This document shows, piece by piece, positions 1 through 64,000 of a stretch of 64,000 nt of DNA. Position numbers and translations under genes: made by a program. Location of the stretch: contig CABYGG010000001.1 of NCBI GenBank assembly GCA_902518505.1, positions 1-64,000 of the forward strand. Reading direction: 5' to 3'. This DNA comes from an uncultured Alphaproteobacteria bacterium. GTDB lineage: Bacteria > Pseudomonadota > Alphaproteobacteria > HIMB59. The notes under the pieces are model-generated. The model did not search any database and was not told the DNA's origin. It worked only from the letters and a program-made list of their open reading frames with translations. The stretch's first letter is position 1. The number at the start of each line of letters is the position of its first letter.

Positions 1-699
1 GAGGCTTTACCATATTTTGGTAATGGTAAACACTTTGGTTCACGAATAGAAATTCTTGATGATTACCTTTATGTAAGCATTGGTGAAAGAGGAAAAGGCA
101 TGATTGCTCAGGACTCCTCAAATTCAATTGGTTCAATAATCAGAATACATAAAAATGGTGAGCATCCTAAAGACAATCCTTTCATATCTGGTAATGATTG
201 GCTTCCTGAGTTATTTCAAATTGGTGTAAGGAACCCTCAAGGGATGACTTTGGATCCTCATACTAAATCTATTTATATATCTAATCATGGACCTAAAGGA
301 GGAGACTTTATAGGTAAAGTAGTAAGAGGTACTAATTATGGTTGGAAGAAAATAGGATGGGGAGGAACAAATTACTCTGGAACTAAAATTGGAGATGGCA
401 ATGCTTGGGAACCTGGTTTTTTAAAACCAGAATTTATTTGGGTACCTTCAATTGCAATTAGTGGTATCAAATTTTATCAAGGAGAGGCTTTTCCAGAATG
501 GCAAAATTCACTTTTGGTGTCCTCATTAAAATTCAGATACTTATCTGTATTGCATAGAGAAAATAATAAATTTGTTAAAGAGGAAATAGTATTTAAAGAT
601 AAAATTGGGAGAGTCAGAGATATGGAAATAGATAGATTGGGAAATATATATATTATTGCTGATGAGACTAACTCAAATTTATTTGTTTTAAAACCATAG
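1..699 (+). CDS. PQQ-dependent sugar dehydrogenase, 5'-truncated
   Basis: The reading frame is open from the first base of the window, so the N-terminus lies outside it. The visible 232 residues match the soluble aldose sugar dehydrogenase (GDSH/YliI) beta-propeller: a HFGSRI stretch, a YLYVSIGERG blade motif, GVRNPQGMTLDP and a GDFIGKVVRGTNYGW segment are all typical. Family members oxidise aldose sugars at C1 to lactones in the periplasm, using PQQ and Ca2+. The downstream cluster handles galactosides, so an aldose substrate fits, but which one is unknown. The signal peptide cannot be checked because the start is missing. Confidence 0.85.
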   Translation, partial: EALPYFGNGKHFGSRIEILDDYLYVSIGERGKGMIAQDSSNSIGSIIRIHKNGEHPKDNPFISGNDWLPELFQIGVRNPQGMTLDPHTKSIYISNHGPKGGDFIGKVVRGTNYGWKKIGWGGTNYSGTKIGDGNAWEPGFLKPEFIWVPSIAISGIKFYQGEAFPEWQNSLLVSSLKFRYLSVLHRENNKFVKEEIVFKDKIGRVRDMEIDRLGNIYIIADETNSNLFVLKP

Positions 700-719
700 C
701 TTTAATCTATCCTAATCAA

Positions 720-1022
720 ATGCGAAACATTTTACTTTTTATTTTCATGTTTTTTAACTTTAGTTTATATGCGTATAATGAAGATGAAATTATTTGTATT
801 GCGACTTATGAATTAGCTACAGATTTTTTTTCATCAATGAAAGATGAAAAAACTTCACAGGAGATGTTTTTAAAAAAACAAGAATTACTCGATAAATACG
901 AGGATGGTCATTTTCCATTAGAAGATATAGAATTTATGAAAACAGAAATACACTATGCTTGGTCGAATAATTTTGATTTCCTTCCTCCTATTTTAGAAAA
1001 TTGTGTCCAAAATATTAAGTAA
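720..1022 (+). CDS. Small secreted protein of unknown function
   Basis: The 100-residue product begins with a hydrophobic stretch (about residues 2-18) that looks like a signal peptide. The mature part is acidic and mostly helical, with two cysteines (near residues 26 and 95) that could form a disulfide. It starts 20 bp after the sugar dehydrogenase stop and is probably co-transcribed with it. No family is recognised. Confidence 0.6.
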   Translation: MRNILLFIFMFFNFSLYAYNEDEIICIATYELATDFFSSMKDEKTSQEMFLKKQELLDKYEDGHFPLEDIEFMKTEIHYAWSNNFDFLPPILENCVQNIK

Positions 1023-1084
1023 AATAAGTCTATAAATAGGATAATTACTATGAATTTTTTTTGCTATCTGTATAAAATTAGAAC

Positions 1085-2062
1085 ATGAAAATTTTAGTTG
1101 TGGGTGGCATCGGATACATAGGCTCACATATGTTAAAGCGTTTCAAAGAAACAAATTATGACATTGAAATTCTTGATAATTTATCAAGTGGACAAAAAGA
1201 GAACACTCTAAATTACAAACTTCACGTTTGTGACTTATCAGATAAGAAAACAGTTAATAAAATATTGTCAGAGCAAAACTATGATCTTGTAATGCATTTT
1301 GCAGCATCAATTAATGTTGAGGAGTCGTATAATAATCCAAAAAAATATCAACAAAATAACGTAATCAATACAATCAACCTTCTTGAGTGTATGAGAGATT
1401 TAAAAATTAATAAATTTATATTTTCTTCATCTGCTGCTGTTTATGGTGAACCTGAGCACCTTCCAGTTACTGAACTACATCCTTTTAATCCAGTAAATCC
1501 ATATGGTGATACAAAAGCAGAAGTTGAAAAAATTTTAAAAAGTTACGAGGAGTCTTGTGGTTTAAAATATGTATCACTGAGATACTTTAATGCTTGTGGC
1601 GCCCATCTCGATGGCACAATAGGTGAAATGCACGATCCAGAAACACACTTAATACCCCTTGTGCTTCAAGTTGCTTCAGGAAGAAAAAAACATATTAGTA
1701 TTTTTGGTGATGATTATCCTACCCCTGATGGAACTTGTGTGAGAGATTATGTTCATGTAATGGATATAGTAGAGGCTCATATATTAGCTATGGAAAATTT
1801 AACGAATACAAACAAATCTCAAGTTTTTAATATTGGCAACAAAAAAGGTTTTAGTGTTAATCAAATTATCCAGATGGCCAAAGAAATTACTAAAGTCGAT
1901 ATTCCCTTCAAGATTCAAGGAAGGCGAAAGGGAGATCCAGCAGAGCTAATTGCTGATAATAAAAAAATAATGAATTTATTAAACTGGAACCCAAAATACT
2001 CTGATTTAGAGACTATCGTCAAATCAGCATGGAATTGGGAAAAAACTTTAAAAATAAGGTAA
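1085..2062 (+). CDS. galE: UDP-glucose 4-epimerase
   Basis: This 325-residue extended SDR interconverts UDP-galactose and UDP-glucose with bound NAD in the cytoplasm. It shows the N-terminal nucleotide motif GGIGYIGSHM, the SSSAAVYG segment carrying the catalytic serine, and the YGDTK Tyr-x3-Lys pair. It also has a RYFNACGAH motif and a GTCVRDYVHVMD motif that are characteristic of GalE. Its length is close to the usual 330-340. With galT and galK downstream it completes the Leloir pathway, so the galactose role is well supported. Confidence 0.95.
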   Translation: MKILVVGGIGYIGSHMLKRFKETNYDIEILDNLSSGQKENTLNYKLHVCDLSDKKTVNKILSEQNYDLVMHFAASINVEESYNNPKKYQQNNVINTINLLECMRDLKINKFIFSSSAAVYGEPEHLPVTELHPFNPVNPYGDTKAEVEKILKSYEESCGLKYVSLRYFNACGAHLDGTIGEMHDPETHLIPLVLQVASGRKKHISIFGDDYPTPDGTCVRDYVHVMDIVEAHILAMENLTNTNKSQVFNIGNKKGFSVNQIIQMAKEITKVDIPFKIQGRRKGDPAELIADNKKIMNLLNWNPKYSDLETIVKSAWNWEKTLKIR

Positions 2063-2153
2063 ATTAGCTATTTTACTGTATCAATATAATTATTTTAATA
2101 TAATAAGACTGCTTAATTAAATACAATCTAATATAGATTTGTAGGAGGATAAA

Positions 2154-3395
2154 ATGAAAAAAATCATAGCTACTTTAATAGCTATTCTAGCTATGGGATT
2201 TTCTTCTTCATTCGCAGGGACATTAGTCATTAATACTGATTTAACTGATCCAGCTCCAAAAGCAGCGTTTGAATGGGCTTTTAATAAATTCCAAGAAGAA
2301 AACCCTGACGTCACAATTGAAGTTAATAACTTCGATCATGAAGGATATAAACAAGCAATCAGAAATTTTTTAACCACTAGCCCCCCTGATGTTTTCAATT
2401 GGTATGCAGGAAACAGAATGCTTCCATTTGTAAGAGCAGGGCTTGTAGAGGATGTATCAGATATCTGGTCAGATACAGGATGGGTTGATGGAAACTTAAC
2501 AGAAGGTATGTCTCACGCTAAGAAACCAATGACTATTGGTGGCAAACAGTGGGGTATTCCATACACCTATTACCAGTGGGGTGTTTATTACAGAAAAGAT
2601 ATTTTTGAGGCCAACGGGATTTCAGTACCAACAACTTGGGATGAATTTGTTGCTGCCTGCGCAACATTGAAAGCCGCAGGTGTTACACCAATTACGATTG
2701 GATCAAAGTATCTTTGGACAACAGCAGGTGTCTTTGACTATTTAAATTTAAGAACAAATGGTTATGAGTTCCACATGGCTTTGACAAAAGGTGAAATACC
2801 TTACACTGACCCTAGAGTGCATGCTGTATTTGACAAGTGGGATGAGTTAGTTAAACCAGGATATTTTCTCGAAAATCATGCCTCGCTTGCCTGGCAAGAA
2901 GCAATTCCCCCAATGATTAATGGAGAGGCGGCGATGTATGTTATGGGTAACTTCTCAGTTGCATTATTCAAAGAGGGTGGATTAACAAATGACAACCTCG
3001 GCTTTTTCCAATTCCCAGAAATAACTCCTGGTATTCCTATGGCTGAAGAGGCACCAACTGATACGATGCACATTGCATCTGGAGCCAAAAATAAGACAGA
3101 TGCTAAAAGATTCTTGATCTTTTTAAGCAGAGCAGATGTTCAAGAGGAGATGAATAAGACTCTAGGACAACTGCCAGTTAATAGCGGCTCTAAAGTTGAT
3201 CCAGATCCATTTTTAGAAGCAGGTTTGAATATGTTAAATAACGCATATGCAATGGCGCAATTCTACGACAGGGATGCCCCAGCTGAAATGGCCTCTGAAG
3301 GAATGAAGGGTTTTCAAGAATATATGGTTAATCCTGATAGAAGAGATAAAATTCTTGAGCGTTTAGAAAAAGTACGCCAAAGAGTTTATAAATAA
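2154..3395 (+). CDS. Sugar ABC transporter substrate-binding protein
   Basis: This 413-residue family 1 extracellular solute-binding protein (MalE/UgpB type) has a signal peptide at residues 1-22 ending SSFAG. A strong GGAGG site lies 7 bases before the ATG. The fold signature includes FNKFQEENPDVTIEV, WGIPYTYYQWGVYYRKDIFE and INGEAAMYVMGNF. It captures an oligosaccharide in the periplasm for the two permeases that follow. The alpha-galactosidase, galT and galK downstream argue for an alpha-galactoside ligand, but the ligand is inferred from context only. Confidence 0.92.
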   Translation: MKKIIATLIAILAMGFSSSFAGTLVINTDLTDPAPKAAFEWAFNKFQEENPDVTIEVNNFDHEGYKQAIRNFLTTSPPDVFNWYAGNRMLPFVRAGLVEDVSDIWSDTGWVDGNLTEGMSHAKKPMTIGGKQWGIPYTYYQWGVYYRKDIFEANGISVPTTWDEFVAACATLKAAGVTPITIGSKYLWTTAGVFDYLNLRTNGYEFHMALTKGEIPYTDPRVHAVFDKWDELVKPGYFLENHASLAWQEAIPPMINGEAAMYVMGNFSVALFKEGGLTNDNLGFFQFPEITPGIPMAEEAPTDTMHIASGAKNKTDAKRFLIFLSRADVQEEMNKTLGQLPVNSGSKVDPDPFLEAGLNMLNNAYAMAQFYDRDAPAEMASEGMKGFQEYMVNPDRRDKILERLEKVRQRVYK

Positions 3396-3407
3396 TCAAT
3401 TTCAATT

Positions 3408-3428
3408 GGGGTGGTTTTCAACCACCCC
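3408..3428 (+). terminator. Intra-operon hairpin between binding protein and permease genes
   Basis: The sequence GGGGTGGTT-TTC-AACCACCCC forms a perfect 9-bp stem with a 3-base loop, 12 bases after the binding-protein stop codon, and is followed by ATTTCTT. Hairpins here commonly lower permease expression relative to the binding protein, by partial termination or by protecting the upstream mRNA end. It also argues that the permease starts after the hairpin, at the GTG at 3439, rather than at TTG 3406. Confidence 0.7.
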
Positions 3429-3438
3429 ATTTCTTAAC

Positions 3439-4356
3439 GTGCCTGATTCAACACAAATTACATATAGAAAGTCATCATGGTGGAAACTTAATCAACAAAG
3501 GTTAACACCATGGATTTTTTTGTTTCCAGGTTTATTACTATTTTTAGTCTACGTAATCTGGCCAATTTTTAATTCTCTATATATTTCTTTATTACAATGG
3601 GACGGGCTATCTCCAGCAATTTACGTTGGATTATCAAATTATATAGAATTATTGGACGACGAATATTTTTATATTTCGTTAATGAATAATCTTAAGTGGT
3701 TAATCTTATTTATGTTAGCTGTTCCAATAGGATTAGGCTTAGCAATATTTTTAAATCAAACTATTTTTGGTATAAGACTCATCAAATCTCTTTTCTTTTT
3801 CCCTTTTGTAATTTCCCAAGTTGTTATCGGAATTATATTTTCATGGTTTTACAATCCAAGAGGTGTTATTGGGCCTTTTTTAGATAAATTAGGTCTCAGT
3901 AATTATGCCATATTAGCAGATGAGAATTTTGCTACCTATGGAATTATCTTTGCAGGAATTTACCCACAAATTGCATACTGTATGATCTTGTATTTAACGG
4001 GCTTAAACAATCTTAATACAGATCAAATTGAGGCAGGTAGAATGGATGGTGCAAAAGGTTTCTCTTTATTTAAAAATATTATCTTACCTCAATTGAAGCC
4101 AGCCACTTTTCTAGCAATTGTTGTAACTGTGATCGGATCCCTGAGAAGTTTTGACATGGTTGCTATCATGACACAAGGTGGCCCATATGGTTCAACTAAT
4201 GTTTTAGCCTATTATATGTTTGAGACCGCTTTAAGCGAATATGGATATAGAATGGGCTATGGTTCAGCTATTGCAGCAGTTTTATTCACCATAATGATGT
4301 TCTATATATTATTTTTTATTTATCGGATGTATCAAAGTGAGAAAAAAGGACTTTAA
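3439..4356 (+). CDS. Sugar ABC transporter permease (MalF/UgpA type)
   Basis: This is an inner-membrane permease of the binding-protein-dependent MalF-type family. Six predicted membrane helices begin at the WIFLFPGLLLFLVYVIWPIF segment. The EAA loop that contacts the ATPase is visible as EAGRMDGAKGFSLFKNIILP. The start was placed at GTG 3439 because the upstream in-frame TTG lies inside a hairpin. It abuts the next permease, whose ATG directly follows this stop. No ATPase gene lies in this operon. Confidence 0.9.
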   Translation: MPDSTQITYRKSSWWKLNQQRLTPWIFLFPGLLLFLVYVIWPIFNSLYISLLQWDGLSPAIYVGLSNYIELLDDEYFYISLMNNLKWLILFMLAVPIGLGLAIFLNQTIFGIRLIKSLFFFPFVISQVVIGIIFSWFYNPRGVIGPFLDKLGLSNYAILADENFATYGIIFAGIYPQIAYCMILYLTGLNNLNTDQIEAGRMDGAKGFSLFKNIILPQLKPATFLAIVVTVIGSLRSFDMVAIMTQGGPYGSTNVLAYYMFETALSEYGYRMGYGSAIAAVLFTIMMFYILFFIYRMYQSEKKGL

Positions 4357-5208
4357 ATGTTTCCCATACCAATTCAAAAAAGACCTTTAATTAACAGGAT
4401 TTCATACAAAATACTTGTACCTGTATCTTTGTTCGTTTGGTTGATTCCTCTAATAGGGATTATGCTTACTTCAATTAGAGGTCTAGGAGATATCACCGCA
4501 GGAAATTATTGGGGCATACCTAGTGAATTTTTATTATTTAGTAACATTAAAGATGTATTTCAAAATACCCCAATGTTGTCTTACATAATTAATAGTTTTA
4601 AAATAACCATCCCCACTGTAATAGGTGCTGTTGCTATAAGCTGTATGACAGGTTTTGCATTAGCATCATATAAGTTTAAAGCAAATCTTTTTATCTTTTT
4701 CACGTTTATTGCTGGAAATTTTGTTCCCTTTCAAATTTTAATGATACCAGTTCGAGACCTGACTTTTCAAATGGGTTTGTATGATACAGTTACAGGATTA
4801 GTTTTATTTCATGTCGCCTTTCAAACTGGCTTTTGTACTTTGTTTATGAGAAATTTTATTAAAGCTTTACCAAATGAGTTATTTGAGGCCGCAAGGATTG
4901 ATGGTACTTCGGAGTTTAATATATTCTTGAAAATAGTAGTTCCCCTTACAAGACCAGCTATTGCTGCTTTGTCTGTGCTAATATTTACATTTATATGGAA
5001 TGACTTTTTTTGGGCAACTGTTTTAATTCAAGGACAACACGCAATGCCAATTACTGCAGGTTTGAAATCTCTAAACGGTCAATGGGTTACTGTCTATCAT
5101 CTTCTATCTGCTGGATCAATAATCGCAGCAGTTCCTCCTGTGATAATGTTTTTTCTAATGCAAAAACATTTTATTGCTGGTCTTACACTAGGCGCTAGTA
5201 AGGGATAG
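4357..5208 (+). CDS. Sugar ABC transporter permease (MalG/UgpE type)
   Basis: This 283-residue inner-membrane permease pairs with the preceding one. It has six predicted helices and the EAA motif EAARIDGTSEFNIFLKIVVP, typical of MalG-like subunits, and ends in the family-typical FIAGLTLGASKG. The start codon follows the upstream stop without a gap and the next gene begins 2 bases after its end, so translation is probably coupled. Confidence 0.92.
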   Translation: MFPIPIQKRPLINRISYKILVPVSLFVWLIPLIGIMLTSIRGLGDITAGNYWGIPSEFLLFSNIKDVFQNTPMLSYIINSFKITIPTVIGAVAISCMTGFALASYKFKANLFIFFTFIAGNFVPFQILMIPVRDLTFQMGLYDTVTGLVLFHVAFQTGFCTLFMRNFIKALPNELFEAARIDGTSEFNIFLKIVVPLTRPAIAALSVLIFTFIWNDFFWATVLIQGQHAMPITAGLKSLNGQWVTVYHLLSAGSIIAAVPPVIMFFLMQKHFIAGLTLGASKG

Positions 5209-5210
5209 AA

Positions 5211-6539
5211 TTGGCTAAAATTACTTTTATAGGTGCGGGAAGTACTGTCTTCATGAAAAGTATTTTGGCAGATATTTTACTTGAGCCGGAATTAAATTCG
5301 TTTGATATTGCCTTACATGATATAGACCCAAAAAGATTAAAAACATCACAAATAGTAGCTGATAATATTTGTAAGTCGCTAAAAGCTCCAGCATCAATAA
5401 AAACTTCGTTAGATAGAAAAGAGGCTCTTAAAGGCGCTGATTTTGTTATAGTTATGATACAGGTTGGAGGTTATGAACCCTCAACTGTTATTGATTTTGA
5501 AATACCAGCCAAGTATGGACTTCAACAAACAATTGCAGACACGCTAGGTATTGGAGGCATTATGCGCGGGTTGAGAACAGTTCCTGTTTTAGTTGAAATT
5601 GCTAAAGATATAATAGAACAATGCCCTAAAGCGTGGATGCTTCAATATGTAAATCCTATGGCAATCAATTGTCTAGCTCTCTCAGACTTTATTCCCGAGC
5701 TTCAATATGTAGGACTTTGTCATTCTGTCCAAGGTACAGCTGCTGATTTAGCGAGAGACATAAATGAAGATTTAAGCAAAATTCAATATGAGTGCTCTGG
5801 AATAAATCATATGTCATTTTTTACAAAGTTTGAAAAAAAATTAGATAATGGTTTAACGGAAGATCTTTACCCTAAAATTTTTAAGGCAGGAGAGGAAGGG
5901 AATTTTGGCACCAATTGGGATGGTTGTTCAAATCACGTAAGATATGAAGTATTGAAAAGGCTTGGTTATTTTGTTACAGAGTCATCGGAACATTTTGCAG
6001 AATATACACCTTGGTTTATTAAAAATCACCAAAAAGAATTAATCTCAAAATTTGATATTCCAGTTAATGAATACATTCGTCGCTGTAAAAAACAAATTCA
6101 AGAATGGGAAATGCAAGAAAAAGAGTTAATTAGCAAACCTCAAAAAGAGTATAATAAATCTGTCGAGTATGCTTCGAGAATAATTTTATCAATGGTAACC
6201 GGAAATCAAGACACTGTTTATGGTAATGTTCTTAATAAAAATTTCATACCTAATTTACCTAACAATTGCTGTGTTGAAGTCCCTTGTATTGTTCAAAAAA
6301 ATGACCTTACCCCACAATCAGTACCACCATTACCTATGCACTTAGCAAATCTAATTAATACCAATATTAATGTTCAGCAATTAACAGTTGAGGCTCTTAA
6401 AACTCTTAAGAAAGAGAGCATTTATCATGCTGCCATGCTAGACCCACACACCGCTGGTGAACTTAATTTAGATCAAATTTGGAAAATGGTTGATGAGCTA
6501 CTTGACGCTCATGGTTCAATGTTACCTGTTTTCAAATGA
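5211..6539 (+). CDS. GH4 glycosidase, alpha-galactosidase (MelA-like)
   Basis: This 442-residue NAD- and Mn-dependent family 4 glycosidase has the N-terminal nucleotide motif ITFIGAGSTVF. The metal ligands Cys170 (VGLCHS) and His200 (GINHMS) are present. The segment YGLQQTIADTLGIGGIMRGL is characteristic of melibiase-type GH4. It would split alpha-galactosides such as melibiose or galactosylglycerols in the cytoplasm. TTG at 5211 is the only sensible start, 2 bases after the permease. It lies immediately before galT and galK, which supports galactose release. Confidence 0.88.
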   Translation: MAKITFIGAGSTVFMKSILADILLEPELNSFDIALHDIDPKRLKTSQIVADNICKSLKAPASIKTSLDRKEALKGADFVIVMIQVGGYEPSTVIDFEIPAKYGLQQTIADTLGIGGIMRGLRTVPVLVEIAKDIIEQCPKAWMLQYVNPMAINCLALSDFIPELQYVGLCHSVQGTAADLARDINEDLSKIQYECSGINHMSFFTKFEKKLDNGLTEDLYPKIFKAGEEGNFGTNWDGCSNHVRYEVLKRLGYFVTESSEHFAEYTPWFIKNHQKELISKFDIPVNEYIRRCKKQIQEWEMQEKELISKPQKEYNKSVEYASRIILSMVTGNQDTVYGNVLNKNFIPNLPNNCCVEVPCIVQKNDLTPQSVPPLPMHLANLINTNINVQQLTVEALKTLKKESIYHAAMLDPHTAGELNLDQIWKMVDELLDAHGSMLPVFK

Positions 6540-7594
6540 TGGCTAATCTATCGATAAAAAGAATTGACAGGGGTGATGGAAAAGAACTAATTTTATTTAG
6601 TCAAAATCCCATAAACTACAAAGTTTTTGAAGGCTTACCGCCAATCTCTGGTAACAAAACTCATCTTAGGTATCACCCAACTCGCTCTGAATGGGTAGGA
6701 TACTCAACATCAAGACAAAACAGAACCTTTTTACCTAAGGCCCTTGAATGTCCATTATGTCCAATGAAAAATGACGAAGCACCGAGTGACATTCCTGTTA
6801 ACCAATATGAGGTTGCCATCTTTACAAATCGTTTTAGCTCATTCAAATTAGTCGAGTCTGATATACCTCATTTAGAAGTAGAAACTAATCAGGCAGTAGG
6901 AACTTGTGATGTAATTTCTTATAGTTCGAAACATAACGATGAGTTTTCTAAGCTACCTATTGAGAGAATTGAACTAATTATTCAAGCACTATCTAACCGC
7001 ACTGAGGAATTATATAATAATTCAAAAATTGAATTTGTTTTACCATTTGAAAACAAAGGAAAAGAAATTGGGGTAACTTTAGATCATCCTCATGGACAAA
7101 TATATAGTTTTGGACATACTCCAGAATTGATTAAAAGGCAAGCTATAGTACAAAAATCAAATCCTCTCGAAAAATATTTATCGAATATTCCCAAAGAATT
7201 AATTTTAAATAAAAATTCTTCTGCTATATCCTTTGTGCCTCGTTGGGCTAGATACCCCTTTGAAATTTGGATAGTACCTTACCGAAGGACATCTAATATT
7301 TTTGAACTTTCAGAAAATGAGCAAAAAGATCTTGCTGAACTTATGCTTGATGCCTCTAAAAGTTTAGACAAAGTATTTGATGATCCTATGCCGTATACTC
7401 TTGCATGGCAACTATCTCCCAAAGGTTATGAGAATTCTTACCATTTTCATGTCTGCTTTCAACCTATACGCAGATCAAAATCAAAATTAAAATATTTAGC
7501 AGGTGTTGAGCAAATTACAGGTTTTTTTTTAGTAGATCTTCCTCCAGAACGCTCAGCTCGTATCTTGAGAAGTGAAGAACTTCCTGATGAATAG
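6536..7594 (+). CDS. galT: Galactose-1-phosphate uridylyltransferase
   Basis: This 352-residue cytoplasmic enzyme transfers UMP from UDP-glucose to galactose-1-phosphate. The zinc cysteines are in CPLCP (Cys72 and Cys75), and the active-site HPHGQ motif (His184-Pro-His186-Gly-Gln188) contains the histidine that carries the uridylyl group. The RYHPTRSEWV start of the domain is typical of GalT. The ATG overlaps the stop of the GH4 gene by 4 bases; a second ATG at 6539 is an equally possible start. Confidence 0.95.
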   Translation: MMANLSIKRIDRGDGKELILFSQNPINYKVFEGLPPISGNKTHLRYHPTRSEWVGYSTSRQNRTFLPKALECPLCPMKNDEAPSDIPVNQYEVAIFTNRFSSFKLVESDIPHLEVETNQAVGTCDVISYSSKHNDEFSKLPIERIELIIQALSNRTEELYNNSKIEFVLPFENKGKEIGVTLDHPHGQIYSFGHTPELIKRQAIVQKSNPLEKYLSNIPKELILNKNSSAISFVPRWARYPFEIWIVPYRRTSNIFELSENEQKDLAELMLDASKSLDKVFDDPMPYTLAWQLSPKGYENSYHFHVCFQPIRRSKSKLKYLAGVEQITGFFLVDLPPERSARILRSEELPDE

Positions 7595-8681
7595 TCAGTC
7601 TTTATTTAAGCAGCACTTCAACTATTCTGCAGTATCATCATCAGAGGCACATGGAAGAGTAAATTTAATTGGTGAGCACACCGATTATAATAAAGGTTTC
7701 GTACTTCCAACATTAATCGAACAGAAAATTGAAGTAAGTCTTAGTCCTCGATTAGACTCTAAAATAGTTGGTATTTCTGAAGAATTTGGTGAAAAGACCG
7801 TATTATCTGACTCAAATACTGATGGCACTTGGATAGATTTTGTCAGAGGAGCTTTGTATTATATGGCAAAGGAAGGGCAACTAATTAAAGGTTTAAATAT
7901 TGCGGTTGTCTCTAGTATTCCAACAGGGTCTGGATTATCTTCTTCAGCCGCACTTGAAATAGCAATTTTGAGGGCCTTGTGTCAAATGGTTGGACATGAA
8001 TTATCATCAACTAAAATAGCAAAAATAGGACAGCTGATAGAGCATCATTTTATAGGAACCTTTTGTGGAATTATGGATCAAATGTCGTCATCAAAATCTA
8101 AATTTGGACAAGTATTATTCTTGGATTGTGAAAATTTGAATACAGAAATAGTACCCATCTTTGAAGATTATACTTTCATAATTATTCATTCTGGAAGTAC
8201 ACGAAAACTTTCAGAAGGATTGTATAATGAAAGAAAAAGAGAGACAGAAATAGCTAGTAAATCTCTTAATATCTCGTCATTACGCCATGCAGAAATTTCT
8301 GATTTAAATATTATTAAAGATCCTAAAATTTTTAGAAGAGCTAGACATGTCATTACTGAAAACGTTCGAGTACTAAAGGCTGTACAATTTTTAAAAGATA
8401 ATAATGCGCAAGCATTTGGAAATTTAATGAACGAAAGTCATATTTCCATGGACAAAGATTATGAAATATCTAGTCCTGAATTAAATCATATTGTTAAAAC
8501 TGCTCAGTCAAACGGTGCTTTAGGCGCAAGACTTACGGGAGCTGGATTTGGAGGTTGCACTGTGGTTTTGTCGTCAAATACTCGAAGAGATGATATTATC
8601 AAAAAAATATTAGAACATTGTCCTAAATCATATTTAGTTACCAATATAGGGCAAAATATTGCACCTAGTAAAAATGAATAA
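7587..8681 (+). CDS. galK: Galactokinase
   Basis: This GHMP-family kinase phosphorylates galactose with ATP. It shows the galactokinase signature GRVNLIGEHTDYNKGFVLP, the phosphate loop PTGSGLSSSAALE and the C-terminal LTGAGFGGCTV motif. The ATG at 7587 is preferred over GTG 7572 because it gives the family-typical N-terminus and overlaps galT by only 8 bases. The tight packing of galT, galK and the next gene indicates one transcript. Confidence 0.95.
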   Translation: MNSQSLFKQHFNYSAVSSSEAHGRVNLIGEHTDYNKGFVLPTLIEQKIEVSLSPRLDSKIVGISEEFGEKTVLSDSNTDGTWIDFVRGALYYMAKEGQLIKGLNIAVVSSIPTGSGLSSSAALEIAILRALCQMVGHELSSTKIAKIGQLIEHHFIGTFCGIMDQMSSSKSKFGQVLFLDCENLNTEIVPIFEDYTFIIIHSGSTRKLSEGLYNERKRETEIASKSLNISSLRHAEISDLNIIKDPKIFRRARHVITENVRVLKAVQFLKDNNAQAFGNLMNESHISMDKDYEISSPELNHIVKTAQSNGALGARLTGAGFGGCTVVLSSNTRRDDIIKKILEHCPKSYLVTNIGQNIAPSKNE

Positions 8682-9546
8682 ATCTAAAGTTACAACAATT
8701 CTTAAATGCAAAAATTTACTTGGCGAAAGTTGTTTTTGGGACCCAAGATATAACTGCTTAGTTTGGACAGACATAGAAGCAAAGAAGGCATGGATGTTTG
8801 ATGATAACAATCAAAGCTTTGTTTTTAATTTACCAGATAGGGCAGGGTTTATTCTTCCAAGGAAAAAAGAGGGATTTATTATTGGATTTCCCAAATTTAT
8901 TTCTATCTGTGATAAAAATTTTTCTTCATTTGAAAAAATATGCGAAGTTGAAATCACAAATAATCAAACTCGAATTAATGATGCAAAAGTAGATCCTTAT
9001 GGAGGCATAGTATTTGGTACTTATAATGAAGATCCGGATAAAGTAAAAAGAAAGCCTATTGCAAATCTCTATAGACTTGCGCCAAATTTATCTCTAACAC
9101 AACTTTTGTCAAACATCACAGTTTCTAATGGAATAGCCTTTTCAGAAGATGAAAATATCATGTATTTTGCTGATACTCCGACTGGTCGAATACAAAAATT
9201 CGAGTACACTAAAAATTTCAATAAGTTTTATGAATTAGAAACAAATATGATCTTTAAAAATGTCGGTGAACCCGATGGAGCTACTGTAGATATAGATAAT
9301 AATTATTGGTCAGCAAGAGTCAGAGGGAAATGCATTATTTGTGTTGATACAAAAGATGAAAAAATTATAGAAAAAATTAGTCTTCCAACCAATACGCCCA
9401 CATGTGTAACTTTTGGTGGTGCTAATTTAAACAGTCTTTACATTACATCTTTAAGAGCAGACCCAACTACTGATAATGAAGGTGGAAATCTTCATAAAAT
9501 TGAAACTAGTACTCAAGGCCGTGCTCAACTTTTAACTGATATTTGA
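8674..9546 (+). CDS. SMP-30/gluconolactonase-family sugar lactonase
   Basis: This 290-residue six-bladed propeller belongs to the SMP-30/LRE family, whose members hydrolyse sugar lactones using one divalent metal. The metal-site positions can be seen: Glu in LLGESCFWD, Asn in TRINDAKVDP, Asn in VSNGIAFSED and Asp in GEPDGATVD. The start overlaps galK by 8 bases, so it belongs to the galactose operon. It could open galactono- or gluconolactone made by the sugar dehydrogenase at the left end. The exact lactone is not determined. Confidence 0.88.
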   Translation: MNKSKVTTILKCKNLLGESCFWDPRYNCLVWTDIEAKKAWMFDDNNQSFVFNLPDRAGFILPRKKEGFIIGFPKFISICDKNFSSFEKICEVEITNNQTRINDAKVDPYGGIVFGTYNEDPDKVKRKPIANLYRLAPNLSLTQLLSNITVSNGIAFSEDENIMYFADTPTGRIQKFEYTKNFNKFYELETNMIFKNVGEPDGATVDIDNNYWSARVRGKCIICVDTKDEKIIEKISLPTNTPTCVTFGGANLNSLYITSLRADPTTDNEGGNLHKIETSTQGRAQLLTDI

Positions 9547-9548
9547 TT

Positions 9549-10511
9549 TTAAAGAAATTTCTTATTAACTAAATTTTCCATGTTTAATTTCGTCATATTT
9601 TTTAAATAGTAGAATATATTTTGTGATGCCTCTAGAGACATCCTCTCTCTGCATTCCAAAGTTAAAGCAGCATTATGTGGCGTTAATAAAATATTATCTA
9701 ACTTAAAAAAAGGATGATTGGACTCTGGAGGTTCAGAGATAAAAACATCCATTCCTGCTCCTAAGATTTTTTTTGAGTTAAGGGCTTGATATAAATCATT
9801 TTCATTTACTATCCCACCTCTAGATGTATTTACTAGAATTGTTTTCTTTTTCATAAGATCTAATTCTGTTTGTGATATGAAATTTTTCGTGTCTTCATTT
9901 AATGGTAAATGTATGCTAACAAAATCGGCTAATACTAAACCATCATTTTTTTCTATGGGTATACAGCCACTTTTTTTTATTAAATCACTGTTTAAAAATG
10001 GATCATAAACATATACTTCCATATCAAAACCGAGACATCTCTTTGCAACTTCTTTTCCTATTCTTCCAAAACCAGCTATAAGTAATTTTTTTTTATATAA
10101 TTCAAAAAAGTTTGGCAGTTCAGACCTTTGATTAAAATTCCCGCCTTTCACTAATTTATCAGATAGAGATAAATTTTTCGTTAAATACAAAAAGAACGAC
10201 ATTACATGCTCCGCAACACTTACGGCATTAGATGTTGATGTAATACAAAGAGCAATTTTTTTCTTATTTAAATAATCTAAATCAACATTGTCATAACCAA
10301 CACCATGTCTTGAAATAATTTTTAAATTTTTACAATGTTCTAAAACATTTTGATCTAGCCTTGATGTTCTTAGTAGGATTGCATCAACAAACTTTAATTC
10401 TTCTTGTAGGTTTTGATTATTAAAATTTGTTACTTCTACTATTTCTAGCTCATTTTCTTTTAAAAATTCTAACCCTTTTTGATGAACTTTTCCTAATATT
10501 GCAATTTTCAT
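9549..10511 (-). CDS. D-isomer-specific 2-hydroxyacid dehydrogenase
   Basis: This 320-residue NAD-dependent dehydrogenase resembles phosphoglycerate or hydroxypyruvate dehydrogenases. The Rossmann motif GFGRIGKEVAKR is present. The catalytic Arg lies in NTSRGGIV, the Glu in FISEPPES and the His in LTPHNAALT. It lacks the ACT domains of long SerA forms. It is convergent with the lactonase gene (2 bases between stops) and divergent from the IolD-like gene. The substrate cannot be told from sequence. Confidence 0.88.
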   Translation of the reverse strand: MKIAILGKVHQKGLEFLKENELEIVEVTNFNNQNLQEELKFVDAILLRTSRLDQNVLEHCKNLKIISRHGVGYDNVDLDYLNKKKIALCITSTSNAVSVAEHVMSFFLYLTKNLSLSDKLVKGGNFNQRSELPNFFELYKKKLLIAGFGRIGKEVAKRCLGFDMEVYVYDPFLNSDLIKKSGCIPIEKNDGLVLADFVSIHLPLNEDTKNFISQTELDLMKKKTILVNTSRGGIVNENDLYQALNSKKILGAGMDVFISEPPESNHPFFKLDNILLTPHNAALTLECRERMSLEASQNIFYYLKNMTKLNMENLVNKKFL

Positions 10512-10624
10512 TTGTCTCTCTGATTAAAAGTTATGTCAAAAAAGTATCAATTTTAAAAGGTTTTTCATTCAAATTATTTTTCTATCATGTAATATCTTTA
10601 ATACGTTTATTTTTTGGAGGAATA
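10512..10624. promoter_or_regulatory. Divergent intergenic region upstream of iolD-like gene
   Basis: This 113-bp region lies between two divergently transcribed genes and must hold promoters for both. A strong ribosome-binding site (GGAGGAAT) sits just before the ATG at 10625, which fixes that start. I see no convincing palindromic operator. Confidence 0.5.
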
Positions 10625-12469
10625 ATGAAAACCATCAAATTGTCTTGTGCACATGCACTGTTTAAATATTTAATTGCACAAAAAACTATTATTGATGGTA
10701 AAAAACTACCATTATTTCCTGGAGCATTTGCAATTTATGGTCATGGTAATGTGGCTTGTCTAGGTCAAGCAATGGAAGAATTTCAGTCTGATCTCCCAGG
10801 TTACAGAGGACATCATGAACAAAGCATGGCATTGACTGGTATTGGCTATGCACGAGCCATGAGAAGAAAGCAAATTTTTATTGCTACCTCATCTGTTGGT
10901 CCTGGAGCTACAAATATGGTTACAGCGGCAGCAGTAGCTATGAGTAATCGTCTTCCAATCTTACTTCTTCCAGGAGATACATTTGCAAGCCGATTTCCTG
11001 ATCCTGTATTACAACAAGTTGAAAATTTCAACTCTCCTATAGAAACTGCAAATGATACCTTTAAGTCTGTTTCCAAGTATTTTGATAGGATTACTAGACC
11101 AGAGCAAATTCTTGCATCTCTTCCTCAAGCAATTCAAGTGATGCTTGACCCATCAGATTGTGGTCCTGCTACTATTGCCATGTCTCAAGATGTTCAAGGG
11201 GAGTCTTTTGATTATCCTGAGGTCTTTTTTGAAGAAAAAATCCATCAGTTAAGAAGAGTTTACCCTGATCCAAATCAAATTAAGGAAGCTGCTGATAAAT
11301 TAAAAAATTCAAAACAACCTATAATAATTTCAGGAGGTGGTGTTCTATATTCTGAGGCAGAAAAAACACTTTCTAATTTTGCAAAAAAACACAATATCCC
11401 CGTAACTTCAACTGTGATGGGAATTGGATGTATGACCAAAGATGACCCTTATTACATTAGTGCTATTGGTGCTTTAGGAGAGGGTTCCTCGAACAATTTA
11501 TCTAAAGACACTGATTTAGCTCTAGCTGTAGGTACAAAACTTGCAGATTTTACAACAGGTTCATGGGCAAATTTCGAAAATCCTAATTTTAAACTAATCT
11601 CAGTTAATACAGCCCGCTATGATACCACTAAGCATTTAGCGACGCCTGTTATTAGTGATGCAAAAGTGGGTTTGCTACAAATATCTGAAGCTCTTGGTGA
11701 TTGGAGGGCCCCTGATACTTGGTATCAAAGAGCAATTAAAGAGAGAGATGGATGGGAAGCATACGTTGCAAAACAAAGTGGCCCTACAAATCAAGAAGAG
11801 CCATCTTATGCTCACGCAGTTGGGGCAATTTATAGAAATTCAGATCCAAGTGATATTGTTGTAACAGCAGCCGGAGGCCTTGTAGGAGAGGTCGTTCAAG
11901 TTTGGAAGCCAAAGGAACTTAATACTTTTGAGACTGAATGGGGTTTTAGCTGTATGGGATATGAAATATCAGGAGCGCTGGGAATTAAAATGGCTAAACC
12001 AGATCAAGATGTCGTTGTATTTGTTGGAGATGGTTCTTATCTACTTAATAATAGCGACATATATAGTTCGGTTCTCTATGATCAAAAACTAATTATTATT
12101 ATTTGTGATAATGGCGGACATATGGTTATCAATCGTCTTCAACTAGCTAAAGGAGGTAAGGAATACATTTGTAATCTTCGTGCTGCAAGAGCTACCAATC
12201 TTAAATTTGTAGATTTTGAAAACCATGCTAAAAGCATGGGAGCGAATGCTGAGACAGTAAGTTCGACCTCAGAGTTAGAGGCTGCTTTCAAAAGAGCTAA
12301 AGAGTCTGATAAAACATATGTCATAGCTATAAAAACTCATGGCTATGAATGGTTAGATGGGACAGCTTTTTGGGAAAGCCCAACGCTTCAAGATCCTATA
12401 ACTGAAGAAAACAAAAAAGCATTAGATGACTTTGAGTCGGGAAAGAGTAAACAACGTAAAGGCGTTTAA
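10625..12469 (+). CDS. iolD: IolD-like TPP enzyme, trihydroxycyclohexane-dione hydrolase
   Basis: This 614-residue ThDP-dependent enzyme matches IolD, which opens the ring of 3D-trihydroxycyclohexane-1,2-dione in myo-inositol catabolism. The PYR-domain contains GYRGHHEQSMALTGIGYARA, and the ThDP/Mg motif is GDGSYLLNNSD with the CDNGG segment downstream. The start is set by the GGAGG site. No other iol genes (iolE, iolG, iolB, iolC) lie in the window, so either they are elsewhere or the enzyme acts on a related cyclic dione. Confidence 0.85.
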   Translation: MKTIKLSCAHALFKYLIAQKTIIDGKKLPLFPGAFAIYGHGNVACLGQAMEEFQSDLPGYRGHHEQSMALTGIGYARAMRRKQIFIATSSVGPGATNMVTAAAVAMSNRLPILLLPGDTFASRFPDPVLQQVENFNSPIETANDTFKSVSKYFDRITRPEQILASLPQAIQVMLDPSDCGPATIAMSQDVQGESFDYPEVFFEEKIHQLRRVYPDPNQIKEAADKLKNSKQPIIISGGGVLYSEAEKTLSNFAKKHNIPVTSTVMGIGCMTKDDPYYISAIGALGEGSSNNLSKDTDLALAVGTKLADFTTGSWANFENPNFKLISVNTARYDTTKHLATPVISDAKVGLLQISEALGDWRAPDTWYQRAIKERDGWEAYVAKQSGPTNQEEPSYAHAVGAIYRNSDPSDIVVTAAGGLVGEVVQVWKPKELNTFETEWGFSCMGYEISGALGIKMAKPDQDVVVFVGDGSYLLNNSDIYSSVLYDQKLIIIICDNGGHMVINRLQLAKGGKEYICNLRAARATNLKFVDFENHAKSMGANAETVSSTSELEAAFKRAKESDKTYVIAIKTHGYEWLDGTAFWESPTLQDPITEENKKALDDFESGKSKQRKGV

Positions 12470-12471
12470 TC

Positions 12472-13203
12472 TTGATTTCTAAAAAAAAAATTGTTCTGAT
12501 AACCGGGGCTGAATCTGGTATTGGAAAAAGTACATCTAAAATGTTTGCCAATAATGGTTACAGAGTACTAGGAACTTCACTCAAAAAAATTAATTACAAA
12601 ATTAAAGATATTGAATACTATCAAATAGATATAACCAATAATTCTCATTGGAAAAGTTTAACGAATACTATCAAAAAAAAGTATGGAAAAATTGATGTTT
12701 TAGTTAATAGTGCCGGTGTGAGACTGAGCGGAAATTTAGAGACAACCTCGATGAGTGAATGGACTTATCACTTTAATAACAATGTGACTGGCACTTTTTT
12801 AGCTTGCAAATATGCATTACCATTGCTCAAAAAAAGTAAGAAATCTTCCATAGTAAATTTAGCTTCAATAAATAGCATTAGAGGAGCAAAAAACATGTTG
12901 GCTTATGCAACATCAAAAAGTGCGATAATATCTTTTACGTCGTCTTTGGCTTTGGACTTGTCTAATTTCAACATCAGAGTTAATGCTGTTGCTCCAGGTG
13001 CTATTGATACCCCAATGCTAGCCTCTTTTAAAAAGGATTTAACAAAAAAGGAATTTCAAAAAAGGATGCGAGAAAATCATCCTATTGGAAGGATTGGAAA
13101 ACCGGCAGAAGTTGCAAGTGTAATTTATTTTCTTGCAAGTGACGCTTCAACTTTCATGACAGGATTGACCATTCCTGTAGATGGAGGAAGAAGCATAAGA
13201 TAA
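12472..13203 (+). CDS. Short-chain dehydrogenase/reductase
   Basis: This 243-residue classical SDR has the cofactor motif TGAESGIGKS, the catalytic serine in NLASINS and the YATSK Tyr-x3-Lys pair. It ends with a FMTGLTIPVDGG motif typical of FabG-like members. The TTG start is 2 bases after the iolD-like stop, so the pair is an operon and the SDR may oxidise a cyclitol or sugar acid. Its substrate is unknown. Confidence 0.88.
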   Translation: MISKKKIVLITGAESGIGKSTSKMFANNGYRVLGTSLKKINYKIKDIEYYQIDITNNSHWKSLTNTIKKKYGKIDVLVNSAGVRLSGNLETTSMSEWTYHFNNNVTGTFLACKYALPLLKKSKKSSIVNLASINSIRGAKNMLAYATSKSAIISFTSSLALDLSNFNIRVNAVAPGAIDTPMLASFKKDLTKKEFQKRMRENHPIGRIGKPAEVASVIYFLASDASTFMTGLTIPVDGGRSIR

Positions 13204-13206
13204 CTT

Positions 13207-15156
13207 TTATTTATTGATTTTTAAAATAGTTACATCCGCTTGTTTCATATTTTTTGATCCCAACAGAATCTCACCTTCAAAAGAGTCAGGTATAACAACA
13301 TTTTGTTTTCCATAATTAGTAAAAAATAATAGATCACCTCTTTGCCTTACTCTTAAATATTCTGGAAGTGTAATTGGTTTTAAACCTGCCATAGCCATTT
13401 GTTCTTTCATTATTGAACTTAACAGTGCTTCATCTGGCCATCCACACAAATAACTTCCTTGGTTCCCGCTAGTTATAACAGGAAATCCATCTTCTGATTT
13501 ACCTTCAGAGATACCTAAGCTGTCTCCTTGTTCTCTCCATACGTGTAACTTTCCCTTCTGACCTTTCCATTCTACTTCTATAGGAAGTTCATAGGGAAGG
13601 GCATCCACTCTTTTAACTTTATAACCAAGTCCCTCTATGCTTAAGTTTTCCGGAATTTGAAAATTTCTATCTTTTAATCCTGTTCTTGGACCAGCCAAAA
13701 TTTTTGCTCCAGAAGATACCATTTTTTTAAAAGTGTCAGTTTCAAGATGTACAAATGAGGGAACAATAATTAGTTTATACCCACCAAAATCAGCATTCTT
13801 TCCAACAATATCCAGAGAGCCACCATTAACTCTAACTGATTTATAAAAATCAATCATCATACGCGTGTAGTGGAAATCTTCTGTTTGTCCATCCAGCTCG
13901 GTTATCCAACAAGCTTCATAATCATGCAATAAAGCAATTTCGGATTTTTGAGTTTCAGGTAAATTGAGCATTTGTATCTCATTACTTACTTGCATGGCCT
14001 CGTAACTACCGATTGCTGGTGTATTATTACGGTACATTAGTCCCGCATGCATTTGTTCTTGGGCAAAGGGTGCTTGTCTCCAACGAAAATAACTTACAAC
14101 CTCAGCGTCGTGAGCAAATGCCTCCCATGTCCACATCCTTACAGCACCAGCTACTGGAATAGGATTATATCTAGCCCAATTAACTGGACCAGGTTGTTGT
14201 TCCATTATCCAAAGACGACCCATACCTCTATAAAGGTCATGATGGTAAGATTGAAAATCAGGATCACCAATATTGTAACAATCCTCAAGAAGTTTTTTAT
14301 CTTCTCTAGCGATAGTTTGCATGTTTTGAAGAAAGCCTAGAGGATAACTGTCCCAACCAGCAATATTTAAATCTTTACATATTTCCCGATGATCAAATTC
14401 TGTAAAGTGACCCATAAAGTTATGACTAATTGGCCTTCCAGGAGAGTAATCATTTAATATCTTCACCTGTTGGTAATTAAAATTTTTTACTTGGTCCGAG
14501 CTAAACTTTCGAAAATCAAAATTATGAGAAGGATTTGCCTCAGTAACTGTTAAGTTAGGAAGTTCGATCTCCTCAAAAGAGCGATACTCCATAGACCAGA
14601 AAACATTTCCCCAAGATTTATTCAAGTCATCTATGTTTTGATATTTTTTTTTAAGCCAAGTTCTAAACTCTCGCAAAGTAGACAAGCACCAAGAGTATGT
14701 TGTTTCATGGCAACCAAACTCATTATCTGTTTGCCATGCTTTCACAAATTTATTTTGTCCGTATCTCTCTGCTATAGCTTTAGTTATACGTTTACTTTCT
14801 TTTTGATAGCCGATATGAGAGAAGGAGTAGTGTCTTCGTGATCCGAATTTTCTAGTCTGGCCATTTTCATCTATGGCGACCATGTCAGGCATTTGGTCAA
14901 CCAACCATTTAGGAGGAGTGGCGGTCGGAGTGCACATTACAATCTTTAGACCATTATTTCCTAAAATATCGACAATCTTATCCAGCCAATTCCATTCAAA
15001 AACACCGGAACTTGGCTCGATACGAGACCAAGCAAATTCAGCAATTCTTACCCAACTGATACCATTTTTGTGCATATTCTCAGCATCGGCTATCCACATT
15101 TCTTCAGGCCAATGCTCCGGGTAATAACATACCCCTAATTCGGGACTCTTAGACAT
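13207..15156 (-). CDS. GH42 beta-galactosidase
   Basis: This 649-residue family 42 glycosidase has the YYPEHWPE start of the barrel. The acid/base Glu146 is in WQTDNEFG and the nucleophile Glu319 is in WIMEQQPGPVNW. The trimerisation and C-terminal domains follow. It has no signal peptide, so it hydrolyses imported beta-galactosides in the cytoplasm and yields galactose for galK. ATG 15156 was chosen because the longer N-terminus reads back into the ATPase gene and does not resemble the family. Confidence 0.93.
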   Translation of the reverse strand: MSKSPELGVCYYPEHWPEEMWIADAENMHKNGISWVRIAEFAWSRIEPSSGVFEWNWLDKIVDILGNNGLKIVMCTPTATPPKWLVDQMPDMVAIDENGQTRKFGSRRHYSFSHIGYQKESKRITKAIAERYGQNKFVKAWQTDNEFGCHETTYSWCLSTLREFRTWLKKKYQNIDDLNKSWGNVFWSMEYRSFEEIELPNLTVTEANPSHNFDFRKFSSDQVKNFNYQQVKILNDYSPGRPISHNFMGHFTEFDHREICKDLNIAGWDSYPLGFLQNMQTIAREDKKLLEDCYNIGDPDFQSYHHDLYRGMGRLWIMEQQPGPVNWARYNPIPVAGAVRMWTWEAFAHDAEVVSYFRWRQAPFAQEQMHAGLMYRNNTPAIGSYEAMQVSNEIQMLNLPETQKSEIALLHDYEACWITELDGQTEDFHYTRMMIDFYKSVRVNGGSLDIVGKNADFGGYKLIIVPSFVHLETDTFKKMVSSGAKILAGPRTGLKDRNFQIPENLSIEGLGYKVKRVDALPYELPIEVEWKGQKGKLHVWREQGDSLGISEGKSEDGFPVITSGNQGSYLCGWPDEALLSSIMKEQMAMAGLKPITLPEYLRVRQRGDLLFFTNYGKQNVVIPDSFEGEILLGSKNMKQADVTILKINK

Positions 15157-15158
15157 CT

Positions 15159-16190
15159 TTAGTCGATTGAAACACCAGAGGAGTCGAAAAAGTGCTGATG
15201 ATTTTGATGCCAATCTAGATGAATATTTTCATTAATTTTGATACTACTATTTACATCAAGTTTAGCTGTGACCTCATTATTCTTTTCCAAGTTTATGTAA
15301 CATAATAAGTGCTCACCTAAATTCTCTATATGTCTTATAGTTCCTTTGAGTTTACTAGAGTTATCATTTGACAAATTGAGATGCTCAGGTCTAATTCCTA
15401 TTTTGGTTGCTCCACTTGGAATATTTAAATTAGTCATATTTAATTTATGTCCATCCTTTAAATTTATCATATTCATTTTTGGAGAACCAATAAACTCAGC
15501 AACAAATTGATTTTTTGGAGAGTTATAAAGCTCAATAGGTGTCCCAACTTGTTCAATAATTCCCTTATTGATAACAACAATTCTATCTGCAAGAGTCATT
15601 GCTTCAACTTGGTCATGTGTTACATAAATCATTGTCGCAGCTAATTGATTATGAAGTTTAGCTATTTCTATTCTCGTTTGAACGCGAAGTGCTGCATCTA
15701 AATTAGATAAGGGCTCATCAAATAAAAATACTTTTGGATTTCTTACTATAGCTCTTCCAATAGCAACACGTTGTCGTTGACCACCTGATAATTGTTTAGG
15801 TAATCTTTCAAATAAACTTTCAATTTGCAAAATCTTTGCTGACTCTAAAACTCTACTTTTGATTTCATCAATAGGTGTTTTAGCTTGTTTTAATGCAAAT
15901 GACATATTGTCAAAAACTGTCATGTGAGGGTACAATGCATATGATTGAAAAACCATCGCAACACCCCTCTCTGCAGCAATAATTTTATTTACAACTTCTC
16001 CACCTATAGATATTTCTCCTTCAGTTATATCTTCTAGTCCGGCTATCATTCTAAGGAGTGTGGATTTACCACATCCAGATGGTCCAACAAAAACAATGAA
16101 CTCACCAGACTTAATATCAAGGTCTACTCCATGAATCACTTCAGTTTTATCATAAGTTTTTTTTACATTTTTAAGGTTTACTTCAGCCAT
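15159..16190 (-). CDS. Sugar ABC transporter ATPase (MalK/UgpC type) 1
   Basis: This 343-residue ATPase carries Walker [10 protein letters not shown], the signature [14 protein letters not shown], Walker B VFLFDEP and the switch histidine in YVTHDQ. A C-terminal OB/TOBE domain of the MalK type follows. It energises MalFG-type permeases at the membrane. It lies between the GH42 and GH1 genes. Two such ATPases for two permease pairs, with none next to the first pair, suggest that one serves the alpha-galactoside importer at 2.1-5.2 kb. Confidence 0.93.
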
Positions 16191-16250
16191 AATACCCCGA
16201 AAACTTTAGCATTTTTTGTGTAAATATACATCAGCGACTATAGATTTAAT

Positions 16251-17573
16251 TTAGGCTAAATACTTTGAGAATTCAAAATAAGATTTTTTTGGAGTTCGTT
16301 TAAAGCTATCGAAATCAACATAGACTATTCCAAATCTCTTGGAATAGCCAAATGCCCATTCATAATTATCAAGCAATGACCAAACAAAATATCCCTTAAT
16401 AGATAAACCTTCATTCAAACAACTTAATATTTGTTTTAAATGTATATTAAAAAATTCTATTCGATCTTCATCATAAACTTCTCCTTTTGAAGTTAGTTTA
16501 TCGTTATTTGCCATCCCATTTTCGGTAATATAAATTGGAATTTTATTATCATATTCTTCGTTTATTCTTTTAATAAAGTAGCTCAATCCTTCAGGATAAA
16601 ATTCCCATCCCATATCTGTTTTTTTTAGCGTTCCACTATTACACTCATAATTAACACCATCGTCTGATTTTTTATATTTGATTAATGAGCGGGTATAATA
16701 ATTCAATCCTATCCAATCAATTGGTGAAGATATTAATTCTAATTGTGATTTATAATTTTCTGGTAAGTATTTTTCTAGAATAGATAAAGCTAATTCTGGA
16801 TATTTACCTTTAAAGATGGCATCAGAGAACCATCTATTATGAATTTCATCAAAGAGTTTTGTTGCTTGAATATTTTCTTCATTACTATCTATGGATTGAC
16901 CGAACTGATTATTTAAAACTATACCAATCTGATGAGTACTACAGGACCTTATTGCTTCAACAGATTGCGAGTGTGCAAATAAAATATTATGCATAGTTTT
17001 AGCAGCTGATTGGATATTTTTAATTCCTGGCGCATGCTCTCCAAGATAATGACTTAACCAAGAAACACACCAAGGTTCATTAATGGTTGAAATTTTTTCG
17101 AATTGATCTCCAAATGTTTTTGATATGAAAAAAGATAAATCTCCAAAATGCTTACAGGTTTCTTGATTCTCCCAACCTTTAATTTTTTGAAATCTCACGG
17201 GAAGATCCCAATGATAGATTGTTGGGAAAGCCTCCAAATCGCAATTATTTATCTCTTCTAATAATCGCTTGTAAAAATCTACACCCGTTAAATTCACATC
17301 TTTGTTGTTATCTGGAAACAATCTGGGCCAAGCAAATGAGAAGCGATAGGTCTTAAAACCCCCGTCCTTTATAAGTTTAATATCCTCTTTGAAATATTCA
17401 ATATGATTACAAGCAAGCCTACCATCAATGCCATTCAATTTTCTTTCAGCAAAATCGTCCCAAATTGATTTACCGCAATTACCGTACATAGTTCCTTCAA
17501 TTTGATAAGAGGAAGTAGCTACTCCTAATTTAAAATCCTTAGGAAACTCTTGTAGAAGAGATAAGTTAATCAA
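16251..17573 (-). CDS. GH1 beta-glucosidase/beta-galactosidase
   Basis: This 440-residue family 1 glycosidase has the N-terminal FKLGVATSSYQIEG motif, the acid/base Glu166 in TINEPW and the nucleophile Glu351 in YITENG. A WSLLDNYEWAFGY motif near the C-terminus is also typical. It has no signal peptide. It overlaps the second ATPase gene by 8 bases and is part of the leftward transport operon. Preference for gluco- or galacto-configured substrates cannot be decided from the sequence. Confidence 0.92.
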   Translation of the reverse strand: MINLSLLQEFPKDFKLGVATSSYQIEGTMYGNCGKSIWDDFAERKLNGIDGRLACNHIEYFKEDIKLIKDGGFKTYRFSFAWPRLFPDNNKDVNLTGVDFYKRLLEEINNCDLEAFPTIYHWDLPVRFQKIKGWENQETCKHFGDLSFFISKTFGDQFEKISTINEPWCVSWLSHYLGEHAPGIKNIQSAAKTMHNILFAHSQSVEAIRSCSTHQIGIVLNNQFGQSIDSNEENIQATKLFDEIHNRWFSDAIFKGKYPELALSILEKYLPENYKSQLELISSPIDWIGLNYYTRSLIKYKKSDDGVNYECNSGTLKKTDMGWEFYPEGLSYFIKRINEEYDNKIPIYITENGMANNDKLTSKGEVYDEDRIEFFNIHLKQILSCLNEGLSIKGYFVWSLLDNYEWAFGYSKRFGIVYVDFDSFKRTPKKSYFEFSKYLA

Positions 17574-18642
17574 TTCTAATTTTGTTCTTAGAGTGAAATA
17601 AATTAGTTTTGTTTAAATCAAATTTAATTTTAACATCATCACCAACCTTAATTAAGCTATCTCCTGATGTCTCAACTACTATTGGGTCACCCTCGTTATC
17701 CAAATAAATAAAAGTGTTTGAACCTAATTTCTCCACAACGAAAGCTTTACCTCGGAAATCATAATCTGAGTCACCAGTAACAATTATATCCTCGGGTCTA
17801 ATACCAAAAATTATATCAGTATTTTCATTTGATTTAATTGTTTTTGAAATTGTAATCTTTGAACCTAAAACATTAATTTCAACTTTATTTTTATCTACTG
17901 ATAAAATTTTAGCATTGACAAAATTCATCTTTGGAGAGCCAATGAAACCTCCGACAAATAAATTTTTAGGATTATTATATAATTCTATAGGCTTACCTTG
18001 TTGAGAAATCTCACCTTGATCTAATACAACAATCTCATCAGATAAAGTCATTGCCTCAGTTTGATCATGAGTTACATAAACCATTGTTGCATCCAAGTGA
18101 TCATGTAATTTTGCTAATTCAATTCTCATTTGAACTCTCAAAGCTGCATCTAAATTAGATAAAGGTTCATCAAATAAAAAGACCTTAGGTTCTCTAGTTA
18201 TTGCTCTACCGATAGCAACTCTTTGTCTTTGACCTCCTGATAACTGTTTAGGCTTTCTTAGAAGATAATCTTCAATTTGTAAAATTTTTGCAGCCTCATG
18301 CACTCTATTTATAACTTCATCTTTAGGTCTTTTTTCTAATTTCAGTCCAAATGCCATATTATCAAATACAGTCATATGGGGATAAAGAGCATATGATTGA
18401 AAAACCATGGCGATATTTCTTTCTTTTGGAGGGAGGTTATTTACCTCTTCTCCACCAATCGATATTTTACCCGAATTAGTTTCTTCTAACCCAGCTATCA
18501 TTCTTAATAATGTAGACTTCCCACATCCAGATGGCCCAACTAGTGTTGTGAATGACTGACTTTTAATGTTGAGCGAAAAATCCTTTATAACATGGGTTTT
18601 TCCAAAAAATTTATTAATTGATCTTAGCTCTATATCCGCCAT
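17566..18642 (-). CDS. Sugar ABC transporter ATPase (MalK/UgpC type) 2
   Basis: This 358-residue MalK-type ATPase has Walker [10 protein letters not shown], the signature [14 protein letters not shown], Walker B VFLFDEP and YVTHDQTEAM. A C-terminal TOBE/OB region follows. It is closely similar to the ATPase at 15.2-16.2 kb, probably through duplication within the cluster. It overlaps its neighbours by 1 and 8 bases in the operon that also holds the AglEFG-like transporter, which is its most likely partner. Confidence 0.93.
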   Translation of the reverse strand: MADIELRSINKFFGKTHVIKDFSLNIKSQSFTTLVGPSGCGKSTLLRMIAGLEETNSGKISIGGEEVNNLPPKERNIAMVFQSYALYPHMTVFDNMAFGLKLEKRPKDEVINRVHEAAKILQIEDYLLRKPKQLSGGQRQRVAIGRAITREPKVFLFDEPLSNLDAALRVQMRIELAKLHDHLDATMVYVTHDQTEAMTLSDEIVVLDQGEISQQGKPIELYNNPKNLFVGGFIGSPKMNFVNAKILSVDKNKVEINVLGSKITISKTIKSNENTDIIFGIRPEDIIVTGDSDYDFRGKAFVVEKLGSNTFIYLDNEGDPIVVETSGDSLIKVGDDVKIKFDLNKTNLFHSKNKIRID

Positions 18643-19961
18643 TAGTTTAGGTATCCTAAAAATTTTGATTGTTTATTAATCATAGTATTTAAAAGTTCCT
18701 CAGCCTTAATTGCATCATCAACAATAGGGTCTGATAAAAGAGCTAAATACGCACCATGTTTTGATCTATTTAAAATCGCTTCTGTTGTTAATTGTATGAC
18801 TCCTGTTTGTGAGTTTAAAAGCGCCCCAAATGTTTTAGGATAATTTTCTAATTTCTTACCATTCGCACCTTTCTTGTTAATAACAGCTGGAACTTCTACT
18901 ACAATATCATTTGGTAAATACTCAATTAAATTATTATTTGGGATATTTACTGCATGTTCAAGTCTATCGTCATCTTCAATAATACTCTCAATAATTGGCA
19001 CAACTCTCTCATCAAGTTTAGGTTTGCTATTATCAAAAAACCTACCATACAAAAAGTCATCTTCATAAAAATTTAAACATCTATTTTTATATTTTTTATA
19101 AAAATCTGAAATCCCATCGTGATCAGCCACGCTAAAAGCCCATTGCATGTATTCTCCTACATGACTGTCTGTTGTAATGGGAAGATAAGAATATTTTTTA
19201 AATAACTCAAAGAAGACTCCTCTTTCAGCTCCAGGGTCTGACTCAAAACCTTCGTGATCATTAATTAAGTTAGAGTAGTAGCTATTAAATTTATCTCGAA
19301 TAATTGGATATCCATCTTTGTTGGTATCTTTATATTTGACATCCAATAGGATACTAAAATGATTTAGTCCACCTGCTTCAAATTCTATATTGCTGAGGTC
19401 GGTATTGAGCAACGTTGGTAATTGTCTTTCCATAGAATGAATTTCGTGGCACAAGCCAATTATATTAAGATTTGGAAATTTTGTGGTCAGAGCATGACAT
19501 ATTCTTTGCATTGGGTTAGAGTAATTAAATACAAAAGCATCAGGGCAAATTTTTTCTATATCCTCACAAATTTCAATTATCACAGGTATAATTCTTAAAG
19601 CATGAAATAGACCTCCAGGGCCTCCGTTTTCTCCATAAATTTGTTTAAAACCATATTCAACTGGTATCCCCCAATCTTGTTCCCATAGTTCAAATCTATT
19701 TCCAACTTCAATTGAGATTAAACAAAAATCAGCACCTTTGAGAGCTTCGTCTCTAGAAGTTGTAGCTTCAATTTGAAAATTTACCTTAAGTTTTTCTTTA
19801 TAATTTTCAGCAATTTTCCTTGTTTTTTCAACTGCTTCGGGCCTTATGTCATGGAGGACGATAGTGGATCCCTTAAGGATTTGAGATTTATAAAAGTCTC
19901 CAATTATCTTCAAACCAAAGTTAGTGCTTCCTGCTCCTATTATTACAATTCTTTTTCCCAT
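18642..19961 (-). CDS. GH4 glycosidase, alpha-glucosidase or alpha-galacturonidase-like
   Basis: This second family 4 glycosidase (439 residues) has the nucleotide motif RIVIIGAGSTNFG and the metal ligands Cys171 (GLCHEI) and His201 (GLNHFS). It differs from the MelA-like protein at 5.2 kb by having YGENGGPGGLFHALR where melibiases have a TLGIGG motif. That change and its AglEFG-type neighbours point to another substrate, such as an alpha-glucoside or a uronide. The specific activity is not established. Confidence 0.85.
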   Translation of the reverse strand: MGKRIVIIGAGSTNFGLKIIGDFYKSQILKGSTIVLHDIRPEAVEKTRKIAENYKEKLKVNFQIEATTSRDEALKGADFCLISIEVGNRFELWEQDWGIPVEYGFKQIYGENGGPGGLFHALRIIPVIIEICEDIEKICPDAFVFNYSNPMQRICHALTTKFPNLNIIGLCHEIHSMERQLPTLLNTDLSNIEFEAGGLNHFSILLDVKYKDTNKDGYPIIRDKFNSYYSNLINDHEGFESDPGAERGVFFELFKKYSYLPITTDSHVGEYMQWAFSVADHDGISDFYKKYKNRCLNFYEDDFLYGRFFDNSKPKLDERVVPIIESIIEDDDRLEHAVNIPNNNLIEYLPNDIVVEVPAVINKKGANGKKLENYPKTFGALLNSQTGVIQLTTEAILNRSKHGAYLALLSDPIVDDAIKAEELLNTMINKQSKFLGYLN

Positions 19962-19981
19962 AATTTATTTACCTATTATCA

Positions 19982-21121
19982 TTAGCCTTTTACTGATCCA
20001 GCTACAAGCCCCCTTATAAAATATCTTTGAAGGGAAAAGAAAATAAATAAAGGTACCGTCATTGATACAAAGGCACCTGTTGTTAAAATTTCCCAATTTT
20101 CTCCTCTCGATCCAAGAAGTTCTTTTAACTTTGCTGTTAAAATAATTTCACTTGGATGCTTGTCTAAAAAAACTAAACCAACAAGCAAATCATTCCACAC
20201 CCATAAAAATTGTAATATGAAAATCGATGCAAAAGAGGGTATTGATAATGGTACTACTATTTTTATAAAAGTATCATAATGCGTCGCTCCATCAACTCTA
20301 GCTGCCTCGATCATTTCGCTAGGTAGTGTTTTTAGAAAATTCCATAATAAAAAAGTAGTTGATGCAAGACCAAATCCAGTATGTGCCATCCAAATACCAG
20401 GATAAGATTTAGCAGAGACACCGAATAATGCCCCAAAGTCATTGTATATTGTTAGTACAGGTATTAAGCACATTTGCAACGGAACAACAAGAGAGGCTAT
20501 TATAGTAGCTAATAAAAGATCTCTACCGTAAAATTTCATCCAAGTAAGTGCATACGCAAAATAAGAACAGATAATTAAAGGTATTAAAGTTGCAGGAAGC
20601 GCTACTGCAAATGTATTTAAAAACGCCTGCCCTAACCCCTCTTTAAGAAGCACCTCTTTATAATTATTTAATGTAAAGCTTGGAGGACTCTTTGCGGATA
20701 CAAAAATTCTTTTGCCTTTTTTCTTTTTAAACTCTTCTTTTGATTTCCAAATATAATCACCATTTTCAAAAACTGTAATTTCTGTTTCATCTTTAAATAA
20801 TGCGGTCTCACCAACCTCATATTCGTCAATGTTCTTAGATGTAACTCCAAACCGATAAATCTCTTTACCCTGATTTTCATCAAATAAATTACTTTTTATA
20901 AAATAATAATCTCCTTCTTTGATTTGTTCTTCTTTACCTTTTGTACGATATATTTCATTGACTTCAGTGGTGGTAAATGATGTCCACCACCCACTTATAG
21001 CTAAAACATCCTTATCTCTTAGAGAGCTGATAAATAGCCCAAATGTTGGAACAATCCATGCTATTACGAATAGTAATAACAAAAGTTGAGAGAATACTGA
21101 AGTAAAGGTAAGTTTTCTCAT
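19982..21121 (-). CDS. ABC transporter permease, AglG-like
   Basis: This 379-residue inner-membrane permease is of the MalG type. It has the EAA motif EAARVDGATHYDTFIKIVVP and ends in FIRGLVAGSVKG. It carries a hydrophilic insertion of about 100 residues between the first helix and the second (roughly residues 45-150). A similar insertion makes AglG alpha-glucoside permeases longer than ordinary MalG proteins. It overlaps the AglF-like gene by 4 bases. Confidence 0.88.
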   Translation of the reverse strand: MRKLTFTSVFSQLLLLLFVIAWIVPTFGLFISSLRDKDVLAISGWWTSFTTTEVNEIYRTKGKEEQIKEGDYYFIKSNLFDENQGKEIYRFGVTSKNIDEYEVGETALFKDETEITVFENGDYIWKSKEEFKKKKGKRIFVSAKSPPSFTLNNYKEVLLKEGLGQAFLNTFAVALPATLIPLIICSYFAYALTWMKFYGRDLLLATIIASLVVPLQMCLIPVLTIYNDFGALFGVSAKSYPGIWMAHTGFGLASTTFLLWNFLKTLPSEMIEAARVDGATHYDTFIKIVVPLSIPSFASIFILQFLWVWNDLLVGLVFLDKHPSEIILTAKLKELLGSRGENWEILTTGAFVSMTVPLFIFFSLQRYFIRGLVAGSVKG

Positions 21122-22101
21122 ACTTTTTGGTCTTGTTTATGTCTGTATAGGTTCCAAGCTAATATTGGGATAACTCCAATCAAGATACAAAAAGCGAGTA
21201 CACTACCTCTACCTGAGTCACCACCACCTCTGAACATCCAATCGTACATTAAATTTGCCAGAACCTCAGTTTGCCATTGACCATTGGTCATTGCATAAAT
21301 AATGTCAAAAACTTTTAAAACTAGAATTGTAATTATCGTCCAAATTACCAAGATTGTTTGTTCAAGATATGGAATGATAATTGACCAAAAAATTTTCAAT
21401 TCACTTGCACCATCTATCCTAGCGGCGTCTAATGTTTCATTAGGAATACTCCTCAGTGCTGCACTAAAAATGACTAGGGCAAGACCAGTTTGTATCCATA
21501 TCATAATAGCCATTAAAAAAAGATTATTCCATACAGGTATTGTTAACCATGCTTGTGGTTCAAAACCCAAAGCAACTGCTATAGCATTTAAAAGTCCAAT
21601 TTGTTGATCACCAGGCCCTCTGTAGTCATACATAAATTTCCATATCACACCTGCTCCGACAAATGAGATTGCCATAGGCATAAAAATAATTGACTTTGCT
21701 ATTGATCCCCACCAAATCCTATCTGCTAAATTCGCGATTACTAAACCAAAAAAAGTACTTAAAGTTGGAACAACAATTAACCAGCCTAAATTATTAATGA
21801 TACTTCTTTTAAAATCAGGATCATTAATAGCCCATGTATAATTAAAAAGTCCCACAAAGTTTTCACCCACTTTATCGAAAAAACTCAATCTTATAGTTTC
21901 AAATACAGGATAAATAATAAAAACAAATAACACTATAAAAGCAGGTGCTATAAAAATGATAACCCTTATAGAATTTTCAAAAGCAAAATTTTTTGATGCT
22001 TTTACCCTAAAATAATCCAGTAAAAAATTTGATAAGTGAAAAAATAGTACAAAAAAGAGAACTCCAATAAGAACAGTAATTGCAAGGGAGAAAATACTCA
22101 T
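21118..22101 (-). CDS. ABC transporter permease, AglF-like
   Basis: This 327-residue MalF-type permease has an extra N-terminal helix and then the core helices starting at VIIFIAPAFIVLFVFIIYPVF. The EAA-like loop DAARIDGASELKIFWSIIIP is present. The extra N-terminal segment and the neighbour with a large periplasmic insertion match the AglF/AglG pair of rhizobial alpha-glucoside transporters. The assignment to that subfamily rests on this architecture. Confidence 0.87.
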   Translation of the reverse strand: MSIFSLAITVLIGVLFFVLFFHLSNFLLDYFRVKASKNFAFENSIRVIIFIAPAFIVLFVFIIYPVFETIRLSFFDKVGENFVGLFNYTWAINDPDFKRSIINNLGWLIVVPTLSTFFGLVIANLADRIWWGSIAKSIIFMPMAISFVGAGVIWKFMYDYRGPGDQQIGLLNAIAVALGFEPQAWLTIPVWNNLFLMAIMIWIQTGLALVIFSAALRSIPNETLDAARIDGASELKIFWSIIIPYLEQTILVIWTIITILVLKVFDIIYAMTNGQWQTEVLANLMYDWMFRGGGDSGRGSVLAFCILIGVIPILAWNLYRHKQDQKV

Positions 22102-22166
22102 TGTATTAGAAAGATGCTAAGGGCAAATATACTATTCGCCCTTAGATAAGAAAATTACTTTTTTAC

Positions 22167-23477
22167 TTACTGACCAGCTTCCCAGCTAGCTTGGATCTCG
22201 TCTGCTACATCTTTAGCTGATTTACCATTAGTATAATCAACCATACCGGTCCAGAAAGATCCTGCGCCAACCCAACCAGGCATTAAGTCTGATCCGTCAA
22301 ACCTGAAAGTTGTTGCATTCATTAGGATTTCATGAAGACCTCTAAATGTATCACTAGAGTATTTGCTAGTATCAACATACTTATGAGGTGTCAAGAAACC
22401 ACCTTTTTCCATGAATCTTTCGTTAGCTTCAGGGTGAAGCAAGAACTTCATGAATTCGGTAGTAATAGGTCTGTCATTAGTTGGGGCCATTAAAGTCCCT
22501 GCACCTAAAACAGGCTTACCTAGGTCTTGAGATGCAAATGGTGGAAAGTAAAAGAAATCATAATCCACACCAGCTTCTGCGCCTTCAGGAAAGAAAGCCG
22601 GAATAAAGCTAGCTTGTCTATGCATCATGCACTCCGCAGGAGAAGTAAACAATCCGTTTGGAGAGTCTCTGAAGTCAGTTGTTGCAACAGCTTTTGTACC
22701 ACCGTTAACATATGAGTCATTTAATGCAATTGATCCAAAGAAATCCATAGCATCAATAACTCTTTGATCATTGAACTTCATTTCATTTGAAACCCACTGA
22801 TCATAAGTGTTTGGTGAGTGTGTTCTCAACATAATATCTTCCATCCAGTCTGTGGCTGGCCATCCAGTAGCACCACCCGAACCTAAACCTATACAGAAAG
22901 GAGTATTACCATCACTTACCATTTGGTCAGCTAATGCTAATAAATCCTCCATAGTTTCTGGTATTTCATAACCGTTGTCCTCAAAGTTATCTGGTGAATA
23001 CCAAACTAAGCTTTTAACATTTACTCTATAAAAGACTCCGTAGAATTTTTCAAATCCAACTGGATCTTTATATGTTGTAAGATCAACCCAAGATTGTCCC
23101 GCAGCATAATTGTCTAGAACCATTTGTTTGACATCGTCTCCTAATGGAGATAAACAACCAGTTGCAGCAATATTTGCGGCTAATCCTGGTTGAGGGAATA
23201 CAGCTATATCTGCTGGGCTACCCGCTTGGCAGTCAATATTAATAATTGATTCAAATTCATCAGAACCACCATACTCGACAGTCGCTCCAGTTGCTGCTTC
23301 AAAAATTGATATGACATCCCTGAAATCATCATCTTGTGGTGCCAACCATGGACCAAAGATTGTTAATTTTTCTCCCGACAGGTCAGGGCCTGTATATGCG
23401 TGAGAACCAGCATTTGCATAGCTTGCTCCAAACAAAGATAAAGCTATCAAAGCCGTAAGTGTTTTAATTAATTTCAT
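22167..23477 (-). CDS. Sugar ABC transporter binding protein, AglE-like
   Basis: This 436-residue solute-binding protein has a clear signal peptide (residues 1-23, ending SYANA). The start at 23477 is fixed by an AGGAGGAGG ribosome-binding site. It includes DIAVFPQPGLAANIAATGC and a large C-terminal lobe, as in AglE-type alpha-glucoside binders. It is the first gene of the leftward transport operon, and the 177 bases upstream (23478-23654) should hold its promoter. The ligand is inferred only. Confidence 0.9.
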   Translation of the reverse strand: MKLIKTLTALIALSLFGASYANAGSHAYTGPDLSGEKLTIFGPWLAPQDDDFRDVISIFEAATGATVEYGGSDEFESIINIDCQAGSPADIAVFPQPGLAANIAATGCLSPLGDDVKQMVLDNYAAGQSWVDLTTYKDPVGFEKFYGVFYRVNVKSLVWYSPDNFEDNGYEIPETMEDLLALADQMVSDGNTPFCIGLGSGGATGWPATDWMEDIMLRTHSPNTYDQWVSNEMKFNDQRVIDAMDFFGSIALNDSYVNGGTKAVATTDFRDSPNGLFTSPAECMMHRQASFIPAFFPEGAEAGVDYDFFYFPPFASQDLGKPVLGAGTLMAPTNDRPITTEFMKFLLHPEANERFMEKGGFLTPHKYVDTSKYSSDTFRGLHEILMNATTFRFDGSDLMPGWVGAGSFWTGMVDYTNGKSAKDVADEIQASWEAGQ

Positions 23478-23654
23478 AGAAATCCTCCTCCTATAAAAAT
23501 GTATTATTGAATTTAACAAAATGAGAATGATTTCATACACATTAAAAGCTTAAACAATATGCAATTTACTGATATCAAAAGATCAATATTATCAACCTTT
23601 AATCATATTAAATTTACTTTTTAGGGATATTAAATAGATTAGCTATGTTTAAAA

Positions 23655-24137
23655 TTAATGTTTAGTTATGGTATCGTATTTTTTCTGTATTGACTCAGGC
23701 CAAACAGATTTCATGTAAGCTAAAATAGACCATATGTCATTGTCATTTAATTTGTCGTTACCTTGCATTTTACCATCGTAGTTTTCATTATAAATTTTAA
23801 ATCCATACCTAATTATATTAAAGAGTTGTTCTTGACTGTGATGCCATGTATGACCTGTCCCATTTAAGGGTGGGGAGAGGTTATGACCATCTTTATCTTT
23901 TTTAGTACTCCAGTTAGGTTGACCCTGCAAATTGTCACCATGACATGATGCACAATGAGTTACATAAAGAGATTTACCTAAGTTAATTTGACTAATTAAT
24001 TTTTCATCAATTTCGATATTAGTTATTTCAATATTATCATTTTCTTTTTTATTAGGGTTTAAAAAATACAGAAGAGAAATTATTATCACTGCGAAACCAA
24101 TAACAAATATTAAAATTCTTTTTAAAAGAAACGACAA
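23655..24137 (-). CDS. Membrane-anchored c-type cytochrome
   Basis: This 160-residue protein has one N-terminal membrane helix (about residues 5-25) and a periplasmic cytochrome c domain. The heme motif is CASCH (Cys62, Cys65, His66), and Met124 in YDGKMQG is the probable sixth ligand. It lies 5 bases downstream of the CsoR-like gene in the same direction, so metal-responsive expression is likely. Its electron-transfer partner is unknown. Confidence 0.88.
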   Translation of the reverse strand: MSFLLKRILIFVIGFAVIIISLLYFLNPNKKENDNIEITNIEIDEKLISQINLGKSLYVTHCASCHGDNLQGQPNWSTKKDKDGHNLSPPLNGTGHTWHHSQEQLFNIIRYGFKIYNENYDGKMQGNDKLNDNDIWSILAYMKSVWPESIQKKYDTITKH

Positions 24138-24142
24138 TGTTA

Positions 24143-24436
24143 TTAATTATTAAATTTTCTAAGTAAATCTTGTAATTCTTCTATTTTTTGTTTTTTTTGT
24201 TTGTCGTTTTTTTTCATAGCATCTACAACGCAGTGGTCAATGTGCTTATTAAGTATGTTATTTTCTAGAGATTTTATTGCTGAAGTTATGGCTCTTGTTT
24301 GTTGTAAAATTTCAAGACAATATCGTTTTTCAACAATCATTTTTTCAACGCCTTTAAGCTGACCATGAATTCGATTAATGCGATGAATATTTTTAATATG
24401 ATCTGGATTTTTATTTATTTTAATAATATTTGACAT
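24143..24436 (-). CDS. csoR: CsoR-family copper-sensing repressor
   Basis: This 97-residue all-helical regulator belongs to the CsoR/RcnR/FrmR family. The metal residues are Cys40, His65 and Cys69. The spacing (25, then 4) equals the Cys-His-Cys copper(I) site of Mycobacterium CsoR, whereas RcnR has His at the last position and FrmR lacks the full set. Tyr39 precedes Cys40 as in CsoR. It would repress the divergent promoter until Cu(I) binds. The symbol rests on these ligands. Confidence 0.85.
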   Translation of the reverse strand: MSNIIKINKNPDHIKNIHRINRIHGQLKGVEKMIVEKRYCLEILQQTRAITSAIKSLENNILNKHIDHCVVDAMKKNDKQKKQKIEELQDLLRKFNN

Positions 24437-24447
24437 AAATGTACTAT

Positions 24448-24467
24448 ACTATATACCAGTATATAGT
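24448..24467. promoter_or_regulatory. Palindromic CsoR-type operator
   Basis: ACTATATAC-CA-GTATATAGT is a perfect 9-bp inverted repeat with a 2-base centre. It lies between the csoR-like start (24436, leftward) and the DUF4396 start (24481, rightward). CsoR-family operators are short palindromes at such divergent promoters, so this is the likely autoregulatory site, although it lacks the long central G/C tract of classical sites. Confidence 0.65.
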
Positions 24468-24480
24468 AAATATAAAAATA

Positions 24481-24927
24481 ATGCTTGTATCAACTCTCAC
24501 CAACTTTAATTGGAAATGTAAACACACATGGAAAAAAAGTGCTCATAATACTAAATGGTGTTTAATTGGATGTGCCATAGGAGATCTTGGTACGATATTC
24601 TATTTTCAAATTAATGAAATTGCTTGGCCTACCTTAAATATAATGATTTTAGCAATTATTAATGGACTGATTACTAGCATTATCCTGGAAACAATAATTC
24701 TTTTAAGGCAAAATTTTTCTTTAAGACAGGCAATTAGTACTGCTCTTGGAATGAGCTTTATCTCTATGATATCAATGGAAATAGCTATGAATGCTACAGA
24801 TGTAATTTTAACGGGAGGGGCAATGCTTACTTGGTGGGTCGTTCCTATAATGCTTTTTGTTGGTTTTATTACTCCATGGCCCTATAATTATTGGCGTTTA
24901 AAAAAGTACAATATTGCGTGTCACTAA
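24481..24927 (+). CDS. DUF4396 membrane protein
   Basis: This 148-residue membrane protein has about four helices and the HNTKWCLIGCAIGDLGTI motif typical of DUF4396. The family is often found near copper-resistance genes, but its function is unproven. The ATG at 24481 is chosen because an upstream in-frame start would lie inside the palindrome. It is divergent from the CsoR-like repressor and is probably controlled by it. Confidence 0.8.
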   Translation: MLVSTLTNFNWKCKHTWKKSAHNTKWCLIGCAIGDLGTIFYFQINEIAWPTLNIMILAIINGLITSIILETIILLRQNFSLRQAISTALGMSFISMISMEIAMNATDVILTGGAMLTWWVVPIMLFVGFITPWPYNYWRLKKYNIACH

Positions 24928-25385
24928 AATTTTCTATTATTTACCTAGTTTCCTCAGTATTTTTACTCGTAAATAACCTATTTGCTTCTCATGTCACTGT
25001 AGTTGATGGAGATACAATTAAATTAGGTGATGTTAAGATACGTTTTAGTGGAATAGATGCTCCTGAAATTAATCAGACGTGTGTTGCAAGTGAAGGAAAG
25101 GTTGCTTGTGGAAAAATATCAAAAGATATTTTACTTACAAAAGTTACAAATAATAAAATTAGTTGTACAGATGAGGGAAAAGATTTTTATGGAAGAGTTT
25201 TAGGTGAGTGCTTTGTCAATGGAGAGTCATTAAGTAGTTATTTAGTTAGAGAGGGCTTTGCGTTTGCATATAGAAAATATTCAGACAAATTTATTTTAGA
25301 TGAGGAGTATGCTAAATCAAATAGGCTTGGAATGTGGTCTATGAAATTTGAATATCCATGGGATTACCGAAAAAGTAATAATTGA
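24918..25385 (+). CDS. Secreted thermonuclease-like (SNase) protein
   Basis: The product (155 residues from the GTG at 24918) has a signal-like N-terminus and then a staphylococcal-nuclease fold. VVDGDTIKL carries the Ca-binding aspartates, IRFSGIDAPE the first catalytic Arg and FYGRVLGEC the second. Such proteins cleave DNA or RNA outside the cytoplasm. It overlaps the DUF4396 gene by 10 bases. The start is uncertain because there is no good ribosome-binding site. Confidence 0.85.
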   Translation: MSLKFSIIYLVSSVFLLVNNLFASHVTVVDGDTIKLGDVKIRFSGIDAPEINQTCVASEGKVACGKISKDILLTKVTNNKISCTDEGKDFYGRVLGECFVNGESLSSYLVREGFAFAYRKYSDKFILDEEYAKSNRLGMWSMKFEYPWDYRKSNN

Positions 25386-26605
25386 GAGATAATAAACAAA
25401 TTGCAGTAATTGGCGCTGGAATTGTTGGTCTCAGCACTTCTTATTATTTACAGTCATCAGGCCATCAGGTTACAATATTTGATCAGAATGATCCTGGCTC
25501 GGGAACTTCGAGAGGACATGCCAGTGTGATTGCAGATTACGGTGTTCCTGCATTAAATCAGCCTGATATTTGGAAAAATTTATTTCGATATACTTTTTTC
25601 AACAACTCTCCACTGTCTATAAAATGGTCTTATTTACCTAAAATGTTTCCTTGGATCTTTAAATTTCTTCAAAATTGTAATTCAAACTCAATGAACTATA
25701 CAGCAGAGCATATGACAAGCCTTTTAAAGAATGCTTTACAGTCTTATGAGACATTGCTTGGTGAAATTGGGGCTACGGATTTAGTGACACATAAAGGAGT
25801 TTTATATGTTTGGATTAATGAAAAAGAAAAACCAACTTATGACCAAATAGAAATAAGAAAAAAAAATAATGTTGAGCAAGTTAGTCTCTCCAAAGATGAG
25901 ATCATAGATCTCGAGCCAAATTTAAGTAGCAGCATTAAAGGAGGTTGGTATTTTCCTCGCGCACATCATACTTTAAATCCAGATAAGATTTTAAATAAGT
26001 TATTTTTAAAGTTCACTGAAAAAATGGGAAAATTTTTAAAGGAAAAGGTTGTATCAGTAAATCATAGTTTTGGAAAATTCAGTATCAATAATAAAAATTA
26101 TGACTGTTTGATTGTTTGTGGAGGAGCTTTTTCAAAAGATTTAGTTAATCAACTAGAAAATAAAAGTATACCTCTTGAAACAGAAAGAGGTTACCATTTA
26201 GAGTTTCTTGGAACTCAAGATTATTTAACTCGTCCGACCTGTCTGGTTGACTCAGGTATGTACTTAACTCCTCTTGAATATGGAATTAGAGCTGCAGGTA
26301 CAGTGGAACTAGCCGGTACAACAAAAAAGGTGAATAAATCAAGGCTTAATTATATTCATCATTATGCACAACAATTAATTCCAAAACTTCAAGAATATCA
26401 AAATTCATGGTTAGGCTACAGACCAACTCTCCCAGATTGTTTGCCAATAATTAGTAAGTCCCCAAGTCTTGAAAATCTTTATTACGGTTTTGGACATAAT
26501 CACTTAGGTTGGACTTTAGGCCCAATCACTGGAAAAGTAATTACTGGGCTAGTGAACGATGAGACACCACATAATCCAGCTTTCTCGATTGATAGGTATT
26601 TATAG
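25382..26605 (+). CDS. D-amino acid dehydrogenase-like FAD oxidoreductase
   Basis: This 407-residue DAO-family flavoenzyme starts with IAVIGAGIVGLSTSYYL, the FAD-binding motif, and ends with GFGHNHLGWTLGPITGK, typical of DadA. DadA-type enzymes deaminate D-amino acids and pass electrons to the quinone pool. The TTG start overlaps the nuclease stop by 4 bases. No alanine racemase lies nearby, so the natural substrate is open. Confidence 0.85.
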   Translation: MRDNKQIAVIGAGIVGLSTSYYLQSSGHQVTIFDQNDPGSGTSRGHASVIADYGVPALNQPDIWKNLFRYTFFNNSPLSIKWSYLPKMFPWIFKFLQNCNSNSMNYTAEHMTSLLKNALQSYETLLGEIGATDLVTHKGVLYVWINEKEKPTYDQIEIRKKNNVEQVSLSKDEIIDLEPNLSSSIKGGWYFPRAHHTLNPDKILNKLFLKFTEKMGKFLKEKVVSVNHSFGKFSINNKNYDCLIVCGGAFSKDLVNQLENKSIPLETERGYHLEFLGTQDYLTRPTCLVDSGMYLTPLEYGIRAAGTVELAGTTKKVNKSRLNYIHHYAQQLIPKLQEYQNSWLGYRPTLPDCLPIISKSPSLENLYYGFGHNHLGWTLGPITGKVITGLVNDETPHNPAFSIDRYL

Positions 26606-27174
26606 TGAATTTAAAATCTTTAATTCTCATTGTTGCTTTTTTAATTCCATTAAAGTTACTTTCTGACTCACTAGATCAAGATTACTGTGTTGGCTACTTA
26701 GAGGAAGTATACTGGTCTTTAGATCCTATTGAAGAGGTTGAAATACGAGAAAAAATAATTGAATTCTTCAACGATAATTTTGAAGGTGCAAAAAACTTAG
26801 ATTATGACTTATATTATGACTCCCAATCTAAGCAATTTTTAATTGATTTGGACGGTGTAGATATTAGTAAATATAAAAAAGTCAATTATCCTAATTTTGA
26901 AATCTTAGTATTAGATGCATATATCAATCTATTTAAGGGAGATGGAATAAACTATTGTCCTGCATTTTGGGATAATTGTAGTGAGGAGTCATTGAATTCT
27001 TTTTTTCAAGCCTCAGAGGATTTTAGTCAATCTTGGAGTGGCGAGGAAAATGCAATGAAATTTCTCAAAGATCACTTCGTCAATCACCATTGCACCATGT
27101 ATCTTGATACCTCTATTGATCAAAAGACTTTCATAAGCGATCTCAATATTTTAATTAATGAATTAACCAAATAA
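26605..27174 (+). CDS. Secreted protein of unknown function
   Basis: This 189-residue protein has a signal peptide (about residues 1-20). Its acidic mature part has five cysteines, enough for two disulfides. The GTG start shares one base with the stop of the DadA-like gene. No family is recognised. It marks the last gene before the accessory island. Confidence 0.6.
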   Translation: MNLKSLILIVAFLIPLKLLSDSLDQDYCVGYLEEVYWSLDPIEEVEIREKIIEFFNDNFEGAKNLDYDLYYDSQSKQFLIDLDGVDISKYKKVNYPNFEILVLDAYINLFKGDGINYCPAFWDNCSEESLNSFFQASEDFSQSWSGEENAMKFLKDHFVNHHCTMYLDTSIDQKTFISDLNILINELTK

Positions 27175-27247
27175 TTTATTAACAACTTTTTTAATTTATG
27201 CGTAACTTCTATCAAGAACTGATCTATATGTATGATATTTATCATTA

Positions 27248-27460
27248 ATGGGCTGGTGGAATGGTAAAGAGGAGTTATTTGAAAATAATGAAATTCCTTA
27301 TAATAAGTGTTCTGAATGTGGTGATTACAAGGAAGTCTCAAAGAAATATATCAATAAAATCAACGATGAAATGATTACGATTTGCTACGATTGTAGCAAA
27401 AAGCGCTATATTGAGTCGTTAATGGTGGTTTCTGCAATTGATGGAGTTGACGACCTTTGA
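27248..27460 (+). CDS. Small zinc-ribbon protein
   Basis: This 70-residue protein has two CxxC pairs (CSECG and CYDCS), separated by 22 residues, which can hold one zinc ion. The start has no strong ribosome-binding site. Its last 55 bases overlap a small membrane-protein gene on the other strand, so one of the two may be wrong; the cysteine pattern favours this one. Confidence 0.5.
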   Translation: MGWWNGKEELFENNEIPYNKCSECGDYKEVSKKYINKINDEMITICYDCSKKRYIESLMVVSAIDGVDDL

Positions 27461-27582
27461 TGGTCGTAGGTTAAGAAAAAAAATAAGACTATAAACGCAT
27501 ATAATAAGGCACCTACTATTACCACTAGAGGGATGAAACCGCTTTGATAAGACATTAATGAGACAAAGACTAGAACACTCAT
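27406..27582 (-). CDS. Small membrane protein
   Basis: The 58-residue product is dominated by a long hydrophobic segment (about residues 1-38). It starts 10 bases after the stop of the upstream leftward secreted-protein gene and could be the last gene of that operon. It overlaps the zinc-ribbon gene on the other strand. No family is recognised. Confidence 0.35.
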   Translation of the reverse strand: MSVLVFVSLMSYQSGFIPLVVIVGALLYAFIVLFFFLTYDHQRSSTPSIAETTINDSI

Positions 27583-27592
27583 AGAACTTTTT

Positions 27593-28042
27593 TTAAAAAT
27601 ACAAATACAGATAATCTTGAGCGATAATTTTTGAAGCAATAAAAACCTTTTCTGGTGGAAGCTCATCATAGCTGCTCCAACCGATGTATTTCAGAGAACC
27701 ATCTAAACCAACGAGTTTGCGGATTTCATCTAAAGACCGAAGAGGGTGACCCTCTAAAGAGAGATCGAGAAGATATGAATGGTTTTCATTTCCTTGGACA
27801 TGCAAACTCACAACTTGCCATTGATTTTGATTTTGATAGGGAAACACGTATATGTTCGACTGTGTTTCTATACTAATTGTTTGAGCGTAATTGTGTATTT
27901 GGTCATAAATTGTCTCTTTAAATAATTGCTTTGTTTCTTTATCTAAACTACCCAGCACAAAAATCGTTGACTGATTAATTTCTGCTTGAATTTGTAAAGA
28001 AAAGGTTAGGAACATGACCACAAATAATAATTTTTTAATCAT
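27593..28042 (-). CDS. Secreted protein of unknown function
   Basis: The 149-residue product starts MIKKLLFVVMFLTFSLQIQA, a clear signal peptide. The ATG overlaps the stop of the upstream gene (ATGA), with an AGGGATGG site before it, so ATG 28042 is preferred to the further ATG at 28057. The mature region has no cysteine and no family match. Confidence 0.6.
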   Translation of the reverse strand: MIKKLLFVVMFLTFSLQIQAEINQSTIFVLGSLDKETKQLFKETIYDQIHNYAQTISIETQSNIYVFPYQNQNQWQVVSLHVQGNENHSYLLDLSLEGHPLRSLDEIRKLVGLDGSLKYIGWSSYDELPPEKVFIASKIIAQDYLYLYF

Positions 28043-28566
28043 GTCCATCCCTGGCACGTATCCAAAGCGCTGTTAAGAGCAGAACTGAGTCCGTTAGCTT
28101 TCATTTCTATCTCTTGTTTTTCAAACCTGTTGAGAGGATCATTGATAGAAAATGAAATTTGTCCTCTTTTGGACAACAGGTCTTCCAGCTTGGAGAAGTG
28201 ATGTTTATAAAAACTCATTAACTCCCACCGAACGTATCCATCGGCATTCAATCGGCTTGCATCTTCGCCTTCATAAGATTGACCTGAGAGCTTCCAATCA
28301 AACGTCTCACCACTCATGACGTCAAAATCTTTGGGCTCAAATTCTCGATTGGTGTAAACTAATCGAGCATCACAACTTAAGTTTGGATCGACAATAAAAA
28401 TAATCATTTGATCTTGGTTTTCCAAGCTAAAGACTAAGTCTAAGTTTTCTTCTTGAGCCTCCATATGTATCCAATTATCAAATTCATGATGCATAGGACT
28501 GCCCTCTGCTTTCAAAGAACAATTAGTTAAAAAAACACTGATAAATAACAATAATATTGCTCTCAT
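28039..28566 (-). CDS. Secreted protein or lipoprotein of unknown function
   Basis: This 175-residue protein has a hydrophobic N-terminus with Cys16 in FLTNCS, a non-ideal lipobox. The mature domain begins with a tryptophan-containing strand and has two further cysteines, in LSCDAR and DTCQGW. That spacing loosely resembles IalB-like periplasmic proteins. The start overlaps the HTH-gene stop by one base (TAATG). It is in an operon with the HTH gene and another secreted protein. Confidence 0.6.
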   Translation of the reverse strand: MRAILLLFISVFLTNCSLKAEGSPMHHEFDNWIHMEAQEENLDLVFSLENQDQMIIFIVDPNLSCDARLVYTNREFEPKDFDVMSGETFDWKLSGQSYEGEDASRLNADGYVRWELMSFYKHHFSKLEDLLSKRGQISFSINDPLNRFEKQEIEMKANGLSSALNSALDTCQGWT

Positions 28567-28886
28567 TACTTTTTTTCTCCTGGTTTGAAATGACTCATTA
28601 AAAATTGCTTAGGAAAGGGCACTTTGAGATAAGAGGCATATTGCCTAGTAAAAAAGTAATTCAAGGGATACTGAATAAATTCTAGATTGCCATTCTCAAG
28701 AGCGTCAAGAGTGCTACGAGAATAATTCAAATGCTGCATTACATCCTCAACAGAAATATTATTTTCTTGTCTGATTTGTGCTAAACAACGCAAATACTCT
28801 TCAATATCTCTTAGGGATTGGGGTTCATTTTTTTTATTAGAGGACAACCTTCTACCTAAAGTAGGAGTAATATAATTAGACTTCAT
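28566..28886 (-). CDS. RodZ-like helix-turn-helix protein
   Basis: This 106-residue protein contains a helix-turn-helix like the N-terminal domain of RodZ: EDVMQHLNYSRSTLDALENG, then a PLNYFFTRQYASYLKV segment. It lacks the membrane helix and periplasmic domain of RodZ, so it is probably a cytoplasmic DNA-binding protein. It heads a leftward operon of secreted proteins and is divergent from a second HTH gene, which suggests local regulation. Confidence 0.65.
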   Translation of the reverse strand: MKSNYITPTLGRRLSSNKKNEPQSLRDIEEYLRCLAQIRQENNISVEDVMQHLNYSRSTLDALENGNLEFIQYPLNYFFTRQYASYLKVPFPKQFLMSHFKPGEKK

Positions 28887-28922
28887 GATAACAATAATGA
28901 GGAATTATTATTTCTACAAATA

Positions 28923-28947
28923 GTCCAAAGCTTTTTTACTTTTGGAC
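28923..28947. promoter_or_regulatory. Inverted repeat GTCCAAA-N11-TTTGGAC
   Basis: Perfect 7-bp arms flank an 11-base spacer between two divergent HTH genes. The right arm ends 45 bases before the ATG at 28993, close to the 46-47 bases by which the GTGAAA-N14-TTTCAC sites precede two genes of the other half-island. It is a plausible operator for one of the two HTH proteins. Confidence 0.5.
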
Positions 28948-28992
28948 ATAGATTATTGATTACCCGTTAAACATAAATTGCTATAGTGGGGT

Positions 28993-29457
28993 ATGTCTAA
29001 AACAAAAGAAATTATCACCATTGAACATACCCTAAAAGAGGTTCTTAAAAATTTAAGTGATCAAGACATTCAAGATATCACTGGGAAGTCTAAGTCTTAT
29101 ATATACAAATGTGCTGATCCTGACGATACTGATAGGAATATACAATTTAGAACTGTCATACGTTTAGAGCATGCTATGCATAAAATTTACCAAAAAACTC
29201 CCTTTAGCAATTTTTTGAAAGATTATCTAGCAACCGCCCAACCCGAAAAACCTGCTAGCGAAAGCGAAGTACAATCAGAAATATTAGCGATAGGGGGAAG
29301 ATTGGGAGACTTAATGGATGCTGTACGTGAGTCAATGGATGAGAAAAGTTCAGGGGGATCAAAAATAGTCCCACATGAAAAAGAGAAAATTTACCAAGAC
29401 ATCCAAAAATTAGATGATCAGTTGAGTAAAATTAAGAGTGTGTTAAAATCACTCTAA
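28993..29457 (+). CDS. HTH regulator, paralogue of the 33.5-kb gene
   Basis: This 154-residue protein has an N-terminal helix-turn-helix (DIQDITGKSKSYIYKCADPDD) and a C-terminal helical part with GGRLGDLMDAV and a final coiled-coil-like segment. It aligns along its length with the protein at 33470-33931. The pattern recalls phage CII-like regulators of alphaproteobacteria. TATAGT lies 6 bases before the ATG, so the transcript may be leaderless. The PDZ-channel gene follows after 1 base. Confidence 0.65.
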   Translation: MSKTKEIITIEHTLKEVLKNLSDQDIQDITGKSKSYIYKCADPDDTDRNIQFRTVIRLEHAMHKIYQKTPFSNFLKDYLATAQPEKPASESEVQSEILAIGGRLGDLMDAVRESMDEKSSGGSKIVPHEKEKIYQDIQKLDDQLSKIKSVLKSL

Positions 29458-29458
29458 T

Positions 29459-30844
29459 TTGTTTTTAAGGGGGATACTTTTAGGATTTTGGGTTTTCTTT
29501 TCCAGTGTTAGCTGGGGAGCAGAAATTTGTGAACGACTCCTAAAAAAAGACTTCAGGGAAACGTCTAATATTCGCCTGGCCTACAATGATGTCGGTGTAG
29601 TTTTAGAGGAAAACGGCCCATTTATTGACAAAATACGCTTTGGGTCTTCTGCCTTTGAGTCTTCTATATCTACAGGAGATCAGATTATCGAAATTAACGG
29701 GGAGGATATATCCAATATTGAAGAAGATAATGTAAAGAAATTTTTAGCTACTAGGAATGTTTCGTTAAAAGTAATTGGATCTGATGGTGAAGCTAAAACA
29801 ATTAGTTTAGAGAGAACCCCGTATTTGGGACACCCTATTGTCGAATTTGATATTATTTTGAGAGACATAGAGATTATTCAACAAAGTAGTAAAACTAGTT
29901 TAGATTTTGAAGTACATCTAAAGTGGAGAAATGAAGATTTAATTCATAAACTACCTCTAATATTAGGTTTAGATAAAGCCAAGTTTGCTGAAAATGAAGA
30001 CTCTGAAATAAAATGTATCTTTAGAAAATCTGCTGAATTAGAAAATATTCTCCAAAAAATATGGTATCCTAATTTCGATGCATCAGATATCACTTCATTT
30101 ATTCATCGATCTGAGTTTCATAGCTTATTAGTAACAAGTAACAAACCTTATAATTTTCATTTAGTTCAAAAAATAAATTACCAAGCAAATAATATTTCGG
30201 AATTTCAAAAATTTCCATTCGATATAATAGCAACATCAGCAGGCTTTGTTTTCCAAGACACTGATCTGAGTACATCCGCATTATATAATCCTGAATTTGT
30301 GATTGATAGGGGTAACGAAAATCTTTACGAGTGGCAAATAACAAATCACGATTTTGACTGCTGTCCTACAAAAATTTACGGTCAAGGTGTGCAACAAGAG
30401 GTTCATTTCAACTTTGAGCTTACAAGAAAATCTTTCTATTATATTTTGAAAATAATTCTACCAGTCATCTTTTTGGTTTATCTATCGTTTAGTGTATTTT
30501 GGATACCGGCCCGTGAACTTGAGTCCAAGTTAGCAGTATCACTAGGTTCTTTACTAACACTCGTAGTATTTCAATTTACATTTGGTGATGGACTACCAAA
30601 AATCAATAAAATCAGTATTTTAGATGCTTGGATTTTGATTTCTTATTTGTTCACAGGTCTTTCTACTATTATAACAATTTGGAGTTACTGGGATTACCAT
30701 CGTGATCATCAAACGGGTCGCTATAATACAATTGATAAAAAATTATTTTGGTCTCTAAGTCTGAGCTATTTTTTATTTATGGCTATTTGTGGATGGGCTA
30801 TTAAGAATAATTGGAATATTCTTAACAATGGTATAACTGTCTAA
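29459..30844 (+). CDS. PDZ domain-pLGIC fusion (ligand-gated ion channel homologue) 1
   Basis: This 461-residue protein has a signal peptide (1-21), a PDZ-like domain (about 40-118, with STGDQIIEINGEDI), a beta-rich ectodomain (about 120-322) and four membrane helices (325-349, 357-375, 386-409, 430-447). The ectodomain has KFPFD at 251-255, the position of the Cys-loop FPFD in pentameric channels, and YEWQI before M1. M1 carries the family proline (ILPVIFLVYLSFSVFW). Prokaryotic pLGICs such as GLIC lack a PDZ domain. The start is a TTG with no clear ribosome-binding site. Confidence 0.8.
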   Translation: MFLRGILLGFWVFFSSVSWGAEICERLLKKDFRETSNIRLAYNDVGVVLEENGPFIDKIRFGSSAFESSISTGDQIIEINGEDISNIEEDNVKKFLATRNVSLKVIGSDGEAKTISLERTPYLGHPIVEFDIILRDIEIIQQSSKTSLDFEVHLKWRNEDLIHKLPLILGLDKAKFAENEDSEIKCIFRKSAELENILQKIWYPNFDASDITSFIHRSEFHSLLVTSNKPYNFHLVQKINYQANNISEFQKFPFDIIATSAGFVFQDTDLSTSALYNPEFVIDRGNENLYEWQITNHDFDCCPTKIYGQGVQQEVHFNFELTRKSFYYILKIILPVIFLVYLSFSVFWIPARELESKLAVSLGSLLTLVVFQFTFGDGLPKINKISILDAWILISYLFTGLSTIITIWSYWDYHRDHQTGRYNTIDKKLFWSLSLSYFLFMAICGWAIKNNWNILNNGITV

Positions 30845-30908
30845 AATTTAATAATTTTTTCCCATTCTTTATTTTTAAAAATTAATATCTTTGTCTTCAG
30901 TGCAAAGA

Positions 30909-31068
30909 CCTCTCTCTTCCTTTCTGTTTTCAAGTTACTCCTTCTCTAAGTCATTTCCTACCAGGTTAATAAATGACAAACAAAAAAAAGAGAGAGGAAA
31001 AATTGAGGTGGTTTTTTCATGGTTCCTTTCTGTGCTGCGGCTAATCCCATCCTCCTGTAAATTAGCCG
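30909..31068. repeat. Cluster of inverted repeats in intergenic DNA
   Basis: CCTCTCTCTT (30909-30918) is repeated inverted as AAGAGAGAGG (30988-30997). CGGCTAAT (31038-31045) is repeated inverted as ATTAGCCG (31061-31068), and TTCCTTTCTGT occurs twice as a direct repeat. The spacer between the channel gene and the secreted gene can therefore form two hairpins. The structures could be terminators, RNA-stability elements or remnants of a small mobile repeat. Confidence 0.5.
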
Positions 31069-31670
31069 TGGTACAAAGAGGAAAATACTTAATATTAATA
31101 ATTATCTCTCTATTTTTTGTCTCCTTAAGCTCAGCGATGACTTTAGAAAAATTTCACGGTTGGAATATTCAATTATTGGAGGAGGAAATGATTGCAATCG
31201 AACGTAGTGGTGATGTTGAAGATTCAGAAAATATAATTTTTGTTATGACAAAAAATAATTGTGATCGTGTTCTTCAATTTTTTGAATTATTTACTTTATC
31301 AGCTCACCCTGATCTTACAAAATTAATAGATAAAGAAATTGAACTCCAGGAAAATGGTCATTCAACCACCGGAACGGTGTATGAAATATATCCGTATAAG
31401 AATGGACACATGATTTTAATAGGCATGGGTTCATACAATCATGAAACAATTAAAGAATATTATACTTTTCATAAACGCTCTCGCTTAACAGTCACCGATG
31501 TCCCTTTTGAGGAGCCAGTAGCCTTAAGAACATTTATAGACTTGCCTACAATTCAGTGGGCCATGCCTCAAGTAGAGGAAGCGATGGATAGAGCTCACAG
31601 GCATTGCAAAAAAATACCCGATCCCATCTCTGCTAGCCTAAACAATTCACAGAAAGGACTAAATACATGA
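31068..31670 (+). CDS. Secreted protein of unknown function
   Basis: The GTG at 31068 gives a 200-residue product with a signal peptide (ILIIISLFFVSLSSA). The frame stays open upstream to 30891, but that part crosses the inverted repeats and does not look like protein. Two cysteines (CDRV and HRHCKK) and a tryptophan-rich start recall the other periplasmic proteins of the island. The start is uncertain. Confidence 0.55.
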   Translation: MVQRGKYLILIIISLFFVSLSSAMTLEKFHGWNIQLLEEEMIAIERSGDVEDSENIIFVMTKNNCDRVLQFFELFTLSAHPDLTKLIDKEIELQENGHSTTGTVYEIYPYKNGHMILIGMGSYNHETIKEYYTFHKRSRLTVTDVPFEEPVALRTFIDLPTIQWAMPQVEEAMDRAHRHCKKIPDPISASLNNSQKGLNT

Positions 31671-31894
31671 CTTTTTTACATTTTTTAGCAGCAGTTTTAT
31701 TCTTGTATGTTGCAGATGAGCAAAATCACAGCCAACTTCATTTTGGTAAGAAATGCTTTCAAAATGAAAACGGGGATATTGTTTTTTCGCACATCTGGGT
31801 AACACGCCCTTTTGATGAATTACCTGCTAACAAAGAGCAATGTACATTGCTAGAGGAGCCCGAGCCTTCTGTCATTCCTAAATATGGAAAATAA
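31667..31894 (+). CDS. Small secreted or membrane protein
   Basis: This 75-residue product begins with a hydrophobic stretch (about 1-16) and has two cysteines (CFQN and CTLL). Its ATG overlaps the stop of the preceding secreted-protein gene by 4 bases (ATGA), which supports real translation. No family is recognised. Confidence 0.45.
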   Translation: MTFLHFLAAVLFLYVADEQNHSQLHFGKKCFQNENGDIVFSHIWVTRPFDELPANKEQCTLLEEPEPSVIPKYGK

Positions 31895-31922
31895 TACCTT
31901 TGATGAACTTAAAATTTACTTA

Positions 31923-32013
31923 TGCGGCCTTAGCTTAAATGGAAAAGCGTCCCACACTGAGATTTCTTGCGGGAAGGGAAGATGCAGGTTCGACTCCTGA
32001 TCCGGCTGCACCA
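31923..32013 (+). tRNA. tRNA-like sequence with encoded CCA and aberrant anticodon arm
   Basis: TGCGGCC pairs with GGCTGCA as a 7-bp acceptor stem with one G-T pair, followed directly by CCA. GCTT/AAGC around a GG-containing loop forms a D-arm. CAGG-TTCGACT-CCTG forms a T-arm with a standard T-loop and only 4 firm pairs. Between them no normal 5+7+5 anticodon arm fits: the best stem is TCCCACA/TGCGGGA with one mismatch and an 11-base loop containing CTGAGAT, which would read GAG. It is either an unusual long-variable-arm tRNA or a degenerate copy. Confidence 0.4.
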
Positions 32014-32055
32014 AAACAATTTAATGAGATTTCAAGTAAACTTATAATTCCTTTT

Positions 32056-32469
32056 ATGGGCCAGAGTTATTTGATTGGATGTCAAAAATGTGATTTCAAA
32101 TCTAAAGAGATTAAGACAGGAGTGGGTTTTTTATTTGGAAATATCAATGACATAGTTTATGTCCTGAAAGGTACTGATAAAAAAAAAGTGCAAATCCTTA
32201 ATCACCAAAAACAAATTCACACTCATTATTCACGAGGTTACTCTCTTTATCAGTGTAGCAAATGCCACTCATTAGAAAATAAGTGTCACCTTACATTGTA
32301 TAACCAACAAGGAGATCTTATATTTCAAACAGAGTCTTATTGTAGGTCATGTCAAAAGGAGAGAGAGTATATGCCTGAGGATACTGATAATGAAACTATT
32401 CCAGATCTGTGCTGCCCTAAATGTCACCAACAGGATCTTAGAGTTTTACTCGGAATACTCTGGGACTGA
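32056..32469 (+). CDS. Multi-zinc-ribbon protein
   Basis: From the ATG at 32056 the 137-residue product has four CxxC pairs (CQKC, CSKC, CRSC and CPKC) plus other cysteines, enough for two zinc sites. It has no signal peptide. The frame continues upstream through the tRNA-like sequence, so an internal start is preferred. It is a cytoplasmic metal-binding unknown, possibly nucleic-acid binding. Confidence 0.5.
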   Translation: MGQSYLIGCQKCDFKSKEIKTGVGFLFGNINDIVYVLKGTDKKKVQILNHQKQIHTHYSRGYSLYQCSKCHSLENKCHLTLYNQQGDLIFQTESYCRSCQKEREYMPEDTDNETIPDLCCPKCHQQDLRVLLGILWD

Positions 32470-33011
32470 TGTACTATTTAAATGTGATATTTAAATACAT
32501 TTTAATTTTCTCAATTTGGCTGACACCAACTTTTGCCTTAACTGATCCATGGCAAATAGATCAAGATGAAAATTTCATCACTTTAAAAAAAAATGGTGAA
32601 ATCCAACATGGAAATAACATCCACTTTAATTTTGATAAGGATAATGGTTGTAGGTTTAATGTTTTTTTCTTCATTTATACGATGCAGGATAACCCATCAC
32701 CTTTAAATGAAATCTTTGAAGATCAACAAATTCATTTAAATTTTGGTGGCCAAGAGATATTAGCGAGTGTTGCTTTTACATCGCCATTTGGATTTGGTGA
32801 GATTGCAGGTATTTATGTAGCTCAAAATATCCCACTTTCAAAAGAATTTATCAAAATGAACCAGGATATGTTAAAAGGCAATTTAATGACTATGACTATT
32901 CAAAAAGAGTATGCAAAGTATTTTGATATACCCGAAGAAAGTTGGAGTTTTGAAAATTTTGGAGACAAAATGCACGAAGCTCATAATATCTGTATAGCTA
33001 ATCAAGTTTAA
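32469..33011 (+). CDS. Secreted protein of unknown function
   Basis: This 180-residue protein has a signal peptide (about 1-23, ending FALT). The mature part starts with WQIDQDENFITL, has one central cysteine (GCRF) and one C-terminal cysteine (NICIA), and resembles in layout the secreted protein at 31.1-31.7 kb. The start overlaps the zinc-ribbon gene by 1 base (TGATG). No function can be assigned. Confidence 0.6.
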   Translation: MYYLNVIFKYILIFSIWLTPTFALTDPWQIDQDENFITLKKNGEIQHGNNIHFNFDKDNGCRFNVFFFIYTMQDNPSPLNEIFEDQQIHLNFGGQEILASVAFTSPFGFGEIAGIYVAQNIPLSKEFIKMNQDMLKGNLMTMTIQKEYAKYFDIPEESWSFENFGDKMHEAHNICIANQV

Positions 33012-33179
33012 AATTTCCTGACACGTGTTAGTTGTTGTTTTAAATTAATCTTATTCATGTTAAAAAATTATAAGCACCGATTTACTAATCAATATTGCGG
33101 GTGCGTTATATAAATGCAGCTAAAACGGATAAAATTTTTCCATTTTTAGTTGCCTTGTTTAAACCAAAGGAGGTTAACA

Positions 33180-33335
33180 ATGCCAATGAAAAAATTAACA
33201 TTAAAAGAAATAAGAGAACTAGGAATACCTATTCATCGCTCTTATATTCAATTTAATCAAAAACCAACACCTAATCAAAAACTTAAAAAGTTTTTAAATG
33301 CTGCCAATAAACCAAAGGATATTAAAAATGGTTAG
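33180..33335 (+). CDS. Small basic protein
   Basis: The ATG at 33180 follows a perfect AAAGGAGG site with 6 bases spacing, much stronger than most sites in this window. The 51-residue product is lysine-rich and has no signal peptide. A second small gene starts inside its 3' end. It could bind nucleic acid, but nothing more can be said. Confidence 0.55.
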   Translation: MPMKKLTLKEIRELGIPIHRSYIQFNQKPTPNQKLKKFLNAANKPKDIKNG

Positions 33336-33432
33336 AGTAATTAAAGGTACAATCGCTAGAAAGCCTGAAGACTTAGTCAAACTTAAGTATAAAATAGGAA
33401 TAATATTTGGCAGAAATATCAGACCAATATAA
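33328..33432 (+). CDS. Small basic protein, possibly coupled
   Basis: A 34-residue frame starts at ATG 33328, 8 bases inside the end of the preceding small gene, with AAAGGAT about 10 bases upstream. The product is basic (MVRVIKGTIARKP at the start). The overlap suggests translational coupling, but the frame is short enough to be chance. Confidence 0.3.
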   Translation: MVRVIKGTIARKPEDLVKLKYKIGIIFGRNIRPI

Positions 33433-33469
33433 AATGAAAAAGTACCTAAGATTGACAAATCTATAGAAA

Positions 33470-33931
33470 TTAGTTCTTATCTACTGATATTTTTAAATTA
33501 ACGATTTTTTCTTCAAGACTTGCTATCGATTTATAAATTTCGTCTTTCTCTCTTTTTGATAAACTAATACCACCCTCGCTATGAATATGAGTAAAATCTT
33601 TTATTTTCTCCATCAATGATCCAATCCTACCGCCTATATTCAATAAAGATGTAGTTATGGCTTCATATTCATTAACTGTGCCTTTGCTTTTTATTAAGGC
33701 TTCGATACAAGACATGAGAGGTGTCCCTAAACCTTTTTTAAAAGCCAAAATGTCTAATTCAACAGCATCTTTTAAGTGAAGATTATGTTCATTATCACTT
33801 TCATCACTGCACTTTCGAAAAAAAGACTCTGACTTACCAGTCGCACTCTTAATATCTTCTTTATCAATTTTTCTTACAATCTCTTTTAGAGCTTGCTCTA
33901 TTGATAAAAACTCTCTTGTATATCCAGACAT
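33470..33931 (-). CDS. HTH regulator, paralogue of the 29-kb gene
   Basis: This 153-residue protein aligns with the one at 28993-29457. It has an N-terminal EQALKEIVRKI helix, a helix-turn-helix (DIKSATGKSESFFRKCSD), GGRIGSLMEKI and a C-terminal helix pair. A GTGAAA-N14-TTTCAC palindrome starts 8 bases upstream of its ATG and so could be its own operator. It is divergent from the 34-kb gene and is the best candidate regulator of the four-site regulon. Confidence 0.65.
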   Translation of the reverse strand: MSGYTREFLSIEQALKEIVRKIDKEDIKSATGKSESFFRKCSDESDNEHNLHLKDAVELDILAFKKGLGTPLMSCIEALIKSKGTVNEYEAITTSLLNIGGRIGSLMEKIKDFTHIHSEGGISLSKREKDEIYKSIASLEEKIVNLKISVDKN

Positions 33932-33939
33932 ATTCTTAT

Positions 33940-33965
33940 GTGAAATAATTTATAATCTTTTTCAC
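33940..33965. promoter_or_regulatory. GTGAAA-N14-TTTCAC palindrome, site 1
   Basis: GTGAAA and TTTCAC flank 14 bases between the leftward HTH gene (start 33931) and the rightward gene at 34013. It lies 8 bases from the first start and 47 bases from the second. The same arms and spacing recur at 34549, 39867 and 49311. Confidence 0.7.
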
Positions 33966-34012
33966 TTTAATTTAATCATCTTTGACACATACTTTCAACT
34001 GGGACGGATTAA

Positions 34013-34549
34013 ATGAAAAAGGGTAAAATTATTGATATTACTGATTATTTTGAAGAAGGAGACGAGTCAAAAAATCCTCAATACATACCTCAAATAACAA
34101 ATGCAAAAAGAGATTTAAATTTTTTAAATTCCAAACTAAATCTTGACGTGGTTTATAAAGAAATTGATAAGTCTAAAAATAAGCATGATAAAAAATGGGG
34201 TGGTGCTGATACTTGTATTATATCTCCTAATGATATGAAAAAATTTCAAAATGACCCCAGGGGTTTTAATTATATTGTTACACGTTTTTACAAAGAACTT
34301 AGTTGGTTATTTATCGTGATAACTAAAGTATGTCATAGAAATAATTTGTATGACTATTTAACTAAATACCATTTTTATTATTTACTTGCCGTTAGGGCAA
34401 ATAAATACATAAAAAAACATAATGAAAAAGAATTAAAGAAAAATCAAATTTACTCTAGAAAGTACGTTAAAAATCTTTTTGATGAAGTATTAGATGAATT
34501 TGACTTATACATACATCAGCTTGAGAAAGAATTAATCTCAATTAATTAG
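34013..34549 (+). CDS. Unknown cytoplasmic protein
   Basis: This 178-residue protein has no signal peptide or membrane helix. It is charged, with a hydrophobic helical middle (TRFYKELSWLFIVITKVC) and a lysine-rich C-terminal part. GGGACGGA precedes the ATG. It follows operator site 1, and its stop codon touches site 2. No family is recognised. Confidence 0.6.
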   Translation: MKKGKIIDITDYFEEGDESKNPQYIPQITNAKRDLNFLNSKLNLDVVYKEIDKSKNKHDKKWGGADTCIISPNDMKKFQNDPRGFNYIVTRFYKELSWLFIVITKVCHRNNLYDYLTKYHFYYLLAVRANKYIKKHNEKELKKNQIYSRKYVKNLFDEVLDEFDLYIHQLEKELISIN

Positions 34550-34574
34550 TGAAAAATAAAATTAAACATTTCAC
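34549..34574. promoter_or_regulatory. GTGAAA-N14-TTTCAC palindrome, site 2
   Basis: TTAGTGAAA and TTTCACTAA form 9-bp arms around the same 14-base spacer. The site starts on the last base of the preceding gene and ends 46 bases before the ATG at 34621. Confidence 0.7.
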
Positions 34575-34620
34575 TAAAAATTTTTTACTTAATTACTAAA
34601 TATTGATTATAGGAGAAAAT

Positions 34621-34824
34621 ATGAGAATTAATCTTGAAAAAAAATATCTTAATGAAAAAAGCCTTGCTGCTTATTTAGACACCTCTCATCATACTTTAAA
34701 GTATTGGAGAAAAATTGGTAAAGGTCCAGAATTTATAAAGTTACCAAATGGGAGGGTTAGGTATTTAGTTGATGATATTAATACCTACTGTAATAAATCT
34801 ATTGAAAATGGAGGATGTCAATGA
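34621..34824 (+). CDS. Excisionase/AlpA-like HTH protein
   Basis: The 67-residue product is a small winged-helix protein of the HTH_17 type: YLNEKSLAAYLDTSHHTLKYWRKIG, then a wing with PNGRVRYLVDDI. Such proteins act as excisionases or small transcription factors of mobile elements. ATG 34621 directly follows AGGAGAAAAT, which fixes the start. It lies behind operator site 2 and begins the rightward channel-protease gene run. Confidence 0.75.
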   Translation: MRINLEKKYLNEKSLAAYLDTSHHTLKYWRKIGKGPEFIKLPNGRVRYLVDDINTYCNKSIENGGCQ

Positions 34825-35153
34825 CATATAATATTTCTATGAATAAACCTGCTGAAAATTTTTTCTTGTCTTTCTGGAGAGGAGAATTAAGTTTAGGTGC
34901 TTCTTTTTGGGGGATTTTTGTTTTCCTGAGTATCATAGTTACTGGTTTGCTTGGAATATCTATGGACTATGTACCAGAGCAAATATCTTTTGCTTTGATG
35001 ACTGCCTTTATGATTTACACATGTGTAGGTATGTACCAATCAAATATTAAGCATGAGTCACATGGATTTATCACTTTTATATTACATCTTTGTGTTCTTA
35101 GCAGGTTTATCAAAGCAGTTGTATTTTTGTTCGCAACAATTACAAGCTTTTAA
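34821..35153 (+). CDS. Small membrane protein
   Basis: The 110-residue product has about three hydrophobic helices (residues 26-46, 52-72 and 82-108). ATG 34821 is spaced 6 bases from a GGAGG site, better than the ATG at 34815, and overlaps the HTH stop by 4 bases. The FWRGELSLGASFW start resembles small phage- or plasmid-borne membrane proteins. No family is certain. Confidence 0.55.
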   Translation: MTYNISMNKPAENFFLSFWRGELSLGASFWGIFVFLSIIVTGLLGISMDYVPEQISFALMTAFMIYTCVGMYQSNIKHESHGFITFILHLCVLSRFIKAVVFLFATITSF

Positions 35154-35156
35154 GTC

Positions 35157-35465
35157 ATGAAAAAAATATTTGCTCTAATAATTATTATGATTTCTTTAAA
35201 TTCCTATTCTCACGCAAAAGAATATAAAGCATTTTTATGTAATTATTACGTGTCTTCAACCTTGGCAGGTGATAACTGCCAAGGAACAAACAGTTGGTAT
35301 AAAATTTACTTCCCAGATTCATATAAAACAAAGGAAATTTGCAATTTGCAAAGTGAGGCAATATTTAATAATAATTTGATTTTAGAAATATTCCCTGATT
35401 ATCAATCATCTGGGGATGAGGTAAAGTCTTGGGTATCTGGATGCGATAATTCCTGGTTGCACTAA
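35157..35465 (+). CDS. Small secreted protein
   Basis: This 102-residue protein has a signal peptide (MKKIFALIIIMISLNSYSHA). The mature part has four cysteines (CNYY, NCQG, CNLQ and CDNS), consistent with two disulfides. It starts 3 bases after the membrane-protein gene and 45 bases before the second channel gene. A soluble partner for the channel is possible but not shown. Confidence 0.6.
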   Translation: MKKIFALIIIMISLNSYSHAKEYKAFLCNYYVSSTLAGDNCQGTNSWYKIYFPDSYKTKEICNLQSEAIFNNNLILEIFPDYQSSGDEVKSWVSGCDNSWLH

Positions 35466-35510
35466 AAAACTAACTTAAATTCTTAATATATATTTGTTAC
35501 TGTTTATAAA

Positions 35511-36911
35511 ATGGTAACAAAGTTTAGATATTTATTAATTTTTATAGTTAGTCTGTTTTTTTTTAATGGAACATTTACAAATTTAAAAGCTAATGAAATT
35601 TGTAATAAACTTATAAATGTTAATTACTTTTTTTCAGATCGATATATTGACAAATACGATCATGGAATAGGCTTAGAGGATTATGATGACCCAAACTCTG
35701 ATAAAATTTTTATTTTATCTATTGAAAACTTCTCCCCTGCAAAAGAAATTGGCCTTGAAAAATTTTTAGAAATTCACTCAATTGATAATATAAAAATTCA
35801 CGATAATCTAAAAGATAACTTTGAGGACACAATCGATTATATTTACGATCTAATGGACAAAAATAGTTTTTCTATCAAGGTCGTCGATGAAAATTCCGAA
35901 ATTATTAATTATGATATAACTAAGTTCACATATAAATCTGAACCAGAAGTTATAAGTAATTATTATATTGATAAAATTCAAATTATTAATTTAAACCGAG
36001 AAGCAAAGGCAAGATTTAGAATTTGGACTGACTGGAAAAATCCAAATTTTTTGAATTACATAAAAAAATCTTTTAACAATAATCAAGATTTTTCATGCTA
36101 TTACACAAATAAAGACAATATTGAAAAGCTTTTACAAAAATTTTGGTATCCGATTACCAGAGTCGATCAGACCGGTAGCACATTCTCCCTTGTAGATATT
36201 CTTGGTGTTGGTATTGACACATCTCTTGAGGATCCTTTTTCAATTACTTATGATATAGAAAGTTCTGTACCCACCGATGCAAATTTAAAGAAGTTTCCTT
36301 TTGACAACATGTCATTTTATTTTGATTTCAGTTATTTTTCAGGTGGAGATTTATTTCTCGCTGATGATTGGTTAGAACAATTAGATGATGGTGTCTATAG
36401 AACTAACCGTTATCTTTATGAGTGGCAAATTGTAGATGCCGAATTAACTTATGATCAAGACACATATGATATTGGAGGAGATCTTGTTTATCCACTCCAT
36501 TATTTGGAATTTGAGTTAGAGAGAAATACGCTTTATTATTTTATGAAGATAATTTTTCCCGTCATTTTTATAGTTTTAATTTCTTTTTCAGTATTTTGGA
36601 TTAAAAATCAGGAGATCGAAGCTAAACTTAATGTGTCTATAGTGAGTTTACTTGCTCTTATTGCATATAACTTTGTTTACAATTCAGAATTACCAAAATT
36701 AAACTTTATTACAATAATTGACTCATTAGTTTTCATTTCATATTTGTACTCTGGTGCAGCAACGATTGTTTCAATATACTCCTATTACGATTATAGAAGA
36801 GATGGCCAGAAAGGTGAGTTTAACTCATTAGATATAAACTTGCGATATATAGCACCAATATCATATTTTTTAATTATTCTCACTACGTCGTTTATTATAT
36901 ACAATAACTAA
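35511..36911 (+). CDS. PDZ-like domain-pLGIC fusion (ligand-gated ion channel homologue) 2
   Basis: This 466-residue protein is a paralogue of the channel at 29.5 kb. It has a signal peptide (about 1-27), a diverged PDZ-like region (about 65-140), a beta-rich ectodomain and helices at about 341-364, 372-390, 400-425 and 445-464. Shared landmarks are LQKFWYP (208-214), LKKFPFD (259-265), YLYEWQI and the M1 proline (IIFPVIFIVLISFSVFWI). The low similarity outside these marks implies an old duplication. It should form a pentameric inner-membrane channel. Confidence 0.78.
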   Translation: MVTKFRYLLIFIVSLFFFNGTFTNLKANEICNKLINVNYFFSDRYIDKYDHGIGLEDYDDPNSDKIFILSIENFSPAKEIGLEKFLEIHSIDNIKIHDNLKDNFEDTIDYIYDLMDKNSFSIKVVDENSEIINYDITKFTYKSEPEVISNYYIDKIQIINLNREAKARFRIWTDWKNPNFLNYIKKSFNNNQDFSCYYTNKDNIEKLLQKFWYPITRVDQTGSTFSLVDILGVGIDTSLEDPFSITYDIESSVPTDANLKKFPFDNMSFYFDFSYFSGGDLFLADDWLEQLDDGVYRTNRYLYEWQIVDAELTYDQDTYDIGGDLVYPLHYLEFELERNTLYYFMKIIFPVIFIVLISFSVFWIKNQEIEAKLNVSIVSLLALIAYNFVYNSELPKLNFITIIDSLVFISYLYSGAATIVSIYSYYDYRRDGQKGEFNSLDINLRYIAPISYFLIILTTSFIIYNN

Positions 36912-36937
36912 TATAGTTTTTATTTTAAAAATTTTTT

Positions 36938-37762
36938 ATGGGTACAGCCTTTTACTTATCTCTTAACTCTATACCAGCTATCTTTATTCTAGGAATCTTT
37001 TTACTTAGAGAGAAAAAAAAAGAGCCTATATCAATAGTATTATCTGCTTTCGCTTTGACCTATATTATAGTCATACCATTAGATATATTAATTAGCATTG
37101 TAGATCCTTTTCTTGATACAAACTTTCAAAATAAAGAGGCAAACCCTTTTTTAACAGATGAGGTTTTTTATAAACATTATTATTCTATTTTTGCTTTTTT
37201 TAGAGCAGCTTTTCTTGAAGAATTTTTGAAATTCTCAGTATTATTTTTATTTATTTATCAAAATACTAATTTTGATGAACTATCTGATGGTGTAATTTAC
37301 GGTGCAGCAGTAGGCTTGGGTTATGCTGTTGTAGAAAACTATAATTATCTTTTTAATTATTATTTATATGACACACCTATGCTTTATTTTATTCAAGACA
37401 GATGGTGGGCATTAATTGCACATGTAACTCTAGGCATTATTATGGGAATACTTCTGGCTAAATCAAGATTGTTAAATGTCAATAAATACCTAACGTTATT
37501 TTCATCCTTGTGTGTCCCAATATTTTTACATGGACTTCACAATTATACTTACGATAGTAAAATACTTTATGAAAACAATATTCATTTTTATTTACTAATA
37601 TTTTATTTTCTTGTAATTCTGCTTTCCTTAGTATTTTTACCAAAATTAGAGACTTATAAATTTAGATATGAAAAAAATTCAATTTATGGCGACTATATCA
37701 AGATTTCTTTTTGTGGTTTAATTTTTTCATTGATATTAGCAATATTTTTTGGTTTCATTTAG
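36938..37762 (+). CDS. PrsW-like glutamic intramembrane protease
   Basis: This 274-residue polytopic protein has the PrsW motifs: EEFLK (94-98, the catalytic glutamate pair), DGVIYGAAVGLGYAVVEN (117-134), a membrane histidine (His162 in AHVTLG) and a late HGLHNY motif. PrsW cleaves anti-sigma factors in Bacillus. The gene starts 26 bases after the channel gene, so the two are probably co-expressed and may share a signalling role. The substrate is unknown. Confidence 0.82.
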   Translation: MGTAFYLSLNSIPAIFILGIFLLREKKKEPISIVLSAFALTYIIVIPLDILISIVDPFLDTNFQNKEANPFLTDEVFYKHYYSIFAFFRAAFLEEFLKFSVLFLFIYQNTNFDELSDGVIYGAAVGLGYAVVENYNYLFNYYLYDTPMLYFIQDRWWALIAHVTLGIIMGILLAKSRLLNVNKYLTLFSSLCVPIFLHGLHNYTYDSKILYENNIHFYLLIFYFLVILLSLVFLPKLETYKFRYEKNSIYGDYIKISFCGLIFSLILAIFFGFI

Positions 37763-37764
37763 TT

Positions 37765-38352
37765 ATGAAAATAATCAAATGTATATTTTTTTTAGTTATA
37801 TTGAACATATCCACAAATTCTTTTGCAGGCAAAGATGATCCTATTTTCTTTGATGAGGTAGGTGGCTGGGAAATTGGTATCCTTCCGCACCTAAATTTTG
37901 GTTGCTATACATCGTCACCAATATATGAAGACGGCGAAATGTTATCAGTTTATGTAGATAACAGACAAAACGCGAAAAACGTTTACTTGCATCTTGTTAA
38001 CCCTTTGTGGAGCAGTTTAAGAGTTGGTGATATTCATGAAATGGGTGTAATTTTCGAACCATTTTCTGATAAATGGATTGGTGAAGCAGAAGTTGTGAGT
38101 TATGGCGATCATAAAGGAATTGAATTCATAGTTGGCACAGAATTCCTTACCACCTTTGCAGAAATGGACTCAATTAGATTTACATATAATGACAGAGACT
38201 TATTAGGTTTAATTTTGGATGGTAGTTATAATGCAGCGGTTTCTCTTGTAGAGTGCCAGCAATTAGTTGCTGAAGCTGCGTCTTCAGGAAACAGTTTAAG
38301 TATGAAAAGGGAATTAAAAAAACCATCCACCAGGGATCCTTTTAGACAGTAA
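37765..38352 (+). CDS. Secreted protein, IalB-like layout
   Basis: The 195-residue product from ATG 37765 has a signal peptide ending STNSFA and a mature domain that starts GGWEIGI. One cysteine (FGCYTS) is near the start and one (VECQQL) near the end of the domain. That layout resembles invasion-associated locus B proteins, although I cannot confirm homology. It starts 2 bases after the PrsW-like gene. Confidence 0.6.
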   Translation: MKIIKCIFFLVILNISTNSFAGKDDPIFFDEVGGWEIGILPHLNFGCYTSSPIYEDGEMLSVYVDNRQNAKNVYLHLVNPLWSSLRVGDIHEMGVIFEPFSDKWIGEAEVVSYGDHKGIEFIVGTEFLTTFAEMDSIRFTYNDRDLLGLILDGSYNAAVSLVECQQLVAEAASSGNSLSMKRELKKPSTRDPFRQ

Positions 38353-38356
38353 TTAT

Positions 38357-39109
38357 TTGAGACTAAGGCTTGTTCATTTAAAGAACTCTATCAATTTTTT
38401 TGATTACTCAACTTTAAAAAGAGTAGTTGATCTCGCAATTTTTTTAACAATTTTTGCACTAATAGCTTCAGTAATCTCGATTAGTTATGAAATAAAAATA
38501 AATGATATTTCTTTGCAAATATCTAAAGAGCAAACAAAACAAAGAATTTATAATCAATGGGTACAGTTGATTAGTGAAAACCTCCATAAGTCTGACAGGA
38601 GATTTACCCAAACTTCTGACATTATAAATATTACCTATGAAACATTCGAAAAAGAAATTGATCGAGAACAAACAATAACATTTAGAATTTTCCAAATTCT
38701 TAATCAAATGCCAACTCAACTTAAAAATTCAGCTAGAGATATGAAATACAATTTCACAAATGAACAATTATCTAAATATGACATTGAAGAATTAGAGGAG
38801 GGGTACAATAAAGCAGTTGAAGTTCTTAAAAGTACTGATTTTAATAGTGAAGATCCTAATACTGATTTCAGAACTTTTCAAAGAAATTTAATAGACTCTA
38901 TTTTTGAAACTAGGGGCTTACTTGAAAATGCCTTAAGTATATTTCAATCTGCTAAAAATGAAGTCGATAAAAAAATAATAGATCTTAATTTAAAAAAAAA
39001 TGAAACATCTCAACTATCGACAAATATCATTTTAATTTCATTTGTTTTGCAATTATTAATTTTCATCGTAATTCAGTTTGTGGATATTAGAAGCAGTGAA
39101 GAAGTCTAG
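38357..39109 (+). CDS. Two-helix membrane protein with coiled-coil middle
   Basis: This 250-residue protein has one membrane helix near each end (about 24-46 and 222-243) and a charged helical region between them, probably periplasmic. The topology recalls sensor or scaffold proteins such as four-helix-bundle sensor domains. The TTG start is 4 bases after the previous stop. The next gene has the same layout. Confidence 0.6.
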   Translation: MRLRLVHLKNSINFFDYSTLKRVVDLAIFLTIFALIASVISISYEIKINDISLQISKEQTKQRIYNQWVQLISENLHKSDRRFTQTSDIINITYETFEKEIDREQTITFRIFQILNQMPTQLKNSARDMKYNFTNEQLSKYDIEELEEGYNKAVEVLKSTDFNSEDPNTDFRTFQRNLIDSIFETRGLLENALSIFQSAKNEVDKKIIDLNLKKNETSQLSTNIILISFVLQLLIFIVIQFVDIRSSEEV

Positions 39110-39740
39110 TAAAATTAGCAAAAGAGGTTTCATAATCTTGATCATAGCTGGTGTTTTACAATTTGGATCTTTGGCAATTCAACAATATGTTGTTCAAGCA
39201 GAGGGGAATATTAGAAACATGCAGGAAAGAATACCAGAGTTAAATAATAAATTTCAAAATATACAATCCTCTTATTTTTCACTTACATCTTTAAACAGTG
39301 AGTATTTAGAGTCAATTCAAATGTCAATAAATTTTGGATTATATAGTGATAATTTATTATCTAATTTGAAATTTTATACTTCAAATTTTATGGAAATAGT
39401 GATTTCAAATAAATATGTAAAAGAGTTCATAGATCCAGTCTCCATAAAAAATTTTGATAGTTTAAAAAAAAATGTTGAAGAATTAGAAGTTGATAATTTA
39501 AACAGTTATTCCATTTTTGAAGATTATTTATACGAAATTATGAAATTTTATAGAGTTTTGCGAAAAGAAGCAGGTGCTACTTTAGGAGAAATTGATAATC
39601 TAAATATTGAAATTAATAATGCGAATAATAATAAACAAATTTACTTACTTTTTTCTATTGTTTTAGAGATTTTATCTTTTTTATTAATCTTAATTTTTTT
39701 TAGATTATTCATTCAGAAAAACCTAATTAAAAAAATTTAA
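39096..39740 (+). CDS. Two-helix membrane protein, similar layout to upstream gene
   Basis: From GTG 39096 the product has 214 residues, with a helix near the N-terminus (GFIILIIAGVLQFGSLAI), a long charged helical middle and a C-terminal helix. It overlaps the previous gene by 14 bases. The shared topology suggests a heteromeric pair or old duplication. The start could also be TTG 39078. A 30-bp palindrome follows the gene. Confidence 0.58.
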   Translation: MKKSSKISKRGFIILIIAGVLQFGSLAIQQYVVQAEGNIRNMQERIPELNNKFQNIQSSYFSLTSLNSEYLESIQMSINFGLYSDNLLSNLKFYTSNFMEIVISNKYVKEFIDPVSIKNFDSLKKNVEELEVDNLNSYSIFEDYLYEIMKFYRVLRKEAGATLGEIDNLNIEINNANNNKQIYLLFSIVLEILSFLLILIFFRLFIQKNLIKKI

Positions 39741-39747
39741 TTGAAAT

Positions 39748-39777
39748 ATCAAGCACCCTTTTAAAAGGGTGCTTGAT
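39748..39777. terminator. 30-bp perfect palindrome after the channel-protease gene run
   Basis: ATCAAGCACCC and GGGTGCTTGAT flank TTTTAAAA as a perfect 30-bp palindrome, 7 bases after the stop codon. As RNA it gives a 13-bp stem with a 4-base loop. No long T-tract follows, so it may be a terminator of limited strength or an end-protecting hairpin between the channel genes and the restriction operon. Confidence 0.6.
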
Positions 39778-39808
39778 CCGGCACATTAACATACAGAAAG
39801 GAGTCAAA

Positions 39809-39859
39809 ATGCTAAACAATAAACATAAAGACAATTCTAATTTAATTTTTTCAAAATAA
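39809..39859 (+). CDS. Possible 16-residue leader peptide
   Basis: An ATG at 39809 follows GAAAGGAGTCAAA, a good ribosome-binding site, and encodes 16 residues before a stop. It lies just upstream of operator site 3 and the nuclease gene. It may be a leader peptide or a chance frame. Confidence 0.2.
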   Translation: MLNNKHKDNSNLIFSK

Positions 39860-39866
39860 ACTTTTA

Positions 39867-39892
39867 GTGAAATGATTATCCATTTTTTTCAC
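39867..39892. promoter_or_regulatory. GTGAAA-N14-TTTCAC palindrome, site 3
   Basis: TAGTGAAA and TTTCACTA flank the same 14-base spacer. The site ends 35 bases before the ATG of the Cas4/RecB-like nuclease at 39928, which is the first gene of the restriction-type operon. Confidence 0.7.
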
Positions 39893-39927
39893 TACAACTA
39901 ATCCCCAAATTTTGTTTTAATATCAGC

Positions 39928-40758
39928 ATGATTAGCCTTAAAAGAAACGGTAAAGGTGAAATTCAATTGGCTAAGGGCAAGCGTGTTCGACAGAGTTCTA
40001 TGTACAAACCTGGACAAAGCTCTCCTTTTAAAATAAGTAGGTCAAAATTTTCAGATTTTATTGATTGTCCAAGATGTTTTTACTTAGATAGAGTCAAAGG
40101 CCTAGACTCACCATCTGTGCCAGGTTGGTCACTAAATGTGGCAGTTGATGAACTATTAAAAAAAGAATTTGATATTTATCGCGATGAACAAAAACCTCAT
40201 CCTATTTTTATTGATAACAATTTAAAATTTGTTCCTTTCAAACATCCTGATTTAGATAAATGGAGAGACTCTAGAACAGGAGGAATTTCATATGAAGATG
40301 AAAATACAAATTTGATTATTCAAGGAGGTGTTGATGATATTTGGTTTGATAATGATACAAACCAATTGGTTGTGGCCGATTATAAAGCTCAATCTAGTAG
40401 TGCAGCTTTAGAAAAAAATACTTATCTATCTAGCCCGTATCATCAATCATATAAAACTCAAATGGAGATATATGTACATATTCTAAAAAAAATGGGATTT
40501 GAGGTATCTTCAAAAACATATTTTGTTGTTTGTAATGCACGGAAAAATTTAGAAAGATTTGATTCTAATATGCAATTTGATGTAAAATTAATTGAGTATG
40601 AAGCTGACACTTCATGGGTTGAGGAGAAGATTATTGAAATGAAAAAAGTACTAGACTCAGAAATATTTCCAAACCCTAATCCTTGTTGTATGAATTGTGC
40701 GTATGTTAACCTCTCTAAAAATTTTTACAAAGAAACCCTTATAAAAAGTAATGACTGA
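39928..40758 (+). CDS. Cas4/RecB-like PD-(D/E)XK nuclease
   Basis: This 276-residue protein has the RecB-family nuclease core: IIQGGVDDIWF (Asp136/Asp137), VVADYKA (Asp151-x-Lys153) and QMEIYVHIL (the QxxxY motif). Cysteines at 47 and 50 (DCPRCFY) and a C-terminal CCMNC could hold a 4Fe-4S cluster, as in Cas4 and AddB. It likely acts as a 5'-3' or single-strand exonuclease. It is the first gene of the operon and overlaps the Z1 gene by 8 bases. Confidence 0.82.
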   Translation: MISLKRNGKGEIQLAKGKRVRQSSMYKPGQSSPFKISRSKFSDFIDCPRCFYLDRVKGLDSPSVPGWSLNVAVDELLKKEFDIYRDEQKPHPIFIDNNLKFVPFKHPDLDKWRDSRTGGISYEDENTNLIIQGGVDDIWFDNDTNQLVVADYKAQSSSAALEKNTYLSSPYHQSYKTQMEIYVHILKKMGFEVSSKTYFVVCNARKNLERFDSNMQFDVKLIEYEADTSWVEEKIIEMKKVLDSEIFPNPNPCCMNCAYVNLSKNFYKETLIKSND

Positions 40759-43537
40759 CGACAATCTTACAAAAATGATTAGAGATTCGATTGATAATGA
40801 AAATCGTAAAGGAATTAAACTAGAAGAAATAGAGACAACCTTAAAAAAATATTACGCTAAAAGCTATCATTTAATTATAGAGGAACAAATTAATGAAATT
40901 AGACAGGATATGGAAGATATTATATCTTATAATGGTCAGTGCGCTATTAACGATCCTGAAAATATAAAATGGTACTCAAAAAAAACACGTAATTTTGAAA
41001 ATTGGAACTTATACAAAAGCCATCTCAAAAATAGAAAAAAACCTTTATCTGAAAAAGCAATTGAGGATATTGATTTTTATACAGATAAAATTATTGCAAA
41101 TTGTTCTGATCCAGGTTCACCTAAAGTTAATTCAAAAGGCTTAGTTGTAGGATACGTACAGAGTGGAAAAACTGCAAATTTTATTGGTTTATTGGCTAAA
41201 GCAGCTGACGTTGGCTATAATTTGATTATAGTTTTAACTGGAACTAAAGAAAAGCTCAGAAGCCAAACCCAAACTAGGATTGATAACGACTTATGTTCAT
41301 TAAATCCTGGAAAATTAGTGCTTAAAACATATGTAAATAAAGACTTTAGAAAACCACCTGATAGCCCTGAGGCATGGTTTAACTCTACAAATCAAACGTC
41401 ACTTTTGATTGTAAAAAAAAACAAGACAATTCTTTCAAACTTTATTGACTGGGTAAAATATGGAAAAACTTCAACTGAATTTAATAAAGTTGAAACCGTT
41501 GAGGCTGTTAGATCGCAAGCTAAAACTCTAATTATTGATGATGAGGCAGATGAAGCCAGCATAAATGTATCCAGACACGATGACATGAGCCAAATATATG
41601 AAAAAATAGTAACAATTAGACAGATACTGCCAAAGTCAGCGTTTGTAGGATTTACTGCAACACCATTTGCCAATGTTCTTATTGATCACAAAACATTTGA
41701 TGGACACAATCTTTATCCAAATAATTTTATTATAAATCTACCAAAGCCTTCTGGTTACTTTGGAGCACAAGAGGTTTTTGGAAGAAGACGAACCCAATCT
41801 GAAATTGATGATGTTGGAACTGATGAAGATATTGAAGGAATAAATGTAATTAGAGACATACCACATCATGAAATATTGGATCTTAAACCGCAAAGAAATA
41901 GTTTAGTTGATGACTTCAAACCTAAAATAAATAAAACCCTTAGAACAGCAATTGATTATTTTCTTATCTCAACTTGTATTAAAATTGCGAGACTTGGGAA
42001 GCTTGATCATACCACAATGTTTGTTCATACACATGTTAGAGCAAAAATTCAAATTAAAACCATTAAAATCATAATAAAATATATACAAGAGATACGATCA
42101 AAATTTGAAAATGAAAATATAGAATTAATGGGTCACTTAAAAAATTTATGGGATGAAGAAATTTACAAAGTAGAGAGAAAAGATAATGAAAAAAAAATAG
42201 AGTTCAAAGAAGCAATGAATTTTTTTGATTATGTTTCTGAAAATTTGATTGTAACAATGGTAAACACATCTCGGGATGCAAGAGAATTACCTAAATTAGA
42301 TTATAAAAAAGAACACGAAGATGAACCGGGAAAGATATATCTTGTAGTTGGAGGAAATATTTTATCTAGAGGTTTAACTTTAGAGGGCCTTACTGTTAGT
42401 TATTTTTTAAGAACTAGTTCAATGTACGATACTCTCCTACAAATGGGAAGATGGTTTGGATTTAGAAATGAATACAGTGATTTACCAAGAATTTGGACCA
42501 CTGAGGGAATTAAAAAAAATTTTTATCATCTTGCTCAAGTTGAGCAAGAAATTAGAGAAGAAATGAGTATGTACAACAATTGGGGAGTTAATCCTTTAAA
42601 TTACAAAATTAGAATTAGGATCATTCCTAAGATGCAAGTTACTTCAAGATTAAAAATGAAAGATGCAGAGACAAATAAAAGATACAGTTTAAATACTCAA
42701 AGATCTGAAATTACAGTTTTTGATCCTAAAAACTTAGAAATACTTAACCACAATATAAAAACTGTAAAATCACTTTTTGAAAAAAATTCTTCTAAACTAA
42801 TGCCTTATAAACACCAATTTATTATAAGAGGTGTAAAGAACTCTGACATCAGAGAGTTTTTAGATTCCGAAAATAATAATAGATTCATAATAAATAAAGG
42901 AGAGCCAAGTATAAATCCCGTTACATTGATTAAATATTTAGATGAATTAACAAAAGAAAACCTCTTGAGCGATTGGAATATTGTTTTTGACTCACTTAAC
43001 TCTGAATCAAAAAAATTGGGACAATTAAAAATTTCAAATGATTTAATTTTAAATTGCAGAAAAAGATCGGAATTATTAGATAAATCTAATTATATATATT
43101 TCAAACATATCACCTCAGAGAGAGATTACTTTGCTGATATTGAAGAGGAAGTCCTTGAATCTATAAAAGACCAATCAATAATAAAAAAATTAGAAGTCTT
43201 TAACATTGCAAACAAAAGTAATTTAAAACTTAAAAATCAAAATAAAATTAATAACGAAGATAAGGTTATTTATAGATTATTATTTGCACAAAAAACTGGG
43301 ATGATATTTATTGTGCCAATTTCAAAAGACTCTGATTCTGTTGATGCCGTTCAACATCTGATATCATTTATGATTGTTTTACCTCCCCTTAATCCAAGAA
43401 AAGATTCTTTACATGCAACAACCCAACCATTATTAAGATCAAATTATATATCTGGGATTCCAGACGAAGAGTATGGAGAGTTAGAAGAAGAGGTAGAAGA
43501 CGATTTTGAGGAAGAGGCGGATGATAATGACGAATAA
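40751..43537 (+). CDS. Z1-domain superfamily 2-like ATPase
   Basis: This 928-residue protein has Walker A GYVQSGKT (134-141), a DEAD-like box LIIDDEADEA (about 258-267), motif III GFTATPFAN (about 299-307) and the Z1 signature GGNILSRGLTLEGL with LQMGRWFGFR (about 534-570). Z1 ATPases occur in restriction-type operons together with MORC-like GHKL ATPases and are thought to translocate or remodel DNA. The gene is complete, and its C-terminal end is strongly acidic. Confidence 0.9.
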   Translation: MTDDNLTKMIRDSIDNENRKGIKLEEIETTLKKYYAKSYHLIIEEQINEIRQDMEDIISYNGQCAINDPENIKWYSKKTRNFENWNLYKSHLKNRKKPLSEKAIEDIDFYTDKIIANCSDPGSPKVNSKGLVVGYVQSGKTANFIGLLAKAADVGYNLIIVLTGTKEKLRSQTQTRIDNDLCSLNPGKLVLKTYVNKDFRKPPDSPEAWFNSTNQTSLLIVKKNKTILSNFIDWVKYGKTSTEFNKVETVEAVRSQAKTLIIDDEADEASINVSRHDDMSQIYEKIVTIRQILPKSAFVGFTATPFANVLIDHKTFDGHNLYPNNFIINLPKPSGYFGAQEVFGRRRTQSEIDDVGTDEDIEGINVIRDIPHHEILDLKPQRNSLVDDFKPKINKTLRTAIDYFLISTCIKIARLGKLDHTTMFVHTHVRAKIQIKTIKIIIKYIQEIRSKFENENIELMGHLKNLWDEEIYKVERKDNEKKIEFKEAMNFFDYVSENLIVTMVNTSRDARELPKLDYKKEHEDEPGKIYLVVGGNILSRGLTLEGLTVSYFLRTSSMYDTLLQMGRWFGFRNEYSDLPRIWTTEGIKKNFYHLAQVEQEIREEMSMYNNWGVNPLNYKIRIRIIPKMQVTSRLKMKDAETNKRYSLNTQRSEITVFDPKNLEILNHNIKTVKSLFEKNSSKLMPYKHQFIIRGVKNSDIREFLDSENNNRFIINKGEPSINPVTLIKYLDELTKENLLSDWNIVFDSLNSESKKLGQLKISNDLILNCRKRSELLDKSNYIYFKHITSERDYFADIEEEVLESIKDQSIIKKLEVFNIANKSNLKLKNQNKINNEDKVIYRLLFAQKTGMIFIVPISKDSDSVDAVQHLISFMIVLPPLNPRKDSLHATTQPLLRSNYISGIPDEEYGELEEEVEDDFEEEADDNDE

Positions 43538-44573
43538 TATTGAGAAAAATAAATTTGAACTTGAATGTAAATTAGAAACTGAAAAAAGATGGAGAGCCTT
43601 GCTTGCAAAAAAAAATGAAAATAATAATGAGCCCTTTTATTATATACCTTTCGATAATACAAATATTATAAGTTTTTTTGCAATAGATAATGAAGGAACA
43701 AGAAAAATTTATTTACCATTAACAAACCAAATAAATTTTAAACAAGACAAAAGGTCAGCCAGTATTCAAGTTTTAAAAAGTATTAATGAATTATTTGACA
43801 AAGAACATAAAGAATATATAGAAATTTGTTGCTTAAACCCTGATAGTTCAGATTTTATCTATAATAAATTTAATACTTTAATATCTATGATTTTTACTTC
43901 TATAAAGTTTGATCAAATAGATAATTACTCGGCAGTAAAAAATACTATTCAAGAATGGAGAGATTTTTTAAGGCTAGTTAAAAAAAAACACCTATCAATT
44001 GAAGAAGTTAGGGGCCTTATAGGAGAGCTACATTTTTTGAATGACTTATTAGCTATAGATAAAAATTTATTTGAGTCTTGGCATGGCCCCGAAGCAGAAA
44101 GGCATGACTTTCGACAGAATAATATTTCTGTTGAAGTAAAAACAACAAGCTCAAAAAATAAAATTGTAAAAATTAGCTCATTAGAACAGCTTGAAAAGCC
44201 AAATGATACAGAGCTTTTTTGTCAGTTTTATCAACTAGAGCAAGACGATAAGGGTTTTTCTATTCCTTCGCTTATAGATAAAATTATGGAAACACATGGT
44301 ATCAGTAAAATTGATATTGAAAGAAAATTGAATGATCTTAATTACGATTTTAATGACAGAAAATATTACGAAAACGAAAAATATAAGTTTAGAATTTTAA
44401 ATAACTATTTTTATATGGTAGATGATAATTTTCCAAAAATAATAAGAAATTCATTTAAAGAAAATAAAATTCCAAAAGGAGTAATGGGTTTAGAATACAA
44501 GATAGATATAAATGGACTTGATGAAAAATCCATAGAAGATAAAGAAATTATTCTGACTAAGATGGCTAAATAA
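43527..44573 (+). CDS. DUF4420 PD-(D/E)XK motif protein
   Basis: The product (348 residues from ATG 43527) has GLIGELHFLNDLL, ESWHGPEAERHDF and ISVEVKTTSS. This is the pattern of DUF4420, in which the Asp of HDF and the Glu-x-Lys of EVKT form a PD-(D/E)XK nuclease site. ATG 43527 is preferred over 43521 because of its spacing from AGAGGCGG. It overlaps the Z1 gene by 11 bases, in the same order as in known MORC/Z1 systems. Confidence 0.85.
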   Translation: MTNNIEKNKFELECKLETEKRWRALLAKKNENNNEPFYYIPFDNTNIISFFAIDNEGTRKIYLPLTNQINFKQDKRSASIQVLKSINELFDKEHKEYIEICCLNPDSSDFIYNKFNTLISMIFTSIKFDQIDNYSAVKNTIQEWRDFLRLVKKKHLSIEEVRGLIGELHFLNDLLAIDKNLFESWHGPEAERHDFRQNNISVEVKTTSSKNKIVKISSLEQLEKPNDTELFCQFYQLEQDDKGFSIPSLIDKIMETHGISKIDIERKLNDLNYDFNDRKYYENEKYKFRILNNYFYMVDDNFPKIIRNSFKENKIPKGVMGLEYKIDINGLDEKSIEDKEIILTKMAK

Positions 44574-46471
44574 TGAAGTGGCTTTCTCAAAAAAATGATC
44601 CAATGGGTGGAATGAGCTCCAGAGGCTACTTAAATAGTTTAGGTAGGCCCTCTTTAGATCCTTTAATTGTGATGATACGTGAGTCTGTTCAAAATTCTTG
44701 GGATGCCAAAAAATCAAAATCTGATTTTATTGATTACACTCTTTATGTAAATCGATATACCAATGAAGAAAAAAATTTCTTAAAACAAAAAATATTTAAC
44801 CAACCCTTAAAAGAAATTCCTAATTTAGAAAAAATTGATGATTTTAATAATTATTTTTTAATTGAAGATAAAAATACTGACGGTTTAACCGGACCAGTAA
44901 TTGCTACTGAAAAAAAAAGAGGACAGGACTCTGATTATGTAGATTTTATTTTAGATTTTGGTGCAGAGAGAGACAAGGATTTTGGAGGTGGTACCTATGG
45001 TTTTGGCAAGACCGCATTTCATAAAGTAAGTAAAATTCAAACTATATTTGTTTTTACCAAAACAATTTTTCAAGGAAAATTATCAACCAGGTTTATAGGT
45101 TATTGTATTGGTAAAGCCAACGAAACGAATAATGGTAGATGCTGGTTTGGAACGCCAGATCAAACTAATAACTTAGTATTACCTTTACTTGATAATGAAG
45201 CAAAGGAGGTAGCCAGAAAACTAGGGTTCAAAAATGTAGATGATGAAAGTACAGGCACATCAATTATGGTCCCTTTTCCTGAAATGGGTTCATTCAGTGA
45301 AAGAGATTCTTTAAAAAATCGAAATGATTATGAATGTTTTATCTTTATGCTAAGTGCAATTTATTGGAATTTATGGCCTAAAATGATCAATTTTAATGAT
45401 GAAAATCAACCACCTATAAATTTTAAAGCATTTTTTCACGATAAAAAATTTGATTTATTTCATCCAAATGAGCATCCTTTATTATCAAATTTTGTTCAAT
45501 CATATTTTAATTATTTTGAACTAAGTAAAGATAAAAAAAAGGTAATATCAGAAAAAAACTTAATTTCTGAGTTCATTAGGCACAATGGTCTTAAAAAAGA
45601 TATTGGGATTTTATCTGCATTTGGTCATCCAGAAATAGATAAAAATTTATCAAAAGAAGATGATTTTAAATATGATTTGATGAAATCAATTTTTGAAACA
45701 TCTCCTAATAAAAAAGATAATGATATTAAAAGTCATCACATAGCTCTAATGAGGTCCACTGAGCTTGTGATAAAATATCATGAGGGTCCTGAAAATGTAG
45801 AGTCAAATTACTCAGGAGTATTTATTGTTAACCGTTCTCAAGATATAGATGATGCTTTTGCAGAGTCTGAACCTCCTACACATGACGATTGGTCAATTGA
45901 CCAATTACAAGGTGATCAGAAAAAAATTGTTCGACACACTTTTAATCAAATTAAAATTAAAATTAATGAAATGATTAATATAGATACTTTCGATGATAGT
46001 GCAGAAAATGAATTTGATACAGTATTGGATTTAGCATATCACTTTGGAAATATTTTAATGCCGCTTTCATCTGGGGTTGCTCCTGCTAAAGATATAAAAA
46101 TCAAGCCCCCTAAACAAACAATCAAAAAAAAATCAATTGACGGTTTTATCAATATATCTAAAAACCCTTTAATTGAAAAAAATGGTGGTAAAAAAATATT
46201 CAAAATCTCTTTTACTCCAAATATCATAAATAAAAATAAAATTTTTAATCTTATAACCTCAGTAAATACATGCATTGAAAATAATTCTATTGAATTATCT
46301 GGTCCAAATAATTCTAAAGAGCCTAAATTTTTATTTTGGTTAAATGAAAATAACCAAAAAATTGAAAAAAAAGATTGTCCAATCGATCATCGTTCTTCAG
46401 GAACAAATTGGATAGTAGCCTACGAGGTTCCAAATAATATCTCAATTAGTGTAGATGTTAATTTAAGTTAA
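44573..46471 (+). CDS. GHKL ATPase, prokaryotic MORC-like
   Basis: This 632-residue protein has the N-box IRESVQNSWDAK with Glu37, Asn41 and Asp44, a G1-like NTDGLTG segment and the G2 box GGGTYGFGKTAF, as in GHKL ATPases (MutL, Hsp90, gyrase B, MORC). The second half holds no known domain. Its place after Z1 and DUF4420 fits the prokaryotic MORC group described by Iyer, Abhiman and Aravind in 2008. It shares 1 base with the upstream gene. Confidence 0.85.
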   Translation: MKWLSQKNDPMGGMSSRGYLNSLGRPSLDPLIVMIRESVQNSWDAKKSKSDFIDYTLYVNRYTNEEKNFLKQKIFNQPLKEIPNLEKIDDFNNYFLIEDKNTDGLTGPVIATEKKRGQDSDYVDFILDFGAERDKDFGGGTYGFGKTAFHKVSKIQTIFVFTKTIFQGKLSTRFIGYCIGKANETNNGRCWFGTPDQTNNLVLPLLDNEAKEVARKLGFKNVDDESTGTSIMVPFPEMGSFSERDSLKNRNDYECFIFMLSAIYWNLWPKMINFNDENQPPINFKAFFHDKKFDLFHPNEHPLLSNFVQSYFNYFELSKDKKKVISEKNLISEFIRHNGLKKDIGILSAFGHPEIDKNLSKEDDFKYDLMKSIFETSPNKKDNDIKSHHIALMRSTELVIKYHEGPENVESNYSGVFIVNRSQDIDDAFAESEPPTHDDWSIDQLQGDQKKIVRHTFNQIKIKINEMINIDTFDDSAENEFDTVLDLAYHFGNILMPLSSGVAPAKDIKIKPPKQTIKKKSIDGFINISKNPLIEKNGGKKIFKISFTPNIINKNKIFNLITSVNTCIENNSIELSGPNNSKEPKFLFWLNENNQKIEKKDCPIDHRSSGTNWIVAYEVPNNISISVDVNLS

Positions 46472-46472
46472 G

Positions 46473-47366
46473 ATGGCAAGAGAATACTTTAAACCTTATA
46501 AAACCGCTACAGATAACGCTTTTATTGAGATAAGTGAATGGGTAGATGAAGAAGATCACCCTATTATAGAAGATGGTATTTTAACCAAAAGATGGTCTCC
46601 GAATTCCGTTTTATCACTTCACCGAAATATTTCTTTTAATAAAGAGTCTTTTTTAGAGGAAACAGGTCTACAAAGTAATGATACAATAAGATTTACAAAC
46701 AAATGTTTTTCTAATGGAACTGGTTTAAAAATTAGTGAAACAAATTCTAATAATGAAAATATAAGATTAAGCAATAAAGACAAAATAATTGATATTACAT
46801 CCTCAATAAATATTGATGGAACTAAAATTTCTGAAAATATTGATTTAATCTCAGAAATTGTTCTCATTGAGAAAAATTCTTCAAATGACATTAGTGCTAC
46901 TACTACGGGATCAATTTTATGGCATGATAGTATGAAGATTAGTTTAGAAGGCTCTGATCCAATATTTCCAATTGAACAAAATATATTTCCTCAAAGTTTT
47001 TTTAATACTAATTGGTGTTTAGAAATTGATCATAATTTAGACTCAACAATAACAGGAGGTATTAAGCTTTTGTTTAATAAAGAAAAAAAAGTTTTCATTG
47101 AAAATATAAGATCTGATTTAAAATATAGAGAATTATTAACTTATGAAATTGCCAAACAAATCATTATTCATTGCTTGTTGGATGATGAATTTAAATCCAT
47201 AGAGTCTTTAGATAATACAAATTATCCCGAGAACTCTGTCGGTCAAGCAGCTCTCAATCTTATTAGAAGGATAAAAAATTTTGCACCAAAAAAATTGTAT
47301 AATTTATATAAAGATAATCCTTTGGAATTCGATAAGCTAATACAACATTATTTCATCTCAAATTAA
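46473..47366 (+). CDS. Unknown subunit of the restriction-type operon
   Basis: This 297-residue cytoplasmic protein is beta-rich for about the first 200 residues and helical at the C-terminus (about 220-297, with LTYEIAKQIIIHCLLDDEF). It starts 1 base after the GHKL gene and shares its last base with the next, so it is translated as part of the operon. No family is recognised. Confidence 0.7.
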   Translation: MAREYFKPYKTATDNAFIEISEWVDEEDHPIIEDGILTKRWSPNSVLSLHRNISFNKESFLEETGLQSNDTIRFTNKCFSNGTGLKISETNSNNENIRLSNKDKIIDITSSINIDGTKISENIDLISEIVLIEKNSSNDISATTTGSILWHDSMKISLEGSDPIFPIEQNIFPQSFFNTNWCLEIDHNLDSTITGGIKLLFNKEKKVFIENIRSDLKYRELLTYEIAKQIIIHCLLDDEFKSIESLDNTNYPENSVGQAALNLIRRIKNFAPKKLYNLYKDNPLEFDKLIQHYFISN

Positions 47367-49279
47367 TGTTACAAAATTTTTCATATCCAAGACTATTACG
47401 TTCTGAAGCAATAAAAAAAATTGATATAGTTACAAAATTATCTCACGATGAAATAAATAGCCACGTAGAAACTTTAGATTTAAATGAATACCACTACTCA
47501 GCAATTTTAGGATCAAAAATTAGTAAAGAAAAACTTTTAAATTTTAGGGTTGAAATGATTGAGCATTTAAAAGATTTGGGTTTCCCTGACAAACCCTCAG
47601 CTGAGTCTTTAAAAGTTTTCGACTCAAAGTTGACAATTTATCTATATGAAAATTTAAATATCATCCCAAATGAGGCTTCTAAAAATGAAGTTTGGAATTT
47701 CTTAACCTGCGAATTATTGCCAGACGTAGTTAAGTGGAGGTTTTTTTCTGACAATAAAGAACATACCAAAGAGGCATATATAGATAGATATTTGGGAGGC
47801 AGAAGAAATACCTTACAAAGACTTTGGTGGAGAGGCTTTACTTTTAAAAATTTAAATACCAATAAGCCCTATTATTTTTTAGATCAATTATTTTCTGACG
47901 ATATGAGAGAATTAGAGGAGAGAAGTAGTTTATATGGTAATCAAAAATTAGTTAATTCTATTGTTTTAAATTTTATTGAAGTAAAACAATTTAAGAAAAA
48001 AACTAAAGTACTTCCAAGAGATGTTTTAAGAGATGTTATTAAAAGAGTTCTTAGGCAATTACCATGGTTATCTTTTGAAAGTTTAAATTTAACTGAAATT
48101 AATAATCACATAAGAGATTTATTTAAGTTATCTTTTCAAAGTTTTGATGAAGAAATAGCACAACCTATATTTACATCAAATGTTAACAATAACTTACCAA
48201 ATGAAACAGAAGTATTCTCAATTTCAAATCAATATCAAAGTAAATTGAAAGTATTAGATTTAGTTTCCAAGAAATTCAAAAAAGAATTTATTGCTAAAAA
48301 TCCAAATTTTTTAACTATTAATTCTGAAGATGAGAAAGTTTCTATCGCACTCTATATTTCTAAAAGATATCCTAGAACAAATCAAAAATATTGGTACAGC
48401 ATCACTACAAAACATATTGAATTTTTAGAAAAAAATAAAAATAGCCACATAGTTTTAGGAATGGAAGATAAGGATTATTGCTTTATTCTTACCCATAAAT
48501 GGTTTCAAGAAAGGAAAGACCTCTTTAATAGAAGCCTTACTAATTATGGGAGCAAGACACACATTTATATCGAAGATGAGACCCGTGAGAATTATATAGT
48601 CCGGTCAAAAGATAATGAGTATCCCTTAGAAAGTATCCAAGAATTTATTTATCCACCCCCTCAAAATGAGGATATGAATAATCAAAGCATAATAACTGAG
48701 GCAGAATTAATTGATCCCGCAATTCAAATCATAAAAGATTATGGAAAAAATGGAATTTCAACCTCAGACTTGATAAAAGAATTACGATTAATTCTTAAAC
48801 CTTCTGGTGAGGATACAAAACAACTAAAGGGACGATCTGATGATAAATTTAGTCAAAAAGTTAGAAATTTAAAATCACATAGAAAGCTTGAAAAACAATT
48901 TGAAAATATAAGTTTTATTAATGATAAATATTATTGGGTTCATAACATAACTAATGAATTCACTGATAAAAAGTTTGAAATTCCATCATCAATAGAGTGG
49001 AGACAAGATCATATTATTCGGGTTGTGAAAGAGAAACTCCCAATTAGTGGAGGACAAAAAGCAATAAATCAATGGGCAATTCTTAAAAATTTCAATAACA
49101 AACCGATATTAGAATTTACAGATGAGGCTTCTAAACAAACATATTTAAGATCAAATAAGCACAAATTTCACTCAGAACGAAATGGAGTGCCCTGGTGGGA
49201 GCAAGAATTACTGTATTGTGTACAAAAAAAAATTATAAAAATAACCAATGAAAAAGGTAAACCATTTGTATTGAATTAA
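47366..49279 (+). CDS. Large unknown subunit with C-terminal winged helix
   Basis: This 637-residue protein has an N-terminal helical region with GGRRNTLQRLWWRGF (about 150-164) and a later segment (about 448-510) that looks like a winged helix: DPAIQIIKDYG, STSDLIKELRLIL, then RSDDKFSQKVRNLKSH. Similar KVRNLKSH modules occur next to or within restriction endonucleases and are thought to bind DNA. No nuclease motif is obvious. It may confer target recognition for the system. Confidence 0.7.
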   Translation: MLQNFSYPRLLRSEAIKKIDIVTKLSHDEINSHVETLDLNEYHYSAILGSKISKEKLLNFRVEMIEHLKDLGFPDKPSAESLKVFDSKLTIYLYENLNIIPNEASKNEVWNFLTCELLPDVVKWRFFSDNKEHTKEAYIDRYLGGRRNTLQRLWWRGFTFKNLNTNKPYYFLDQLFSDDMRELEERSSLYGNQKLVNSIVLNFIEVKQFKKKTKVLPRDVLRDVIKRVLRQLPWLSFESLNLTEINNHIRDLFKLSFQSFDEEIAQPIFTSNVNNNLPNETEVFSISNQYQSKLKVLDLVSKKFKKEFIAKNPNFLTINSEDEKVSIALYISKRYPRTNQKYWYSITTKHIEFLEKNKNSHIVLGMEDKDYCFILTHKWFQERKDLFNRSLTNYGSKTHIYIEDETRENYIVRSKDNEYPLESIQEFIYPPPQNEDMNNQSIITEAELIDPAIQIIKDYGKNGISTSDLIKELRLILKPSGEDTKQLKGRSDDKFSQKVRNLKSHRKLEKQFENISFINDKYYWVHNITNEFTDKKFEIPSSIEWRQDHIIRVVKEKLPISGGQKAINQWAILKNFNNKPILEFTDEASKQTYLRSNKHKFHSERNGVPWWEQELLYCVQKKIIKITNEKGKPFVLN

Positions 49280-49310
49280 AAAAATGCAAATAGCCTATAA
49301 ATTTTTGATT

Positions 49311-49336
49311 GTGAAAAATAATTTAAATAATTTCAC
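49311..49336. promoter_or_regulatory. GTGAAA-N14-TTTCAC palindrome, site 4
   Basis: GTGAAA and TTTCAC again flank 14 bases, in the 91-base gap after the winged-helix gene. The site ends 34 bases before ATG 49371, nearly the same distance as at site 3. It implies an internal promoter for the last two rightward genes. Confidence 0.7.
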
Positions 49337-49370
49337 TAAATCAAATAAAAATAATCAGTACATTTCTTTC

Positions 49371-49802
49371 ATGTCTAATTCTATTAATTTCAAGTTATAT
49401 AAGTACCATGAGTGGAAAAATCAATATTATGATCATTTACTTGGATATCTTTATGAGGTTTGTAAAAAAGATGGTCTTGAAAAATTATTGGAGAAAAAAA
49501 TTTCAGAACTTACTTTTACTAGTGAAGAGGAACTAAAAGTTATTTTTGATAAGTTTGGAGAAATGTCTATTTTTCAATCCCAATTTAATTCTGTCATTAT
49601 TGGCAGTAAAATGTGGTGTGAGTATTGCCCATTAAAAGAGTTAAAAAGAATAATTAAGGATAAATATTTTATCAAAATTTTAAAAAAAAAACCAACTGAA
49701 GAAACTTTAGAAGAGGTTCTAGAATTAATAATAATTAATGAGGTGCTTAAAATTCACAATGACAAAAGGTATAAAAAAATAATTAATAAATTTATGAATT
49801 AA
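49371..49802 (+). CDS. Unknown small protein behind operator site 4
   Basis: The product has 143 residues from ATG 49371. An earlier in-frame ATG at 49284 would put operator site 4 inside the coding region, so the later start is preferred. It is charged and helical, with a CEYC pair in KMWCEYCPLKEL. Its separate promoter just ahead of the endonuclease gene suggests a controlling or protective role, but no family is recognised. Confidence 0.55.
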   Translation: MSNSINFKLYKYHEWKNQYYDHLLGYLYEVCKKDGLEKLLEKKISELTFTSEEELKVIFDKFGEMSIFQSQFNSVIIGSKMWCEYCPLKELKRIIKDKYFIKILKKKPTEETLEEVLELIIINEVLKIHNDKRYKKIINKFMN

Positions 49803-49822
49803 GATTAAGATTGAGATAAAAA

Positions 49823-50581
49823 ATGAATCATGGTGAGAGAAATGAGCTACTCTTTAAAATCTACCTTTGTAAACTTAAGCATACCAAAGAAACAAATAGT
49901 ATATTTGGTGAAATCAAAAACTGTGGTTTTGAAGATGTTGAATATCTTCCTTTCGATCAAGATATAAATTTAAATAAAATAGATGATCATAATCTAAAAA
50001 TATTAGCTACAAGTTTAAATATTACAAAATCTCCTGCAAACGCTAAAGCTGATGTAAGAATTAATGATAGGCATATTTCGATTAAATCTCTTAATTCTGC
50101 ACCTCCTTCAATAGTTAATCACACTAGTAGAGTTGGGTTTTTAAGAATTGCTAATCATTTAAATCTTGACATATCAGAGCTTGACAATCAAATATCCAAA
50201 TACTGGGAACTTAGAAAATCAGGACTTATTTCTGAGGATTGTAGTAATAATAATCCGTTATCTCCTTTTAAAGATAACAAAATAATATGGAAATCGTATT
50301 TAGAGTATTTTTGTTTTAGTGGGACTGGATCGGGTGACTCTAAATATCCAGCTGATTTTCTGTTAAGTATTGATACATTTGATGACAAAAATTCTTGGCA
50401 GCTTTTTGATAAAAATGAGACTATTAATCAAATTTGGGATGGTCTCAAATTTTGTATCAGAGGTGGAAAGGGCATGGATAAATATAGCGATCCAAAATTC
50501 AAAGAAATTATGAGTCCTTGGACAGAATTTAATTCTAATAAATATCGCGGAGCTTTGACTATAAGATATAAAAGTAATTAA
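49823..50581 (+). CDS. Putative type II restriction endonuclease
   Basis: This 252-residue protein has AKADVRINDRHISIKS, in which Asp77 and Lys88 with Ser86 between them fit a PD-(D/E)XK-like site. PPSIVNHTSRVGFLRIANHL and SGTGSGDSKYPADF are further conserved-looking blocks. It ends exactly at the convergent methyltransferase gene, the classical arrangement of an endonuclease and its modifying enzyme. The sequence specificity is unknown. Confidence 0.7.
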   Translation: MNHGERNELLFKIYLCKLKHTKETNSIFGEIKNCGFEDVEYLPFDQDINLNKIDDHNLKILATSLNITKSPANAKADVRINDRHISIKSLNSAPPSIVNHTSRVGFLRIANHLNLDISELDNQISKYWELRKSGLISEDCSNNNPLSPFKDNKIIWKSYLEYFCFSGTGSGDSKYPADFLLSIDTFDDKNSWQLFDKNETINQIWDGLKFCIRGGKGMDKYSDPKFKEIMSPWTEFNSNKYRGALTIRYKSN

Positions 50582-51484
50582 TTATTTTGAGTAATACTTT
50601 AAATGCTTAACTACACTTTTACTTACTTCTTTTACAACATTTACTGCAACAGAATTTCCCAATTGTTTCATAGCTTGATTATCTGATACAGGCATATTAA
50701 AACTTTTTGGAAAACCCATCATTTCTAAACCTTGTCGAGGATTAATTCTAACTATTTTGTTATTAACAATATATCCATCCCAATTTCTTCTATCAGTTAT
50801 AGCAGATTTCCCACCACCAACTCTCAATGTGAAACCTATGACTCTCTCTTCTTTGCTATTTAAGTTTTTTGAGACAAAACCACCCATAATATCAGACATA
50901 CTCTTTTTTAATATTTTTGGTTTTGGAAAATTAAATGGAAGCTCATGAAACATTGAATTAATTTTCTCTTTCAAAAATCCTACCATGTATATTCTGGGTC
51001 TATGTTGTGGAAGATTAAAATCTGAAGCTTTAATAATTTTATAATCAAATGTATAACCAATCTTCTTTAATGTTTTATAAATAGTTTTAAAGGTTTTGCC
51101 TTCATCATGTTTTTCTAAATGTCTGACATTCTCTAAAATGAAAGCTCTAGGTTTTTTAACTTCAAGTATTTCAGAAATAGAAAAAAATAAATTTCCATTA
51201 TTATTATCTTTAAACCCCCTCTTATAACCAGCTTGAGAAAACGGTTGACATGGAAAACCAGCACAAAGAATATCAAAATTTGGAATTCTTTTAAAATCTA
51301 CTTTCCAAATATCACCCGCAAATAGGTTTGGATTATCTAAATATTTGTCATTAAAATTTGCTTTGTATGTTTTTCTTGCAAATTCATCAATTTCAGATGT
51401 AAAGACACATTTATTACCTATTGACTTTAATGCTAGATGGAAGCCACCAATACCAGCAAATAAATCTATAAATTTTAGTTCCAC
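50582..51484 (-). CDS. DNA (cytosine-5) methyltransferase
   Basis: This 300-residue enzyme has motif I (DLFAGIGGFHLAL), motif IV with catalytic Cys79 (GFPCQPFSQAG), motif VI (ENVRHL), motif VIII (QHRPRIYMVGF) and motif X (QLGNSVAV). It methylates C5 of cytosine and should protect the host from the adjacent endonuclease. It is convergent with that gene with no intervening bases, starts at GTG and has its own promoter region at 51485-51613. Confidence 0.95.
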   Translation of the reverse strand: MELKFIDLFAGIGGFHLALKSIGNKCVFTSEIDEFARKTYKANFNDKYLDNPNLFAGDIWKVDFKRIPNFDILCAGFPCQPFSQAGYKRGFKDNNNGNLFFSISEILEVKKPRAFILENVRHLEKHDEGKTFKTIYKTLKKIGYTFDYKIIKASDFNLPQHRPRIYMVGFLKEKINSMFHELPFNFPKPKILKKSMSDIMGGFVSKNLNSKEERVIGFTLRVGGGKSAITDRRNWDGYIVNNKIVRINPRQGLEMMGFPKSFNMPVSDNQAMKQLGNSVAVNVVKEVSKSVVKHLKYYSK

Positions 51485-51613
51485 AAATTATTATTAACTC
51501 TTTACTTAAATTTTTCATCTTAATTTGTAACGCTATATTAAAATTAATTTTGCTAGCTTCTTTATTACCCTTAACTATCGTAAAAGTTTTGTTATTATCC
51601 CTCATTCATATTT

Positions 51614-53953
51614 ATGTCTAATTTTGATAAAATTGTTGTAATTGGTGCTGGTACGATGGGTTCAGGTATTGCTGCCCATTTGGCTAATTCTAACCGCCAA
51701 GTAGTTTTGCTTGATCTCAAAGGAAAAGATAAGCCTAACCAAATATCTGAAAATGCCATTGATATTATCAAAAAGTCAGATCCGCCACTTTTAGTGGAAA
51801 GGTCTCGAATTGATCATATCAAACCTGGTAATCTCGAGGATGACTTTGATGAAATCAAAGATGCTGACTGGGTGATTGAAGCAGTTGTTGAGCGTATTGA
51901 TATCAAACACAAACTTTACTCCCAAATTGATAAAGTTCGGAGCCCCAACTCTATTATTTCATCTAATACTTCGACAATTCCTCTTTCAATTCTTACGCAA
52001 GAGATGTCTGATAGTATGAAAGCAGATTTTTGTATTACTCACTTTTTCAATCCTGTTCGATTTATGAGATTATTAGAGATCGTTGAAACACCAACTATGA
52101 ATAAAGACAAGATAGACGGACTTCGTGATTTTTGTAAAAATGAGCTAGGCAAAGGAATTGTCAATTGTAATGACACCCCTGGTTTTATTGGTAATCGAAT
52201 TGGTGTGTATGCAATGCAGGTTGCAATGTATGAAGCATTAGAGCGAGGTCTTCCAGTAGAAATTGCAGATGCCTTATTTGGCCGACCATTAGGAATTCCT
52301 AAAACAGGCGTTTTTGGACTCTATGATCTCATAGGAATTGATTTGATGAAAGATGTGCTTGCAAGCTTTAAAAAAGAATTACAAGAAAATGATCCTTTTA
52401 TGGATGTGGTGAAACCTCACCCTCTGGTCGAGCAGTTACTTGAAAAAGGTTTTAATGGAAATAAGGGCCCTGGTGGTTTTTATCAAACAACAATTGTTGA
52501 GGGCGATGAACATGTTAAAGCCATGAACACTTCAGACATGAGTTATTACGATTTTGATAAAGTAGATTTAGAAATTGCTAGAAGAGTTGAGAAAGATGGC
52601 ATCAAAGCACTCCTTGATGATGATAGTGAGTATGGTCGATATGCTTTTGCAGTCCTAGCAAAAATCATTAATTATAGCGCTTTTTGTATTCCTGAAGTTT
52701 CATCAAAAGTGACAGACATAGACGATGCTCTTCGTATGGGATTTAACTGGAATGAGGGGCCATTTGAATTATTAAATGAATACGGGCTCACCAAATTTGT
52801 TCAACGACTTCAAGATGAAAAACAAGAAGTACCAGAATTACTTACAACTATGATTAGATTAAAACAAGAGCCTTATGACTCTACTTCTTCACGAGCTTAT
52901 AATTATGAATCAGGAATGAAGTTTATCTCTAGAGGAGTGGGAGTTCGCCGATTAGGTGACCACAAAAAATATGCAAATCCATTATCTCGAAATTTTGCTG
53001 CAACTATTTGGCAATTTAATGATGAGCCACGAGAACAAAAGATACTGTGCTGCGAATTTCACACTAAGGCAAATGCTTTAAACGCAGATGCAATGAAAAT
53101 TCTAGAGGAGTCAGTTAACCGTCTTGAACAAGATAATTATCAAGGACTAGTTGTTTATAATGAGGCTATGAATTTTTCTGCAGGAGCTGATTTAAATACC
53201 ATGATTGGTTTAGCTGACGTGAAAGATTGGAAAGGTATCGATAAATACCTATCTGATTTTCAATCCGCGTGTATGAAAATGAAATATGCGTCGAAACCAA
53301 CAGTTAGTGCTGTTGCAGGTTTAGCTATTGGAGGTGGTTTTGAAGTAGCATGTCAAACTTCTAAGATGGTTGCTCACATGAATAGTACTTTAGGTTTAGT
53401 TGAAACAGGAGTCGGCCTCGTTCCAGGCGGTGGTGGGTGTAAAGAATTATTATGGAGATGGGTACAAGACAAGAAATATATTAATGACCATGATCAAGCA
53501 GCTCTTCAAGTATTTGATATTATAGGATATGGCCTAATGGCTCATTCCCCATTGCAAGCTAAAAAGCATAAATTTTTTCTAGATGATGATATTTTCGTTT
53601 TGAACAGAGATAATCTTCTTGTGGAGGCCTTTAATCAAGTATCATTATTAAAGAATGGATATTCAGCTCCTGAAAAGCCAAAGTTCACACTAAGCGGAAC
53701 TGAGGTAAAAGAGAAAATGCACCAAGTTTTATTGGATTTAGAGCAAAAAAAGATCATTTTTGGCTATGATGTTGATATTGGTCTTCATTTAGCAACCGTA
53801 CTTAGCGGGGGTGATACAACTAAATCAAAAGAATTGTCAGAAGCTGATCTTTATGATTTAGAGCGACAGTCCTTGATAAATTTAATACAATCCAATAAGA
53901 CGAGGGATAGGATCCATGCAATGCTGTCTACGGGGAGAAGGCTAAAAAACTAA
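51614..53953 (+). CDS. 3-hydroxyacyl-CoA dehydrogenase/enoyl-CoA hydratase (FadN type)
   Basis: This 779-residue bifunctional beta-oxidation enzyme has its NAD-binding dehydrogenase half first (IVVIGAGTMGSGIAAHL, then ITHFFNPVRFMRLLEIV) and the crotonase half last (about 470-640, with MNFSAGADLNTM and GLAIGGGFE). This order is that of FadN, not of FadB. The next gene, an acyl-CoA ligase, starts on its last base. Together they activate and degrade acyl chains. Confidence 0.92.
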   Translation: MSNFDKIVVIGAGTMGSGIAAHLANSNRQVVLLDLKGKDKPNQISENAIDIIKKSDPPLLVERSRIDHIKPGNLEDDFDEIKDADWVIEAVVERIDIKHKLYSQIDKVRSPNSIISSNTSTIPLSILTQEMSDSMKADFCITHFFNPVRFMRLLEIVETPTMNKDKIDGLRDFCKNELGKGIVNCNDTPGFIGNRIGVYAMQVAMYEALERGLPVEIADALFGRPLGIPKTGVFGLYDLIGIDLMKDVLASFKKELQENDPFMDVVKPHPLVEQLLEKGFNGNKGPGGFYQTTIVEGDEHVKAMNTSDMSYYDFDKVDLEIARRVEKDGIKALLDDDSEYGRYAFAVLAKIINYSAFCIPEVSSKVTDIDDALRMGFNWNEGPFELLNEYGLTKFVQRLQDEKQEVPELLTTMIRLKQEPYDSTSSRAYNYESGMKFISRGVGVRRLGDHKKYANPLSRNFAATIWQFNDEPREQKILCCEFHTKANALNADAMKILEESVNRLEQDNYQGLVVYNEAMNFSAGADLNTMIGLADVKDWKGIDKYLSDFQSACMKMKYASKPTVSAVAGLAIGGGFEVACQTSKMVAHMNSTLGLVETGVGLVPGGGGCKELLWRWVQDKKYINDHDQAALQVFDIIGYGLMAHSPLQAKKHKFFLDDDIFVLNRDNLLVEAFNQVSLLKNGYSAPEKPKFTLSGTEVKEKMHQVLLDLEQKKIIFGYDVDIGLHLATVLSGGDTTKSKELSEADLYDLERQSLINLIQSNKTRDRIHAMLSTGRRLKN

Positions 53954-55578
53954 TGAATAATTTTGAACAGGGAATGCATAAAAATGATGCAAACTTTGTT
54001 CCTTTAACTCCCATCAGTTTCCTTGATCGAATAAAAGACGTATACCCTGACTATGAAGCCATAGTATATAAAGAAAGAAAGTACTCTTGGAGACAAGTTT
54101 ACGATCGATGCACTCGATTTGCAAGTGCATTAACTAAAGTTGGAATTGGTAAAGGTGATGTTGTTTCTATTATGGCAGCAAATACTCCTGAATTATTTGA
54201 AGCGCATTATTCTGTTCCTATGACAGGAGGGGTTGTTAATACAATTAATACTCGTTTAGACACTAGAACAGTCGCCTACATACTAGACCATAGTGACTGT
54301 AAAGTTTTTATAGTGGATCGACAATTTCACAATGTAGCAATTGATGCTATTGCTCAAGTTAATCGAGAGATCATCGTTATTGATATTGATGACAAACAAG
54401 CAGATTTAGGAGACATTCCTTCAATTGGAAAACTAGAGTACGAAAGTTTCCTACAAACAGGTGATGAGGGGTTTGAATGGATAAGACCTGATGATGAGTG
54501 GCAGGCTATTTCACTGAACTATACATCTGGAACAACAGGAAACCCAAAAGGTGTTGTGTACCATCACAGAGGGTCCTATTTAATGTCAATGGGAAGTATC
54601 ACTGCATGGAATATGCCTAACCGGCTTACCTATTTATATACAGTGCCAATGTTTCACTGCAATGGCTGGGGGTATCCATGGACTTTGGCGATGCTCCATG
54701 CCCGTGTAATATTTATACGAAACATTGTTGTTAAAGAAATTTTCGAATTAATTGATAAATATGAGGTGACTCACTTTGGAGGTGCTCCTATCGTATTAAA
54801 TATGATAGCAAATGCCCCTGCAGATGATCAAAAAGCATTGAAAAATAAAGTTTACGTTATGACTGCTGGCGCACCGCCTCCTAGTTCAATTCTTCAAAAA
54901 ATGGAGTCTTTAGGCTTTGAGGTTATGCATGTATATGGACTGACTGAAACTTACGGTCATGTTGTTCATTGTGCTTGGAATAAGGACTGGGATAATCTAG
55001 CAGATGAAAAGCGATCTGAGCTCAAAGCCTATCAAGGAGTTCGCTATCCGCACACAGAAATGGTATCGGTCATGAACCCAGAAACACTCGAACCTGTCCC
55101 TTCCGATGGAGAAACTATGGGGGAGATTATGATCCGAGGAAATACTGTCATGATGGGGTACTACAAAAATGAAGAGGCCACTAAAGAGTCGATGAAAAGT
55201 GGATGGTTTCACTCGGGCGACTTAGCAGTAATGCACCCTAGTGGATATATTCAAGTTAAAGATCGATCAAAAGATATTATTATTAGTGGTGGTGAAAATA
55301 TATCATCTGTAGAAATTGAAAATATTATTACAAAGCACCCTGCAGTATCATTAGCAGCAGTCGTTGCTAGACCTGATGAAAAATGGGGTGAGACACCCTG
55401 TGCTTTTATAGAATTAATTGAAGGTCAAACGGTAGAAGAAGATGAGTTAAAGAAATTTTGTAGAGAGCACTTAGCTGGTTTTAAAATGCCCAAAACTTTT
55501 GTATTTCAGGTCTTACCAAAAACATCAACTGGTAAAATTCAAAAGTACGAGTTAAGAGAAACAGTCAAAAATCTCTAA
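53953..55578 (+). CDS. AMP-dependent acyl-CoA ligase
   Basis: This 541-residue ANL-superfamily ligase has the phosphate loop YTSGTTGNPKGV, the GLTET motif, GWFHSGDLAV and the catalytic lysine region STGKIQKYEL. Its length and N-terminus (NFVPLTPISFLDRIKDVYPD) are like medium-chain acyl-CoA ligases and methylmercaptopropionate ligase DmdB. It activates an acid for the FadN-like enzyme encoded just upstream; the chain length is not known. Confidence 0.9.
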   Translation: MNNFEQGMHKNDANFVPLTPISFLDRIKDVYPDYEAIVYKERKYSWRQVYDRCTRFASALTKVGIGKGDVVSIMAANTPELFEAHYSVPMTGGVVNTINTRLDTRTVAYILDHSDCKVFIVDRQFHNVAIDAIAQVNREIIVIDIDDKQADLGDIPSIGKLEYESFLQTGDEGFEWIRPDDEWQAISLNYTSGTTGNPKGVVYHHRGSYLMSMGSITAWNMPNRLTYLYTVPMFHCNGWGYPWTLAMLHARVIFIRNIVVKEIFELIDKYEVTHFGGAPIVLNMIANAPADDQKALKNKVYVMTAGAPPPSSILQKMESLGFEVMHVYGLTETYGHVVHCAWNKDWDNLADEKRSELKAYQGVRYPHTEMVSVMNPETLEPVPSDGETMGEIMIRGNTVMMGYYKNEEATKESMKSGWFHSGDLAVMHPSGYIQVKDRSKDIIISGGENISSVEIENIITKHPAVSLAAVVARPDEKWGETPCAFIELIEGQTVEEDELKKFCREHLAGFKMPKTFVFQVLPKTSTGKIQKYELRETVKNL

Positions 55579-55775
55579 TTTAATTTTTTATTTTTATCTT
55601 CAGTATTTATCACTTTAATAGCTTTTAGTTTTTTATAACACATGTAACAGACAAGATTATGATGACTTTTAATTAAATTTTGAACTTTCTTAGGAGCTGT
55701 TCGAATTTCAGATTCAATATACACACTGTCCATGACTGATAACTCTCCCTCGCAATATTTGCATTTCTCAGCCAT
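55575..55775 (-). CDS. Small zinc-ribbon protein
   Basis: The 66-residue product has two CxxC pairs (CKYC and CYMC) spaced for one zinc ion. It is the last gene of the leftward operon that includes the split photolyase, starting 2 bases after the antenna-domain gene. Its stop overlaps the convergent ligase gene by 4 bases. Confidence 0.6.
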   Translation of the reverse strand: MAEKCKYCEGELSVMDSVYIESEIRTAPKKVQNLIKSHHNLVCYMCYKKLKAIKVINTEDKNKKLN

Positions 55776-55777
55776 GA

Positions 55778-56173
55778 CTAATATTTTAAATTTTTCTTAA
55801 TTTTGTTCCAATACTGAAAAAATCTTTTTGCTGGATGAAGATAATTCTCCTGCAATAAGAAGTAATCGGGTAACTGCTCTAAATCATATATTTCACCTAA
55901 TTTTTGAAATAAATTTTGGTAAATAGGTCTAAAAGTAGATTTTGTTATAATTTTGGATACGGTGTTTTGGTTATGAATTTCTTGCAATATCTCATATGTA
56001 TTACCTCTATAGATTTCAGCCCCTGCCTCTTTGGCTAAAAAGTATCTATTTTCAATGATTTTGTCACTAAGCTCATAGCCTTCAGTTAAAGTATCATCAA
56101 AGATGTAAACAGGATTTCCCTCAATACCGGCTGGCACTCTCATAAACTCGTCATATAAATAAATTAAGTTCAT
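55778..56173 (-). CDS. Photolyase N-terminal (antenna) domain-like protein
   Basis: This 131-residue protein resembles the Rossmann-like N-terminal domain of photolyases: GNPVYIFDDTL, ENRYFLAKEAGAEIYRGN and TYEILQEI follow the usual pattern. It lacks the FAD domain, which is encoded by the gene immediately upstream, overlapping by 4 bases (ATGA). The two would together form one photolyase with the domain order reversed on the DNA. The resemblance is moderate. Confidence 0.6.
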   Translation of the reverse strand: MNLIYLYDEFMRVPAGIEGNPVYIFDDTLTEGYELSDKIIENRYFLAKEAGAEIYRGNTYEILQEIHNQNTVSKIITKSTFRPIYQNLFQKLGEIYDLEQLPDYFLLQENYLHPAKRFFQYWNKIKKNLKY

Positions 56174-56907
56174 AAATTGGGAAAGAGCCTCGAGCTAATT
56201 TCTTCATAGCTGCCATCTATTTCTCTATTCTTCTCAGGTATAATATCTATGCTTTTGTGACAGTATTTGTGAACATTTTCTAAATTAAATATATAAGGTT
56301 TTCCTGCAAAGGTACTCGCGATCCACTGCCAAGAGAAGTTATTACTTGCAATGTCTCCATCCAGTAAATGACTCATAAAAAACTTCGCTCCAGCTTGCCA
56401 CTTCACTCTTCTAAAGTGAATAATATAAGAAGCCAAATACATACGTGCATGGTTATGAAGGTACCCAGTGCTAGTGAGTTGCTCGATGAAAATATTAATA
56501 ATCTGTGTTGGTGTTGTTGCTGACATAACATCCTCAGGCAAGTTATCTTGATATTCTTGAGCTTGAAATCCAGTTTTATATTCTTCTACATCTGTCCATA
56601 GTTGATCAGGATGATGGTAGGCATAGCTTCTCCAGAAATCTCTCCATGCTAATTCTTGAATAAACTTTTCACTCTCAACAAAATTATATTTGTCTCGAAT
56701 ATATTGATAGAGCTCTTTGTTAGTGATGATTCCATATTTTATATGGGCTGATAATCTTGAAATTTGTCCATTCAAAAAGTTTCTTGTTTTTGCATAGAGA
56801 GCAGGATTAAAAGAATTGAATTTTTCCAGTGCATCATTTCTTGATAACATGGAGCTATTCGAATTTTTCGATATTGGTATTAGATCTTGAACACTTGAGA
56901 TTTTCAC
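56170..56907 (-). CDS. Photolyase/cryptochrome FAD-binding domain protein
   Basis: This 245-residue protein is the FAD domain of a DNA photolyase without its N-terminal domain. QISRLSAHIKYGII, QELAWRDFWRSYAYHHP, GYLHNHARMYLASY and DGDIASNNFSWQWIASTFAG are hallmark blocks. It would repair pyrimidine dimers with blue light. The GTG start lies 5 bases after TATAAT, suggesting a leaderless start in addition to read-through from the pxp genes 24 bases upstream. Confidence 0.85.
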   Translation of the reverse strand: MKISSVQDLIPISKNSNSSMLSRNDALEKFNSFNPALYAKTRNFLNGQISRLSAHIKYGIITNKELYQYIRDKYNFVESEKFIQELAWRDFWRSYAYHHPDQLWTDVEEYKTGFQAQEYQDNLPEDVMSATTPTQIINIFIEQLTSTGYLHNHARMYLASYIIHFRRVKWQAGAKFFMSHLLDGDIASNNFSWQWIASTFAGKPYIFNLENVHKYCHKSIDIIPEKNREIDGSYEEISSRLFPNL

Positions 56908-56931
56908 TTTTTATTATACATAAAATCTGTG

Positions 56932-57810
56932 CTAATAGATTGTTTGTAAATCGAAGGTGATTTTGGTTTCAGGGGGGAGCTGAGAGATTCTTGAAATATC
57001 CACTTCATTTAATATTGCAATTTTTGGATACCCGCCAGTACAAGGAATGTCCCGCATTAATACAATGGGTTGCCCATCACTTGGCACTTGAATAGACCCA
57101 GGTAATATTCCTTCAGACAAAATATCATGAGACTTAGAACTAATGAGACTCTCACCTTTGAGCCTGATACCCATTCGATCACTTTGATTAGTTATCGTAA
57201 AAACACCGCTAATAAAAGATTGTAGAGTATTGTCTGAGAAATATTGAAGTTGAGGACCGGGGTAAACTTTGAAATTGGTTACCTTTTCTAAATCAGGTAT
57301 TGGTATAGAGATAAGATCCCAAGAGCTTACATCTTTGCTAATGTGAAATATATCTTCATCATTTAAAGGTCGATTAATCGAACCTATTCCTGCTTTTGTG
57401 TCAGTAGAGTAGCTATTAAGACAAGGCTCTAACCCAAGTCCATGCTCAAAAGCTATGTATCCATATACTGAGTCTATTGTATTGTGAATAATCAATTCAT
57501 CGCCCTCAAATAAATTAATACTTTTATAGGGCTGGCACTCAAGCTGGCTGTTGTTATTTTTCTGAATACTCATATTACAATTACCACCAACACAAATCTT
57601 AACAGATCCTTCTTTTACTTTTATTGAAGGCCCCACATAAGCAAATTCTAGAAATTGATTTTGATGATTGGGTATAATTTTTTGTAGCTCTGTAATAATT
57701 CTTTGGTCCATCGCTCCACTTGGTGAAACTCCTAAGTGCTGATATTGAAATCTTCCAAAGTCTTGAATCGTTGAATGAGTCCCTGCACGAGTGATTATGA
57801 TGGAGTTCAT
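56932..57810 (-). CDS. pxpC: 5-oxoprolinase subunit C (PxpC/KipA family)
   Basis: This 292-residue protein matches the biotin-dependent carboxyltransferase-like family: STIQDFGRFQYQHLGVSPSG near the N-terminus, ISGVFTITNQSDRMGIRL, and GSIQVPSDGQPIVLMRDIPC. With PxpB it forms the ATP-hydrolysing part of 5-oxoprolinase, which converts 5-oxoproline to glutamate. It overlaps the pxpB gene by 4 bases. Confidence 0.9.
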   Translation of the reverse strand: MNSIIITRAGTHSTIQDFGRFQYQHLGVSPSGAMDQRIITELQKIIPNHQNQFLEFAYVGPSIKVKEGSVKICVGGNCNMSIQKNNNSQLECQPYKSINLFEGDELIIHNTIDSVYGYIAFEHGLGLEPCLNSYSTDTKAGIGSINRPLNDEDIFHISKDVSSWDLISIPIPDLEKVTNFKVYPGPQLQYFSDNTLQSFISGVFTITNQSDRMGIRLKGESLISSKSHDILSEGILPGSIQVPSDGQPIVLMRDIPCTGGYPKIAILNEVDISRISQLPPETKITFDLQTIY

Positions 57811-58526
57811 GACGAGTATTCCTTGATCAATTCATTTATTGAAAAATTATATTTTCTAATTTTTTGAAACTCTGAAAGTGATACGGAGTAAAATTTTACT
57901 TCATCACTTGGAAGAAAAAGGGAAGGGTAAGAACTTTGCAAATCAAAAATATCAAATGGTATTTGTCCAATTATATTCCAACCACCAGGTGAAACTTTTG
58001 GATATATACAGGTATGGTTTTTTGCTATGCCAATGGATCTAGCAGGAATTTTTACCCTTGGAGTAGCTAACCGCGGTGTGATTAACTGGGAGGGAACATC
58101 TCCTAAATATGGAAATCCCGGCATGAAGCCTATATAATATGTATAGTAACGAACTGATGAGTGAAGATTGATAACCTCTTCTTTTGTAATCTGGTGTAGT
58201 TTTTGGATGATCTTTATATCTAAAGCAAAATCTTCGTCATAGCATGCTGGTATTTTCCATGTTTTAGTGGCTTTTTTGTTACTTTTAGATTTTGTTTCAT
58301 TCATTTTGATATTAATTTTGTCTTTGTTTTGATCTCGTATGTGAGAATTTTCAAAAATTACAACTATTTTATTGAATGAGGGAATAATGTTTAGTGATTG
58401 AAGATTAAGGTTTGAAATATTTAAAAATGCCTCATTTACCTCCTGTGATATAGATTTTGAGGTTTCATTTCCAAAATCTAAGACTAAACCTCGATCCCCA
58501 TAAGAATTTATTCCTTTGAAATACAC
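57807..58526 (-). CDS. pxpB: 5-oxoprolinase subunit B (PxpB/KipI family)
   Basis: This 239-residue protein of the KipI/allophanate-hydrolase-subunit family has IPACYDEDFALD, YYIGFMPGFPYLGDVP, RVKIPARSIGIA and SPGGWNIIGQIP, all typical. It works with PxpC and PxpA. It begins 20 bases from the divergent pxpA-like gene, so the two promoters overlap. Confidence 0.92.
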   Translation of the reverse strand: MYFKGINSYGDRGLVLDFGNETSKSISQEVNEAFLNISNLNLQSLNIIPSFNKIVVIFENSHIRDQNKDKINIKMNETKSKSNKKATKTWKIPACYDEDFALDIKIIQKLHQITKEEVINLHSSVRYYTYYIGFMPGFPYLGDVPSQLITPRLATPRVKIPARSIGIAKNHTCIYPKVSPGGWNIIGQIPFDIFDLQSSYPSLFLPSDEVKFYSVSLSEFQKIRKYNFSINELIKEYSS

Positions 58527-58546
58527 GCTAATATCATAATGTAACT

Positions 58547-59323
58547 TTGGTGCATTTGAATAAAATTAATTTAAATTCTGATATCGCAGAAAAAGATCTC
58601 AGTTTTTTCGAGACTGTTGATATGCAGCTAATAAATAAAATTAGCTCTGCTAATCTTTCTTGTCTATATCATGGAGGGTCAAAAGACGTTGTTTTTAAAG
58701 CACTAAGTTACTGTAAAACAAAACGTGTTTCAGTTGGTGCGCATATTTCTTTTTTAGATAGAGATAATTTTGGTCGCACAAAAATTGATTGGAACAAAAA
58801 ATTAATCCAAGAAATTGTCAAAGACCAGTTAATGTTTATGCATAATCTTGCCTCTAATATTAATTTTCCATTAACACATGTTAAGCTTCATGGAGCTTTG
58901 AGTAATATGGCATGCGTTGACCAAGACCTTTCTAGTGAAATAGTAGATGTTTTAAAAAAAAATTATCCATCAATGATATTACTTGCACCAGCTTTAAGTG
59001 AACTTGCTAAAATCGGTATGAATAGCAACATACCCACCGCCCTTGAGATTTTTGCAGATCGCACTTATGAAGATGATGCTACTTTAACACCTCGTTCCAT
59101 TAATGACTCTTTGATAACAGATCCTAGAAGCGCCAAGGAGCATGTAAAAGCCATGCTTATACAAGGAGGGATTATTTCACGTAATGGGAATACTCTTAAA
59201 ACAAACATTCATTCAGTGTGTGTTCACAGTGATACGCCAAATAGTGTTGAAATTTCTGAACAAATTTGCATACTCCTTCATGAAATGAAGATAAAAAAAG
59301 CAGCTCTTCAAGAATTTTTCTAA
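58547..59323 (+). CDS. 5-oxoprolinase subunit A-like (LamB/YcsF family), divergent
   Basis: This 258-residue protein follows the PxpA fold, but several signature residues are changed. The usual DLGE is DIAE, GFHAGD is LYHGGS, GAHP is GAHI, KPHG is KLHG and HGD is HSD. GAHISFLDRDNFGR and FADRTYEDDATLTPRS remain recognisable. Its position next to pxpBC supports the role, yet the catalytic properties may differ. The start (TTG 58547 or GTG 58550) is uncertain. Confidence 0.8.
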   Translation: MVHLNKINLNSDIAEKDLSFFETVDMQLINKISSANLSCLYHGGSKDVVFKALSYCKTKRVSVGAHISFLDRDNFGRTKIDWNKKLIQEIVKDQLMFMHNLASNINFPLTHVKLHGALSNMACVDQDLSSEIVDVLKKNYPSMILLAPALSELAKIGMNSNIPTALEIFADRTYEDDATLTPRSINDSLITDPRSAKEHVKAMLIQGGIISRNGNTLKTNIHSVCVHSDTPNSVEISEQICILLHEMKIKKAALQEFF

Positions 59324-59330
59324 GACTAAA

Positions 59331-59828
59331 ATGAATAATTATTTTTTTTACGGCACTCTTCGCTCTATTGCAATATTAGAGAAGGTTATAGGAGGAAAAA
59401 CTGATCACTTAAAAATAACTAAAGCTTTTGCACCAAAAAGTGAATTGCGTTTAGTAGTTAATGAAAACTTCCCTGTAATAATCTTCGGTGAAAATTATTC
59501 TGGTGTTGAGGGTATAGTGGTTAAAGGATTAAGAGAAGAAGATATCGCACGTATACGTTTTTTTGAAGATGTAGAGTTTTCTACTAAAACAATGATTATA
59601 GACATAGGGGGAATTCAAGAAGAGGTTAATTATTTTTCACAAAAAGGAGTTGATCCCTCTTTAGACCCTTGGATCTATGACGAGTGGAAAGAAAAAGAGG
59701 AAGCTTTGTCCTTAGTGACAACTGATCTTTGGATGCAACTTTATGGAAAATATACAGCTGAGGAGGCAGATCAATATTGGAATGACGTAAAAAAGCAGGC
59801 ATATCATCAATACCTCTCACAACAATGA
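59331..59828 (+). CDS. Gamma-glutamylcyclotransferase-like (AIG2) protein
   Basis: This 165-residue protein starts FFYGTLR, the family motif that binds the glutamyl group, and has an ARIRFFEDVEF segment where the catalytic acid normally sits. Such enzymes release 5-oxoproline from gamma-glutamyl compounds. Its location beside the 5-oxoprolinase genes makes this a sensible pairing. It begins 7 bases after the pxpA-like gene. Confidence 0.75.
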   Translation: MNNYFFYGTLRSIAILEKVIGGKTDHLKITKAFAPKSELRLVVNENFPVIIFGENYSGVEGIVVKGLREEDIARIRFFEDVEFSTKTMIIDIGGIQEEVNYFSQKGVDPSLDPWIYDEWKEKEEALSLVTTDLWMQLYGKYTAEEADQYWNDVKKQAYHQYLSQQ

Positions 59829-60382
59829 AAATTGTTAATTTCTTTTTCTTAATTTCTCTTTTTTTTACATTTAGTTCTTTATCTGATGAAACAACAAGTT
59901 GGGAATTATTAAAAGAGGGTGGCAAAGTAGTTTTTATTCGTCATGCATATGCTCCCGGAGGCGGTGATCCCAATAATTTTGAATTATACGATTGTTCAAC
60001 ACAAAGAAATTTAAACGAACAAGGAATTTATCAATCTAAACGAATGGGTATATTATTTTCTAAATATTCTATTCCAATAGACTCTGTTTATTCCAGCGAA
60101 TGGTGTCGCTGCAAAGAAACCGCTCGTCTGGCATTTGGAAATTTTGAGAGTTTAAGTGCCTTAAATTCAACATTTTCAGCTGATTATCAAAAAAACCATT
60201 CAAAACAAATGTATGAATTAAATCAATTCATTAAAAATTGGGATGATAGTCAAGGTAATTTAATTTTTGTAACCCATTATGTAATTGTTGGTGGTTTTCT
60301 TGATTATTATCCAAGTTCAGGAGAAATGGTGATAACAGATAAATCTCTATCAGTTCTTGGCACTATTAAAATAAATTTTTAA
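59825..60382 (+). CDS. Secreted histidine phosphatase-superfamily protein
   Basis: This 185-residue protein has a signal peptide (about 1-18). The phosphatase motif VVFIRHAYAPGG includes the nucleophilic histidine. Further residues are in SSEWCRCKETA and the late histidine in FVTHYVIVGG. It acts on a phosphoester in the periplasm, but the substrate is unknown. It overlaps the preceding gene by 4 bases. Confidence 0.82.
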   Translation: MKIVNFFFLISLFFTFSSLSDETTSWELLKEGGKVVFIRHAYAPGGGDPNNFELYDCSTQRNLNEQGIYQSKRMGILFSKYSIPIDSVYSSEWCRCKETARLAFGNFESLSALNSTFSADYQKNHSKQMYELNQFIKNWDDSQGNLIFVTHYVIVGGFLDYYPSSGEMVITDKSLSVLGTIKINF

Positions 60383-61482
60383 AAGAATACTCTTTCAATA
60401 AACCAATATAAACCAATCATTGAAATTATAATCGAAATTGGAATTTGCATAAATGCTCTATACCAACTTTGACGTGAAGGTATTATAAAGATAATTGATG
60501 CTAATATAATAATAGCTACCTGTGCTATTTCTACACCAATGTTAAATGAGATTAAACTTAAAACAAGTTGACTAGTATTTAACCCAATATCTCCCAGCAC
60601 AAACGCAAAACCTAAACCATGAATTAATCCAAAAATAAAAATTATTAAATACCGAAGTAAAGTTGAACGTCTTTGAAATATATTCTCAATTGCAACATAG
60701 CTTATAGACAATGCTATTAACGGTTCAACAATAGTAGCAGGTATAAAAATTAAATTAAAACTAGCTAGAATAAGTGTGATCGAATGCGCAACTGTAAACA
60801 TTGTAACTTGAAGTAATAAAGGTTTAAATTTGATAGCGTAAAAAAAGATACCTATTATAAATAAAATATGGTCAAGTCCCTTAGGAACAATATGCTCTAT
60901 CCCTAAAACTAAATATTCAATTGTTGTGCTTAAAGCTGAAGGCCGTGTCTGTTGGGATATGAGTGATGATCTTTCAGCAGGTTGTAAATAAGTTGTAAAT
61001 AAAACAGACTCTTTTGATAAATCCTCAAAATGTCTAATTACCACGGGACCCAATTCTTTTTCAAATTGAATGGTAAAAGACTCATCTTTTATTTCAAAAC
61101 CTATGTTTAAAGTTGTATCTCTGGGAAATTCATCGTTTATTTCTTGAAAAGTATCTACATTTCTTAAAGAAAGCGGAATAGTTTCATCTCCGATATTGAT
61201 TTTAATCTTATCTGTAAATTTGTTTTCATTTTCTATGACCATTTTCTCTACTTCTTCGGTGGAAAGGGCCCGTAACGCATCATATTTTTGAGATTGAGGT
61301 GAGTCGTTTGTATCCTGATATAAAGAGGCATCAATTTCAGAAAGAACAGTTTCCGCATTTAATTTAAATTCGATTGATGCATTTCCTTCAATAATGGTAA
61401 TATCCATCACCGCGGGTTTAATTTCGTGTGAATACAGAGGAGAGCTCAATATTAAAATTAGAAAAAATAAGTGCTTAATCAT
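60379..61482 (-). CDS. HupE/UreJ-family membrane protein
   Basis: The product has a signal peptide, a periplasmic domain of about 170 residues and about six helices with GIEHIVPKGLDHILFIIGIF and FGLIHGLGFAF, which fit the HupE/UreJ group linked to nickel or other metal uptake. ATG 61482 is preferred because it begins the signal sequence. Only 6 bases separate this start from the divergent DUF4198-like start. Confidence 0.82.
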   Translation of the reverse strand: MIKHLFFLILILSSPLYSHEIKPAVMDITIIEGNASIEFKLNAETVLSEIDASLYQDTNDSPQSQKYDALRALSTEEVEKMVIENENKFTDKIKINIGDETIPLSLRNVDTFQEINDEFPRDTTLNIGFEIKDESFTIQFEKELGPVVIRHFEDLSKESVLFTTYLQPAERSSLISQQTRPSALSTTIEYLVLGIEHIVPKGLDHILFIIGIFFYAIKFKPLLLQVTMFTVAHSITLILASFNLIFIPATIVEPLIALSISYVAIENIFQRRSTLLRYLIIFIFGLIHGLGFAFVLGDIGLNTSQLVLSLISFNIGVEIAQVAIIILASIIFIIPSRQSWYRAFMQIPISIIISMIGLYWFIERVFF

Positions 61483-61488
61483 TCGGTC

Positions 61489-62322
61489 ATGTTTACCAAA
61501 ATTCATCTAAAAATTCTTTATATTTTTTTGCTCCTTATTGCTTATTCTATTAGAGCAAACGCTCATGAATTTTGGATCGAGCCTACGCAATATCAACTTA
61601 ATGATGACTTAATAAATGCTCACTTGAGGGTAGGACAAGAATTTCAAGGTATGGTTTTAATGTATAATCCACAAGATTTTAAAACATTTAAAATATTCTC
61701 TGGATCCAAAAATAAAAAAGAAAAAATAAAGGGCATACTAGGTGATGTGCCTGCAATTAATATAATGACTAATTTAGACAATTTATTAATTATTTATCAT
61801 GAAACTAATGATAAATATGTTGATTATAAAAAGTTTCAAAAATTCGAGGATTTTGTTAATGAAAAAGGTTACCAGCAACTAATCAATACTCATTTTGAGA
61901 AAGGATTTCCCGAAAGTAATTTTATTGAGAGTTATCGTCGTTATGCAAAATCTCTTATTACACTAAACGGCAGTGAGGGGAAGGATAAAAAAACAGGACT
62001 TCTATTTGAATTTGTTTTAGACCAAAATCCTTACAAAGAATTGAATTCAAAGCAAATGAGTGGAACTTTATATTACAAAAAAAAACCACTAAAAAAAAAT
62101 CTTGTTACAATTTTTTCGAAATATAAAAATACAAAGTTATCAATTGTAAATACCATAACGGATGATAAAGGAAAATTCACTTTTGATATTGAACCAGGAA
62201 GGGAATATCTTTTAGACTCAGTTGTGATTTATCCATTAAAAGCAGACCCAGAAAAAAATGAGCCAATCTGGCATAGTGATTGGGCATCAACAACTTTCTT
62301 AATACCTGAAAATAATCTTTAA
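61489..62322 (+). CDS. DUF4198-like periplasmic protein
   Basis: This 277-residue protein has a signal peptide (about 1-24), then HEFWIEPTQYQL, the mature start typical of DUF4198 proteins found beside metal-uptake genes. The C-terminal part looks like a small beta-sandwich (DDKGKFTFDIEPG). Pairing with the divergent HupE/UreJ-like gene supports a role in transition-metal import. The start may be GTG 61471. Confidence 0.7.
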   Translation: MFTKIHLKILYIFLLLIAYSIRANAHEFWIEPTQYQLNDDLINAHLRVGQEFQGMVLMYNPQDFKTFKIFSGSKNKKEKIKGILGDVPAINIMTNLDNLLIIYHETNDKYVDYKKFQKFEDFVNEKGYQQLINTHFEKGFPESNFIESYRRYAKSLITLNGSEGKDKKTGLLFEFVLDQNPYKELNSKQMSGTLYYKKKPLKKNLVTIFSKYKNTKLSIVNTITDDKGKFTFDIEPGREYLLDSVVIYPLKADPEKNEPIWHSDWASTTFLIPENNL

Positions 62323-62352
62323 TTATTATTAATTAGTATAAAATAGATAATT

Positions 62353-62688
62353 ATGATTTTTGCTTTAAAAGTTTTATTAGCTGCTCTTGTGATTGCATTT
62401 GCAAGTTGGCTTTCCGGTAAAAAACCTGAGCTATCTGGATTTATTATTGCTCTCCCAATAGCAAGTATAATAGCCATAGCCTTCTCTTTCTTAGAGCATA
62501 AAAATACTGAAAATACTGTAATATTTGCAAAAAGCATTCTTATTGGAGTACCTGTCTCATATTTATTTTTCTTACCTTTTTTCTTTGCAAAAAATCTCAA
62601 TATGAATTTTTGGTTAATTTACTTGATTGGATTGTCTTTACTCATAATAGGATATTTTGTTCATAAATATATTATGAGTTTAATTTGA
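62353..62688 (+). CDS. Small membrane protein
   Basis: This 111-residue protein has about four hydrophobic helices and resembles DUF3147-type membrane proteins in size and layout (LLAALVIAFASWLSGKKPEL at the start). It sits between the DUF4198-like and GST genes. Its function is unknown. An opposing frame over the same bases is rejected because it lacks a normal start context. Confidence 0.6.
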   Translation: MIFALKVLLAALVIAFASWLSGKKPELSGFIIALPIASIIAIAFSFLEHKNTENTVIFAKSILIGVPVSYLFFLPFFFAKNLNMNFWLIYLIGLSLLIIGYFVHKYIMSLI

Positions 62689-63303
62689 ATGTTTGAGTTA
62701 TTCGCAGACTCAACTCCAAATGCAAGAAAAATTTCAATAATGTTAGAGGAGATTAATGAGAGTTATGATTTGACTTTAATTAATTTAAATAATGGTGAAC
62801 AATTCAACGAGGAGTTTAAAAAAATTTCTCCATTTTCAAAAATTCCTGTTTTAAGACATAATAATAAGACCATATTTGAGTCTGGTGCTATCTTAATTTA
62901 CTTGGCAAATTTATCTGGAGAATTTTATGGCTCAAATCAAAGTTTAACAACCCAGTGGTTGATGGCTCAAATGGGTTATATAGGCCCTATGTTAGGTCAG
63001 CATCATCAATTTCATCATTATAATCCTGGTAAAAGTGATTTTGGTGAAGATAGATATTTTAAAATTGCAGAAACGATATACAAAAATTTAGATGATCATT
63101 TATCTATAAATGAATATTTGGCAAATGAATATTCAATTGCAGATATTGCAACATTTCCTTGGATCGCTAGACACCCAATTCATGATATAGGTCTGAATAA
63201 ATACATCAATCTATTGCGTTGGTATAATCAAATATCACTTAGACCTGCTGTCTTAAAGGGATATGATCTATTTAAAGATGGCTCAATACCACCACCCGCG
63301 TAA
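62689..63303 (+). CDS. Glutathione S-transferase-family protein
   Basis: This 204-residue protein has the thioredoxin-like N-terminal domain (FADSTPNARKISIMLEE, then SPFSKIPVL and the glutathione-binding FESGAILIYLA) and the C-terminal helical domain (EYSIADIATFPWI). It most resembles YfcG/Ure2-like GSTs. It starts directly after the membrane-protein stop. Confidence 0.88.
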   Translation: MFELFADSTPNARKISIMLEEINESYDLTLINLNNGEQFNEEFKKISPFSKIPVLRHNNKTIFESGAILIYLANLSGEFYGSNQSLTTQWLMAQMGYIGPMLGQHHQFHHYNPGKSDFGEDRYFKIAETIYKNLDDHLSINEYLANEYSIADIATFPWIARHPIHDIGLNKYINLLRWYNQISLRPAVLKGYDLFKDGSIPPPA

Positions 63304-63308
63304 TCAAA

Positions 63309-63647
63309 ATGAAAGTATACTTTAATGGTTCATGTAATATTTGTAATGCAGAGATAAGTCACTATAAAAAGAAAACCTTAGATATAAACTATGTTGATAT
63401 TTCAAAAAATAAAGATGAACATATAAATCATCTATCCAAAAAAGATTTATTTAGAAGAATGCATGTATATCATGATGGAAAAATTTTTTCTGGATCAGAG
63501 TCCTTTTTAGTTTTATGGGATACAATTCCAAGATGGAGATACCTGTCTTTATTGTTGAAGCTACCTTTATTTAGACAACTATGGAAAATTGCATACGAAG
63601 GGTTAGCTTTACTACTTTATTTGAAAAACAAAAAGAAGATTGAGTAG
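63309..63647 (+). CDS. DCC-family thiol-disulfide oxidoreductase (DUF393)
   Basis: This 112-residue protein has FNGSCNICN, a variant of the DGxCxLC motif, and a C-terminal region with FRQLWKIAYEGLALLLY that is typical of DUF393. It may carry out a thiol exchange in the cytoplasm, and follows the GST gene by 5 bases. A strong hairpin starts at the end of the gene. Confidence 0.8.
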   Translation: MKVYFNGSCNICNAEISHYKKKTLDINYVDISKNKDEHINHLSKKDLFRRMHVYHDGKIFSGSESFLVLWDTIPRWRYLSLLLKLPLFRQLWKIAYEGLALLLYLKNKKKIE

Positions 63648-63680
63648 AACCATTCTTGAAGAAAACCACAAGAATGGTTC
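63647..63680 (+). terminator. Hairpin after the DCC-family gene
   Basis: GAACCATTCTTG and CAAGAATGGTTC form a perfect 12-bp stem with a 10-base loop. The left arm starts on the last base of the stop codon. No T-run follows, so it may stabilise the mRNA end or act as a Rho-assisted or weak terminator. The 113 bases to 63793 contain no gene that I can see. Confidence 0.6.
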
Positions 63681-63793
63681 TGGAGGATTAAGGTTAGTTA
63701 ATAAATTTTACTTTTTTGAGAAAATTTAGATCAATCAATATATTTTTATAAATGGGGATATTTTTGCTATTTGGCACTATAATGCGATAAAAT

Positions 63794-64000
63794 CTAATAT
63801 TTTAAACGATTTAATTTTATCACTTCACCAATAAAATATAATGATCCTCCAAAATAAATTGTGGTCTGATTTGATGAGAGTTTATTAATCATTTTAAATG
63901 AATCTGTTAAGGAATTTGCAAAATAGAGCTTAAGGTATTTGGGCAGCAGATCCTTAGTAATAGAGTTTTCCTCGTTCATTTTAACAACAATTATTTTATT
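63794..64000 (-). CDS. FolC-like C-terminal fragment, 5'-truncated at window edge
   Basis: The leftward frame runs open to the last base of the window, so the gene continues beyond it. The visible 68 residues end with NQTTIYFGGSLYFIGEVIKL. This resembles the C-terminal GSLYLxGEVL motif of folylpolyglutamate/dihydrofolate synthase, which adds glutamate to folates. Only the end of the protein is seen, so the call is tentative. Confidence 0.6.
   Translation of the reverse strand, partial: NKIIVVKMNEENSITKDLLPKYLKLYFANSLTDSFKMINKLSSNQTTIYFGGSLYFIGEVIKLNRLKY

What the first reader, a model, noticed from the sequence alone, without database searches (positions are those of the whole stretch)
29459..36911. 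Two ligand-gated ion channel homologues with N-terminal PDZ-type domains
The proteins at 29459-30844 and 35511-36911 each have a signal peptide, a PDZ or PDZ-like region, a beta-rich ectodomain with the FPFD loop and YEWQI before M1, and four helices with the pLGIC M1 proline and an LPK segment between M2 and M3. Characterised bacterial pLGICs (GLIC, ELIC) lack a PDZ domain; DeCLIC has a different N-terminal extension. A periplasmic PDZ domain could tie channel gating to a peptide or protein C-terminus. The PDZ call is good for the first protein and weaker for the second.
Basis: partly seen in the sequence, partly recalled or inferred. Interest (0 to 1): 0.85.

Follow-up and report, generated by a model that had tools for sequence, protein, structure and literature searches.

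The report
PDZ-carrying bacterial neurotransmitter-receptor-like channels
A small ocean bacterium carries two relatives of nerve-receptor ion channels that have a protein-tail-binding (PDZ) domain built into their outer part, a combination I did not find described in print, and one of them is swapped between near relatives as if under pressure to differ.

Summary
p1 (29459-30844) matches Pfam PDZ (4.3e-9) and Neur_chan_memb (3.1e-9), both above cutoff. p2 (35511-36911) is a diverged paralogue. Its N-domain is below Pfam's PDZ cutoff, but it outscores every apparently non-PDZ decoy when scanned with a p1-PDZ profile. Neither AlphaFold job gave a usable model, so fold and pentamer are untested.

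New facts: (1) The PDZ is an insertion between an N-terminal Cys segment and the ectodomain; PDZ-less versions exist at both loci. (2) At the p1 locus the mature channel behaves as an exchangeable cassette: 55 of 130 genome pairs with both flanks >=90% identical have p1 <75%; between two alleles PDZ is 38% identical, M1-M3 84%. (3) Channels not of p1 type sit within 0.9 kb of a PrsW intramembrane-protease gene in 8 of 9 cases in this order, and in one case in another order. (4) p1 has a vicinal Cys-Cys near nicotinic-receptor loop C. (5) M2 carries a Glu aligned with GLIC's, so cation selectivity is predicted.

Best reading: a periplasmic sensor channel whose PDZ binds a protein C-terminus and biases gating, tied to envelope-stress proteolysis. 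Architecture is well supported for p1, fairly for p2; the mechanism is inferred. A new variant of a known kind.

The parts
29459..30844 (+). p1: pLGIC subunit with inserted PDZ domain, 461 aa; its TTG start is separated by one base from the stop of the upstream gene
   Evidence: Pfam PF00595 4.3e-9, PF02932 3.1e-9; 17-sequence profile to GLIC 7.9e-22; start region
29588..29821 (+). p1 PDZ domain, residues 44-121, carboxylate-loop motif D-x-G-[VI]
   Evidence: loop present in 25 of 25 full-length non-redundant p1 proteins
29822..30424 (+). p1 ectodomain, residues 122-322, with FPFD Pro-loop and vicinal Cys301-Cys302 (30359-30364)
   Evidence: F252, P253, D255, C186 invariant; CC in 25 of 25 p1 proteins; position
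30425..30841 (+). p1 M1-M4; E355 (30521-30523) aligns with the Glu before GLIC M2; C-terminus Ile-x-Val
   Evidence: HMMER alignment to GLIC; tail counts
29528..29530 (+). p1 Cys24, N-terminal of the PDZ; likely pairs with Cys186 (30014-30016)
   Evidence: C186 invariant and C24 at least 90% conserved in the 35 aligned proteins; both in 25 of 25 p1 proteins; pairing inferred
35511..36911 (+). p2: second pLGIC subunit, 466 aa, diverged PDZ-like N-domain
35658..35924 (+). p2 PDZ-like region, residues 50-138, with loop G-I-G-L at 52-55
   Evidence: decoy-tested profile score; PDZ_2 0.23; loop position
36938..37762 (+). PrsW-family intramembrane protease gene directly after p2
   Evidence: PF13367 1.3e-25; adjacency in relatives
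28993..29457 (+). HTH154: small regulator-like gene just before p1; only weak hits (phage CII-like 0.049, CapH 0.006)
   Evidence: conserved beside p1
33470..33931 (-). homologue of HTH154 in the p2 region
   Evidence: relatives beside pLGICs in L053, L056 and L055; profile match to HTH154 (the two alignments share members)
30891..31670 (+). acc259: secreted protein that follows p1 in the relatives, also PDZ-less ones
   Evidence: no Pfam match
32469..33011 (+). sec180: smaller homologue of acc259
35157..35465 (+). sec102: small secreted protein before p2, also present near a pLGIC in the sister family
   Evidence: L055/L088, 45% identity
37711..38352 (+). sec213: secreted protein after PrsW; the PrsW-sec213 pair recurs in the sister family
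   Evidence: L088, 41% identity
27593..28057 (-). sec154: small secreted protein with C-terminus Tyr-Leu-Tyr-Phe, a candidate PDZ ligand (speculative)
   Evidence: C-terminus table

Best explanation
p1 and p2 are homologous subunits of inner-membrane pentameric channels of the GLIC/nicotinic-receptor superfamily. A PDZ domain is inserted between a short N-terminal segment, probably pinned to the ectodomain by a Cys24-Cys186 disulphide, and the first ectodomain strand, so the PDZ is held at both ends on the periplasmic face. I think the PDZ binds the C-terminus of an envelope protein or peptide and shifts the gating of a cation-conducting pore, with the channel acting as an envelope sensor. For p2 the output is probably tied to the adjacent PrsW protease, by analogy with PDZ-guided DegS/RseP and PrsW/RsiW stress signalling (recalled). 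Shown at sequence level: architecture (p1 clearly, p2 fairly), conserved loop and Cys residues, PrsW adjacency, PDZ-less versions, allelic exchange at p1. Inferred: pentamer, periplasmic topology, cation selectivity, ligand binding, coupling to gating and to PrsW.
For: PDZ and pore matches; decoy test for p2. The D-x-G-[VI] carboxylate loop is kept in 25 of 25 full-length non-redundant p1 proteins although PDZ identity between allele A and the other alleles is only 29-38%; C24 and C186 in 25 of 25. A Glu aligned with the one before GLIC M2 is invariant in the 35 aligned proteins. PDZ-less versions keep both Cys and the channel. PrsW adjacency: of 9 channel places not of p1 type in the order, 8 lie within 0.9 kb of a PrsW gene, while only 20 PrsW matches exist, in 19 of 162 genomes. 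One case in another order has the two genes overlapping by 4 bases (G555). In G146, at the p2 slot, channel (40%) and PrsW (64%) have both diverged while six neighbours keep 81-98%. The best PDB matches of the p1 PDZ profile are chains of a site-2 protease homologue, with an InaD-like and a DegP-like chain next.
Against: No fold model supports it. The first hydrophobic position of the canonical carboxylate loop is Ser in 18 of 25 p1 proteins and Gly in 2, so the pocket may be weak. PDZ-less versions at both loci show the PDZ is dispensable for having the channel. p1-type channels are not next to PrsW; 8 of the 20 PrsW places have no channel match on their contig, three lie 11-13 kb from p1 and one lies 4.3 kb from a channel that has another PrsW nearer. 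The 8 adjacent cases are not all independent. No ligand is identified. p2 falls below both Pfam cutoffs.
Confidence: 0.4

Rival explanations
1. The PDZ is an assembly, tethering or localisation module that anchors the channel to another envelope protein and does not sense a ligand that gates the pore.
For: Known PDZ roles (recalled). PDZ-less versions exist at both loci, so having the channel does not need it. The N-cap Cys pair is kept with or without the PDZ.
Against: A tether to one fixed partner would be expected to be conserved, yet between alleles A and B the PDZ is the most variable part (38%, against 46% in M4 and tail, 59% in the ectodomain and 84% in M1-M3).
Confidence: 0.2
2. The p1 locus is a recognition or conflict locus (kin, phage, toxin or predator related): the channel is a depolarising effector whose variable PDZ/ectodomain recognises a variable non-self or stress molecule.
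For: Cassette exchange: 55 of 130 pairs with both flanks >=90% identical have p1 <75%, with boundaries, at 100-base resolution, near the signal peptide and at the gene's end. The region also carries an MZA-like defence gene at 40751-43537 (MzaC 2.4e-82). PADLOC gives HTH154 a weak CapH hit (0.006).
Against: PADLOC has no hit at E <= 0.1 for p1, p2 or PrsW. No copy was found in the one search made of each collection (p2 in phages; p1 in plasmids). 47 of the 130 pairs keep p1 at 90% or more. Flexible islands in this clade can also be metabolic (PMC10734472, passages read).
Confidence: 0.15
3. Self-ligand model: the PDZ binds the channel's own C-terminal Phi-x-Val tail, which leaves M4 on the same side of the membrane, and acts as a latch.
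For: Phi-x-V ends 21 of 25 full-length non-redundant p1 proteins although the preceding residues vary, resembling a class II PDZ ligand (recalled).
Against: 4 of 25 p1 proteins carry the PDZ but end VYN without the tail; p2 also lacks it. The tail starts at the membrane and the PDZ insertion near the far end of the ectodomain, a long reach (inferred geometry).
Confidence: 0.1
4. The N-domain of p2 and its PrsW-linked relatives is an unrelated alpha-beta insert and only p1 carries a true PDZ.
For: No Pfam PDZ hit up to E=10 for L092, L088 or L090, nor up to E=1 for L099 or L054. Decoy windows that match or beat them, each of 1272: L090 13, L099 21, L088 26, L092 60, L054 520.
Against: p2's N-domain outscores every apparently non-PDZ decoy, sits at the same insertion point and has a G-I-G-L loop.
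Confidence: 0.15

Closest known systems
GLIC (Gloeobacter proton-gated pLGIC) and other plain prokaryotic pLGICs
   Same: Pore, Pro-loop, Pro-Lys between M2 and M3, Glu before M2; profile match 7.9e-22
   Different: No PDZ and no N-terminal Cys paired with the Cys before the W-x-P motif (recalled sequence); PrsW was not mentioned in the passages I read
DeCLIC
   Same: Prokaryotic pLGIC with a periplasmic domain N-terminal of the ectodomain
   Different: Its NTD is two jelly-roll lobes (PMC12664993, passages), not a PDZ
[quoted passage not shown]
   Same: Sensor domain fused before the ectodomain
   Different: Those are small-molecule-binding domains; PDZ occurs 0 times in that text. Several distant relatives fetched here have long N-terminal regions that read as PBP-I-like by eye (L105, L110-L112)
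DegS/RseP PDZ-controlled and PrsW/RsiW envelope-stress proteolysis (recalled)
   Same: PDZ nearest to protease PDZs by profile; PrsW gene beside p2
   Different: Here the PDZ is on an ion channel, and I recognised no sigma/anti-sigma pair beside p2 by reading the ORFs; an ECF sigma gene lies near another PrsW in L086

Membership tests
pLGIC (Cys-loop / Pro-loop receptor) | Match to the Neur_chan_memb profile above cutoff | tested here: met
   p1 37.9 bits against cutoff 28.1; p2 24.4 bits is below cutoff, but it aligns over its length with p1 at about 29%
pLGIC (Cys-loop / Pro-loop receptor) | Pro-loop FPFD, pre-M1 Arg, M1 Pro, Pro-Lys between M2 and M3 | tested here: met
   F252, P253, D255, R323, P335, P380, K381 invariant in the 35 aligned proteins
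pLGIC (Cys-loop / Pro-loop receptor) | Pentamer with central pore and channel activity | not testable with these tools
   no complex prediction and no physiology available
PDZ domain | Match to a PDZ profile above cutoff | tested here: met
   p1 37.0 bits against cutoff 23.2; for p2 not met (12.2 bits against 27)
PDZ domain | Phi-G-Phi carboxylate-binding loop | tested here: inconclusive
   G-[VI] kept in 25 of 25 p1 proteins; the first Phi is Val in 5, Ser in 18, Gly in 2; p2 has GIGL
PDZ domain | PDZ fold | tested here: inconclusive
   AlphaFold mean pLDDT 42 and 39 from single sequences
PBP/Cache/MCP-N fused pLGIC | PBP, Cache or MCP-N domain before the ectodomain | tested here: not met
   at E <= 1 Pfam gives only PDZ models in that region of p1 and p2
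DeCLIC-type N-terminal domain | Two jelly-roll lobes before the ectodomain | not tested
   no structural comparison was possible; p1's region matches PDZ instead
PrsW protease | PF13367 match | tested here: met
   1.3e-25; EExxK present by reading (EEFLK)
Nicotinic receptor alpha-type subunit | Vicinal Cys-Cys in loop C | tested here: inconclusive
   CC in 25 of 25 p1 proteins, but its place in loop C is my reading against recalled nicotinic sequences; membership not claimed
Known anti-phage defence system | PADLOC match | tested here: not met
   0 families at E <= 0.1 for p1, p2 and PrsW

The most novel reading that the evidence does not exclude
A receptor channel in marine bacteria whose gating is set by a periplasmic PDZ domain that reads protein C-termini, working with a PrsW intramembrane protease, and whose PDZ/ectodomain is diversified by cassette exchange between close relatives, so that the channel acts as a recognition or envelope-surveillance receptor.
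Probability: 0.2. Interest if true: 0.9.

Novelty: new variant of a known kind. Interest (0 to 1): 0.7.

Why it matters
Native ligands of prokaryotic pLGICs (recalled) and the role of their extra N-terminal domains are open questions; the 2025 DeCLIC paper says that little is known of these domains and that the only one partially characterised is DeCLIC's (PMC12664993, passages). A PDZ gives a concrete, testable class of ligand (protein C-termini). The PrsW pairing gives a possible pathway, and natural PDZ-plus and PDZ-minus versions at one locus give ready-made controls. Cassette exchange of a channel in a small-genome ocean bacterium suggests selection on what it recognises.

Tried and rejected
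AlphaFold on p1 alone and on the p2 N-domain alone gave mean pLDDT 42 and 39 and were not used. No fold search was run on these models.

Viral-contig scans with p1 and with alignment A1 found no relative. p1 in plasmids and p2 in phages: no match.

hhalign of the p1 PDZ profile against single N-domains was weak (P: p2 0.014, L088 0.037, L090 0.11, L092 0.18, L093 without PDZ 0.24, L054 0.33), so I used the decoy test instead. The MAFFT alignment of the PrsW-linked N-domains (A4) was too poor to use.

Considered and rejected: acc259 as an allele-specific PDZ ligand, because it stays alike (median 93% DNA) in the 55 pairs where p1 differs. The self-ligand tail as a general rule, because 4 of 25 p1 proteins and p2 lack it. 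A common family of all the small secreted proteins: only acc259 and sec180 are clear homologues, and their alignments share members.

Rows dropped: for the 25 non-redundant p1 proteins I left out a truncated copy (L045), a contig-end fragment (L065) and the PDZ-less L014 and L015; for the 24 genomes I also left out G155 (acc259 cut by the contig end), G151 (broken frame) and the PDZ-less G013 and G015.

Papers: searches. Passages were read in PMC549065, PMC10308909, PMC10734472, PMC12664993, PMC9897478 and PMC4795631; of all other papers only the search listing with the start of the abstract was seen. 'Not in print' rests (PDZ with pLGIC terms) and on PDZ counts of 0 in the main texts of PMC549065, PMC12664993, PMC9897478 and PMC4795631.

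Changes made when I checked the report against the calls: the Cys-Cys was moved from 300-301 to 301-302, the gap between HTH154 and p1 from two bases to one, the adjacency limit from 1.1 to 0.9 kb, and the PrsW tally was recounted.


Full report
WHAT WAS CHECKED. p1 (29459-30844, 461 aa) carries both a PDZ match (PF00595, 4.3e-9, residues 46-105) and a receptor-channel membrane match (PF02932, 3.1e-9), both over Pfam's cutoffs. p2 (35511-36911, 466 aa) carries PF02932 at 4.2e-5, below cutoff, and PDZ_2 at 0.23. A profile from 17 sequences (p1, p2 and 15 relatives) matches GLIC structures at 7.9e-22 over profile positions 241-446; 291 distinct PDB sequences pass E 0.01 and the 60 shown are all GLIC by name. 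In that alignment the second Glu of the 'eles' stretch lies on the Glu at the start of GLIC's M2; that this position is numbered -2' and favours cations is recalled. F252, P253, D255, R323, P335, E355, P380 and K381 are invariant in the 35 aligned proteins.

PDZ OF p1. Three PDZ models hit p1 relatives: among 35 scanned members, some near-identical, PDZ_2 matched 27, PDZ_6 23 and PDZ 22 at E <= 10. The diverged L012 gives PDZ_6 1.8e-4, L013 and L047 give 0.009-0.05, and PDZ-less L093, L014 and L015 give no PDZ hit at E <= 10. A profile from 10 p1 PDZ regions matched 76 distinct PDB sequences at E <= 0.1; the 60 shown all bear names of PDZ-bearing proteins as I recognise them, led by an Aquifex RseP homologue (7.8e-6 for the whole chain, summed over two weak PDZ domains); the one-domain harmonin chain gives 6.1e-4.

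PDZ OF p2. I scored p2's N-domain with an HMM of p1 PDZs against 1272 windows from 380 other proteins in the loci held, leaving out BLAST relatives of p1 and p2. p2 scored 9.3 bits. Four windows scored as high or higher: two from DegP-like proteins that one search had brought in for a PDZ-region match, and two from one trypsin-like protein with a readable PDZ. The next, apparently unrelated, window scored 7.5. The N-domains of more distant channels are only suggestive (windows at or above: L090 13, L099 21, L088 26, L092 60) or not supported (L054 520); PDZ-less L014, L015 and L093 give 136, 601 and 368. Neither AlphaFold run gave a usable model.

AN INSERTED DOMAIN. Relatives in the same gene slot lack the PDZ: L014 and L015 (405 and 404 aa) at the p1 locus, and L093 (388 aa) at the p2 locus, flanked by homologues of the same genes. 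All three keep the N-terminal Cys segment and the Cys before the motif that reads W-x-P in p1. C186 is invariant and C24 at least 90% conserved among the 35. If these pair, the PDZ is clamped at both ends and does not hang on a flexible linker (inference).

CASSETTE EXCHANGE AT p1. In 100-base steps, the DNA of the window and L004 is 90-99% identical through the upstream genes and the signal peptide, 46-72% from about codon 35-45 to the end of p1, and 90-99% in acc259; L003, which has the window's allele, stays at 85-100% through p1. Over 24 genomes (276 pairs), 130 pairs have both HTH154 and the last 540 bases of acc259 at least 90% identical; of these 55 have p1 (codon 51 on) below 75%, 28 have 75-90% and 47 have 90% or more. 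In 16 of the 276 pairs p1 is more alike than both flanks. Between alleles A and B, amino-acid identity is 95% in the signal/N-cap, 38% in the PDZ, 59% in the ectodomain, 84% in M1-M3 and 46% in M4 and tail; a third allele keeps B's PDZ (92%) but has another M4 (10%). Between A and B the pore is the most conserved of the mature parts.

GENE CONTEXT. In the loci where both sides are held, p1 orthologues lie between a small regulator-like gene (HTH154, one base before p1 in the window) and the secreted acc259, including the PDZ-less ones. p2 lies in sec102-p2-PrsW-sec213. PrsW is confirmed by PF13367 at 1.3e-25. In the order, 35 of 162 genomes have a match to the channel family, some only as fragments or broken frames (G024, G141, G149, G151, G063), and 19 of 162 have 20 PrsW matches in all. 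Nine channel places are not of p1 type: p2 in G000, G018 and G156; G146, G147, G048, G063; and two in G089. Eight of these nine lie within 0.9 kb of a PrsW gene: PrsW follows directly for p2 and G146, lies directly upstream and overlaps in G147 and G048, lies upstream of a broken channel frame in G063, and is separated by two small genes in G089. The exception is G089 contig 3. Of the other 12 PrsW matches, one lies 4.3 kb from the G089 channel, three lie 11-13 kb from p1 (G017, G145, G161) and eight have no channel match on their contig (G011, G015, G019, G022, G088, G099, G116, G150). These cases are not all independent: G000, G018, G156 and G146 share one locus, and G048 and G063 look alike. 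In another order (4 of 32 genomes matched, two of them only in the PDZ region, one channel cut by the contig start), G555 has PrsW directly upstream, overlapping the channel by 4 bases. In G146 the channel (40%) and PrsW (64%) have diverged most while 178, 112, sec102, sec213, 250 and 220 keep 81-98%, which suggests that channel and PrsW change together.

DISTRIBUTION. Evenly drawn samples: PF02932 at E <= 0.001 in 11 of 385 genomes of the class, 6 of them over cutoff; A2 profile in 11 of 372 of the class and 14 of 398 of the phylum, where for genomes with many first-look candidates only 4 were scored. In the last two samples, the only matches spanning both PDZ region and channel are from this genus; some are PDZ-region hits in other proteins (G490, G440, G466; G682, G858). 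A diverged PDZ could be missed this way, so wider occurrence is not excluded. The channel-plus-N-domain form was seen in two alphaproteobacterial orders, but the N-domain of the second order (L099) is only suggestively PDZ.

ORGANISM. Close loci are uncultured Alphaproteobacteria genomes (AG-910-G06, AG-901-E23, AG-894-O04, AG-896-E11). With genomes of this genus up to about 1.4 Mb and an order of two families, this fits HIMB59/AEGEAN-169 (PMC10734472 passages describe two families and similarly named single-cell genomes). This assignment is inferred.

OTHER FEATURES. p1 has Cys-Cys at 301-302, present in 25 of 25 p1 proteins, in the stretch before M1 where nicotinic alpha subunits have their loop-C vicinal pair (judged against recalled sequences); it is followed by Pro in 5 of the 25. 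p2 and the PDZ-less channels at the p1 locus lack it. The p1 tail ends Phi-x-V in 21 of 25.

INTERPRETATION. The architecture is shown at sequence level. That the PDZ binds a C-terminus, that this alters gating, and that p2 works with PrsW are inferences from domain type, conservation and neighbours. Because acc259 and HTH154 stay nearly constant while the PDZ changes, a variable partner, if there is one, is probably not one of these two.

NOVELTY. PDZ does not occur in the texts I searched of Tasneem et al., Jaiteh et al. (these authors state that they discarded terminal regions) or two DeCLIC papers. Searches combining PDZ with pLGIC terms listed no paper on such a fusion by title or abstract. 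Most subscription journals and preprints were not searchable.

Noticed in passing
[not shown]
   Followed up: partly
p1 residues 301-302 (30359-30364): Conserved vicinal Cys-Cys near the loop-C position, as in nicotinic alpha subunits (recalled); present in 25 of 25 p1 proteins and absent from p2.
   Followed up: partly
window 27593-28057 (-): sec154, a small secreted protein of the p1 neighbourhood, ends in L-Y-L-Y-F in 10 of 13 locus copies and L-F-L-H-F in 2; one copy (L063) ends differently. Reminiscent of DegS PDZ ligands (recalled).
   Followed up: partly
L086 13954-18565: In a related genome an ECF sigma factor (Pfam 4.3e-12), a possible anti-sigma (RseA_N only 0.13) and a trypsin-like gene (by reading) precede another PrsW gene about 12 kb from p1.
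   Followed up: partly
L088 5305-6685: A PrsW-sec213 pair 4.3 kb from a channel in the sister family, suggesting that PrsW and sec213 form a unit.
   Followed up: no
window 2154-23540: Many sugar-uptake and sugar-processing genes (several ABC transporters, glycosidase-like genes), judged by reading the ORFs.
   Followed up: no
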